Part shown: piece after piece, positions 1 to 38,943 of the stretch | Layout of the letters: every line of letters starts with the position of its first letter | Numbering within the stretch: position 1 is the first letter of the stretch | Source of the DNA: Candidatus Vogelbacteria bacterium RIFOXYD1_FULL_51_18 | GTDB taxonomy: Bacteria > Patescibacteriota > Minisyncoccia > Phycocordibacterales > UBA9988 | Assembly (NCBI GenBank): GCA_001823095.1 | Contig: MHTL01000010.1 | Coordinates: 1-38,943 of the forward strand | Length of the DNA stretch: 38,943 nt | Direction of reading: 5' to 3' | Translations under genes and position numbers: made by a program | The notes under the pieces: generated by a model | Told to the model about the DNA's origin: nothing | What the model saw: only the letters and a program-made list of their open reading frames with translations | Databases searched by the model: none

Positions 1-2
1 TG

Positions 3-53
3 GGCTTAGCTAAATTTCTCATTAATTATTACCGCATCCCGCCTGACCGGTGA
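3..53 (+). CDS. C-terminal end of an upstream gene (partial)
   Basis: An open frame enters from the left edge and ends at a TGA at 51-53, giving a tail that ends KFLINYYRIPPDR. The stop lies 18 bases before the MurF-like start, the spacing expected within an operon. Only about 16 residues are visible, so no family can be named, and it may be chance. Confidence 0.35.
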   Translation, partial: GLAKFLINYYRIPPDR

Positions 54-71
54 ATGCATAGGTTCTGACCG

Positions 72-1364
72 ATGAAATCGCTATCTAAAAAATTTATCGT
101 CTCCTGTCTCACACACTGCTCCCGCAGAGTGCTCGCACGCTATGCGCCGAGTGTTGTGGCAATTACCGGGAGCGCGGGCAAGACCTCCACTAAAGATGCG
201 GTGAGAGCAGTACTCGCGCGGCAGTACCGGACGCGCGGAAGCGAAAAAAGCTTTAACAGCGAGTTGGGTGTGCCGCTCACCATCCTCGGACTCGCCAACG
301 CATGGAAGAGCGTCCTTGGATGGTTCGGCAATCTCCTGCGCGCGTTTTTTCTTGCTTACGGCCCGCGAGTAAGGTACCCCGAGTGGCTGGTTCTAGAAGT
401 GGGCGCTGACCGGCCGGGGGACATTACCCGCATTATGCGCTACGTCAAGCCGATCATTGCCATCATTACATGCATTGGTGAGATACCGGTGCATGTGGAG
501 AACTTCCCTACGCCGCGCGACCTTGCGCGCGAAAAGTCTCTGCTCGCCAACGCGCTCCCCGAGAATGGGATGCTTATTCTTAACGCCGATGACAATACGG
601 TAAGCGGCATGGGTGCCGCGCACAAGGGGCCGCTCTTGCGCTACGGATTTTCCGAGGGCGCAGACGTGCGCGCTTCTCATACCCAGATTATGTACGAGGG
701 CAACCGCCCCGTAGGACTTACACTGAAGGTTGATGCGATTGGAAAGAGTATTCCCTTGCGGCTACCGGACACCTTTGGAGAGCACAATGTGGGTGCGGCG
801 CTTGCCGCTCTTGCCGTGGGGATAACGACGCACATTAATCCTCTGCGCTGTGCCGAAGCGCTCCAGACACTCGTCCCGCCGCGCGGGCGCCTGCGCCTGA
901 TTGACGGGGTGAAAGGCACGCTCATTTTAGATGACTCCTACAATGCCTCGCCCGTGGCGGTTATTGCCGCATTGGACACTGTGGAAAAATTACGCGTGGA
1001 GGGAAGGAAGATCTCTATCCTCGGTGATATGATGGAGCTGGGCGTGTATGCGCCGGAGGCGCACCGCGCGGTGGGCAAGCGCGCGGCAAAAGTGCTTGAT
1101 GCGCTCTATCTTGTGGGAACGCGGGCAAAATTTATCGGCGAAGGGGCGCGAGAAGAGGGGATGGCAACTACCAAAATTAAAACTTTTGACGAGTCTGCGG
1201 CGGCAGGGAGAGCGTTGGAGTACGATTTGAAAAGCGGTGATCTCATACTCGTAAAGGGCTCGCAGTATGTGCGCATGGAACGGGCGATTTACGAGATTAT
1301 GGCAGAGCCCTCTCGCGCGTCAGAACTTTTAGTGAGGCAGGAAGAGGAATGGAAAAAGCGCTAA
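72..1364 (+). CDS. murF: MurF-like Mur ligase (UDP-MurNAc-tripeptide:D-Ala-D-Ala ligase type)
   Basis: ATP-dependent amide ligase of peptidoglycan precursor synthesis; canonical MurF adds D-Ala-D-Ala to UDP-MurNAc-tripeptide in the cytoplasm. Seen: P-loop GSAGKTST (G33-T40), FNSELGVPLT after it, LEVGADRPGDI, the NADD and DDSYNASP motifs of the central domain, and a C-terminal domain with LGDMMELG and KGSQYVRME. At 430 residues the total is near the usual MurF length, but the P-loop comes at residue 33 rather than about 100, so the N-terminal UDP-sugar-binding domain is essentially absent, while a hydrophobic stretch of about 30 residues (around 82-112) is inserted after the FNSELGVPLT strand. 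Family assignment is firm; exact substrate is less sure. Confidence 0.85.
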   Translation: MKSLSKKFIVSCLTHCSRRVLARYAPSVVAITGSAGKTSTKDAVRAVLARQYRTRGSEKSFNSELGVPLTILGLANAWKSVLGWFGNLLRAFFLAYGPRVRYPEWLVLEVGADRPGDITRIMRYVKPIIAIITCIGEIPVHVENFPTPRDLAREKSLLANALPENGMLILNADDNTVSGMGAAHKGPLLRYGFSEGADVRASHTQIMYEGNRPVGLTLKVDAIGKSIPLRLPDTFGEHNVGAALAALAVGITTHINPLRCAEALQTLVPPRGRLRLIDGVKGTLILDDSYNASPVAVIAALDTVEKLRVEGRKISILGDMMELGVYAPEAHRAVGKRAAKVLDALYLVGTRAKFIGEGAREEGMATTKIKTFDESAAAGRALEYDLKSGDLILVKGSQYVRMERAIYEIMAEPSRASELLVRQEEEWKKR

Positions 1365-1400
1365 AAAACACCGAATCATCCTCACCTGTCAATGTAATAA

Positions 1401-1553
1401 AAATATGACGGCCGTCTTGAAATTATTACGGACAATGTGAATTATTGCACACAGAAAAATATCCAGACCGCAGTCTGGCATAAAAAAGAGAGTATCAAAA
1501 GCAAAAGATGGAAGAGTGGAGATGCTATTGAAAAGTTACTTAAAAATGGGTAG
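1401..1553 (+). pseudogene. Start-less coding-like fragment
   Basis: From a TAA just upstream, a frame runs open for 50 codons to a TAG at 1551-1553. The translation (KYDGRLEIITDNVNYCTQKN onward, ending in LLKNG) reads like protein, but there is no ATG/GTG with a ribosome site at its head. A small hairpin (CCAGAC-cgca-GTCTGG, 1463-1478) lies in it, and its last codons overlap the tRNA promoter. It may be the 3' remnant of a decayed gene or chance. This and the flanking noncoding bases fill the gap between the MurF-like gene and the tRNA. Confidence 0.25.
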
Positions 1554-1556
1554 GAT
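1528..1556 (+). promoter_or_regulatory. Promoter of tRNA-Glu
   Basis: TTGAAA (1528-1533), 17-base spacer, TAGGAT (1551-1556). The tRNA begins 8 bases after the -10 box, so transcription would start almost at the mature 5' end. Confidence 0.6.
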
Positions 1557-1563
1557 AGGTCAC

Positions 1564-1635
1564 GGCGCATTCGTCTAGCGGTTAGGACATCACCCTCTCA
1601 CGGTGGGAACACGGGTTCGAGTCCCGTATGCGTCA
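1564..1635 (+). tRNA. tRNA-Glu (anticodon CTC)
   Basis: A 72-base cloverleaf. Acceptor stem GGCGCAT pairs with ATGCGTC (one G-U), D arm GTC...GAC, anticodon stem TCACC/GGTGG enclosing loop CTCTCAC with anticodon CTC, four-base variable loop, T arm ACGGG-TTCGAGT-CCCGT, and discriminator A. The CCA end is not encoded. It reads GAG codons. Confidence 0.95.
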
Positions 1636-1655
1636 TAGTTTCTTCCCTAGGAAGC

Positions 1656-1684
1656 TTGACATCCACCACAAGCCGCGGTAACAT
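1656..1684 (+). promoter_or_regulatory. Strong sigma70-type promoter with no gene directly behind it
   Basis: TTGACA (1656-1661), a 17-base spacer and TAACAT (1679-1684) form a near-consensus promoter. The predicted start is about 1691, only some 20 bases before an intrinsic terminator at 1711-1748, so the transcript would be about 55-60 nt unless the terminator is read through into the gene at 1838. Confidence 0.6.
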
Positions 1685-1710
1685 ACTTATCAGCAGCGTC
1701 AAACTTATTG

Positions 1711-1748
1711 GCCCGGGTTGGATAGCCTCCTCTCCCGGGCATTTTTTT
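1711..1748 (+). terminator. Intrinsic terminator or attenuator
   Basis: GCCCGGG (1711-1717) pairs with CCCGGGC (1734-1740) across a 16-nt loop, followed by a run of seven T (1742-1748). The loop contains CCTCCT, the complement of a strong Shine-Dalgarno sequence. A second short hairpin (CCGCA/TGCGG) follows. Confidence 0.75.
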
Positions 1749-1773
1749 ATCCGCAGGAATCTTTGCGGCGCTA

Positions 1774-1802
1774 TTGCGACCATAGGCGGCATGCGCTACA
1801 CT
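1774..1802 (+). promoter_or_regulatory. Probable promoter of the small membrane protein gene
   Basis: TTGCGA (1774-1779), 17-base spacer, TACACT (1797-1802), about 35 bases before the ATG at 1838. The match is moderate. Confidence 0.4.
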
Positions 1803-1837
1803 TTTACTACTATCAGCTAACAGTTAATTGTATCAAC

Positions 1838-2197
1838 ATGCAACAGCATCTACTTCGCGGGGGACTCTGGGGGCTTGGCTACGGCGCATTTATTTTTTTC
1901 ATTATTGTGCTCTACAACAACCTGCAGGTTCTCTTTGCCATCCCGCTCATGTTCCTCTCTAAAGTCGGCATCTCGGGCGCAATGACGCTTTACCAAAACT
2001 CAATCCGGACTCCGCGTGGCCTCCTCATGCTCCTCGGGATAACTTCTCTTATCTATGGGCTTATCGGCGGTCTCGTGTATGGAGCGCTCCGCGCCAAAGA
2101 CTATTCACGCACACATGCTCTTCGCTGGACCATCGGCATTCTTGTTATTATTGCAATCATCCTCCTCGTCATCTCCTTTAAGCTGCCGGTTGCGTAA
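1838..2197 (+). CDS. Small four-helix membrane protein, unknown function
   Basis: About 119 residues beginning MQQHLLRGGLWGLGYG. I chose this ATG because the longer open frame runs back through the terminator at 1711-1748. Roughly four hydrophobic segments are visible (near residues 10-25, 32-50, 65-85 and 98-115), joined by short polar loops such as KDYSRTHALRW; there is no signal peptidase site. No Shine-Dalgarno is obvious. It ends 12 bases before the Nramp-like gene, so the two are probably cotranscribed and it could be an accessory subunit of the transporter (inference). Family not recognised. Confidence 0.7.
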   Translation: MQQHLLRGGLWGLGYGAFIFFIIVLYNNLQVLFAIPLMFLSKVGISGAMTLYQNSIRTPRGLLMLLGITSLIYGLIGGLVYGALRAKDYSRTHALRWTIGILVIIAIILLVISFKLPVA

Positions 2198-2209
2198 GGA
2201 AAAGGACTC

Positions 2210-3613
2210 ATGTCCCGCTGGAGCGCCCTCCACACCCGTGAATTGCCCCCGCCATCGGGGCTTACTCGAATGCTTGGTGTTGGCGTCATTGTCATGGGTA
2301 TGGCGATGGGCACCGGCGAGCTCATCCTCTGGCCGCACCTAGTGAGCAAATTTGGGCTCGGTATCCTCTGGCTCGCTCTTATCGGGCTCGCCCTACAGTA
2401 CTTCATCAACCAAGAGGTTGCTCGGCACACAGCCGCAACGGGAGAGAGTTTCTTTACTTCTTCGGCGCGGCTCATCCACTACATTCCACTTTTCTGGATT
2501 GTCGCAGCCGTCCTCCTCTATGTATGGCCGGGCTGGGCAAGCGCGCTGGGCACCATCCTCGCGCGGCTTTTTGGTTTTGGCTCTTATCTTATCTGGAGCT
2601 GGCTCTCGCTCGCGCTGGTGCTGATTATTACTTTCAGCGGCCGCACAGCCTACCATGTGCTGGAACGGGCGCTTAAAATTATCGTGCCGCTCTTTCTCTT
2701 GCTTCTTTTGATAGTAAGCTATCACAACCTCACACCGGGAGTGTTGTTGGAAGCGCTCAAAGGACTCGTAAACATTGGCTATATCCCTGAAGGCATAGAT
2801 ATGAACGTGCTCCTCGGCGCCATCGTCTTTGCGGGAGCAGGCGGGATGCTCAACCTTGCCACCTCCCTGTGGTACCGCGACAAAGGGCTCGGCATGGCGC
2901 ACTATGTGGGGCGCATCACCAATCCCATCACCGGCGCCCCCGAGGCAGTGACTGTAACCGGGCAGGACTTTCACATTACGGAAGAATCCCTTGCGCGCTG
3001 GAGAGGATGGATGCGCTATGTGCGCATTGACCAAGGACTCATCTTTTTCACCCTCGGGCTGATTTCCCTCGTTCTCCTCTCCGTTAATGCCTACGTGGTG
3101 CTCACGCCCTTGGGTATTGTGCCGGAGGGAACCAATGTCGCCGTTGCGCAGGCGGAGATTTTTGCCGCGCAGTGGGGCGCGCTGGGAGAGAAGCTTTACC
3201 TCCTTATGGCCTACCTGATGCTTTTCTCCGTCATGTGGACAGTTATTGACGCGCTCACGCGCATCATTACGGACATTGTGCACACCAACGCGCGCGAAGG
3301 AGCCCTGCGCGAGCAGTTCCGCTGGATGAATTCTATCTCCATCCACCACCTCTACTATGGTCTTATCGTGTGCATCGTTTTTATCCAGGCGCTCCTTCTG
3401 CCTTTCAATCAACCGCTGCCCTTCCTAGTGCTCTCCTCCGCGCTTGGGGGTATTACCATGGCGCTTTACACGCCGCTCTTGCTCTACCTTAATCTTTTTA
3501 AGCTCCCCTGGCCCCTGCGGCCCGGGATTATAACGATTTGTGCACTTCTTGCCGGCACCCTATTTTACGCATTCTTTGCATTTCAGAGTATCTCCGCTAC
3601 AATAGGAGGGTGA
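2210..3613 (+). CDS. Nramp-family-related membrane transporter with altered metal site
   Basis: Polytopic inner-membrane protein of 467 residues with about 11-12 hydrophobic segments. The first helix region (LGVGVIVMGMAMGTGELIL) and what follows (KFGLGILW, then NQEVARHTAATGES) align in pattern with Nramp (SLC11) metal transporters. The metal-binding DPGN of helix 1 is replaced by GTGE, and the helix-6 MPH motif by a glycine/alanine-rich stretch (VFAGAGGMLN). In known Nramp proteins these residues bind Mn/Fe, so the substrate here is uncertain. The ATG at 2210 has a purine-rich AAGGAAAAGG upstream. It overlaps no gene but ends 8 bases before the GH18 start. Confidence 0.7.
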   Translation: MSRWSALHTRELPPPSGLTRMLGVGVIVMGMAMGTGELILWPHLVSKFGLGILWLALIGLALQYFINQEVARHTAATGESFFTSSARLIHYIPLFWIVAAVLLYVWPGWASALGTILARLFGFGSYLIWSWLSLALVLIITFSGRTAYHVLERALKIIVPLFLLLLLIVSYHNLTPGVLLEALKGLVNIGYIPEGIDMNVLLGAIVFAGAGGMLNLATSLWYRDKGLGMAHYVGRITNPITGAPEAVTVTGQDFHITEESLARWRGWMRYVRIDQGLIFFTLGLISLVLLSVNAYVVLTPLGIVPEGTNVAVAQAEIFAAQWGALGEKLYLLMAYLMLFSVMWTVIDALTRIITDIVHTNAREGALREQFRWMNSISIHHLYYGLIVCIVFIQALLLPFNQPLPFLVLSSALGGITMALYTPLLLYLNLFKLPWPLRPGIITICALLAGTLFYAFFAFQSISATIGG

Positions 3614-3621
3614 GGTATCAA

Positions 3622-4659
3622 GTGTTAAGAGAGCAAAACACCGAGTGTTTAAGGATTTCAACACTCGGTGTTTGCTCGCTAATTGCCATTGTGTTGTTGC
3701 TCATGCCAACAGCGCGCGCTTCGGCGTTTACACGCTTATTCTATGCTAATCATGGGTCTACTTCGGCGCAATCTTTTGCGGCGCATGCAGATAAGGTGGA
3801 TATTATTGCGCCGCAATCCTACTCCTTTGATATCAACGGCACTGTCAGTGGCGCCGTGCCGGAAGCGCTACTGAAGACTGCTCGAGAGAAGGGAATTAAA
3901 ATCATGCCGCTTATTACCAATGGCGCCTTTAATAATCGCATCGCTACCCGCATCATGCGCAACCAGCAGGTGCAGAACTATTTAATTTTCCAACTCATCG
4001 TTATTGCCAAGCGCGAGGGCTTTATGGGCTGGCAATTAGATATGGAGAACATGAATATGAGCCACCGCGAGCGCTACGCGCTCTTTGTGGAAAAAGCTGC
4101 ACGTGCGCTCCATGCGCAAGGACTTCAACTAAGCGTTGCTGTGGTCTCACAAGTATCCGCAAATCCTGCCGATCATCCGCCACACTCCTGGGAGGAGTGG
4201 GCGGGCGTCTACGACTACGCGCGCTTGGGAAAGGCGGCGGACTTTATTTCCATCATGACCTACGACGACGGGTCTGGAGCGGGGCCGGTTGCCCCCTTGC
4301 CGTGGGTGCGGCAGGTGCTCGCGCACGCTCGAACGCAGATGCCGGTAGAAAAAATCTCTCTTGGCATTCCTGCTTACCACTGGGAGTGGACGGTGAGAGG
4401 GCACTTTAAAATCAGCTCTGGCGGCTACCGCTACGTTTCCAATATCCTTGCCAGTTCCAGTAATCCGCGCGGTTATGATGAAAAACTGGGAGCGCAGTGG
4501 GTGCGCTATAACACCAAGCGCGGCGATGAGCACATTGTGTGGTACGAGGACGCGCGCAGTATGGGGGAGAAAATCAAACTCGCAAAAGACAATAACCTTG
4601 CCGGCTTCTCACTCTGGGTGATCGGGCTTGAAGATCCCGCACTCTGGGATACACTATAG
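3622..4659 (+). CDS. Secreted glycoside hydrolase family 18-type protein
   Basis: Probably an exported wall- or glycan-active hydrolase related to the YaaH/SleL group of GH18. With a GTG start at 3622 (AGGAGGG 11 bases upstream) the protein is 345 residues: a signal peptide with hydrophobic core LGVCSLIAIVLLLM and cleavage motif ARASA near residue 35, then a TIM-barrel. The catalytic strand reads GWQLDME (D140, E142), matching the GH18 DxxDxDxE end with Glu as acid/base; the IMTYDD strand (212-216) and the final FSLWVIGLED strand also match. The N-region of the signal peptide (NTECLRISTLGV) is encoded by a palindromic repeat. The longer frame reaching back to 3538 would overlap the transporter gene and lose the signal peptide. 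Confidence 0.8.
   Translation: MLREQNTECLRISTLGVCSLIAIVLLLMPTARASAFTRLFYANHGSTSAQSFAAHADKVDIIAPQSYSFDINGTVSGAVPEALLKTAREKGIKIMPLITNGAFNNRIATRIMRNQQVQNYLIFQLIVIAKREGFMGWQLDMENMNMSHRERYALFVEKAARALHAQGLQLSVAVVSQVSANPADHPPHSWEEWAGVYDYARLGKAADFISIMTYDDGSGAGPVAPLPWVRQVLAHARTQMPVEKISLGIPAYHWEWTVRGHFKISSGGYRYVSNILASSSNPRGYDEKLGAQWVRYNTKRGDEHIVWYEDARSMGEKIKLAKDNNLAGFSLWVIGLEDPALWDTL
3636..3673. repeat. Palindromic element pair inside the signal peptide of the GH18-type gene
   Basis: AACACCGAGTGTT (3637-3649) and AACACTCGGTGTT (3660-3672) form 14-bp arms around a 10-nt centre. Each half is itself a palindrome of the AACAY-YCG-RTGTT family found elsewhere in the window. It is translated as NTECLRISTLGV. 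Confidence 0.8.
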
Positions 4660-4662
4660 CGC

Positions 4663-5670
4663 ATGGAGAATATTGGCCTCTTTGCGGTTGCCCTCGTCGG
4701 GCTCGGTATAGCCATCGTTTTTGCTCTGTTCCGTCTCACACGCGCTAATCAGGAGCTTGCCGAGAAGGTCTCCGAGCGCCTAGCCGAGAGTGAGCGGCAC
4801 CTCTCCGAGAACATGCACTCCCAGCTCAAGAGCTCGTCGGACATTGTCCGAGATGTTACCGAGAAACTCACGCGCCTGGATGAGACCAACAAACAGGTGG
4901 TTTCCTTCGCCGACCAGCTCAAGAGCCTGCAGGACATTCTCAAGAATCCCAAACAGCGGGGGATACTGGGAGAATATTATCTGGAGACCTTGCTTAAGAA
5001 TGTGCTCCCCGTGGGGAGTTATCAGATGCAGTATCCCTTTGCTGACGGCACCATCGTGGACGCCGTCGTTTTTGTGCGCGACAAGATTATCCCCATTGAT
5101 TCAAAATTCTCGCTGGAGAATTACAATCGTCTCGTGGAAGAGCGCGACGCCCCGGAGCGCGAGCGGCTGGAAAAGGTCTTCAAGGCAGACCTCAAAAGCC
5201 GCATTGACGAAACAGCAAAGTATGTGAAGCCCTCCGAGAACACCATGGACTTTGCCTTCATGTTTATCCCGCACGAGGCCATTTATTATGACCTCCTCGT
5301 GGCGCAGGTCGGCACTGTAAAAATCAATACCCGCGACCTCATTGAGTACGCCTTCAAGGAGAAACATGTGATTATTGTCTCGCCGACCTCCTTCCTCGCG
5401 TACCTGCAGACAGTCCTACAAGGGCTCAAAGCGCTCCAAATAGAGGAGTCGGCAAAAGAAATAAGAAAGCGCGTGGAGGAGCTGGGCAAGCACATCGGCG
5501 CCTACAATGAGTATTTTAGGAAGCTGGGTACCTCCCTTGGCACCTCTGTAAGCCACTACAACAGCGCCTCTAAGGAGTTCAAAAAGATAGATAAGGACGT
5601 CTACCGCATTTCGGACAGAAGCGCAGATATCCAGTCTCTTACACTAGACAAACCGGAGGAAGAAGAGTAG
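4663..5670 (+). CDS. rmuC: RmuC-family DNA recombination protein
   Basis: RmuC proteins limit inverted-repeat-driven rearrangements and carry a PD-(D/E)XK-like nuclease fold. Seen in 335 residues: an N-terminal membrane anchor (NIGLFAVALVGLGIAIVFAL), a coiled coil to about residue 95, then the core with KQRGILGEYYLETLL, the FADGTIVDAVV and IIPIDSKFSLENY segments that hold the family's conserved acidic and lysine residues, and a C-terminal coiled coil. ATG at 4663 lies 3 bases after the GH18 stop and the gene ends 11 bases before rplU, so it looks operonic. Its role is notable given the palindromes in this genome, but that link is speculation. Confidence 0.9.
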   Translation: MENIGLFAVALVGLGIAIVFALFRLTRANQELAEKVSERLAESERHLSENMHSQLKSSSDIVRDVTEKLTRLDETNKQVVSFADQLKSLQDILKNPKQRGILGEYYLETLLKNVLPVGSYQMQYPFADGTIVDAVVFVRDKIIPIDSKFSLENYNRLVEERDAPERERLEKVFKADLKSRIDETAKYVKPSENTMDFAFMFIPHEAIYYDLLVAQVGTVKINTRDLIEYAFKEKHVIIVSPTSFLAYLQTVLQGLKALQIEESAKEIRKRVEELGKHIGAYNEYFRKLGTSLGTSVSHYNSASKEFKKIDKDVYRISDRSADIQSLTLDKPEEEE

Positions 5671-5681
5671 GATATGCACCT

Positions 5682-6035
5682 ATGGCATTTGCAGTAATTA
5701 AAACAGGAGGCAAGCAGTATGTGGCCCGGGAAGGGGAGACCTTGACGATTGAACGCTTGAAAGTCGGGAGTCCGACTTCCGCAGTCTCCGAAGTCGGACT
5801 CCCCCTTAAAAAAGGGGGTACAGTTACTTTTGATGAAGTGCTCCTCGTATCAGACGGGGGCATGCTCGTCCTTGGCGCGCCTATGGTGGAGGGGAAGAGT
5901 GTGACCGCAACCTTTGAGCGCGAAATCCGCGAGCCGAAAAAAATCACCTACAAGTACAAGCCTAAGGCCCGCACGCGCGTCAAGCGCGGCTCCCGCCAGA
6001 TCAAGGCGGTAGTAAAGATTTCCACAGTTTCGTAA
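5682..6035 (+). CDS. rplU: Ribosomal protein bL21 with in-frame palindromic insert
   Basis: Large-subunit protein binding 23S rRNA. The start MAFAVIKTGGKQY and DEVLLV...GAPMVEG, then a basic KKITYKYKPKARTRVKRGSRQ tail, are typical. At 117 residues it is about 14 longer than the usual 103. The excess lies exactly at residues 29-41 (GSPTSAVSEVGLP), between the ERL strand and GGTVTFDEVLLV, and is encoded by the 38-bp palindrome at 5766-5803. In known bL21 structures this region is a surface loop. rpmA, normally the next gene, is instead at 13170 on the other strand. A terminator follows at 6034. Confidence 0.95.
   Translation: MAFAVIKTGGKQYVAREGETLTIERLKVGSPTSAVSEVGLPLKKGGTVTFDEVLLVSDGGMLVLGAPMVEGKSVTATFEREIREPKKITYKYKPKARTRVKRGSRQIKAVVKISTVS
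5766..5803. repeat. 38-bp palindromic element in rplU (14-10-14)
   Basis: GGGAGTCCGACTTC (5766-5779) and GAAGTCGGACTCCC (5790-5803) are perfect inverted arms with a 10-nt centre. Read in frame as GSPTSAVSEVGLP. Same geometry, arm core and frame as the element in recR. Confidence 0.9.
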
Positions 6036-6062
6036 AAATATCCGCCGCAGCGGGTATTTTTT
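6034..6062 (+). terminator. Terminator after rplU
   Basis: AAAATA-t-CCGC, loop cgca, GCGG-g-TATTTT followed by further T. It starts at the stop codon of rplU and ends that transcript. Confidence 0.7.
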
Positions 6063-6122
6063 CTTGTATACTTATACATAGCAAAGGTCGAGCAAGTAGA
6101 TGTAACGATATATTACATTCGT

Positions 6123-6329
6123 ATGTCATCGAAAACACTCCACATCATCACCTTCTTCTTGTTGGTCATCGGGGGCGTCAACTGGCTCCTCCTTGTCCTC
6201 AACTACGAGCTAGGCGCATTATTCCTTGGAGGGACGAATTCTACAGCGTCAATAGTTCTGTATGTGCTCGTGGGCCTTTCCGCTCTCTACCAACTTGTCA
6301 CACACAAGAAGGACTGCAAGACCTGCTAG
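6123..6329 (+). CDS. DUF378 small membrane protein
   Basis: 68 residues with two helices: HIITFFLLVIGGVNWLLLVL (7-26) and an SIVLYVLVGLSALYQLV segment (44-60), followed by a short tail with KKDCKTC. The IGGVNWLL segment and the size fit the DUF378 family, whose function is unknown. A TATACT box at 6066-6071 and a nearer TATATT 8 bases before the ATG are both possible -10 elements; no clear Shine-Dalgarno is present. It is a single-gene unit between two terminators. Confidence 0.8.
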   Translation: MSSKTLHIITFFLLVIGGVNWLLLVLNYELGALFLGGTNSTASIVLYVLVGLSALYQLVTHKKDCKTC

Positions 6330-6343
6330 GTTTTTAACTCATT

Positions 6344-6387
6344 GAAACCAAAACTAAACTTCCTTCTGGAAGTTTAGTTTTGGTTTC
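6344..6387. terminator. Bidirectional terminator between convergent genes
   Basis: A perfect 20-bp stem (6344-6363 with 6368-6387) closed by TTCT. The A/T-rich stem base could serve both the DUF378 gene (+) and recR (-). Confidence 0.8.
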
Positions 6388-6391
6388 CTAT

Positions 6392-7048
6392 TTACTCCCG
6401 ATGCTTGAGCGCCTCTTGGATAGTCTCGTCATCCGAGTACTCCAGCTCCGTGCCCGTTGAAAGTCCGCGCCCCAACGCGGTGATTTGTATGTGGTGTTTT
6501 TTTGCCAAAGGCTCCAAGAGTAGCCGCAAATACTCGCCCGTGTGGTCTCCTTGCGGCGTTGCCGAGAGCGCTAGGATAGTCTCCGAGAGCCCCTCTCGCG
6601 CCAGCGCTTCTACTCGCGCAAGGAGGAGCGCCCCCCGTATGCGCAGCTCCGGATTTTTCTCCAGAATTGGGATACTGCCGCCAAGCACAAAGTAGTGCCC
6701 CCGGTATGCACCCGTTTTCCTCACATTTTCCAAGTCCGCATCTTTTTCAATCAAGAGGAGCTGGGTAGTATCCCTGTCTTCATCACTGCAGAGGTCACAC
6801 AAATCAGGAAGTCGGACTTCGGGGGCGGAGGAAGTCCGACTTCCGATTTTGTGATGCCGTATAAAATATCGCTGGCACGCACTACACTGCGCAATGTCCC
6901 TACCTAGATCCGTAATGAGTCGCGCAAGCTCGGCGCGCTCGGCAGGGGAGAGCGCCAGCAGGTGGTAGACAAAGCGCCGCGCCTGCCGCGCGCCGATGCC
7001 GGGGAAGTGCATGAAGAGGTCAGAGAGGCGATGGAAGCTCCCGGTCAT
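6392..7048 (-). CDS. recR: Recombination protein RecR with insertion in its zinc finger
   Basis: RecR acts with RecO/RecF in loading RecA at gaps. Seen: N-terminal helix-hairpin-helix (FMHFPGIGARQARRFVYHLL), four-Cys zinc motif C55-x2-C58 ... C84-x2-C87, and Toprim domain (IEKDADLENVRKTGAYRGHY, then VLGG and ATPQGDHTGEYL). Length is 218 against about 198-200 usually. The extra residues fall between the two Cys pairs, which here are separated by 25 residues instead of roughly 8-11; residues 69-81 (GSRTSSAPEVRLP) come from a palindromic element. The gene ends next to a terminator and starts 2 bases after the dnaB stop, so it is cotranscribed with dnaB. Confidence 0.95.
   Translation of the reverse strand: MTGSFHRLSDLFMHFPGIGARQARRFVYHLLALSPAERAELARLITDLGRDIAQCSACQRYFIRHHKIGSRTSSAPEVRLPDLCDLCSDEDRDTTQLLLIEKDADLENVRKTGAYRGHYFVLGGSIPILEKNPELRIRGALLLARVEALAREGLSETILALSATPQGDHTGEYLRLLLEPLAKKHHIQITALGRGLSTGTELEYSDDETIQEALKHRE
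6807..6844. repeat. 38-bp palindromic element in recR (14-10-14)
   Basis: GGAAGTCGGACTTC (6807-6820) and GAAGTCCGACTTCC (6831-6844) are perfect inverted arms around a 10-nt GC-rich centre. On the coding strand it gives GSRTSSAPEVRLP, the counterpart of GSPTSAVSEVGLP in rplU. Confidence 0.9.
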
Positions 7049-7050
7049 AG

Positions 7051-8418
7051 TTAAAAATCTCCAAAATCGCCTTTTTCAATTGCGGAGAAGCTGACCAGAT
7101 TTTGGTCAAAATAGAGGTCAATGGCTCCTGTCGGGCCGTTGCGGTGTTTGGCAATGAGGATTTTAGCAACATTATCGCGCCCCGGGCCATCCTCGCGATA
7201 TTCGCGGTGGATGAAGAGCACCACATCGGCATCTTGCTCAATGGAGCCGGAATCGCGGAGGTCAGAGAGACGCGGTTCGCCTCCACGACTCTCTACCGCG
7301 CGGTTGAGCTGTGAGAGCGCGATGACGGGCACGTCAAGCTCGCGCGCGAGCGACTTGAGCGAACGGGAAATCTCGGTAACCTGCTGGACTACCGAATCGG
7401 AACTGGTGCGCGGGACCATCAGCTGGAGGTAATCCACAATAATAAGCCCGAGGCCCTGCTCCGCCTTCATCCTGCGCGACACTGCGCGCATGCGCATGAT
7501 GTTGTTGCTCGGCTCATCGTCAATAAATATCGGCGCGCGGGAAAACACGTCCAAGGTGTCGCGCAAGCGGCTGAAATCCGCATCGTCATGAATCTTGCCC
7601 GTGCGCAGCTTCCATGAGTCCACACGGCCTTCCGCCGCAAGCATGCGCTCCACAAGCTGGCCTGTGCTCATTTCCAGAGAGAAGATGCCCACCGGCACCT
7701 GGTGCCGGAGCGCCGCGTGCCGCGCAATGTCCAGCGCGAAGGCGGTTTTGCCCATGGAGGGCCGCGCCGCGAGAATGATAAGGTCCGAGTTCTGGAAGCC
7801 CGAGAGTTGATTATCCAGTGTTACAAAGCCGCTTGGCACGCCGCGCAGGGTGTTATCGGACTTCTGGAGGCGTTCAAAACGCTCCCAGGCGCTTGCCAAA
7901 GCGTCTTTGATGTGCGTGAAAGTACGTTTGGCAAAGTTGCCCAGTTCATAGACTTTTTTGCCCGCAGAGTCCAGGATTGAATCTAACTCCTCATGCTCCC
8001 CAAAACCGAGTTCCGCAAGCTCCTCCGAGGTGCGGATAAGACGGCGCAACGCAAATTTTTTATGGACGATAGCGGCATAGTGCTCCAGGTTTGCGGCGCT
8101 CGGCACAACGCCGGTGAGTTCGGCAAGGTAGCTGGAGCCCCCCACGCGCTCAATAGCGGCGCGCTCGCGCAGGAGCGAGGTAACCGAGACGAGGTCAATG
8201 GGTTCTCCGCGGCCAAACAGGTCTTGCATGGCGCGGTAAATGTCGGCATGCCGGTCCATATAAAAGGACTCGGGCGAAATGAGGTCCACAATCTGGTGCA
8301 TCCCCTGCGGACGCAACATCAAAGAGCCCAAAAGCGCGCGCTCTGCGTCCGCATCCTGCGGGGGTATGCGGGCACCCGTGCGGAAGCCCCTTACCTCCTT
8401 AAGTCCAGCTGGTGCCAT
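7051..8418 (-). CDS. dnaB: Replicative DNA helicase DnaB
   Basis: Hexameric 5'-3' helicase of the replication fork. The 455-residue protein has the N-terminal helical domain (PPQDADAERALLGSLML, PESFYMDRHADIYRAM) and a RecA-like C-terminal domain with Walker A ARPSMGKTA (G223-K224-T225), Walker B LIIVDYLQLM, LSQLNRAVESR and the LRDSGSIEQDADVV signature. Normal length. The ATG at 8418 lies 9 bases after a TACAAT box preceded by TGC, so the message would have almost no leader. recR follows 2 bases downstream. Confidence 0.97.
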   Translation of the reverse strand: MAPAGLKEVRGFRTGARIPPQDADAERALLGSLMLRPQGMHQIVDLISPESFYMDRHADIYRAMQDLFGRGEPIDLVSVTSLLRERAAIERVGGSSYLAELTGVVPSAANLEHYAAIVHKKFALRRLIRTSEELAELGFGEHEELDSILDSAGKKVYELGNFAKRTFTHIKDALASAWERFERLQKSDNTLRGVPSGFVTLDNQLSGFQNSDLIILAARPSMGKTAFALDIARHAALRHQVPVGIFSLEMSTGQLVERMLAAEGRVDSWKLRTGKIHDDADFSRLRDTLDVFSRAPIFIDDEPSNNIMRMRAVSRRMKAEQGLGLIIVDYLQLMVPRTSSDSVVQQVTEISRSLKSLARELDVPVIALSQLNRAVESRGGEPRLSDLRDSGSIEQDADVVLFIHREYREDGPGRDNVAKILIAKHRNGPTGAIDLYFDQNLVSFSAIEKGDFGDF

Positions 8419-8427
8419 GGTTGATTG

Positions 8428-8436
8428 ATTGTAGCA
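8428..8436 (-). promoter_or_regulatory. Extended -10 element of dnaB
   Basis: On the minus strand TGC-TACAAT, 9 bases before the ATG. Expected start is 2-3 bases before the ATG. The rest of the interval to hicA (8439-8491) holds a degenerate run of AGCT-type short repeats only. Confidence 0.5.
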
Positions 8437-8491
8437 CTAGAGGCTAGCGGCTGGAAGCTGGGAGCTTGGGGAAAAAGTGCACAAAAAGGGA

Positions 8492-8686
8492 TTAGCTCTG
8501 TTTAGGATGAGGGATACCGAGGTCGCGGCAAATTTTTCTGGCAAGAATATTGCTGATATCTTGATGACGAGGGACTGTTGAGATTACCCCGCTTGATGCG
8601 TTTCGGAAGATGCTGTGTTTCGCCCCTTCGCGAGCCAGTTTACATTGGTTTGCTCTAAGGTGTGAGAGAAACTCTCTCCTTTTCAT
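8492..8686 (-). CDS. hicA: HicA-type mRNA interferase toxin
   Basis: 64-residue YcfA/HicA-family toxin, a double-stranded-RNA-binding-fold RNase. It shows RREFLSHLRANQCKLAREGAKHSIF with the catalytic His of the KHSIF segment, then VPRHQDISNILARKICRDLGI, the usual C-terminal helix. It lies 7 bases downstream of hicB, as antitoxin-first hicBA pairs do in some loci. Both genes depend on the hicB promoter. The size is normal and nothing suggests inactivation. Confidence 0.85.
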   Translation of the reverse strand: MKRREFLSHLRANQCKLAREGAKHSIFRNASSGVISTVPRHQDISNILARKICRDLGIPHPKQS

Positions 8687-8693
8687 GCGTTGA

Positions 8694-8918
8694 TTACTCC
8701 GTAACGGGGAAGAAAAAGGGTTCTTTCTTTACTCTTCCTGTGCTCTCACTACGGTTACGTCCGTAACGTAATACCATTTTAAGCGCATCAGCAAGATTTT
8801 CCCGCGCTTCAGTAATAGTTCTCCCTTGGGTATTAACGCCCGGTATCTCCTCAAGCCATGCTACTATCCATCTACCTGAACGTCGATAGACCGCGGTGTA
8901 TTTTCGTGCCTTTCTCAT
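8694..8918 (-). CDS. hicB: HicB-type antitoxin
   Basis: 74-residue HicB-like protein with the partial RNase H-like fold: RKYTAVYRRSGRWIVAWLEE, IPGVNTQGRTITEARENLADAL, and a short basic tail. Such proteins bind and block HicA. No C-terminal DNA-binding domain is visible, so any autoregulation would have to work through another route. The ATG lies 6 bases after a perfect TATAAT, implying a leaderless message. Confidence 0.85.
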   Translation of the reverse strand: MRKARKYTAVYRRSGRWIVAWLEEIPGVNTQGRTITEARENLADALKMVLRYGRNRSESTGRVKKEPFFFPVTE

Positions 8919-8924
8919 GCGCCT

Positions 8925-8953
8925 ATTATACTATATCAGAGCTGATTATCCAA
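8925..8953 (-). promoter_or_regulatory. Promoter of hicBA
   Basis: TTGGAT (8948-8953), 17-base spacer, consensus TATAAT (8925-8930), then 6 bases to the hicB ATG. The remaining interval to cysS (8954-9089) holds one degenerate copy of the AACAC-CGA-GTGTT palindrome at 8962-8974 and nothing else I can support. Confidence 0.65.
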
Positions 8954-9089
8954 CAGTATCCGATACCGAGTGTTTGATATAAGAGTAAGAAAGAGTTTTA
9001 AGAGAGATGTGGAGTATTGTTGACAGTAAAGCCGAATGGTCAATCAACGTTCTGCGGCGAGATATGGAACGATTCATACGTCGACTTTC

Positions 9090-10481
9090 TTACAATGGCA
9101 ATAGTTTGGGGCCCTCGAGGGTGTCGTTGACAGTATAACCGAGTTGGCGAATTTTTTTACGCAGTGCATCAGCGGCGCTAAAGTCACCGTCCTGGCGCGC
9201 TTCTTCGCGCTGGCGCGCCAGTTCGCGTACTTCTTTTGGAATTTCTTTTTCCTCACTCTTGGTGATGCCAAGCCCGAGCACCTCGTCGGCAGAGAGGGCA
9301 AAGGCGCGCTTCTCGGCAGGGGAGAGGGAGTCCTGCCGGCAGACACTCCAGAGCACCTCCAACGCGCCCGGGGTATCAAGGTCATTGCATATTTTTTGGT
9401 CAAACGCGGCAAGGGACTTCTCTGGCGCCATTCCACCGCTGGGAGCATCGCGCACGATGCGAGAGAGCCGCTCTCGGGCGTTGTTCGCCGCAGTAAGCGC
9501 ATCCCAGTTAAAATTCATTTGCTGGCGGTAATGTGTTTGCATGGTAAGGTAACGGTAGGCAAGGGGGGAGAGTTCGCGTTTTTCAATGTCGCTCATTGTG
9601 TAAGTATTCCCCAGAGACTTGCTCATTTTCTTCCCGTCAACGAGCACAAACTCGTTATGCACCCAGTAGTTAACAGCGCTGTGGCCAAAACGCGCCTCGT
9701 TCTGGGCAAGTTCATTGGTATGGTGGAGCAGGAGGTCCACTCCGCCCATATGGATATCAAAGTGCTCTCCCAAATAGTGTGTGCTCATTGCCGAGCACTC
9801 AATATGCCAGCCGGGAAAACCCACTCCCCAAGGCGAGTCCCATTCCATCGCACGCTTACCTACCGGCAAGACAGGCACACTGGTTTTTTGAGAGAACTTC
9901 CAGAGCGCAAAGTCGGTAGCATTTTTTTTCTCCGCGTTTTTTGGCACACGCGCGCCCTCCAAGAGACCACCGACATCAAGCCCCGCGGGGGCGCCGTAGT
10001 GAGAAAATCTGAAGGTGTCAAAGTAGATGCCGTCGCTGGTGTGGTAGGCATAGCCCTTTTCTTCCAACGCCTTAATAAAAGCAATTTGCTCATTAATGTG
10101 CTCTGTTGCCTTCACCCAATGGGCTGGAGGGATAATATTCAACTTCGCCCCATCTTCCACAAAGAGCGCAAGATATTTTTGGCTGATTTCAAGCGCCGAG
10201 AGCCCTTCGCGCCGCGCACCTTCTAGAACCTTATCCTCGCCGACGTCCCCATCTCCCATCAGATGCCCTACATCAGTGATGTTTTGAACATACGTTACTT
10301 GGTAGCCTGCGCGAGTGAGTGTGCGAAGGAGGATGTCAGCGAGCAGATAGGTGCGGAAGTTCCCGATGTGCGCAGCATCGTAGACCGTCGGTCCGCAAGC
10401 ATACATGCTCACACGGGGAGGGGAGAGTGGTATAAAATCTTCCACTCGCCGCGAGAGTGTGTTAAAAAGTCTTAAAACCAT
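9090..10481 (-). CDS. cysS: Cysteinyl-tRNA synthetase
   Basis: Class I synthetase charging tRNA-Cys. Beginning MVLRLFNTLSRRVEDFIP, it shows YACGPTVYDAAHIGNFR (zinc Cys and HIGH-type motif), GWHIECSAM, HMGGVDLLLHHTNE and KMSKSLGN, then a helical anticodon-binding C-terminus. About 463 residues, usual length. I chose the ATG at 10481 since the upstream 22 codons lie within corA; the gene then overlaps the corA stop by 10 bases, suggesting translational coupling. No promoter is evident at its start. Confidence 0.96.
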   Translation of the reverse strand: MVLRLFNTLSRRVEDFIPLSPPRVSMYACGPTVYDAAHIGNFRTYLLADILLRTLTRAGYQVTYVQNITDVGHLMGDGDVGEDKVLEGARREGLSALEISQKYLALFVEDGAKLNIIPPAHWVKATEHINEQIAFIKALEEKGYAYHTSDGIYFDTFRFSHYGAPAGLDVGGLLEGARVPKNAEKKNATDFALWKFSQKTSVPVLPVGKRAMEWDSPWGVGFPGWHIECSAMSTHYLGEHFDIHMGGVDLLLHHTNELAQNEARFGHSAVNYWVHNEFVLVDGKKMSKSLGNTYTMSDIEKRELSPLAYRYLTMQTHYRQQMNFNWDALTAANNARERLSRIVRDAPSGGMAPEKSLAAFDQKICNDLDTPGALEVLWSVCRQDSLSPAEKRAFALSADEVLGLGITKSEEKEIPKEVRELARQREEARQDGDFSAADALRKKIRQLGYTVNDTLEGPKLLPL

Positions 10482-11374
10482 CGCTTGCGTTTGAAGTAGA
10501 CGAGCATGAATACTGTCACCAGAGACATCATAATGACCACAATCCAAAACCCATACGGCTGTTCCACCAGTGGCGTATGCTTAATATTCATACTAAAGAG
10601 ATTTGCAACCAGCGAGAGCGGAAAAGTGACAAAAGCAAGGAGGGTAAAAATTTTCATTACCTCGTTTGTTTTTGCGGTCAGGAGCGAGTCATTAGTGCTG
10701 TGCAGGTCATTCACGATTTCCTTATTGCCCTCAATGATGTTTGTGATTTTGTAGTACTCGTTTGAAAGAGAGCGGATATAGTAAGGGAAACGCTCGTCAA
10801 AGAGCTCGCCGGCATCGGACTCTAGAGAAATTAAGAGATCCTCATGGTTTTTAAGCGCCCAATGGAAGTCCAGGAGCGAGCGATTCACATTGGAGATGCG
10901 CTCCACCATACGCCGCTCTTCTCCGGCAAAAATCATGCGCTCAATATCTTTAAGATTGCCGTTGATAGATTCCATGTGGTCTTCAATGGAACGATAGAGG
11001 CCCTTCATAATGTTGAAGAAAACAAAACCCGCATCAACGTGCGCCGTTTTACTATTGCCCATCAATTCTCCAACCTCAAAGAGTTTAGTGAAGTCAGCAA
11101 ATTCATTGATACGCTCATAATGCACCGTTACGATAAAATCTTTTCCAATAATAAAATCTACCTCCGCATTTCCATGGTCGTATACGGGAAAATAGAGAAC
11201 GAGGTAAACTGCATTGGAATAAACGTCTACTTTTGGCCGCAGTGACGGCACGCTCATCTCTTGCGCAACTATCTGGTGTATCTCAAATTCCTCCCGAATC
11301 TTGGCCACATCGTCCGGGGAAGGCGATTCCATGTCAATCCAAGTTACGCCGCGGAATGAACTCTTGGTAATCAT
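10472..11374 (-). CDS. corA: CorA-like magnesium/divalent cation channel, SMN instead of GMN
   Basis: Pentameric inner-membrane channel family for Mg2+ and related ions. The 300-residue protein has the cytoplasmic domain (WIDMESPSPDDVAKIREEF, then an all-beta and long-helix region with DFHWALKNHEDLL) and two C-terminal helices: VMKIFTLLAFVTFPLSLVAN and GFWIVVIMMSLVTVFMLVYF, ending in the basic KRKRWF. The signature GMN that lines the channel mouth is FSMN here. The start is 26 bases from the divergent S41 protease gene and both share an AGTATACT -10 element. Confidence 0.9.
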   Translation of the reverse strand: MITKSSFRGVTWIDMESPSPDDVAKIREEFEIHQIVAQEMSVPSLRPKVDVYSNAVYLVLYFPVYDHGNAEVDFIIGKDFIVTVHYERINEFADFTKLFEVGELMGNSKTAHVDAGFVFFNIMKGLYRSIEDHMESINGNLKDIERMIFAGEERRMVERISNVNRSLLDFHWALKNHEDLLISLESDAGELFDERFPYYIRSLSNEYYKITNIIEGNKEIVNDLHSTNDSLLTAKTNEVMKIFTLLAFVTFPLSLVANLFSMNIKHTPLVEQPYGFWIVVIMMSLVTVFMLVYFKRKRWF

Positions 11375-11385
11375 GCTAGGCTTAT

Positions 11386-11393
11386 AGTATACT
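11386..11393. promoter_or_regulatory. Shared palindromic -10 element of divergent corA and S41 protease genes
   Basis: AGTATACT reads TATACT on both strands. On + the box (11388-11393) is 7 bases before the protease ATG; on - the box (11386-11391) is 11 bases before the corA ATG. The two promoters cannot be occupied together. Confidence 0.55.
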
Positions 11394-11400
11394 ACTCCCC

Positions 11401-12672
11401 ATGTGGAATGGTAAACCCCGCCCTGTCGGCAGACAGATTCTTGAACGGGCGCTAATTTTATTGCTTGTTGTCGGGCTTCCCGCGGCTTTTTTAGCCGGCG
11501 CCTACCTCACACCTCTCTCACAGGAGGCAAGTGCGGGCATATCATGCGTTCTCAATACCCAGAGCGCGGCAGCGCGCGATGTGGATTTTGCGCCCTTTTG
11601 GCGGGCGTGGCAGATTATTGACCAAAAGTATGTAGGAACAGCAACAACAACGGCGACGAGTAGCAACAGCGAGACAGATCCAAACGCGCGTCTCTGGGGA
11701 GCAATCTCGGGAATGGTGGATTCTCTTGGCGACCCATATACTGTCTTCCTCCCGCCGACAGAGAAAAAAGTGTTTGACGCAGACATTAAGGGTAGCTTCG
11801 GCGGTGTGGGGATTGAGCTCGGGGTGCGTGACAGAATACTTACCGCAATCTCAGCGCTTGAGGGAACTCCCGCTAAACGCGCGGGGGTTCAGCCCGGCGA
11901 TAAGATACTCAAGGTTGACGGCGTGAGCACGGAGCGGATGATCTCCGAGCGCGCAGTAACACTCATCCGCGGAGAGGTTGGCACCTCTGTAGTGCTCACT
12001 CTCTACCGAGAAGGCGTCACGGAGCCTTTTGATGTAAAGCTGACACGGGCAATTATTGAGGTTCCCACGCTTGAGACAAAAACACTCCCGGGCAATATCT
12101 TTGTCATCAGTCTTTACAACTTTAGCGGCAAGTCTGACGCACTGTTTAAAGATGCGGTAAAAAAATTCACTGCAAGCGGGAGCGCCAAACTTATCATTGA
12201 CTTGCGGGGAAATCCGGGTGGATATCTTGACGCCGCTGTGGATGTTTCCAGCTGGTTCTTGCCCGCAGGCAAGGTAGTGCTCCGGGAACAGATTGGCCCA
12301 CAACGACAGGAACAAATCTATCGCACTACGCACGCTGGCATCTCCATGAGAGGAGTGCGCATGGTCATACTCATTGACGAAGGGAGCGCTTCTGCATCAG
12401 AGATTGTTGCTGGAGCTCTGCGCGAATACGGCGTGGCAACTCTCGTGGGCGAGCGTTCCTTCGGCAAAGGCTCCGTGCAAGAGTTGGCGCCGGTGACTAA
12501 AGAGACGTCGCTTAAAGTGACCATTGCGCGCTGGCTTACGCCCTTGGGGAACTCAATTTCCAAAGAGGGTCTTACCCCAGACATTACAATTATCCCGACT
12601 CCCGAAGATATAAAAGCGAGAAGGGACGTGCAGATGGAGCGCGCGGTCTCCTTCCTCTTAAATGGCCGCTAG
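11401..12672 (+). CDS. S41-family C-terminal processing protease (CtpA/Prc type)
   Basis: Membrane-anchored serine protease with a PDZ domain, acting on the outer face of the membrane. Of 423 residues, an N-terminal helix ([19 protein letters not shown]) anchors it; the PDZ lies near 130-215 ([25 protein letters not shown]); the protease domain has [10 protein letters not shown] and [11 protein letters not shown] with nucleophile Ser331, Lys356 in [10 protein letters not shown] and Gln360, matching the 25-residue Ser-Lys spacing of the family. A leaderless start is likely. rplI begins right after its stop. Confidence 0.93.
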
Positions 12673-12673
12673 T

Positions 12674-13126
12674 ATGCGCATAATACTCCTGCGCAACGTG
12701 CAAAAACTGGGGAAAAAGTATGACATTAAAGATGTTGCTGACGGCTACGCGAGAAATTTTTTAATCACGCGCGGTCTCGCCAAATATGCGACGCGCAATG
12801 CGGAAGCGGAAGCAGAGAAGCTCCGTGCCACCCTAGAAAATAGGGGAGAGGCACAAGAGGCGCTCTTGGAAAAAGAGCTAGCGGAACTTGCGGGGAAGAC
12901 GGTCAGCATCAAACGTCCCGCGAACGATAAGGGTCATCTCTTTTCGCAAATACATCCAGAGGATATTGCTGAAGTAATCGCACACGATATAGGCATCACG
13001 TTAAAAGCAGAGCATCTTGTTCTCTCCGAGCCCATAAAAACACTTGGCGCGCATACAATAGAAGTTGCCGTACGAGATCACCACACGACCATTACCATTA
13101 TTGTCGAGAAAACATCGGATGTTTAA
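12674..13126 (+). CDS. rplI: Ribosomal protein bL9
   Basis: Large-subunit protein near the L1 stalk. [20 protein letters not shown] starts the N-terminal rRNA-binding domain, followed by [17 protein letters not shown], the long connecting helix and a C-terminal domain ([16 protein letters not shown]). About 150 residues, normal. I prefer the ATG at 12674 to the one at 12662 because bL9 begins at this Met and 12662 overlaps the protease stop. The final codons (TSDV) and TAA are supplied by a palindromic repeat. L9 is reported missing from some CPR lineages, so its presence narrows placement. Confidence 0.95.
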
Positions 13127-13165
13127 GATCCCAACATCCGATGTTTAAATTCAACACTCGGTGTT
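13111..13165. repeat. Cluster of three AACAY-YCG-RTGTT palindromes at the rplI/rpmA junction
   Basis: AACATCGGATGTT (13111-13123), AACATCCGATGTT (13133-13145) and AACACTCGGTGTT (13153-13165). The first two pair into a 13-14-bp hairpin that overlaps the rplI stop (13124-13126). As the only spacer between convergent rplI and rpmA it probably acts as terminator too. Confidence 0.8.
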
Positions 13166-13169
13166 TCTC

Positions 13170-13442
13170 TTAAGAGACCTGAACTACTTTCGCAAGACGC
13201 ACTCTGCCATCAAATCTGTGTTTGCGCTTTTGGGCGAAAGAGACGATACCATCCGCAATAGCGTAGAGCGTATGATCCTTGCCGACACGAACATTGCGCC
13301 CCGCGAGGATTTTGGTGCCGCGCTGGCGGACAATAATCTCACCTGGACGGACCTTCTCTCCGGCATAGCGCTTGACCCCAAGATACTTAGGGTTGGAATC
13401 GCGTAAATTTTTTGCTGTACCGCCAGCTTTCCTATGTGCCAT
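13170..13442 (-). CDS. rpmA: Ribosomal protein bL27
   Basis: Large-subunit protein at the peptidyl-transferase centre. [52 protein letters not shown] and [12 protein letters not shown] are classic; 90 residues. The ATG at 13442 is set by MAHRK; six codons upstream in frame are not part of the family. No N-terminal extension needing proteolysis is seen. It is separated from rplU, its usual partner, by more than 7 kb and lies tail to tail with rplI. The divergent gene at 13451 begins only 8 bases from this start. Confidence 0.97.
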
Positions 13443-13450
13443 AATAGAGC

Positions 13451-13810
13451 ATGGTAACAAAAGAGGGGAGCATTGGCAAGATATTTATAGACCGCGCGTT
13501 TGCGCCCCTCCTCATCATCCTTGTGGGAGTATCTGCTTACGGATTGGGGCGATTGAATAATATACGGAGCAACGCTGAACCAGTAACAATTAATACACCA
13601 TCCGAAGTCGGACCCGCCACGGCGGGTCCGACTTCCACAAGCACAAAAGAGGGGAAGGTAGTCGCTTCCAAGAATGGCAGCAAATACCATCTCTCCACCT
13701 GCCCCGGCGCGGGACAGATAAAAGAGGAAAACAAAATTTGGTTCGAGAGCGCCGCCGCGGCAGTGGCGGCAGGATACACTTCCGCCGCAAATTGCCCGGG
13801 ATTAAAGTAA
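13451..13810 (+). CDS. Membrane-anchored protein with Ada-like metal-binding domain
   Basis: 119 residues: one helix ([18 protein letters not shown], about 18-35), a Ser/Thr-rich linker, and a C-terminal domain [20 protein letters not shown] ... [21 protein letters not shown]. The arrangement of H80, C84 and C115 and the final IW/GY segments resembles the small metal-binding domain of Ada-type proteins often found alone behind a membrane anchor; the domain would lie outside the cell. Function unknown. Residues 52-62 of the linker ([11 protein letters not shown]) are encoded by a palindromic element. Confidence 0.75.
13604..13635. repeat. Palindromic element in the linker of the Ada-like domain protein (15-2-15)
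   Basis: GAAGTCGGACCCGCC (13604-13618), centre ac, GGCGGGTCCGACTTC (13621-13635). It shares the GAAGTCGGAC/GTCCGACTTC arm ends with the elements in rplU and recR and uses the same reading frame for them (GAA GTC and ACT TCC codons). Confidence 0.85.
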
Positions 13811-13820
13811 AGAAAGTGAA

Positions 13821-13848
13821 GCCCCGATTCGCCGCGGCGAATCGGGGC
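13821..13848. repeat. 28-bp perfect palindrome
   Basis: GCCCCGATTCGCC, centre GC, GGCGAATCGGGGC. It lies between convergent genes and may stop transcription, though no T run follows. The CGCC-NN-GGCG core also occurs in the palindromes at 13604 and 37524. Confidence 0.75.
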
Positions 13849-13855
13849 CAGTAGT

Positions 13856-14053
13856 CTAGCGCGAATCCTCCTTCTTTTCACGGAGTGTTCGCTGCTGTGC
13901 GCGCGGAAGCGGATCCATTGCTACGAGAAAAAGGACATTGCCCTCGTTCCTGCAACTCCCCGGCCCCATTTCTTTAGGGATCCAATTCTTCCCTCTAGGA
14001 ATGAATTCGCCGCGTGCACACCCCACTGATAGACTGTTTCCATCATTTGACAT
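13856..14053 (-). CDS. Small protein of unknown function
   Basis: 65 residues from the ATG at 14053, which has AGAGGAT 6 bases upstream; a longer frame starts at 14128. The sequence (SVGCARGEFIPRGKNWIPKE, then VLFLVAMDPLPRAQQRT and a charged tail) is soluble-looking with two Cys and reads like real protein, but I recognise no family. It converges with the Ada-like domain gene across the 28-bp palindrome. It could still be spurious. The rest of the interval up to 14121 has no other gene. Confidence 0.45.
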   Translation of the reverse strand: MSNDGNSLSVGCARGEFIPRGKNWIPKEMGPGSCRNEGNVLFLVAMDPLPRAQQRTLREKKEDSR

Positions 14054-14121
14054 TACACTATCCTCTTTACAGAGCATTTTTGCCCAGATATTCTGGGCTG
14101 TATCTGACATATATACTACCG

Positions 14122-14151
14122 TGGACAAGGGAAGGACGCAAGTGCTATACT
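14122..14151 (+). promoter_or_regulatory. Promoter of the anchored protein gene at 14182
   Basis: TGGACA (14122-14127), 18-base spacer, TATACT (14146-14151), about 30 bases before the ATG. Confidence 0.5.
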
Positions 14152-14181
14152 GGAGCCCTATTACTAGTAAGCAACAATCAC

Positions 14182-14646
14182 ATGCAAAAAAGCATTATTG
14201 CGGTCATTATCATTCTTGTCCTTGCCACTGCCGGCTATTGGTGGTTTATCCGAGATACAGTCCCGGGGGATGAAGGGACTATTGCAACCTCGAGCATACC
14301 TCTCTCGGAACAGGAAATTGTGACTGTTAAGCACGCGTACAAAAGCGGCAAACATGTGATGGTCGGCTCTTTAATGGTTCCCACACCTTGTGATGAACTC
14401 TCTTGGGATGCGCGTGTGGCTGAATCTATGCCGGAGCAAGTCAGCATTTCCTTCACCATCGTAAAGAAAGAGGGGACAGAGGTCTGCGCCCAGGCGCTCA
14501 CCGCAAAGCAGTTTAAGGTGGAAGCTACAGCGAGCGCATCATCAACGTGGAGCGCGACACTTAATGGGACTCCCCTACAGCTCAATATAATTGAGGCGGG
14601 GGAGGGGGAAGATTTGGAAAAGTTTGAAGTTGAGATCAAGGGATAG
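14182..14646 (+). CDS. Membrane-anchored extracytoplasmic protein, unknown function
   Basis: 154 residues. MQKSIIAVIIILVLATAGYWWFI is an N-terminal helix with one Lys before it, so the remainder is outside the cell. The outer domain has VMVGSLMVPTPCDELSWDAR, SISFTIVKKEGTEVCAQALT (two Cys that could form a disulfide) and a beta-rich C-terminus. The pattern resembles small secreted beta-sandwich inhibitors or lipoprotein-like domains, but I cannot name the family. I chose this ATG because it is 30 bases from a good promoter and begins the membrane helix; the open frame reaching back to 14014 lies upstream of the promoter. Confidence 0.7.
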   Translation: MQKSIIAVIIILVLATAGYWWFIRDTVPGDEGTIATSSIPLSEQEIVTVKHAYKSGKHVMVGSLMVPTPCDELSWDARVAESMPEQVSISFTIVKKEGTEVCAQALTAKQFKVEATASASSTWSATLNGTPLQLNIIEAGEGEDLEKFEVEIKG

Positions 14647-14709
14647 AAGAGAAGAGGAGCGCCGAGTATTAAGGAGTATTTAAGGGACAAGGGGTAGGGA
14701 AGCGCAGGG

Positions 14710-14751
14710 AAAAACACCAAGTGTTGGAATCCCTGAACATTTGGTGTTTTT
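14710..14751. terminator. Bidirectional terminator made of a degenerate palindromic repeat
   Basis: AAAAACACCAA-g-TGTT (14710-14725), 10-nt loop, AACA-t-TTGGTGTTTTT (14736-14751): 16 pairs with one wobble. It provides T runs on both strands between two convergent genes and looks like a diverged copy of the AACAC family. Confidence 0.8.
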
Positions 14752-14793
14752 ATATGTGCCTATGTCGCACAATGCTTATTTTGCGCGTATACC

Positions 14794-15249
14794 TTATACC
14801 TTCAATTTAGGATTGGACCAGCAGGGTTTGCTCCAGCGCCAGTGCTCTGTCCCCGCCTTTGAGAGAAGGTACATGGCATAGGCGATGTTCCCGTCTGTGG
14901 TGTAAATGTCGTAGCCCAATTCTCTGCTACGCGCGAGGTGGTATTTTTCGTTAATCTGGAAGAGGCCCGTATCGCTTGGGTTGTGGATGCCGCGGATGAG
15001 CTTCCCGGACTTTGGGTCAAATTGCTTCAGAGAACTCTCGCAGAAGGCAATTTTGCGGGCAAGGGCAGGACTGATGCCTGCCTTGCGAGCTTGTGTTGTA
15101 ATACGCTCGCTGATTGAGGAAGACTCGGAGCCCTCAAGAATATTTTCTGACTCTTTAGGAGCAAAACTAAACTCGCCCTTAGCCATAACAAGCTCTATAA
15201 AGGTCGTGGGGATATCGGATGTAGCCAAAGAGCCCGATGATTTCTCCAC
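14794..15249 (-). CDS. SLT-type lytic transglycosylase-like protein; 5' frame uncertain
   Basis: Cleaves peptidoglycan glycan strands in the related families. The 151-residue product from the GTG at 15249 has ALARKIAFCESSLKQFD with the catalytic Glu71, DTGLFQINEKYH (GLFQIN motif) and NIAYAMYLLSKAG. The frame stays open upstream of the GTG and encodes PILRTVQIGLASLIAVSN, clearly a signal-peptide-like segment, but contains no ATG, GTG or TTG before a TAG. The only ATG after the promoter (15350) is in another frame and would need one extra base to join. So the gene is either frameshifted, misassembled, or uses an odd start. Promoter and hairpin lie upstream. Confidence 0.75.
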   Translation of the reverse strand: MEKSSGSLATSDIPTTFIELVMAKGEFSFAPKESENILEGSESSSISERITTQARKAGISPALARKIAFCESSLKQFDPKSGKLIRGIHNPSDTGLFQINEKYHLARSRELGYDIYTTDGNIAYAMYLLSKAGTEHWRWSKPCWSNPKLKV

Positions 15250-15340
15250 AGGCGCGTTCGTGACTACATTTGATACTGCTATGAGGCTTGCGAGACCTAT
15301 TTGTACGGTGCGTAATATAGGCTTGAAATCAAAAGAAAAT

Positions 15341-15373
15341 GGCTATACATAAAGACTACTGCTATGTATAGCC
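15341..15373 (-). promoter_or_regulatory. 5' hairpin enclosing an ATG, upstream of the transglycosylase
   Basis: GGCTATACATA pairs with TATGTATAGCC (11 bp, 11-nt loop) at the very start of the predicted transcript. The 3' arm contains the ATG at 15350. It could hide that start codon in the folded state. No Shine-Dalgarno is visible before it. Confidence 0.5.
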
Positions 15374-15380
15374 TGTATCC

Positions 15381-15409
15381 ATCTTAGCAAATTGCGAAGA
15401 TATAGTCAA
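15381..15409 (-). promoter_or_regulatory. Promoter of the transglycosylase
   Basis: TTGACT (15404-15409), 17-base spacer, TAAGAT (15381-15386) with TGC in front. Predicted start is near 15374, directly at the hairpin. Confidence 0.6.
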
Positions 15410-15430
15410 GCCACTTACGATGTGTTATAA

Positions 15431-15655
15431 TTACCATAAAGCAGTGCTTGAGGCGCTTCTCGCTTTCTCAAATGGCGCACGTATGTAAGTATTAAAAGCC
15501 CCTACAGCAAATTCACGCGCAAAGGAAAGATTCTGGGTAATTTCAGGGCGGGTAAAAACATCTCGCAGGTCAATTTTAAAGTACCCGAGGATGATTACCC
15601 CGATAATGATAAGGACAATGACGCCGACAAATCCCCTCTTTCTCATATTTTTCAT
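15431..15655 (-). CDS. Small single-helix membrane protein
   Basis: 74 residues: KNMRKRGFVGVIVLIIIGVIILGYFKID places a basic N-terminus before one helix (about 9-25), then a polar domain VFTRPEITQNLSFAREFAVG to the outside. It starts 1 base after the stop of the M23 hydrolase and is probably translated with it, so it may assist that enzyme (inference). Family not recognised. The open frame continues upstream inside the M23 gene, but this ATG fits the helix. Confidence 0.65.
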   Translation of the reverse strand: MKNMRKRGFVGVIVLIIIGVIILGYFKIDLRDVFTRPEITQNLSFAREFAVGAFNTYIRAPFEKARSASSTALW

Positions 15656-15656
15656 G

Positions 15657-16949
15657 TTACAAGTATAGCAGAGGATTGAGATAGCTGTTGTAAGAGGCAA
15701 CGGGAAGGGTGTATATTCTCCCCGAACAACCTTTGGAGGCAAGGTCGCGTATCTGGACCCCCTGCGAGGCAAAGACCGTGAAATGCAGATGGGGTCCCGT
15801 TGAATAGCCGGTATTGCCCACAAAGCCGATGGTCTCGCCGCGGGCAACAACGCTCCCTTTCTTGGCGCGGATTACCGATAAGTGCGCGTAGAGCGTGGTG
15901 AGCCCGTTGGGATGCTGTATAAGAATCCACTTGCCGTAGGAGGCGCCCCTACAAGTGGTGTCGGTATCGCCCACCCCGAGCACTATGCCGCTCTCGGCAG
16001 CGTGAATGAGTGTTCCAACGGGAGCCCCCAAGTCGATGCCATTGTGGCCCTTGCCATTATAGGGAGCAGCTTTTGAACGCGAGAAGGCCGTGTCGCCAAA
16101 CTCTTGGGTGATGATAATAGTATCCAGCGGCCAGGAGAGCGCTTTGCTCCCTTGTGTGGGAAGCTTGCTGGGGTCAAGGATAGTCACAAGCTGGGATTCC
16201 AATTTTGCCAGGTCGGCCTCAAAGGCCTCTTTGCGCGCGCGGCGCTCGGCGAGCATCTTTTGATATTCGGACTCCTTGCTCTTAGTCTCGTTAAGGAGCT
16301 CGGTCTTGAGTGACTTATTGTAGTCGGCTACCTTTTTTTGGTCAGAGAGGTCAGTGCGGAAGTCTTGCAGAGAACCCTTCTCCTCCTCACGGAGATTTTT
16401 GTTCTTGGCAAGCTCCCGGGAAATTGAGCGCAACTCGTCAATGTGCCCGTCCAGCGAGTCGCCTAGCATGAGCAGAGAATCAACTTGTGACCAGAACTGC
16501 GATAAATCCTCATGCGCCAAAAGGAGTTCTATTGCTGTCACGTTCTCCCGCTCATCGAGTGACCTCATAATTGACGAGAGGCCGTTCTGGCTACGTTCCA
16601 GTTCCGTGCTCTTGCGCCCGATTTCCTGATTGAGCTTGCCGATTCGAAGCTCCGCCGTCTCAATCTTTTTTTGTGTGAGCGTAATATCGGTATCCAGCTT
16701 TTTGCTTGTGACCGTGAGGTCATTGACCGCGCCGGAGATGCTTGTAATTTCTTTACGGGTCTTTTTGAGTTCTTCTTGGTACTTGGCGATTTCGGCCTCC
16801 AATTTTTTTATTTCTGCATTTCGTGAATCAATCTTTGTGCGCACCTCATCAGCACTTTGTCCCGCAGCAAAAAAAGGCAACGCAAAAAAAAGAAAGGGAA
16901 CAAAGAGTAACGCGGGGAAGATAAAAATATTAGGCGAGCGACTGTGCAT
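15657..16949 (-). CDS. Coiled-coil M23 (LytM) peptidoglycan hydrolase, EnvC/NlpD-like
   Basis: Exported murein hydrolase or hydrolase activator. From the ATG at 16949 it has 430 residues: signal peptide with core FPALLFVPFLFFALPFFAAG, a long coiled coil (about 33-260, starting ADEVRTKIDSRNAEIKKLEA), and a LytM domain with GHNGIDLGAPVGT (zinc His and Asp), TLYAHLS and GPHLHF. All metal ligands are there, so it may be active rather than only an activator. The start overlaps the gltX end by 20 bases, hence coupling. The longer frame upstream lies wholly inside gltX. Confidence 0.9.
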   Translation of the reverse strand: MHSRSPNIFIFPALLFVPFLFFALPFFAAGQSADEVRTKIDSRNAEIKKLEAEIAKYQEELKKTRKEITSISGAVNDLTVTSKKLDTDITLTQKKIETAELRIGKLNQEIGRKSTELERSQNGLSSIMRSLDERENVTAIELLLAHEDLSQFWSQVDSLLMLGDSLDGHIDELRSISRELAKNKNLREEEKGSLQDFRTDLSDQKKVADYNKSLKTELLNETKSKESEYQKMLAERRARKEAFEADLAKLESQLVTILDPSKLPTQGSKALSWPLDTIIITQEFGDTAFSRSKAAPYNGKGHNGIDLGAPVGTLIHAAESGIVLGVGDTDTTCRGASYGKWILIQHPNGLTTLYAHLSVIRAKKGSVVARGETIGFVGNTGYSTGPHLHFTVFASQGVQIRDLASKGCSGRIYTLPVASYNSYLNPLLYL

Positions 16950-18261
16950 AGGCAATGCGGGCAAGCGTTTCTTCTTTGCCGAGGAGCTCGGCGACAACAA
17001 AAGGGTCCGGGGAGCGCTCAAGACCGGTAAGCGCAATGCGCAGGGGCCAGAGTACATTCCCCCTTCCCTTCTCGGTCGCAAAGTCCCAGAGGCGCTCTTT
17101 AATCTGCGCGGCCTTGAAATCAGGTTCAGAAACTTGTTCTAAAATGCCGCGCACGCGCGGGAGAAATTCAATCGTCTTCAGAAGCGCCCGGCTGGGTTTT
17201 GTATAATTTCGGACAAACGAGAGCTCACCGCCATTGCCTATAAGCGTAGGGGTATCAGCGAGCGTTGTGATGCGCTCGCGGATGAGCGGGAGGAGCTTCG
17301 CCAGTATTGCAGGACTTTGTTCAGGCATTCGTGCTGTAAGCGCATTAAGAAGCTCATCATCCAAGAGTGTCTTCATGTATTCGCGGTTAAACCACTTAAG
17401 CTTATCTGCGGAGAACATAGCGCCACTCTTCTGCACCTTTGAAAGATTGAAGCGTCCAACTAATTCGGGGAGAGAAAAAATTTCCCGCTCCGGCTCCCCT
17501 TCTCCCTGCGACGACCAGCCAATGAGCGCGAGGAAGTTGACAAGGGCTTCAGGGAGGTAGCCCTGCTTGCGGTACTCGGTTATAGCAACTGCTCCGTGGC
17601 GCTTGGAGAGTTTGCTCTTGTCGGGCGCAAGGATGAGCGGGATGTGCGCGTAGCGCCACTCGGGCACGCCAAGAGCGCGGGCAATGAGAAGCTGACGCGG
17701 CGTGTTTGAGATGCCGTCCTCACCGCGGATGATATGGGTTACCCCCATGAGCATGTCATCCACCACCACGGCAAGGTGGTAAAGGGGCGTCTCACGGTTC
17801 TTAGCAATTACAAAATCGCCGAGCTCTGTGACGTCAAAGCTGATTTCGCCGCGTATCTCGTCATGGAAGCTCACTATCCCACCGGAGTTCTTGAAGCGGA
17901 TGACAGAAGGACGGAAGTGAGGTCCGCCAAGGCGGATATCACTTCCGTCTTCATCCTCCATAGACTCGTACGCCGCGCCATTTGTAATGAGTTTTTCAAT
18001 ATGGTCCCTGTAGACCGCGCCGCGCTCGCTCTGGCGATAGAACTCGTCGTAGTCAATCCCGAGCCAGTCCAAGCCGTCAATAATGTTCTCTTCGTATTCC
18101 TTTTTTGAACGTTCAGAGTCAGTGTCCTCAATGCGCAGAATAAGCTTGCCTCCCTGCTGTTTGGCAAAGAGGTAGTTAAAAAGCGCCGTCCGCGCGCTCC
18201 CCACATGAAAAGGCCCTGTGGGCGAAGGCGAAAACCGCGTGACTACATGTTGAGGCGCCAT
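16930..18261 (-). CDS. gltX: Glutamyl-tRNA synthetase
   Basis: Class I synthetase charging tRNA-Glu (and possibly tRNA-Gln). Seen: TRFSPSPTGPFHVGSARTAL (HVGS-type HIGH motif), LRIEDTDSERS, HIIRGEDGISNTPRQL and KSKLSKRHGA, then a helical anticodon-binding half. At 443 residues it is shorter than the usual 470-490. The shortening includes the region after GAAYES, where residues 106-117 (GSDIRLGGPHFR) are encoded by an imperfect palindrome instead of the longer segment that normally precedes VIRFK. It has its own leaderless promoter and a terminator separates it from murG. Confidence 0.96.
   Translation of the reverse strand: MAPQHVVTRFSPSPTGPFHVGSARTALFNYLFAKQQGGKLILRIEDTDSERSKKEYEENIIDGLDWLGIDYDEFYRQSERGAVYRDHIEKLITNGAAYESMEDEDGSDIRLGGPHFRPSVIRFKNSGGIVSFHDEIRGEISFDVTELGDFVIAKNRETPLYHLAVVVDDMLMGVTHIIRGEDGISNTPRQLLIARALGVPEWRYAHIPLILAPDKSKLSKRHGAVAITEYRKQGYLPEALVNFLALIGWSSQGEGEPEREIFSLPELVGRFNLSKVQKSGAMFSADKLKWFNREYMKTLLDDELLNALTARMPEQSPAILAKLLPLIRERITTLADTPTLIGNGGELSFVRNYTKPSRALLKTIEFLPRVRGILEQVSEPDFKAAQIKERLWDFATEKGRGNVLWPLRIALTGLERSPDPFVVAELLGKEETLARIAYAQSLA
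17913..17946. repeat. Imperfect palindromic element in gltX (16-2-16)
   Basis: GGAAGTGAGGTCCGCC (17913-17928), centre aa, GGCGGATATCACTTCC (17931-17946), with two mismatched positions. On the coding strand it begins GGA AGT, the same frame as the first half of the recR element, and has the CCGCC-NN-GGCGG core of the 13604 element. Confidence 0.7.
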
Positions 18262-18267
18262 GCCTCA

Positions 18268-18276
18268 AGTATAGCA
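18268..18276 (-). promoter_or_regulatory. Extended -10 element of gltX
   Basis: TGC-TATACT on the minus strand, ending 6 bases before the ATG. Transcription would start at or beside the A of ATG. Confidence 0.6.
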
Positions 18277-18328
18277 TGCCCGCTCTCCCCTGCCTGATGC
18301 TTGGTCTGAATGGGATTTTTTCTTTTTC

Positions 18329-18376
18329 AAAAATCATACCACTTTTCTCCGATCGTAGAATTTTGGTATGATTTTT
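18329..18376 (-). terminator. Terminator after murG
   Basis: AAAAATCATACCA (18329-18341) pairs with TGGTATGATTTTT (18364-18376), a perfect 13-bp stem with a 22-nt loop; T-rich on both strands. It closes the wall operon before the independent gltX promoter. Confidence 0.75.
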
Positions 18377-18396
18377 TAGAAGAGAAGAGACGATGT

Positions 18397-19518
18397 CTAG
18401 TGTGTGGTGGCCAGCGTGATGAGCTCGCGGGCAATGATGCGGGCGGCGTCGGGACGGGCTTGGGATTTTGCAATAGAGCTCATGCGCTCGCGCAGAGGCG
18501 CATCGGCAATAAGGCGCTCAATCTCCGAGAGGAGTATGGAGGGTGTAAGGTTCTCATCCTCAATCACCACCGCGGCTCCCGAGCGCGCGTAAGTGAAGGC
18601 GTTTGAGAGCTGATCGTGGCTCACCGACTCCGGGATAGGGATGATGATGGAGGGCAGGCCCCACTGCGCAATTTCAAAAATTGCCGAGCCCGCGCGAGAG
18701 ATAACGAGTGTTGCCGCTCCAGCCGCGCGCACCATCTGATTGTCGTCAAAGTAGGCAAAGAGCTTGTAACGGCCCTTATACTCGTTCCCCTCCAAAAGGA
18801 CGCTCACGCGCGCGGCCGCCCCTTCATAGTTTCCCTTTCCCACCTGGTGGATAACTTGGTAACGCTCAAGAAGGAAAGATAGGGCGTCAACGATTGTGTC
18901 ATTAATATGCTCCGCGCCTTGTGAGCCGCCAAGGACCACAAGAGTGGGGACCGTCGGGTCAAGGCCGAAGAACTCATGCGCGCCTGCGCGCACCGGTTGC
19001 ATGATGCGGGAGCGGATGGGATTGCCGGTTACCGCAGTGCGCTCCTTGTCAAAAAAGACGAATGCATCCGGATACGAGACGGCAATGCGGCGCGCAAAGC
19101 GCGCCGTCCAGCGGTTAACGCGGCCCGGCTTGGAGTCCGACTCGTGGAGCATCACGGGGATGCCGAGGATGCGCGCGGCGGCAACCACAGGGAAGCTTGC
19201 GTACGCACCTTTTGAGAACACGACACTGGGGTACATGCGTAGCACCGCGATGAATGCCTTGAGCACTGCGAAACCTGTCCTGATAAAATCTGAAATATTT
19301 TTAAGCGAGAAGTAGCGACGCAATTTCCCCGTCCTGATCTCCGTATACGAAAGGCCAAGCTCTGCGAGCTTCTCTGCATCGTAGGGTGTGTCGGAGATGT
19401 AGTAAAACTCGGCATCCCCCCGTTGCTCTGTGAGGAGCGCGCGGCGCAGTTCCTCCACCACTGCCACAATCGGGTAAAAATGCCCCCCTGTTCCCCCGCC
19501 GGTAAAAAGTATGCGCAT
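18397..19518 (-). CDS. murG: UDP-GlcNAc:lipid I GlcNAc transferase MurG
   Basis: GT28 enzyme turning lipid I into lipid II at the inner face of the membrane. 373 residues: MRILFTGGGTGGHFYPIVAV is the glycine-rich N-terminal loop; FSKGAYASFPVVAAA and MLHESDSKPGRVNR follow; LVVLGGSQGAEHIND and LVISRAGSAIFEIAQWGLPS (donor site), then PIPESVSHDQLSNA. Normal length. It begins 9 bases after the ftsW stop, and is the last gene of this block before the terminator. Confidence 0.96.
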   Translation of the reverse strand: MRILFTGGGTGGHFYPIVAVVEELRRALLTEQRGDAEFYYISDTPYDAEKLAELGLSYTEIRTGKLRRYFSLKNISDFIRTGFAVLKAFIAVLRMYPSVVFSKGAYASFPVVAAARILGIPVMLHESDSKPGRVNRWTARFARRIAVSYPDAFVFFDKERTAVTGNPIRSRIMQPVRAGAHEFFGLDPTVPTLVVLGGSQGAEHINDTIVDALSFLLERYQVIHQVGKGNYEGAAARVSVLLEGNEYKGRYKLFAYFDDNQMVRAAGAATLVISRAGSAIFEIAQWGLPSIIIPIPESVSHDQLSNAFTYARSGAAVVIEDENLTPSILLSEIERLIADAPLRERMSSIAKSQARPDAARIIARELITLATTH

Positions 19519-19527
19519 ATTTTATTA

Positions 19528-20628
19528 TTAACTGTGTTGATGCCGCGAGACGTTGAGAGCGACGCCCATGCCCGCAAGAGAAAAGAAGAGCGCTGTGCCT
19601 CCGTGGCTGACGAAAGTGAGCGGGACTCCGGTCAATGGGATAATCCCAAGCATCGCAGCAATATTGATAAATGCTCCCGCCGCAACTATAATGATAAAGC
19701 CCACAACAAGAAGACGTCCGAACGAATCCGGCGCGCAGGCGGCAACTTTAAGCCCGAAGAGAACAAAGAGGAGAAAGGCGCAGATAAGCGCAAGAGAGCC
19801 GATAAAGCCAAGTTCTTCCCCCACCACCGCAAATACCGAGTCTCCAATAGATTCGGGCAGGTAGTTGAACTTTTGGATGCTTTGTCCGTATCCCCTGCCC
19901 GTAATACCGCCCGAGCCGATGGCGATAAGCGATTGGGTAATCTGGTAGGAGGAACCATACGTGTCATACGAACGATCAATAAAGGTTATGAGCCGCTCGC
20001 GGGTATAGGGACGCGCAATGAGGAGCAGACCGAGCGACGCCAGTACTACGAGAGAGAGATAGCCGAGGTGCAGGAGGCGCCCTCCTGCCGCAATGAACAT
20101 GGCAAGACTCGCCGTAAGGATAATGAGAAAGGTTCCCGTATCGGGCTGCATGAACAGAATTGCGCCGAGAATGCCGATGATGAGGAAATACGGAATGAAG
20201 CCAAGACGGAAGGTTGCGAGCCGCTCGCGGGATGTGGAAAGCCATGAGGCAAAGTAGATGACAAAGGCAAATTTTAAAAGCTCTGCGGGCTGGAAAGAAA
20301 GCGGCCCGAGCGAGAGCCAGCGCCGCGCCCCATTGTGTGAAAATCCAATGACGGGGAGGAAAACAGCGAGTGTGAGAAGCACTGCAGTAATAAAAACGGG
20401 TAGCGCATACTCGCGCCAGAGCCGATACGGAATGCGCGATATAATCAAGAGCGCCGCAACACCCAGCACGAGGCTCAAAAATTGTGACGGGTCAAACGGC
20501 AATGCCATACCCGCCCTTTTCCCAAGCATGGCAAGCGAGGCGGAAGATGAGAGTATAAAGCCGCCCGTCGCAAGTGCGAGGGTAAGGAAGAGGAGTATCC
20601 TGCTGTTGCGCTTTGCCTGCTTCATCAT
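19528..20628 (-). CDS. ftsW: SEDS glycosyltransferase FtsW
   Basis: Lipid II polymerase of the division septum. 366 residues with about ten helices: SRILLFLTLALATGGFILSS, then LPVIGFSHNGARRWLSLGPL, FQPAELLKFAFVIYFASWLS, MQPDTGTFLIILTA, and the C-terminal GRGYGQSIQKFNYLPESIGD with AVVGEELGFIG, ending in VPLTFVSHGGTAL. It could be the RodA paralogue, but position between mraY and murG argues for FtsW. Overlaps the mraY stop by 4 bases. Confidence 0.93.
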   Translation of the reverse strand: MMKQAKRNSRILLFLTLALATGGFILSSSASLAMLGKRAGMALPFDPSQFLSLVLGVAALLIISRIPYRLWREYALPVFITAVLLTLAVFLPVIGFSHNGARRWLSLGPLSFQPAELLKFAFVIYFASWLSTSRERLATFRLGFIPYFLIIGILGAILFMQPDTGTFLIILTASLAMFIAAGGRLLHLGYLSLVVLASLGLLLIARPYTRERLITFIDRSYDTYGSSYQITQSLIAIGSGGITGRGYGQSIQKFNYLPESIGDSVFAVVGEELGFIGSLALICAFLLFVLFGLKVAACAPDSFGRLLVVGFIIIVAAGAFINIAAMLGIIPLTGVPLTFVSHGGTALFFSLAGMGVALNVSRHQHS

Positions 20629-21677
20629 CCGATAATTGCAATAATCATCCCGATAATCGCCATCACGATGCTAATGACCCAGTAGCGCATCACCACCTTG
20701 TACGGCGGCCAGCCAATGGCTTCAAAGTGATGATGCAGAGGCGCCACAAGGAAGACCTTCTTCCCGTGGCGGAAGCGCTTTGAGAGAAGCTGGATAATCA
20801 CCGAGAAGGAGGTGATAAGGAGCGGGAGCGCAATCACCGGGAGCACTAGAACCGAGTCAGTGAGAAAGGCAACCACGGTAAGAGTAGTGGTGAGACCGAG
20901 GATGCCGGTCTCCGACATATAGAAGCGCGCAGGGGGGATGTTAAACCAGAGGAAAGCGAGGATGCCGCCGAGTACCACCAAGCAGAACGCCGCAAGGTCT
21001 ATCTGATTTTGAAAAAAAGCGATGCCGGCAAAGGAGGCAAAGATGGCCGCCATAACGCCGCCGGCGAGGCCATCCAGGCCGTCAATCACGCTTGAGGAAA
21101 AGAGCGCAAGCATTACCGCGACGAAAAAAGGAATAAAATAGATGCCGAGAAAAATGTCGCCGTAGAAGGGCAGGTGCACCGAGCTCATCTCAAGTCGCGC
21201 ATAGAACCACCATGCCCCTGCGAGCCCCAACAGGACAACGACGAAAAGGCGCTTCCAAAATGAGAGGCCGCCAATGTATCCTTCCCTGTCGCGCACTTGC
21301 ATCCAATCGTCAATGAGCCCGATAAAAGACCCGACCATGAGCATAAAAAGTGGAAGCCATGTCTGATTGCGTGAGAGGAAGTCAAGCTTTTGGGTCAAGT
21401 CACTGGGAAAGAGAATTGAAATAAGCCAGATGGCGCCAATCGTAGCAAGCGTACTCGCCCAGATGATGATGCCTCCCATTCGCGGCGTTCCCACCTCACG
21501 CTTCTTGTGTAAGCCGTTGAAAATCGGCGTATCTGCCCCATCAAGAGCGCGCTTGCCCGAGCGCTTTTTCCACATCCGATGCTTGTAAAGATAATAGGTG
21601 AGCATCGGCGTTATCGCTATGCCAATAGTAAAGGAGATTGCGCTCGGAGCAAATACTTTTAAGACATTGAGTATCAT
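20625..21677 (-). CDS. mraY: Phospho-MurNAc-pentapeptide transferase MraY
   Basis: Makes lipid I from UDP-MurNAc-pentapeptide and undecaprenyl phosphate. 350 residues, about ten helices. Seen: KKREVGTPRMGGIIIWASTL, FIGLIDDWMQV (Asp-Asp motif), SVIDGLDGLAGGVMA, and LVAPLHHHFEAIGWPPYKVV (HHH motif). All catalytic signatures are intact. Overlaps the carboxypeptidase stop by 4 bases and ftsW by 4 bases, so translation of the block is coupled. Confidence 0.96.
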   Translation of the reverse strand: MILNVLKVFAPSAISFTIGIAITPMLTYYLYKHRMWKKRSGKRALDGADTPIFNGLHKKREVGTPRMGGIIIWASTLATIGAIWLISILFPSDLTQKLDFLSRNQTWLPLFMLMVGSFIGLIDDWMQVRDREGYIGGLSFWKRLFVVVLLGLAGAWWFYARLEMSSVHLPFYGDIFLGIYFIPFFVAVMLALFSSSVIDGLDGLAGGVMAAIFASFAGIAFFQNQIDLAAFCLVVLGGILAFLWFNIPPARFYMSETGILGLTTTLTVVAFLTDSVLVLPVIALPLLITSFSVIIQLLSKRFRHGKKVFLVAPLHHHFEAIGWPPYKVVMRYWVISIVMAIIGMIIAIIG

Positions 21678-22618
21678 CGCGCGGCGCGAGCGAGGGCGAC
21701 TACGTCACTAAACCGACCTTCCTGCGTGGAACCGAGCACAACGACCACTACCGGCTCATTTAAGCCACGGTCAAAAGCGACCACCAGATTGCCGCCCGCA
21801 AGGTCGGTAAGGCCCGTCTTCCCGGCAATAAATCCGGGAATCGACCCAACCAGCTCGTTGGTGTTATTCACCGTAATTAGTTCCCCCGATTTGCTCCGCC
21901 CGCTCCAACGCTCATGGCGAGTGAACTCCACGATAGGGAGACGCTCCTCTATCATGTATACAAAGAGCCGCGCTATGTCTCTGGCGGAGCCGTACGAGCC
22001 GCCCTGCGTGCCGGAGACATCCAATCCAGTGGAATTAGTAAAGAAAGTTTCGGTGAGGCCAATTTCTCTCCCTTTCTCATTCATTAGCCTTGCCGAGTCA
22101 CTTTGTCCATTTACTCTCGCAGATGAGGCAACACTGGCAAGCGCTTCGGCTCCGTCGTTAGATGACGCAATAAGGGTAATAGCAGTGATGTCCTCAAGCG
22201 ACCATGAGTCGCCCGCGCGCAATCCCGAGTTGCCTTCGGGATAGAGCGTCTCCTCGCTGATAGCAACTTGCTGATCAGGGGAGAGCACATCGTAGGCAAC
22301 AAGCGCCGTCATAAGTTTGGTGAGCGAAGCGAGCGGGAGCTGGGCACTCGCATTTCTCTCGTAGAGCACAGTCTTTGTGGAGAGGTCATACACATACGCG
22401 GCGCGCGCAGTGATGGAGACGCGGTCAAAAAGATTATCACTTATTGCGGCTCGCGCCTGCACTTCGGGAGCGTCCGCGATTCTCTCCTGCGTGCCTTCTC
22501 TCTCAACCCTGTTGAGCGCGGTGGAAGCGGCGGTAAGTCCGCCAAGCGCGAGCACAATAAGCGCCGCTACTGCTCCCGCAAGCAGGCGCTCGCGTTTCTC
22601 TGCTGGGGCTATATTCAT
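21674..22618 (-). CDS. D-alanyl-D-alanine carboxypeptidase (S11, PBP5 type)
   Basis: Trims the terminal D-Ala of peptidoglycan stems outside the membrane. From the ATG at 22618 (AGGAAGGAGG just upstream) it has 314 residues: one N-terminal helix (LLAGAVAALIVLALGGLTAA), then ARAAYVYDLSTKTVLYERNA, S98-L-T-K101, S152-S-N154 and K267-T-G269, the three S11 motifs. There is no C-terminal amphipathic anchor domain like that of E. coli PBP5; the N-terminal helix does the anchoring. A second ATG at 22654 overlaps the scpB stop and is possible. Location before mraY is unusual. Confidence 0.9.
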   Translation of the reverse strand: MNIAPAEKRERLLAGAVAALIVLALGGLTAASTALNRVEREGTQERIADAPEVQARAAISDNLFDRVSITARAAYVYDLSTKTVLYERNASAQLPLASLTKLMTALVAYDVLSPDQQVAISEETLYPEGNSGLRAGDSWSLEDITAITLIASSNDGAEALASVASSARVNGQSDSARLMNEKGREIGLTETFFTNSTGLDVSGTQGGSYGSARDIARLFVYMIEERLPIVEFTRHERWSGRSKSGELITVNNTNELVGSIPGFIAGKTGLTDLAGGNLVVAFDRGLNEPVVVVVLGSTQEGRFSDVVALARAAR

Positions 22619-22646
22619 TGGCCCTCCTTCCTGTATTGGATTAGAT

Positions 22647-23177
22647 TCATTCATGTTTTTCCATAAATACATCGAGTTCACCCGTGATGCGCTCCCACTC
22701 GGGGAGAGTTTGCATAGTAGTAACACCGAGCTGTGCAAGGAGCTCCGGTGTTGCGCGGTATGTAAAGGTCCTACTGTCTTTTGGGTTAGATAGGCGTTCA
22801 ATGAGGCCGCGCACGAGGAGGGAGCGGAGTATGTACTGCGAGTTGACGCCGCGGATGTAGTCTATCTCGGGCTTGCTCAAGGGGCCGCGATAAAGAATCA
22901 CGGAGAGTGTCTCTAGCCCGGCTTTCCCTATGTCGCGCGAGAGCTCCTCTTTGGTAATACGGGCAATGAGCTCCGCTACCTCGGGAGCAGTCACGAGGGC
23001 AAGTGTATCATACACTTCCAAGAGCCGGACGCCGCGTCCCATAAGGCGTTCACGGAGCTCTTCTACCGCGCTTTGGAGCTCGCCCTCGCTTACTGCAAGG
23101 AACTCCGCAAGCGCTGCACGCGTAGTCGGCTCTCCCTTCCAAAAGAGGACCGCTTCTAGGGCCAATACTCTATCCAT
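22647..23177 (-). CDS. scpB: Segregation and condensation protein ScpB
   Basis: Winged-helix partner of ScpA in the SMC-kleisin complex. About 176 residues: LEAVLFWKGEPTTRAALAEF, LLEVYDTLALVTAPEVAELI, LSVILYRGPLSKPEIDYIRG and FTYRATPELLAQLG are family features. I set the start at 23177 rather than 23186 because a TAGAAT -10 box ends 7 bases before it and overlaps the upstream ATG. It ends 28 bases before the carboxypeptidase start. Confidence 0.92.
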   Translation of the reverse strand: MDRVLALEAVLFWKGEPTTRAALAEFLAVSEGELQSAVEELRERLMGRGVRLLEVYDTLALVTAPEVAELIARITKEELSRDIGKAGLETLSVILYRGPLSKPEIDYIRGVNSQYILRSLLVRGLIERLSNPKDSRTFTYRATPELLAQLGVTTMQTLPEWERITGELDVFMEKHE

Positions 23178-23184
23178 GGACTTC

Positions 23185-23190
23185 ATTCTA
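23185..23190 (-). promoter_or_regulatory. -10 element of scpB
   Basis: TAGAAT on the minus strand, 7 bases before the ATG at 23177, preceded by TGG. It decides the start codon: the ATG at 23186 would lie upstream of the transcription start. Confidence 0.45.
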
Positions 23191-23224
23191 CCACGGCTCC
23201 GGCTCTGCCGTAAGCCTTTGTTTT

Positions 23225-23245
23225 GTCCAACATCCGATGTTGGAC
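23225..23245. repeat. Intergenic palindrome between scpA and scpB
   Basis: GTCCAACAT-CCG-ATGTTGGAC, a 9-bp perfect stem containing AACATCCGATGTT. It begins just after the scpA stop. Confidence 0.75.
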
Positions 23246-23248
23246 ATC

Positions 23249-23977
23249 TTACGAGTACCGCGGAACCCCGACCTCACTGCTCTCCATGTGGATGTCGCTG
23301 AAGTGCGCGTCCTGGCGCACGTCAATGCTCCCCTGCTTGACGAGTTCCAGCATGCCGAGAAAGCTCACGATGATGTCTACTTTTTCTTTTTTCTCCCCCA
23401 CAAAATCCTTGAACGAGAGCGAGAGAGAGCGCGTAACGCGCGTAAGGAGCGAGCCGATGGCTTCTTCTAGGGAAATGACTTTTTTTACCATCACCGTGGT
23501 GAGCTTTTCCTCCTTGGGGAATGAGGCGATGACGGCGACAAGCGCGACAGAGAGCGAGGAGAGACTCATGTCCCGCGGCGGCATGAAGACCGTTTGTCGC
23601 GGCGGCGCGGCATGGGGCAAGAAGAGAGGCATGGCTCCAAAATATTTTCTGATAAGCTCGGCCCCTTCCCGTATGTGGCTAAGCATTTGAAGGCGCCGTT
23701 CCAACTCCGCCACGCTCTCCGTTTCTTCTTCGGTGAGCGAGAGCCCCGGTAGGAGCGAAACCGATTTAATGAGCATGAGTGTAGAGGCAATAACAAGGAA
23801 CTCCGCCGCCTCGTCTTTGGGGAGCTCTTCTGCTTCCTTAAGGTACTTCAGGAAGCCTTCCGTAATCTGCGCAAGCGAGACGTCGTTGATGTGGAGCTTG
23901 CGCTTCTCCACCAGCTCCAACAAGAGGTCCAAGGGACCGGAAAAATGTTCAAGTTCTACAGCATAATGTGCATTCAT
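23249..23977 (-). CDS. scpA: Segregation and condensation protein ScpA
   Basis: Kleisin of the SMC complex. 242 residues: YAVELEHFSGPLDLLLELVE with KRKLHINDVSLAQITEGFL is the N-terminal SMC-binding region; LVIASTLMLIKSVSLLPG follows; the C-terminal winged helix contains KEKVDIIVSFLGMLELVKQG. The last residues read SEVGVPRYS, echoing the SEVGLP of the palindromic inserts. The ATG overlaps the stop of the nucleotidyltransferase (ATGA). Confidence 0.92.
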   Translation of the reverse strand: MNAHYAVELEHFSGPLDLLLELVEKRKLHINDVSLAQITEGFLKYLKEAEELPKDEAAEFLVIASTLMLIKSVSLLPGLSLTEEETESVAELERRLQMLSHIREGAELIRKYFGAMPLFLPHAAPPRQTVFMPPRDMSLSSLSVALVAVIASFPKEEKLTTVMVKKVISLEEAIGSLLTRVTRSLSLSFKDFVGEKKEKVDIIVSFLGMLELVKQGSIDVRQDAHFSDIHMESSEVGVPRYS

Positions 23978-24657
23978 AAGGCTATTCCTTGGGTATGCAA
24001 TTTCTCTACCCGCTGTATGTCTTCAGGACTGTTGATTTGGTGCCAGTGGAGTAACTCATGCGCAAGAACTCGTTCAGTCTGCGCGAGCACCGCAACAGTT
24101 TGGGGTAAACCGCGCTCACCGCTCGGGAGAAGCACTGGATCCAAAGAAAAAATGCGTTCATTGAGAGTGAAGGTATTCGTACCGACAAAAATATCTTGAC
24201 CCTCTATGGGACGAATGAGTCCGGTAAAAACTCTCTCTTTCACAGAGACAGCAAGGAGCTTGGCTCGGGCTTTTCCACGCGCGTAACCAAAGGCAAGTTC
24301 TGGACGCATAAATTGCTCAAGTTCATTTTTATTGTAAAGATCGTCTCCATTGAGGACAAAAAAATAACCGGGCGCAAGAAGCGATTGAGCAGACCAGAGC
24401 GCGCCCGCGGTACCTTTCATTGCCCCTTGGCGCGCATAGGAGAGGGAAATGCCGTCATGTTTATCTCCAAGGCTTGCCTCGATATCATCTCCGCGATATC
24501 CGAGCACAATAACAGCCCTCTCTATAAGAGATGGTAGAGCATTAAGTACATGATGGATAAGCGGCTTCCCGAGCACGGGGATGAGCGGCTTGGGAATCGC
24601 TCCGGTAAGAGGGCGCATGCGCACTCCATCCCCCCCTGCGAGTATTACAGCTTCCAT
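23974..24657 (-). CDS. Sugar-phosphate nucleotidyltransferase
   Basis: NTP_transferase fold enzyme making an NDP-sugar from NTP and sugar-1-phosphate. From the ATG at 24657 it has 227 residues: MEAVILAGGDGVRMRPLTGA, IPKPLIPVLGKPLIHHVL (the K-P-L site), VLNGDDLYNKNELEQFM (metal Asp) and GTNTFTLNERIF. There is no left-handed beta-helix, so it is the short RmlA/ManC-like type; the sugar cannot be told. The longer frame upstream runs through the NUDIX gene. A TATACT box ends 6 bases before the ATG. Confidence 0.88.
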   Translation of the reverse strand: MEAVILAGGDGVRMRPLTGAIPKPLIPVLGKPLIHHVLNALPSLIERAVIVLGYRGDDIEASLGDKHDGISLSYARQGAMKGTAGALWSAQSLLAPGYFFVLNGDDLYNKNELEQFMRPELAFGYARGKARAKLLAVSVKERVFTGLIRPIEGQDIFVGTNTFTLNERIFSLDPVLLPSGERGLPQTVAVLAQTERVLAHELLHWHQINSPEDIQRVEKLHTQGIAL

Positions 24658-24663
24658 TGTGCC

Positions 24664-24669
24664 AGTATA
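24664..24669 (-). promoter_or_regulatory. -10 element of the nucleotidyltransferase gene
   Basis: TATACT on the minus strand, 6 bases before the ATG, directly after the T run of the NUDIX terminator. Leaderless start expected. Confidence 0.55.
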
Positions 24670-24675
24670 CAAGAA

Positions 24676-24702
24676 AACGGGTCTCTCTAGGAGGGACCCG
24701 TT
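24676..24702 (-). terminator. Terminator overlapping the 3' end of the NUDIX gene
   Basis: AACGGGTC pairs with GACCCGTT (8 bp, 11-nt loop), followed on the minus strand by TTTTCTT. The stem includes the last codons of the NUDIX gene. Confidence 0.75.
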
Positions 24703-25163
24703 GCGATCATCTGTAATATCGGCGGCAGGGTGAGCGGACAGATGAAGGGGCACTCGTCTGGTTTGTACAGTTGAGCCCACTTGATGAGTTTGAACTGTGC
24801 GGGATAGAATTCTCCTTCCCTCATTTCTATTTCATCGCGTGTAAACCACTCTCGTTCCAAAATTTCTTCGTCTGGGTCAGTCAATAGATGGCCAGTGACC
24901 ACCTCAGCTCGCACAAGGACAACGTAGCCCTCTGATTTCATGAGTTCAAATATTCCCACGAGCTCTTCGTCCTCAATAGAGAGTCCTGTTTCTTCATAGA
25001 CTTCCCGGCGGGTTGCAATCTGTATACACTCCCCTTCTTCTTTACCTCCGCCCGGAAGAGACCACTCTCGATTATTGTATGCGTGGCGAACACAGAGGAC
25101 TTTTCCTTTTTCATCCATCAGATATGCAAACACTCCGGGCGGCGTTCTTTTCACTGCCCCCAC
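24687..25163 (-). CDS. NUDIX hydrolase
   Basis: Hydrolyses a nucleoside diphosphate linked to another moiety; substrate unknown. 158 residues with a perfect NUDIX box at 39-61 (G-x5-E-x7-REVYEETGL) inside a beta-rich fold (FAYLMDEKGKVLCVRHAYNN, EWSLPGGG). The GTG at 25163 follows GAAAGGGG. It has its own promoter inside the last bases of aspS, and its terminator overlaps its stop, so it forms a one-gene unit. Confidence 0.92.
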   Translation of the reverse strand: MGAVKRTPPGVFAYLMDEKGKVLCVRHAYNNREWSLPGGGKEEGECIQIATRREVYEETGLSIEDEELVGIFELMKSEGYVVLVRAEVVTGHLLTDPDEEILEREWFTRDEIEMREGEFYPAQFKLIKWAQLYKPDECPFICPLTLPPILQMIATGPS

Positions 25164-25200
25164 CCCCTTTCTCTTTCTGCATTAAAGAATGTCTACCCAG

Positions 25201-25229
25201 AGATTACCAGATAGACCAAGTTCCGTCAA
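25201..25229 (-). promoter_or_regulatory. Promoter of the NUDIX gene
   Basis: TTGACG (25224-25229), 17-base spacer, TAATCT (25201-25206). The -35 box abuts the aspS stop codon. Confidence 0.55.
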
Positions 25230-26558
25230 CTACTCTGAAAGTCGTGTGTCAATGCGGTTGAGGTCGCGGGGGAAGAGTGTTGCTTCTTTTATATTTTCAA
25301 TGCCCAAGAGCTTTGCCGTCAGACGCTCAAGGCCGAGTCCAAAGCCGCCGTGCGGCGGCATGCCGTATTTAAAGGCCTGTAAATAAAAGCGGAATTTCTC
25401 TGGATCCAATCCGCGCTTTTTCATTTCCGCAACGAGTTGGTCGTACTCATGGATGCGCTGGCCACCGGTCGTGATCTCAACACCTCGAAAGAGCAGATCA
25501 AACCCAGCTGCGTAGCCCGAGTTCTCGGGATCGCCGTAGGTATACATCGGCCGTTTAGAGAGGGGGAAGTGCGTGACAAATATGAATTCAGAGTTGAATT
25601 TTTTCTGCGCATACTCGCAGAGCCAGCGTTCGTGCGCCGGCTCCAAGTCTGGTTCCTGTGTACAATCAACGCCTATCTCTTTTGAGATAAGCGCCTGCGC
25701 ATCGCGGAGTGTTATTGAAGGGATGGCGCTGGGAACCTCCGGCAGACGCGCACCGAGGAGCGCAATATCATTTGCACTCTTTTTGGCAAGAGTGCCCATC
25801 ATACATGCAAGCATCCTGTTCTCTATTACACAGATATCCCTGAAACTCTCTATGAATCCCATCTCCATGTCTAAGCTCGTGTACTCATTCAGATGGCGCG
25901 TTGTAGAGTGCTTTTCTGCCCGATACACGTTGCCTGCCGCAAAAACGCGCTCAAAGACCCCGACCATAATCTGCTTGTAGAACTGCGGGCTCTGCGCCAA
26001 ATGCGCTGTATGCCCAAAATATTCAAGGTTGAACGAGTTTGCCCCGCCTTCTGCATCATCGCCGATAATTTTTGGCGCTTGGATTTCAACAAAACCTTCA
26101 TTGATAAAAAAATCCCTAAAGGCTTGGATGAGCGCTGCTTGGATGCGGAAAACAGCCTGCCGCTTTGGCGTGCGCAATGTGAACGGCAGGTAGTCTAAAA
26201 CTGTGTCAATATTAAGCTCCGCATCCTTCTCAAACGGGAGCTCTTTGGCAGAGCCGAGCACCGAGAGATTATTGACCTCCACCTCTATGCCCCCATTCAA
26301 ACCTTCCTTAACCATCTTCTCGGGGCGCTTGTTGACAGTGCCGGAAACGGAGATAATCCACTCCGAACGGACTGCCTGCGCCGCCTCGTGTACCTCTGCG
26401 TGATTAGGCAGTGTCACCATCTGCACCGTCCCTGTTGTATCGCGCAGGTCAATAAAAATAAGTTTGCCGTGATCGCGGCGCACGTCAACCCAGCCGGCGA
26501 TGGTCACAGGCGAGCCCACATGGTCCTTCAGGTCCTTTATATAAATCCTCTTATGCAT
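25230..26558 (-). CDS. aspS: Archaeal/eukaryotic-type aspartyl-tRNA synthetase
   Basis: Class II synthetase. 442 residues: OB-fold anticodon domain (VTIAGWVDVRRDHGKLIFID LRD region), then the catalytic core with TVLDYLPFTLRTPKRQAVFR, LAQSPQFYKQIMVGVFERVF, YRAEKHSTTRHLNEYTSLDM and GGFGLGLERLTAKLL. Bacterial-type AspRS is near 590 residues with a GAD insertion; this lacks the insertion and matches the archaeal type in length and motifs. Such enzymes are often non-discriminating and also charge tRNA-Asn, to be amidated by GatCAB. The start overlaps the trpS end by 8 bases. Confidence 0.93.
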   Translation of the reverse strand: MHKRIYIKDLKDHVGSPVTIAGWVDVRRDHGKLIFIDLRDTTGTVQMVTLPNHAEVHEAAQAVRSEWIISVSGTVNKRPEKMVKEGLNGGIEVEVNNLSVLGSAKELPFEKDAELNIDTVLDYLPFTLRTPKRQAVFRIQAALIQAFRDFFINEGFVEIQAPKIIGDDAEGGANSFNLEYFGHTAHLAQSPQFYKQIMVGVFERVFAAGNVYRAEKHSTTRHLNEYTSLDMEMGFIESFRDICVIENRMLACMMGTLAKKSANDIALLGARLPEVPSAIPSITLRDAQALISKEIGVDCTQEPDLEPAHERWLCEYAQKKFNSEFIFVTHFPLSKRPMYTYGDPENSGYAAGFDLLFRGVEITTGGQRIHEYDQLVAEMKKRGLDPEKFRFYLQAFKYGMPPHGGFGLGLERLTAKLLGIENIKEATLFPRDLNRIDTRLSE

Positions 26559-27537
26559 GCAGGTATGAGACTCCCACTCGTTCGCGGACGAGCTTCATCT
26601 TCTCCTCCGCAACTGCTCGCGCCTGCGCGGAGCCCTCGGTGAGGATGCGATAGACCTCCGAGCGATTCTCGGCAAGTTCTCTGCGATACTCACGCATCGG
26701 TGTAATCATTTTTTTGAGATTTTCCGCCAAGAGTTCTTTGGACTCCTTGTAGCCGATGCCGCCCTCGCGATAGCGGCGTTCAAGCTCGCCGAGCTCGTCG
26801 TGGCTTACCAAACGGTGGAGGGCAAAGATGGTGCAGGAGTCCGGGTTCTTGGGCTCGTCCACACCCTTAGAGTCCGTCGTGATGCCCAGGGCGAGGCGCT
26901 CAATCTCCTCATCCTCCGCAAAGAGCGGAATGGTGTTGCCGTAGCTCTTACTCATCTTGCGTCCGTCAGTGCCAGGGACCGTATCAACGCTAGAGAGAAT
27001 GAGGGGCTCCGGGATACTAAAGATCTCGCCAAAAATCCGGTTGAACTTCAGAGCAGTGTCGCGGGTAATCTCAAGGTGCTGTTTTTGGTCAGCCCCGACA
27101 GGGACTACATCCGCGTCAAAGAGGAGGATGTCCGCCGCCATAAGCATTGGGTAGTTGAAAATTCCCACATTAATGTCCTTGTCCTTCACCTCGGCGTCCT
27201 TGAATGCATGCGCGCGCTTAAGGTAGGCAACAGTGGTGAGGCAGTCAAAAATCCACGCAAGCTCGGTGGAGAGCCCCACGGAGGATTGCGCATAGAGGGT
27301 CACCTTGCTCGGGTCCAAGCCGGTAGCGAGGTAGTCAAGCGTCACGTCAATGGAGTTCTGCTCCAGTTCCTCACGGTTCTGGACTGTAGTGAGCGCATGA
27401 TAATCAGCAATAAAAATGAACGAGCGGTACTTATCCTGCAGATCAACAAACTGGCGCATAGCGCCAAAGTAGTTGCCTATGTGCGGCCGCCCGGTTGGCT
27501 TGACGCCCGAGAGGAGCACCTTCTTCCCTGCTGTCAT
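26551..27537 (-). CDS. trpS: Tryptophanyl-tRNA synthetase
   Basis: Class I synthetase. 328 residues from the ATG at 27537: GVKPTGRPHIGNYFGAMRQF (HIGN motif at 19-22), IADYHALTTVQ, GIFNYPMLMAADILLFDAD, VPVGADQKQHLEITRD and DGRKMSKSYGNTI (KMSKS). Length and motifs normal. A TATGAT box preceded by TGC ends 6 bases before the ATG and a terminator stands upstream, so trpS-aspS is one operon with a leaderless first gene. Confidence 0.96.
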   Translation of the reverse strand: MTAGKKVLLSGVKPTGRPHIGNYFGAMRQFVDLQDKYRSFIFIADYHALTTVQNREELEQNSIDVTLDYLATGLDPSKVTLYAQSSVGLSTELAWIFDCLTTVAYLKRAHAFKDAEVKDKDINVGIFNYPMLMAADILLFDADVVPVGADQKQHLEITRDTALKFNRIFGEIFSIPEPLILSSVDTVPGTDGRKMSKSYGNTIPLFAEDEEIERLALGITTDSKGVDEPKNPDSCTIFALHRLVSHDELGELERRYREGGIGYKESKELLAENLKKMITPMREYRRELAENRSEVYRILTEGSAQARAVAEEKMKLVRERVGVSYLHA

Positions 27538-27543
27538 GGCGTC

Positions 27544-27572
27544 ATCATAGCACGGGAAAAGAACTACGTAAA
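27544..27572 (-). promoter_or_regulatory. Promoter of trpS-aspS
   Basis: TTTACG (27567-27572), 17-base spacer, TGC-TATGAT (-10 at 27544-27549), then 6 bases to the ATG. Confidence 0.55.
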
Positions 27573-27619
27573 AACCCCCGCCCTTCCCCTTTGAACACAT
27601 AGGTGTAAAGAGCGGGGTT
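27573..27619 (-). terminator. Terminator upstream of trpS
   Basis: On the minus strand AACCCCGCTCTTT pairs with the AAGGGGAAGGGCGGGGGTT region (CCCCGC/GCGGGG core), followed by TTTTTAC. It ends the unit of the gene at 27648. Confidence 0.65.
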
Positions 27620-27647
27620 AGTGAGCTTCTTGGTGCAACATACCACT

Positions 27648-27920
27648 CTACCCCCTTTGTGGAAGCTGCTCAACTTGCCGAAATGCAAGTTCTAAGTCAT
27701 CCCGAGCTTCTGCGCTGACAGACTGCAGTAATTCTTGAACCGTTTGATGAAATTCTCTATGACCGAGAATCCCACGGTTTCGCGCACAGAGCATGCTGTG
27801 ATACCGGAAACAGATATCGGTAAGCATTTTATTACCGCGCAGGTACATTGCTCCAATCACCTTCAGTTGGAGTGTTAACTGCTCATCAGGATTAGTACTG
27901 ATAGTAGGCACCTTTCTCAC
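27648..27920 (-). CDS. Small soluble protein of unknown function
   Basis: 90 residues from a GTG at 27920 with GAAAGGGG directly before it. The sequence is helical and polar: DEQLTLQLKVIGAMYLRGNK, CFRYHSMLCARNRGILGHRE, then FHQTVQELLQSVSAEARDDL. No membrane helix or known motif. A promoter in the end of dnaJ and a terminator downstream make it a one-gene unit. I do not recognise the family. Confidence 0.6.
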   Translation of the reverse strand: MRKVPTISTNPDEQLTLQLKVIGAMYLRGNKMLTDICFRYHSMLCARNRGILGHREFHQTVQELLQSVSAEARDDLELAFRQVEQLPQRG

Positions 27921-27948
27921 CCCCTTTCGTAAGAGCGTTTCTGCCTAC

Positions 27949-27978
27949 ATTATATCCCCTCCCCCCGTAGTTTGTCTA
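27949..27978 (-). promoter_or_regulatory. Promoter of the gene at 27648
   Basis: TAGACA (27973-27978), 18-base spacer, consensus TATAAT (27949-27954). The -10 box overlaps the dnaJ stop codon. Confidence 0.5.
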
Positions 27979-29035
27979 TGAACTCCTTGGCTTTTTGGGA
28001 GAGCTTTTGCGGCGTGCGGATGATGACGCGCACCAAGAGGTCCCCGCGCTTGCCCCCGCCATAAGGCACTCCTTTGCCGCGAATGCGTAGCATCTCGCCA
28101 AAAGAGACCCCCGCGGGGATGCCGATGGTCACCTCGCCATCTAACGTATGCACGCGGTAATCAGCTCCGAGGAGCGCATCAGAGAGCTTAACGTCCAAAT
28201 CCATAAGAATGTGGTTGCCCTCGCGCCTGAACTGCGGATGGCGCTCCACGTGCACTTTGATGTAGAGGTCGCCGGAGAGGCCTTTGGACACCGCTTCCCC
28301 TTTTCCCGAGAGCCGTATCATCTCGCCATCCTGTATGCCGGACGGTATGGTAATGGAGACCTCCTCCGTCTTCTTGAGCACCCCGTGACCGCTACAGTCC
28401 ATACAGGGGTCAATGGGAACCTTCCCCGAACCATTGCAGAGCGAGCACTCGCGCACTGAACTGAAGGAACCGAGGAAGGAACGCCGCGTCTCATGGATTT
28501 TTCCCTTCCCGCCGCACTGCGGACACTCCCGATCGCCGCTACCCGGTTTGGCGCCATCGCCGCTACAGCTGTCGCAGACGCCTATTTTTGAAATGAGCAC
28601 AGTGCGCTTTGCGCCAAATACGGACTCGGCAAAAGTAATTTGCATGTCAACCGAGATGTCTCGTCCGCGCCGCGCATGCCCGTTTTGTGTAGCGCCGGAG
28701 AAGAGGTCGCTGAAGATGTCGCCCAGGTCAAAACCCGCTGTGCCCTGTGCGGAAAATCCAGACATAAAATCCTCCCATCCTTGGAAGCCGTTGTTAGAGC
28801 CAGCGCCACCCCCTCCTTGGAAAGTTGCCCCGTAGGTATCATATTCCGCGCGGCGCGTGTCGTTAGAGAGCACATGGTAGGCTTCGTTCACTTCCTTGAA
28901 CTTCCCTTCGTCGCCACCCTTCTTGTCCGGATGATACTTATGCGCGAGCTTGTGGAAGGCTTTTTTAATATCTTCCTTGGTAGCGTTCTTGGTAACGCCG
29001 AGTATTTCGTAATAATCTTTTTTATGCGTTGCCAT
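27950..29035 (-). CDS. dnaJ: Chaperone DnaJ (Hsp40)
   Basis: Co-chaperone stimulating the DnaK ATPase. 361 residues: J domain [20 protein letters not shown] with H35-P-D37, a Gly-rich linker ([15 protein letters not shown]), four zinc-finger repeats ([32 protein letters not shown]), and the substrate-binding C-terminal domains. All parts are present. It starts 3 bases after the dnaK stop as third gene of the grpE-dnaK-dnaJ operon. Confidence 0.97.
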
Positions 29036-29038
29036 ATT

Positions 29039-30925
29039 TTATTTTACATCAGCATCGCGGATGGTGCCTTCCGGGTTATCTCCTCCCTCCTTGGGAGGCT
29101 CGGGATTCTGTTTGGCCTGCGCGCTCATCGCCTCGCCGATTTTCATCATCTCGCTCGAGAGCGCCTGTGAAGCGTCGCTTATCGCCTTCACATCATTGCT
29201 GTCTTTAACAGACTTCAACGCGGTTATTTTTTCTTCCACCGCCTTCTTACTATCGTCCGTAATTTTCCCCTCCGCATCCTTGAGCGCCTTCTCGGCCGTG
29301 TAGGCAAGCGTGTCGGCGCTGTTGCGCGCTTCAACGAGCTCGCGCTTTTTCTTATCCTCATCCGCGTGGAGCTCGGCATCCTTCTTCATCCTCTCAATAT
29401 CCTCCTTGGAGAGCGAGGATTTTGCCTCTATGCGGATGCTCTGCTCCTTGCCAGTGGTCTTCTCCTTAGCGGAGACTTTGAGGATGCCATTGGCATCAAT
29501 GTCAAAGCTCACCTCCACCTGCGGCATGCCGCGCGGGGCGGGAGGGATGCCGTCTAAGATAAAGCGCCCAAGCGTTTTGCTGTCGGAAGCCATCTCGCGC
29601 TCGCCCTGCAGGACGTGGATTTCAACGCTGGTCTGGTTGTCTGCCGCGGTGGAGAAAGTCTGCGAGCGAGAGATTGGTATGGTGGTATTCTTCTCAATTA
29701 CTTTTGTGCTCACGCCGCCGAGGGTCTCAATGCCGAGCGAGAGCGGCGTCACGTCCAAGAGGAGCACGTCCTTCACGTCGCCTTGAAAGATACCCCCCTG
29801 TATTGCCGCGCCCACGGCTACGACCTCGTCAGGATTGATAGAGCGGTTGGGCTCTTTGCCAAAAAGGGCCTTGACCGCCTCTTGGATTTTTGGCATGCGC
29901 GTCTGACCGCCGACAAGGATAACCTCGTCAATGTCAGAGAATGTGAATCCGGAGGCCTTGACCGCACGCGCGCTGATTTCAATGGAGCGGTCAATGTATT
30001 TTTTTGCAATGGATTCCAACGCGGCGCGATTCATCTTCATGAGAAGGTGTTTGGGGCCGCTCGCGTCGGAGGTGACAAAGGGAATGTTAATTTCTGTCTC
30101 GGTTGCCGTGGAGAGCTCGTGCTTGGCCTTCTCCGCCGCCTCCTTGAGGCGCTGGAGTGCAAGTTCGTCATTGCGCACATTGATACCGGATTCCTTTTGG
30201 AATTCTGCCGCAATGTAGTCAATGATGTCGTGGTCAATATCCTCTCCGCCCATGTGCGAGTCGCCGTCGGTGGACTTGACCTCAATGGACTGCTCCTCGT
30301 CGCCGGAAACTTCCAGCACCGAAATGTCAAAAGTGCCGCCGCCAAAGTCGTAGACGGCGATCTTCTCGTTCTTCTTCTTGTTAAATCCGTAGGCAAGCGC
30401 GGCGGCGGTTGGCTCGTTGATGATGCGACGGACCTTGAAGCCCGCAATCTCGCCCGCGTCCTTGGTTGCTTGTCGTTGAGAATCGTCAAAATAGGCGGGA
30501 ACGGTAATCACTGCTTCCTCAATCTTCTCACCAAGCTTGCTCTCGGCGTCCTTTTTGAGCTTTTGCAAAATCATTGCCGATATTTCCTCCGGCCGATGGT
30601 GCTTTTCTCCCAGAGTGACTTTTACGCCGCCGTCATCGGATTTTAAAATGGCAAAGGGCACAGACGCGCGGTCGCGCTCTACCTCTTTGTCGTCATAGCG
30701 GTGGCCCATGAGGCGCTTGATGCCATGGATAGTGTTCTTGGGATTGGTGACCGCCTGGCGCTTGGCAAGAAGCCCCACAAGCCGCTCCCCTGCTTTGGAG
30801 AGCGCGACAATAGAGGGTGTAGTACGGTTTCCATCGGCGTTTTCTATGATTTTTGGCTCGCCACCCTCCACCACTGCCATTGCAGAGTTCGTAGTTCCTA
30901 AATCAATACCGATTATTTTTGCCAT
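29039..30925 (-). CDS. dnaK: Chaperone DnaK (Hsp70)
   Basis: ATP-driven folding chaperone. 628 residues from [20 protein letters not shown]: phosphate loop [73 protein letters not shown], linker [19 protein letters not shown], then the beta substrate domain and the helical lid, ending in a Pro/Glu/Asp-rich tail. Twelve codons upstream of the chosen ATG stay open but are outside the family. No hrcA or complete CIRCE site is visible near the operon. Confidence 0.98.
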
Positions 30926-30935
30926 AGTATTAGTA

Positions 30936-31526
30936 TTATTGTGCGTTAATATTCTCACATGCTCCCACCTTCACCTGCGCCGGTTTGAGCACGCGCTCGC
31001 GCAGGCGGTAGCCGCGCTTCACACTCTCTTGCACAGAACCTTCCGCCATTGCATCGCTTACCGGAACGGTGCCAACGCTCTCGTGCACTGCAGGATCAAA
31101 GGATTCGCCTCTTTGCGGTTCAATGAGTGAGATGCCGTGGTCTGCCAGTACGCTCATAAATTGTGAATGGATATATTCTACACCTTTGCGCCACTCTGGG
31201 GAAACACTCTCCCATGCTTCCTTGTTCCCAAAGGCCATCTGGAAGCTCTCCTCAACCTTGAGAAGGTCGGCAAGCACATGCTCTGTAGCATACTCACGCA
31301 CAGTGCCGTGGCGCTTTTCCTCATCCTTTTTGTAATTGACGAGGTCCGCTTTCATCCTCTGCCAGCCATCCAGGTACTCTTTACGCTCGGCTTCGCAGAA
31401 TTTTAATTTTTCTTTCAGTTTTTTTATCGTCTCCTGGGGGTCTTTGAGCGCGCCACTCTCGGCGTCTCCGAGCTCCGCCTCAATGCTGATGTCTCCCTCC
31501 TCTTTTTTTTCCTTCTTATGACTCAT
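30936..31526 (-). CDS. grpE: Nucleotide exchange factor GrpE
   Basis: Releases ADP from DnaK. About 196 residues from [20 protein letters not shown]: acidic N-terminus, a long helix, [20 protein letters not shown] (dimer helix), and the C-terminal beta domain with [20 protein letters not shown] and [18 protein letters not shown]. The ATG at 31526 is 9 bases after a consensus-grade promoter, and the longer frame upstream contains that promoter. First gene of grpE-dnaK-dnaJ. Confidence 0.96.
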
Positions 31527-31535
31527 GCGGCAGGC

Positions 31536-31564
31536 AGTATAGCCAATTACATCACCTTTGTCAA
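31536..31564 (-). promoter_or_regulatory. Promoter of grpE-dnaK-dnaJ
   Basis: TTGACA (31559-31564), 17-base spacer, TATACT (31536-31541): near-consensus sigma70 type, leaving only 2-3 bases of leader. No heat-shock sigma or HrcA operator motif is seen at it. Confidence 0.75.
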
Positions 31565-31572
31565 ACTTTTTG

Positions 31573-31613
31573 GCAAAAATAAAAGGCGGTCTCATCATGG
31601 AGATGAGACCGCC
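31573..31613 (-). terminator. Intrinsic terminator of the 31.7-kb unit
   Basis: GGCGGTCTCATC pairs with GATGAGACCGCC (12 bp, 5-nt loop; 31585-31613), then TTTTATTTTT on the minus strand. It stands before the grpE promoter, so it ends the unit starting near 31761. Confidence 0.85.
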
Positions 31614-31647
31614 CCGAAGGTAGTCGGTAAGCGGGGATGGCTTATTT

Positions 31648-31713
31648 TTAACCGTGTGTGAGCGCCCAGAGAGTCGCCCGCCGTTTGGTGTTCTCTAACC
31701 CCATAAACCCCAT
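31648..31713 (-). CDS. Possible 21-residue mini-ORF inside the candidate RNA
   Basis: ATG to TAA giving MGFMGLENTKRRATLWALTHG, with an internal second ATG. It is basic and reads as plausible protein, but no Shine-Dalgarno precedes it and its first codons are in a hairpin. It could be a leader peptide, a small protein, or chance. Confidence 0.25.
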   Translation of the reverse strand: MGFMGLENTKRRATLWALTHG

Positions 31714-31767
31714 AAGGATTATAGGGATAGATGATGCATCCTAGCGCCGACAAGAGCTTCTGGCACT

Positions 31768-31795
31768 ATAGTAGCGCTTGCGAGGAACTTGTCAA
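31768..31795 (-). promoter_or_regulatory. Promoter of the candidate RNA
   Basis: TTGACA (31790-31795) lies in the arm of the 45-bp palindrome; TACTAT (31768-31773) follows after 16 bases, or TATAGT (31765-31770) after 19. Confidence 0.5.
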
Positions 31796-31832
31796 TACTG
31801 TCAAACACTCGGTGTTTGACAGTATTGACAAG
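31788..31832. repeat. Perfect 45-bp palindrome
   Basis: 21-bp arms (31788-31808 and 31812-31832) around TCG; the centre is AAACACTCGGTGTTT, a member of the AACAY-YCG-RTGTT family. Each arm also contains TTGACA, one copy of which serves as the -35 of the candidate RNA promoter. Confidence 0.9.
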
Positions 31833-31834
31833 AC

Positions 31835-31869
31835 AAAAAGCCCTCGTGCGTGAGTGAGACGCGGAGGGC
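31835..31869 (-). terminator. Terminator of the zinc-ribbon gene
   Basis: GCCCTC/GAGGGC outer stem with inner GCGT/ACGC pairing, then TTTTT on the minus strand. A smaller hairpin (ATGGAAGT-ctc-ACTTCCAT on the minus strand, 31885-31903) lies between it and the stop codon. Confidence 0.75.
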
Positions 31870-31908
31870 ACAAATGGCTCAATGATGGAAGTGAGACTTC
31901 CATTAAAC

Positions 31909-32118
31909 CTAGATTCGTAGGACCGAGGCATTCTCCGGGGTGAGAGGGAGGCGGTCAATCTGCGTGAGTTGTCCGCATGCGTCACAACATGCAAAGAGCT
32001 TCCACTCTTCCCTAACTACTTCATCCTCATATTCAGGAAAGGCACTCCCGCATACTGCGCACATCACGCCTGTGGACCATTCTCCGCCAAGCCCCCGGCA
32101 CCAATGTGTTCGGAACAT
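31909..32118 (-). CDS. Small zinc-ribbon protein
   Basis: 69 residues from the ATG at 32118, which has AGAGGG about 8 bases upstream. C20-x2-C23 and C45-x2-C48 (MCAVCGSAF ... ACCDACGQ) suggest a single zinc ribbon; the rest is polar with no membrane helix. Function unknown; such proteins bind nucleic acids or partner proteins. It has its own strong promoter and a terminator, so it is a one-gene unit downstream of the ribosomal operon. The longer frame starting at 32172 includes the promoter. Confidence 0.65.
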   Translation of the reverse strand: MFRTHWCRGLGGEWSTGVMCAVCGSAFPEYEDEVVREEWKLFACCDACGQLTQIDRLPLTPENASVLRI

Positions 32119-32160
32119 GTTTCTATCCCTCTTCTTTCTAAGGTCTGTGATTCTTTTTCT

Positions 32161-32189
32161 ATTATAGCACAAACCATAGATAGATGCAA
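32161..32189 (-). promoter_or_regulatory. Promoter of the zinc-ribbon gene
   Basis: TTGCAT (32184-32189), 17-base spacer, TGC-TATAAT (-10 at 32161-32166). Predicted leader of about 36 nt with a normal ribosome site. Confidence 0.7.
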
Positions 32190-32223
32190 ACTATCATGGG
32201 GTTCAAAAATTTGTCACGGCGGA

Positions 32224-32652
32224 TTACCGTTTGCTCCACTGCGGAGCTTTGCGGGCTTTTTTGAGGCCAAACTTGCGGCGCTCCTTTTGGCGCGAATCAG
32301 AGGTAAGGAGCTTCGCCTTCTTCAGCGCTGGCTTCATCTGCGCTTCACGCACAATGAGAGCACGAGAGAGCCCCAGCGCAACGGCATCCGCTTGCGCATG
32401 GATGCCGCCACCACGCACCCGTACGCTTACATAGTATTTTCCCGTTATTCCTTCTGTGGCGAGCGGTTTTCGCGCCGTGAGGCGCAGACCCTCGGTCTTA
32501 AAGTACTCATCTAGCGAGTGCTCATTCACCTCAAAGAACTGCTTGGCGCCCTCTCCGATGCGCACGCGCGCCACCGCCGTCTTCCGGCGCCCCACTCCCT
32601 CGCTATACCTGGTCGCTTTTATCTCCTCTCCCGTTATCTCTTTTTTTTGCAT
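32224..32652 (-). CDS. rpsI: Ribosomal protein uS9
   Basis: Small-subunit protein whose C-terminal tail reaches the P-site tRNA. 142 residues: RYSEGVGRRKTAVARVRIGE, GKYYVSVRVRGGGIHAQADA, LGLSRALI and the tail ERRKFGLKKARKAPQWSKR, including the SKR end that contacts tRNA. Starts 1 base after rplM; last gene of the operon. Confidence 0.97.
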   Translation of the reverse strand: MQKKEITGEEIKATRYSEGVGRRKTAVARVRIGEGAKQFFEVNEHSLDEYFKTEGLRLTARKPLATEGITGKYYVSVRVRGGGIHAQADAVALGLSRALIVREAQMKPALKKAKLLTSDSRQKERRKFGLKKARKAPQWSKR

Positions 32653-32653
32653 A

Positions 32654-32998
32654 TTATTTTTTGATGGTGAGATTCTTCATCATTACCGCACGCAAACGAT
32701 TCCCCGGGAGCATCCCGTACACTGCTTTCCGCAGGAGTTCCGGCGTCCCCTTGCGCGCTCGCAGGCGAGCGAGCGTCTCCTTCTTTTCCCCGCCCGGCTG
32801 GCCTGAATGACTGCGGTAGGTTTTGCCCTCTGCCCTGCGTTCGCTTATCTGTAGTTTATCTGCGTTAAGCACGGTAACTTTGTCTTGTGGGATTAACTGC
32901 CGTGCAAAGGTAGGGTGCGACTTCCCGCGCAAGAGTACGGCAACATCGCTCGCAACGCGACCTATGGTCCTCCCTTGTGCATCAATTGTGTGTTCCAT
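32654..32998 (-). CDS. rplM: Ribosomal protein uL13, short form
   Basis: Early-assembly large-subunit protein. 114 residues against about 142 in E. coli: MEHTIDAQGRTIGRVASDVA corresponds to the core WYVVDATGKTLGRLA segment, so the N-terminal 15 or so residues are missing, and it stops after the KAVYGMLPGNRLRAVMMKNL helix without the usual C-terminal tail. VTVLNADKLQIS and SHSGQPGG are conserved. Between rplQ and rpsI, 2 and 1 bases apart. Confidence 0.95.
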   Translation of the reverse strand: MEHTIDAQGRTIGRVASDVAVLLRGKSHPTFARQLIPQDKVTVLNADKLQISERRAEGKTYRSHSGQPGGEKKETLARLRARKGTPELLRKAVYGMLPGNRLRAVMMKNLTIKK

Positions 32999-33000
32999 AC

Positions 33001-33351
33001 TTATACAAATTCTATGAGCGCCATTAGACTCGCATCGCCCTCCCGCGCAGGGAGTTTGATGATGCGCGTGTAGCCGCCAGGGCGCGAAGCATATTTAGGA
33101 CTGATTTCCTCGGCAAGTTTCTTTGCTTCCCGCACGCCTCCGAGGCGGGTAACCAAGAGACGCCGTGAAGCGAGCGAGCTGTTTTTGCCGCGCGTTACCA
33201 GCTTCTCCACCAGCGGGCGGACTTCTTTTGCGCGCGCGAGTGTTGTTGTAATACGGCCCTCGTTAATCAGGTTGCGCATCAGAGAACGCAAAAATGCCGT
33301 GCGCACGTTGCGCTCCCGTCCGAATTTCCGTTTGGTGTCATGATGTCTCAT
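33001..33351 (-). CDS. rplQ: Ribosomal protein bL17
   Basis: Large-subunit protein near the exit tunnel. 116 residues: KRKFGRERNVRTAFLRSLMR, NLINEGRITTTLARAKEVRP, VEKLVTRGKN and the C-terminal GGYTRIIKLPAREGDASLMA. Follows rpoA by 6 bases, the conserved order. Confidence 0.97.
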   Translation of the reverse strand: MRHHDTKRKFGRERNVRTAFLRSLMRNLINEGRITTTLARAKEVRPLVEKLVTRGKNSSLASRRLLVTRLGGVREAKKLAEEISPKYASRPGGYTRIIKLPAREGDASLMALIEFV

Positions 33352-33357
33352 GGTGCT

Positions 33358-34326
33358 TTACTTCAGCGAGAGCCCGTAGTGCGCAAGCGTCGATTTAATC
33401 TCTTCCAGGCCCTTCTCTCCAAGGCCGGAAATTTCCAATATATCCTGCTCTTTTTTTTTGGCAAGACCAGCAATAGTGCGGATGCCCGCACCCCCGAGCG
33501 CCTTTTGTGTGCGCACGGAGAAGTTGAGATCCTCAATTTTTATCTTTGCCGGGTCAGCCGCCGAATCTGCCACATCTGCCGCAACAGACTCGTCTGCCAC
33601 AGCGGAGCGCGCCGCCTCGCTGTACGCCTCGCGCTCCTCAAAGCCGACAATCGCCTTGAGCTGATTGATCATCGTCTCAATGGAGTGTTCAAGCGCTTCG
33701 CGCGGCGTGATGATGCCATCCGTCTCAACAGAGACCTTAAGCCGGTTGTAGTCAGTGCGATTCCCCACACGCATATTCTCTACTTCATAGTGGACCTTGC
33801 GGATAGGGGTAAAAACGGCATCCAGGGCAATGGTGCCCACCTCAACCTTCTCGCGATGGAGGATTTCCTTGGGAACATATCCCAGGCCCCGCTCAACAGT
33901 AAGCTCCATGGAGAGCTCTGCGCCTTTCTCGGTAAGCGTTGCAATATGCTCCTGCAGATTCATGACAGTCACCTGCCCGGGGACCTTTAAGTCTGCGGCG
34001 CTTACTGCGCGCGCGCCCTTTACTGCAAGCGTTACCGTCTGTGACTCTTCCGTTGCAAGCTTAAAGCGGATTTTCTTGAGATTGAGGATAATAGCAATGA
34101 CATCCTCTTTTACTCCCGAAATGGTGGAAAACTCGTGGTTCACCCCGTCAATCTTCACCGCAGTCACTGCGGCGCCGGGAAGGGACGAGAGGATGATACG
34201 GCGCAGAGAATTGCCCAGCGTATGTCCGTAGCCCGGGTAGAGCCCCTCAATCTCATAGACGCCAACATTCCCTTCCTCGAGAATAACCCGAGGACGTGAC
34301 GGCATGATGATGGAAAATTCTGACAT
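33358..34326 (-). CDS. rpoA: RNA polymerase alpha subunit
   Basis: 322 residues. N-terminal domain: VYEIEGLYPGYGHTLGNSLR, RIILSSLPGAAVTAVKIDG, FSTISGVKEDVIAIILNLKK (assembly and beta contacts); a linker rich in Ala/Asp/Ser (about 235-255); and a C-terminal domain with IEDLNFSVRTQKALGGAGIR and ILEISGLGEKGLEEIKSTLA, the DNA- and activator-binding part. All domains are complete. Confidence 0.98.
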   Translation of the reverse strand: MSEFSIIMPSRPRVILEEGNVGVYEIEGLYPGYGHTLGNSLRRIILSSLPGAAVTAVKIDGVNHEFSTISGVKEDVIAIILNLKKIRFKLATEESQTVTLAVKGARAVSAADLKVPGQVTVMNLQEHIATLTEKGAELSMELTVERGLGYVPKEILHREKVEVGTIALDAVFTPIRKVHYEVENMRVGNRTDYNRLKVSVETDGIITPREALEHSIETMINQLKAIVGFEEREAYSEAARSAVADESVAADVADSAADPAKIKIEDLNFSVRTQKALGGAGIRTIAGLAKKKEQDILEISGLGEKGLEEIKSTLAHYGLSLK

Positions 34327-34352
34327 AGATGTTTTTAGTATGCTAGTAACGT

Positions 34353-34964
34353 TTATACACGACTATAAAACTCTATAATGGTGCCGAATTTGATGTTTGC
34401 TTCCATCTGTCCCGCTCCCGGGGCACCGCTTACTTTCCCGCTTAAAGTCCCGTAGTCAACACCGAGCCACTCTGGAGGAGCGTAGCCCTTGTTGCGCTCT
34501 TCAATATTTTTAAATAGGCCGCTCTCCGTGCTCCCTGCGCGCGCAGCAATCACGTCACCCTGCCGCACCTGGTAGGAAGGGATGCTCATCCGCCTGCCGT
34601 TTATCGTGATATGCCCATGGGCAATTATCTGCCGCGCAAAGCGGCGCGATGGCACCAGTCCAAGTCGAAACACCACATTGTCCAAGCGCGACTCCAAGAG
34701 CTTATAGAGATAGAGCGAAGGGTTCTCCTTCCCTGCGGTTTGGGACTGCTTCACGTAGCGGGAGAACTGTCGCTCCGTCATGCAGTATGAATAGCGCGCC
34801 TTCTGTTTTTCCAAAAGCTGCAGCCCGTATTCTGTTTTAGGGCGCGGGGGGCGTTTGGTAGAACGGCGTTTAGTCCCCGAGATGGCAAACTTGGTCGTCT
34901 GACACTTGGGGAAGATGCGGTCGCCGACCATACGGCATATTTTGTACTGTGGTCCGAGCTTCAT
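34353..34964 (-). CDS. rpsD: Ribosomal protein uS4
   Basis: Primary 16S-binding protein. 203 residues: KLGPQYKICRMVGDRIFPKC (partial zinc-type N-terminus), GLQLLEKQKARYSYCMTERQ, LESRLDNVVFRLGLVPSRRF, RQIIAHGHITINGRRMSIPS (S4 RNA-binding domain), and the C-terminus EFYSRV. Starts 2 bases after rpsK; 26 bases to rpoA. Confidence 0.97.
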   Translation of the reverse strand: MKLGPQYKICRMVGDRIFPKCQTTKFAISGTKRRSTKRPPRPKTEYGLQLLEKQKARYSYCMTERQFSRYVKQSQTAGKENPSLYLYKLLESRLDNVVFRLGLVPSRRFARQIIAHGHITINGRRMSIPSYQVRQGDVIAARAGSTESGLFKNIEERNKGYAPPEWLGVDYGTLSGKVSGAPGAGQMEANIKFGTIIEFYSRV

Positions 34965-34966
34965 AA

Positions 34967-35401
34967 TTATACTCTGCGAGGCTTCTCCGGTCGCGGCCCG
35001 TTATGGGGAACCGGGGTTTTATCCTTAATTGAATTAATGCTAAACCCTCGTGAGGCAAAAGCGCGCATCGCCGATTCGCGACCCGACCCGACTCCCCTGA
35101 TTACCACGTCAATTTCCTTGAGACCCATGCCTTCCGCCTTCTCTGCCAGGAGCTCTCCGACTTTTGCGGCCGCAAATGGCGTCCCCTTCTTGGCGCCTTT
35201 AAAGCCGAGACTTCCCGACGAAGACCAGAGCACCGGATTGCCTTTCCCGTCGCAGAGGAGCACCTTGGTATTGTTGTACGTTGCTTCAATACTTAAAATA
35301 CCGTGCTCCATTTTGCGCCGCGGTAGTTTGGCCGCCGCGCGTGTCTGTGCGCCTTCGCCGGCTCCTTCAGTCCCTTTTTTTACAATTCGCTTCTTTCCCA
35401 T
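34967..35401 (-). CDS. rpsK: Ribosomal protein uS11
   Basis: Platform protein of the small subunit. 144 residues from MGKKRIVKKGTEGAGEGAQT, a basic Gly/Ala N-terminal extension, then GILSIEATYNNTKVLLCDGK, SSSGSLGFKGAKKGTPFAAA, DVVIRGVGSGRESAMRAFAS and DKTPVPHNGPRPEKPRRV. The longer frame beginning at 35668 runs through rpsM and is not used. Confidence 0.97.
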   Translation of the reverse strand: MGKKRIVKKGTEGAGEGAQTRAAAKLPRRKMEHGILSIEATYNNTKVLLCDGKGNPVLWSSSGSLGFKGAKKGTPFAAAKVGELLAEKAEGMGLKEIDVVIRGVGSGRESAMRAFASRGFSINSIKDKTPVPHNGPRPEKPRRV

Positions 35402-35426
35402 GAGTATGTATAGTGAGCTTGTTGGA

Positions 35427-35810
35427 CTATTTCTTTTCAAGCTTCTTGCGTCCGGAGCCCATCGTCTTGCGCACATTGCCGCGACCCGTCCGTGAGTTAG
35501 TCTTGGTGCGCTGACCGCGTGCGGGAAGATTTTTCGCGTGGCGCGTGCCTCGGTAGCTTCTAATGTCTTTAAGGCGCCGGATGTGCGCCGCAACTTCACG
35601 CTTGAGATCGCCTTCAATCTTGAGCTTCCCTTCAATAATCTTTCTGATGCGTTGCTCGTCTCCCGCATTCACCTCTTTAGGTTTAATTCCATAGTGCATT
35701 CCCGCTTCATCAATAATGCGCCGCGCAAGCGGGCGCCCAATCCCGTAGATTGCAGTAAGGGCAATCTCCAAGCGCTTCCCATCCGGTATGGTGATTCCCG
35801 AGATACGCAT
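35427..35810 (-). CDS. rpsM: Ribosomal protein uS13
   Basis: Small-subunit head protein contacting P-site tRNA. 127 residues: MRISGITIPDGKRLEIALTA, IYGIGRPLARRIIDEAG, LKREVAAHIRRLKDIRSYRG and the basic tail GQRTKTNSRTGRGNVRKTMG. The ATG at 35810 is set by homology; it follows the rpmJ stop by 1 base. Confidence 0.97.
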   Translation of the reverse strand: MRISGITIPDGKRLEIALTAIYGIGRPLARRIIDEAGMHYGIKPKEVNAGDEQRIRKIIEGKLKIEGDLKREVAAHIRRLKDIRSYRGTRHAKNLPARGQRTKTNSRTGRGNVRKTMGSGRKKLEKK

Positions 35811-35811
35811 A

Positions 35812-35928
35812 TTATCCTTGCCTCTGCTTATGACTCGGCTTTGCGCTACAAATAACATACAGCCGCCCCTTGCGTCTGACTGTCTTGCACCGCGCACAAC
35901 GCGGTTTTACCGATGAGCGTACGTTCAT
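35812..35928 (-). CDS. rpmJ: Ribosomal protein bL36
   Basis: 38-residue zinc-binding large-subunit protein: [20 protein letters not shown], then [18 protein letters not shown]. Zinc ligands C11, C14, C27 and H33 are all present. It sits in its conserved place between infA and rpsM, 10 bases after infA and 1 base before rpsM. Confidence 0.96.
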
Positions 35929-35938
35929 AAATAAACTG

Positions 35939-36163
35939 TTATTGCCGCCTGGTGATGCGTCCCTTCTCGCCGTAAGGGTCTAGGAGCACCTCTACCCGAT
36001 CCCCGATAAGCACGCGGATGCGGTTAATGCGCATCCGTCCCGAGAGGTAGGCGAGTACCTCCTTGCCGCCCTCGCCCTCAAGCTGCACGCGAAAAATTGT
36101 GTTTGGCAGAGCCTCTAAGACAGTGCCAGCCACGGTGGCCCCATTGTTCCTCTCTTCATTCAT
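35939..36163 (-). CDS. infA: Translation initiation factor IF-1
   Basis: OB-fold factor binding the A site of the small subunit. 74 residues from the ATG at 36163: [40 protein letters not shown] and [21 protein letters not shown] codons two positions upstream are open but unneeded. First gene of the operon running to rpsI; the promoter lies directly upstream. Confidence 0.96.
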
Positions 36164-36181
36164 CAACAAGCTACCCTGCGA

Positions 36182-36209
36182 ATAGTATCACAGCTCTTAT
36201 AATAGTCAA
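36182..36209 (-). promoter_or_regulatory. Promoter of the infA-rpsI operon
   Basis: TTGACT (36204-36209), 16-base spacer, TGA-TACTAT (-10 at 36182-36187), about 18 bases before the infA ATG. The -35 box abuts the stop of the upstream gene. Confidence 0.6.
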
Positions 36210-36211
36210 AT

Positions 36212-37498
36212 TTATGAGCCTCTGGCATGCTCAATGAAGATTTTTTCCTTGTCGGTCGGGAAGTTCCCCACCCAGGAGGGAGAGAAGCTGACCTCTGCCC
36301 GCTTGATTGAGGGGTAGGCTGCAAATACGCTCCCGTAGTCGCGTTTCGTCTTCCCCGCAAGGCGTGTTTTGAGCTCCCCCTCGTCAAAAGTATACACGAT
36401 GCTTGTGTTGCCGCGGATGCTGAAAGAGAAGTCGGCGCTCCCACCCGGATTGACACTGTCCTTGCTTAAAATGCGTATTTCAAGCGCGTCGGGGTTCACG
36501 ATGTCCACAGGTGAGCCGTCATAGTCGGGTATTCCCGCTTCGGCGATTGCGCGCGCAAGGTCGGCTCTTTTAAGGGCAATAACCGTCATAGAGCCCTTGA
36601 TGCGCAACTCTGCTTCTGTCTCGCTACTCTTCTCCCCGATGTCCTCGGTAAATGAAGTAAATTGCCCGTCAGGAAAACTGATAAATTCGGCCGGAAGCTC
36701 AGCCTTCGCTTTCTTTTCTAGGCGCGCGGAGAGTGTGCTTTGCGACCCTGTACGCACCCGTGCGCGGTCCGCTTCGGCCACGACCCGCGTGCGCCCCACA
36801 AACCCTCCCGTCATATCGGTCTTTGATTTTGCGTATATCTTGCTAAAACGGGCATCCCCTTTAAGGCCGGGAACCGTAAAGTCCACCTTGCCGATAGTAT
36901 AGGTATCGCCCGGCTGGTCCGCGTTTACCGTCACCTCTACGGAGCCGGGCACGGACTCTTCTCCGGAGCTTCGCTTCCCGGGAATCACGATGGCATCGGG
37001 AATACGGTATATTTTCCCGTCAGGAGTCTCAAAGCGCGTGTTGGCAATGAGCCGCTCTGGCTTCTCGCTGAAGTCGTTATAGACCGTAATTTTCCCGCTC
37101 GCTTTGCGCTCCACATTCTGGGTTCCAGTAGAAGGAACCATCGCTGATTCCATGTCTTCAAAGGTGAATGTTTCAAAGGAGAGCGTCGTGCTTGCATTTA
37201 TTCCACCGCGGCTTGCGCTCATGTTCCCGTCAACGGCAACCACATTCTCCTTGGGAGTAACGGTCACCGTTGCGGTTGCAAAAGACTGGGAGAACACGTA
37301 GCCGCTCCCGCCAAGCACAAGAATTATAATGATGATTGCGGGAATCTTCCACGGGATGCGCTTGGGTCTGAAGCGCGTCCCCGTGCCAACTGGCCCGCGG
37401 TGGCCGCCTTCGTCGTAACTTATCACCCGAGAAATCTCTTTTGCCTCGCCCTTGGGGAGGAGCTCCCGGAGGCTGCGTTTAATGCCTAAATCGCTCAT
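36212..37498 (-). CDS. Single-helix membrane protein with baseplate-J-like outer domain
   Basis: 428 residues. Cytoplasmic N-terminus (1-48) with IKRSLRELLPKGEAKEIS, one helix (about 51-70, IPAIIIIILVLGGSGYVF), then an outer beta-rich domain: KASGKITVYNDFSEKPERLI, NTRFETPDGKIYRIPDAIVI, SVEVTVNADQPGDTYTIGKV. The latter pattern resembles the gp47/baseplate-J-like fold that annotation often assigns to such CPR proteins. The ELLP segment recalls the cytoplasmic INLLP motif by which PilN binds PilM. Its ATG overlaps the stop of the actin-like gene by 4 bases (ATGA), so the two products are made together. Function unknown. Confidence 0.75.
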   Translation of the reverse strand: MSDLGIKRSLRELLPKGEAKEISRVISYDEGGHRGPVGTGTRFRPKRIPWKIPAIIIIILVLGGSGYVFSQSFATATVTVTPKENVVAVDGNMSASRGGINASTTLSFETFTFEDMESAMVPSTGTQNVERKASGKITVYNDFSEKPERLIANTRFETPDGKIYRIPDAIVIPGKRSSGEESVPGSVEVTVNADQPGDTYTIGKVDFTVPGLKGDARFSKIYAKSKTDMTGGFVGRTRVVAEADRARVRTGSQSTLSARLEKKAKAELPAEFISFPDGQFTSFTEDIGEKSSETEAELRIKGSMTVIALKRADLARAIAEAGIPDYDGSPVDIVNPDALEIRILSKDSVNPGGSADFSFSIRGNTSIVYTFDEGELKTRLAGKTKRDYGSVFAAYPSIKRAEVSFSPSWVGNFPTDKEKIFIEHARGS

Positions 37499-38694
37499 AG
37501 ATGCGTATTACTTGCTAAGAATGGTTCGCCGTGGCGAACTTCGTCTATACTAGCACAAAAGTGGGCAAAAAGCATCAGCCGCGAGTCTCCATAGGCGCCT
37601 CCTTCTCGCAGTGTCTGTACTGATTCCCTCGTGGGACACTGCATCGTAATGGTGCGGAGAGCATCGCTGAAGGTAAAGCCCATGAGTGTCGGGTCATTGA
37701 GAGAATCGACGCCAAGTGCGAGGAGCGCCGGCTCGTCGCTTACTAAATACACCGTCTCGGGGACAAAGCGGCTTTTAAGAATTGCTTGTGCGGCGGCGTT
37801 AAATTCTCGTGACCACTCGTTGACGATGGGCGCAGTAACAGCGGGGAGCATCGCGGCAAGCTGGGGCGGCGCTGTGGATGGATCGCGCAAGAAAAGAAGC
37901 GCGGGCAAGGGCGGCACATTAAGCGCGCGGGCGATTCGCTCCATTACGGAGCGCTTGCCGAGAGCTATTGTGTTCTCGGCAATTAAGAGTCCGTGCCAAA
38001 TAGTTGAAATTGTTGAGTTTGTGTCGCCGATTGCCACGGTGAGAAAATTTTTTGGGCCTGCAGGGTACGCATGGAGGATACCGCGAGACAAGGCCGCCCC
38101 TGAAGCATAGTACTCAAACTCCGTGCGTGAAGAAAAGAGTTTGGAGACTGCTGGCGCAAGCGCCTCCGCGAGCCCGCGGGCTGCTGACACGCTCATGGCA
38201 AGTGAGATACTGCGGGCCTGCGTGCCGACGGGCGTGTCAACGCTGTAGCCGTTGACGTGTACCCACTCTACGGTAAAGAGTAAAGGGAAAGACACAGAGT
38301 CCGGCTCATCCTTTTTAAAAGAAGCGAAGGCCTCGTCCATAAGCTCGTGTATGAGCTCTTTAACAATGAGCGTATCCTTATCAAAAGCGCGCTCGCATAT
38401 GTAAAGATGTGAGGCGCCGTGCGGCGGCGCAAAAAATACGCGCAGATGTTTGAGGTCCGGACTCCCGAGCTTAAGCTTATTGAGTGCGTTGGTGAGCGCT
38501 TCTCTCGGAATATGAGGCGCCTCTGCTTGCGGCATATCGAGTGGGAAGTCGTAGCGTACAGAGACGCTGTGTCGCGGCAGGAGCGTCCCCTGCCCTTCAG
38601 AGTAGACAAGCAAACTGGCGCCAATGCTCCCACCAGTGATATCAAGCACGCCAACAGGCGCCTTGTTCTGCGGCGTCTGTGAGAAGAATGACAT
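37495..38694 (-). CDS. Actin-like (FtsA/PilM-type) ATPase-fold protein
   Basis: 399 residues, soluble. Two glycine/Asp motifs fit the actin-like fold: VGVLDITGGSIGASLLV (phosphate-1, D18) and FLTVAIGDTNSTISTIW (phosphate-2 region). The second lacks the usual DxGxGT pattern, so nucleotide binding may be altered. Helical segment ELIHELMDEAFASFKK and a strand-rich C-terminus follow. PilM is the closest functional type given the coupled membrane partner. The last residues DEVRHGEPF are encoded across a 16-bp palindrome. Likely leaderless start. Confidence 0.7.
   Translation of the reverse strand: MSFFSQTPQNKAPVGVLDITGGSIGASLLVYSEGQGTLLPRHSVSVRYDFPLDMPQAEAPHIPREALTNALNKLKLGSPDLKHLRVFFAPPHGASHLYICERAFDKDTLIVKELIHELMDEAFASFKKDEPDSVSFPLLFTVEWVHVNGYSVDTPVGTQARSISLAMSVSAARGLAEALAPAVSKLFSSRTEFEYYASGAALSRGILHAYPAGPKNFLTVAIGDTNSTISTIWHGLLIAENTIALGKRSVMERIARALNVPPLPALLFLRDPSTAPPQLAAMLPAVTAPIVNEWSREFNAAAQAILKSRFVPETVYLVSDEPALLALGVDSLNDPTLMGFTFSDALRTITMQCPTRESVQTLREGGAYGDSRLMLFAHFCASIDEVRHGEPFLASNTHL
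37524..37539. repeat. 16-bp palindrome in the 3' end of the actin-like gene
   Basis: GTTCGCC-GT-GGCGAAC. Shares the CGCC-NN-GGCG core with the palindromes at 13604 and 13821; a degenerate relative (GTTCGCTGTGGCGGAC) lies at 38729-38744. Confidence 0.65.
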
Positions 38695-38803
38695 GGGAGT
38701 AGTATAGCATTTTGCAAATACAAAACCCGTTCGCTGTGGCGGACGAGATCAAAATCCCTGCGGCAGAGACCGCAGGGAAACGAGTTGTATTACTGAAGAA
38801 CAT
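38642..38803 (-). CDS. Possible 53-residue leader ORF overlapping the actin-like gene start
   Basis: ATG at 38803 preceded by AAGGTG at ribosome-site spacing; product begins MFFSNTTRFPAVSAAGILIS and ends inside the actin-like gene in another frame. It lies just after a good promoter but includes a hairpin and degenerate palindrome. It may only be a repeat-derived frame. Confidence 0.25.
   Translation of the reverse strand: MFFSNTTRFPAVSAAGILISSATANGFCICKMLYYSHVILLTDAAEQGACWRA
38701..38709 (-). promoter_or_regulatory. Extended -10 element of the actin-like gene
   Basis: TGC-TATACT on the minus strand, ending 6 bases before the ATG at 38694; leaderless start expected. Confidence 0.55.
38755..38778 (-). 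terminator. Hairpin, possible weak terminator
   Basis: TCCCTGCGG pairs with CCGCAGGGA (9 bp, 6-nt loop), then ATTTTG on the minus strand. It stands about 35 nt after the predicted start at 38812. Confidence 0.5.
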
Positions 38804-38817
38804 ATTCACCTTGTTTT

Positions 38818-38846
38818 ATTGTACCACAAACTATCTTGATACACAA
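38818..38846 (-). promoter_or_regulatory. Promoter upstream of the actin-like gene
   Basis: TTGTGT (38841-38846), 17-base spacer, TGG-TACAAT (-10 at 38818-38823). To its right (38847-38943) I see no gene I can support, only a lone TTAGCACTC half-site at 38862-38870. Confidence 0.5.
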
Positions 38847-38943
38847 CCTCATACTAGTAAATTAGCACTCTAATTGCACCACTCACGTTCTCAGAAATAT
38901 GCGGTGCGGACTTTTGAATCCGAGTCGCTTGCGTGGTCGATCG

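Follow-up and report, generated by a model that had tools for sequence, protein, structure and literature searches.

Rickettsia palindromic elements (RPEs) are about 150 bp long (PMC10969869), and Di Nocera et al. 2013 (PMC3733652) report RPE-4 and RPE-6 to be identical with tagged REPs. The same text describes intragenic dimers of GTAG- or CGTC-tagged REPs, families linked to RAYTs, as coding inserts, the hosts often being DNA repair and tRNA genes (uvrA, uvrB, DNA ligase and tRNA synthetases). REPs are recognized by TnpA-REP (PMC8266576), and REPIN/BIME plus RAYT (TnpA-REP) systems combine an inverted palindrome pair with a Y1/HUH gene bordered by cognate palindromes (PMC8266576, PMC6006769, PMC3116915). 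Inverted repeats within coding genes also occur in Nematomorpha mitochondria, where they reach 284 bp and, in the abstract of PMC6649704, are given no transposase link.

Here we characterize a short palindromic dimer found within recR and rplU of a 38,943-nt stretch of DNA (the window; contig MHTL01000010.1) from Candidatus Vogelbacteria bacterium RIFOXYD1_FULL_51_18. The first-pass annotation had compared this element with RPEs, a comparison that is borne out by in-frame inserts in unrelated protein genes: both are palindromic selfish DNA carried in frame by unrelated metabolic and housekeeping genes. The element measures only 33-40 bp, below the 100-150 bp of RPEs, and likely derives from a RAYT, whereas PMC10969869 gives RPEs no transposase link. 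Like the tagged REPs, it forms dimers that act as coding inserts in repair and tRNA genes. Unlike them, as far as the accessible part of PMC3733652 goes, it lacks the GTAG/CGTC tag, has near-perfect palindromic arms with spacers mostly of 3-14 nt, does not avoid genes and resides in Patescibacteria, which are not among the hosts described there. Classical REPs carry the GTAG tag, lie mostly between genes and number in the hundreds to thousands (PMC8266576, PMC6006769, PMC3116915), none of which holds here. The REP/REPIN features that are present are the short inverted palindrome pair and a RAYT gene (Y1, HUH, Y-x3-NP) in the genome; those absent are a tetranucleotide guide, an extragenic preference in Patescibacteria and high copy number (12 in 634 kb, against often >100). 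We place these elements functionally with RAYT-driven REPINs and RPEs; strict REP membership fails on tag, copy number and extragenic location.

As the first-pass annotation had supposed, no description of such a protein-coding element in Candidate Phyla Radiation (CPR) bacteria was found in the open-access literature. REP dimers inside genes are already published, as are the Rickettsia elements (PMC3733652); what is new is an untagged, CPR-wide coding dimer, which adds the CPR to a phenomenon described for Rickettsia and some other bacteria.

A palindromic dimer inserted in RecR and L21

The element consists of two inverted copies of the 15-bp palindrome GGAAGTCSGACTTCC, each internally palindromic. 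In recR the arms are GGAAGTCGGACTTCG (6807-6821) and GGAAGTCCGACTTCC (6830-6844), separated by an 8-nt spacer, and the translation GSRTSSAPEVRLP is located between CSAC and CDLC. The coordinates, arms and spacer confirm the identical geometry that had been claimed for recR and L21, and the two insert peptides do agree at 9 of 13 positions. Also correct was the placement of the RecR insert between the two Cys pairs. All four Cys are retained. The features of the window are collected in Table 1.

Table 1. Palindromic elements and their host genes in the window
Feature	Position	Strand	Remarks
rplU, ribosomal protein bL21, 117 aa	5682..6035	+	
Palindromic dimer in L21, 38 bp, read GSPTSAVSEVGLP	5766..5803	+	12-aa insertion, 0/29 relatives
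recR, 218 aa	6392..7048	-	Toprim and C-terminal domains intact; about 37-54% identity to relatives
Palindromic dimer in recR, 38 bp (15 + 8 + 15)	6807..6844	-	All four Cys of RecR kept
Third-family dimer AACATCGGATGTT-N9-AACATCCGATGTT	13110..13146	.	Family of RAYT C17:10599-11423; overlaps rplI 3' end
Shorter hairpin version, GAAGTCGGACCCGCC-AC-GGCGGGTCCGACTTC	13604..13635	+	11 residues within 119-aa ORF 13451-13810
Second-family palindrome GGAAGTGAGACTTCC	31887..31901	.	Same family at and in RAYT C17:22955-23617

The presence of this sequence in the window is not due to chance. Allowing ≤3 mismatches, the arm occurs 7 times against 0.88 expected, and 0 of 100 shuffles reach 7. The DNA hairpins of the element have folding energies of -18.6 and -16.3 kcal/mol (z of -8.5 and -6.1).

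In protein comparisons, RecR and L21 each contain 12 extra residues relative to 29/29 genomes of the order, which lack the stretch. This upholds the earlier claim of two insertions, both of which lie in essential genes. The RecR insert occupies the turn that separates the two CxxC pairs, and it is absent, as is that of L21, from solved RecR and L21 chains. AlphaFold modelling of RecR from its single sequence, a check proposed in the first-pass annotation, was uninformative, with a pLDDT of 41, and about 31 in the insert. Judged from sequence, both proteins appear to have gained about 12 amino acids without being visibly destroyed, and we infer that the inserted peptide is tolerated rather than useful. 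It is highly improbable that the insert goes untranslated through ribosomal bypass of the hairpin or its loss from the mRNA. The strong hairpins and an element length of 38 nt, not a multiple of three, would fit such an explanation, but the net insert in both genes is 36 nt, keeps the frame and contains no stops, none of which bypass or splicing would need, and an Rfam search returned no match above threshold.

The family of the source genome contains this genome only. No near relative with an empty site emerged from all-against-all BLAST of the 115 dimer loci listed, orthologous sites being either filled or too divergent, and consequently the element has neither a target-site signature nor exact ends of insertion assigned to it.

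Copies and reading frames in the 634-kb genome

Pattern searches, followed by examination of the stretches around the matches, located 12 dimer-core matches in the 634-kb genome compared with 0 for a reversed-pattern control, in line with the further gene copies that the first-pass annotation had proposed to look for genome-wide. These matches correspond to about 10 elements, as some join neighbouring elements; a few decayed copies come in addition (C14:61540, C11:13515 and C13:18976). Two forms exist, one of 38 bp with a spacer of 8 and another of about 34 bp whose outer stems are longer. The pattern searches did not find thousands of dispersed single half-sites. Hosts include L21, RecR, TsaD, TsaE, a PfkB kinase, a VirD4-like ATPase (two copies), a DUF192 protein, a PKD-domain protein and several unassigned ORFs, with a subset of the ORF-based hosts checked by Pfam. 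The TsaD insertion sits in a linker of variable length and therefore counts for less than those in RecR and L21. A separate imperfect 19-bp inverted repeat inside gltX (window 17910-17949), read as DGSDIRLGGPHFRP, may be another coding insert.

The arms are stop-free in all six frames, which would let genes with in-frame copies keep working. A frame free of KSDF is used by 9/12 gene copies in the genome (nominal p = 0.004, with copies that are few and maybe not independent). The other three are in TsaE (KSDSPRRVRL), PfkB (GSRTRRGESDS) and the second copy in the C11 ATPase. Across Patescibacteria, the 74 arms of 37 copies in ORFs ≥200 aa, among the matches listed, are read as KSDF (32), GSPTS (23) or EVGL (19); all three frames are used, and the distribution is not far from even. 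Selection for one readable frame, as suggested by the first-pass annotation, thus fails as a general rule, given that every frame is stop-free and used, and survives only as the local 9/12 bias. That same bias is what would be expected if the peptide itself were selected as a functional linker or interaction tag. We regard this as improbable, as three frames are in use both in the genome and Patescibacteria-wide, and one and the same RecG site is read as KSDF in two species and as EVGL in another. On the simplest view, stop-free inserts with a suitable net length are tolerated and no one peptide is selected.

Distribution across Patescibacteria and other phyla

Across 84,980 species genomes, a scan detected at least 115 stretches with the dimer. 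Among the matches listed, taxa are mostly Patescibacteria, with some Chloroflexota, Cyanobacteria, Ignavibacteriales, Omnitrophota, Parabacteroides and others, as named in the sequence records. The dimer avoids ORFs in other phyla but not in Patescibacteria, a comparison that rests on ORFs rather than curated genes: among the matches listed, 37/50 patescibacterial copies are in ORFs ≥200 aa (0.74, against 0.74 for random positions), compared with 10/30 copies in other phyla (0.33 against 0.77 expected). This raises the question of why these hosts tolerate the element.

Patescibacterial hosts include uvrA, uvrC, recG, topA, ileS, atpG, murC/D and tgt. Nearly all of the long host ORFs from other Patescibacteria that were tested with Pfam belong to known protein families (19/20), among them UvrA, UvrC, RecG, topoisomerase I, ATP synthase gamma, Mur ligases, IleRS-type synthetases, TatD, RNase HII and TGT. 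For AtpG, TsaE and TGT, the alignment gap relative to solved homologues coincides with the element. The odd inserts KSDF, GSPTS and EVGLP in CPR proteins are explained by this element. The same orthologous site has been reused with differing spacers and frames in RecG (3 species), a cysteine-desulfurase-like protein (3) and IleRS (4). Another IleRS (locus L272, ORF 3-3545) has PFDFAQGKPFANKK at the loop where two Giovannonibacteria have GSPTSKGKSDFL; this may be a coding repeat of unrelated origin that uses the same permissive site.

A short palindromic repeat common to many loci might also be a DNA uptake sequence or a regulator binding site that lies in genes by accident. This is scarcely credible for a dimeric sequence that has about a dozen copies per genome, adds extra DNA inside proteins and is present in just 22/297 genomes of the order. 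Chance, a DNA-uptake sequence, an RNA intron and single-frame selection were set aside.

RAYT genes and the proposed origin of the element

The genome has three genes for RAYT-type (Y1_Tnp) proteins bearing HxH and Y-x3-NP motifs, and each gene has its own palindrome family. RAYT-1 (C12:34128-34802) has the palindrome GACTGAAGTCWGACTTCAGTC beside and inside the gene; GACTGAAGTCAGACTTCAGTC occurs in frame within the RAYT itself (MTGVRLQS) and, upstream, in the adjacent prepilin peptidase gene. The prepilin peptidase gene contains in frame a 25-bp palindrome, TTGACTGAAGTCTGACTTCAGTCAA (G000 C12:33657-33681, locus L030), and a RAYT gene carrying this palindrome lies about 450 bp away. The second RAYT (C17:22955-23617) has GATGGAAGTSWSACTTCCATC at both ends and twice inside, and the third (C17:10599-11423) has CCAACATCSGATGTTGG beside it. 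The third-family dimer of the window seems to provide the last residues (TSDV) of rplI.

RAYT genes are present in 67/118 sampled genomes of the order. Palindromes are found at both ends of 16/49 RAYT loci compared with 0/87 control genes (p = 1e-8), and inside 20/49 RAYT genes compared with 6/87 control genes. Many of the internal palindromes lie close to residues 50-77 and 149-166. One of the three resident palindromes, that of RAYT-1, has the same GAAGTCNGACTTC core as the recR/L21 element; this 13-bp core is common to it and GGAAGTCSGACTTCC save for the central base. Bordering by the same palindrome is seen at the RAYT genes of two relatives, while the genome of the window shares the core only. 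In G145 exactly TCGGAAGTCSGACTTCCGA stands both at the borders of the gene and within it, and in L301 a complete dimer of the same core directly follows the RAYT stop, with a one-arm copy just upstream.

Taken together, repeated insertion in housekeeping genes and palindromes at and inside RAYT genes make it very likely that a RAYT (REP-associated tyrosine transposase) system is the source of the element, a link that the first-pass annotation had not noticed. The element itself is probably a miniature REPIN-like mobile unit, an inverted hairpin pair that a RAYT, a Y1/HUH tyrosine transposase, mobilizes in trans. Against a RAYT source stand the failure to find an empty site in a near relative, the lack of an exact GGAAGTCSGACTTCC dimer bordering any of the three RAYT genes in this genome, a copy number of about a dozen and the lack of a guide tag: GTAG, CTAC, CGTC and GACG are each near only 5-7/127 dimers, and none is constant beside RAYT palindromes. 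Missing exact dimers at the resident RAYTs, along with the decay of several copies, would also suit relics of an absent RAYT or other transposase that were spread or homogenized by recombination while resident RAYTs act on other palindromes. We consider this unlikely, given the near-identical core of the RAYT-1 palindrome and the RAYT genes with the exact core in the two relatives.

In the RAYT-driven mechanism that we infer, the unit would fold on single-stranded DNA while replication runs, the RAYT would cut close to the hairpin feet and the copy would be joined into a new single-stranded site. A copy that adds a net multiple of three nucleotides in a permissive loop would leave the gene working; other insertions would be removed by selection. 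This would point to a likely enzyme and offer a simple rule (short, dimeric, stop-free in every frame) for the entry of selfish palindromes into essential proteins. More tentatively, and with somewhat less than even confidence, we propose that RAYT-driven palindromes of Patescibacteria have lost the gene avoidance of classical REPs, and that very short stop-free dimers repeatedly enter the same permissive loops of essential proteins and are kept there, a continuing lineage-wide source of short insertions in minimal genomes.

Palindromes of other families were observed as well. The window contains a dimer at 3636-3673, AAACACCGAGTGTTTAA / TTCAACACTCGGTGTTT, whose core AACACCGAGTGTT is shared with palindromes that flank a RAYT gene of another genome (L181). 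One small genome (G087, loci L168-L179) has 12 RAYT matches, most of them bordered by different palindromes.
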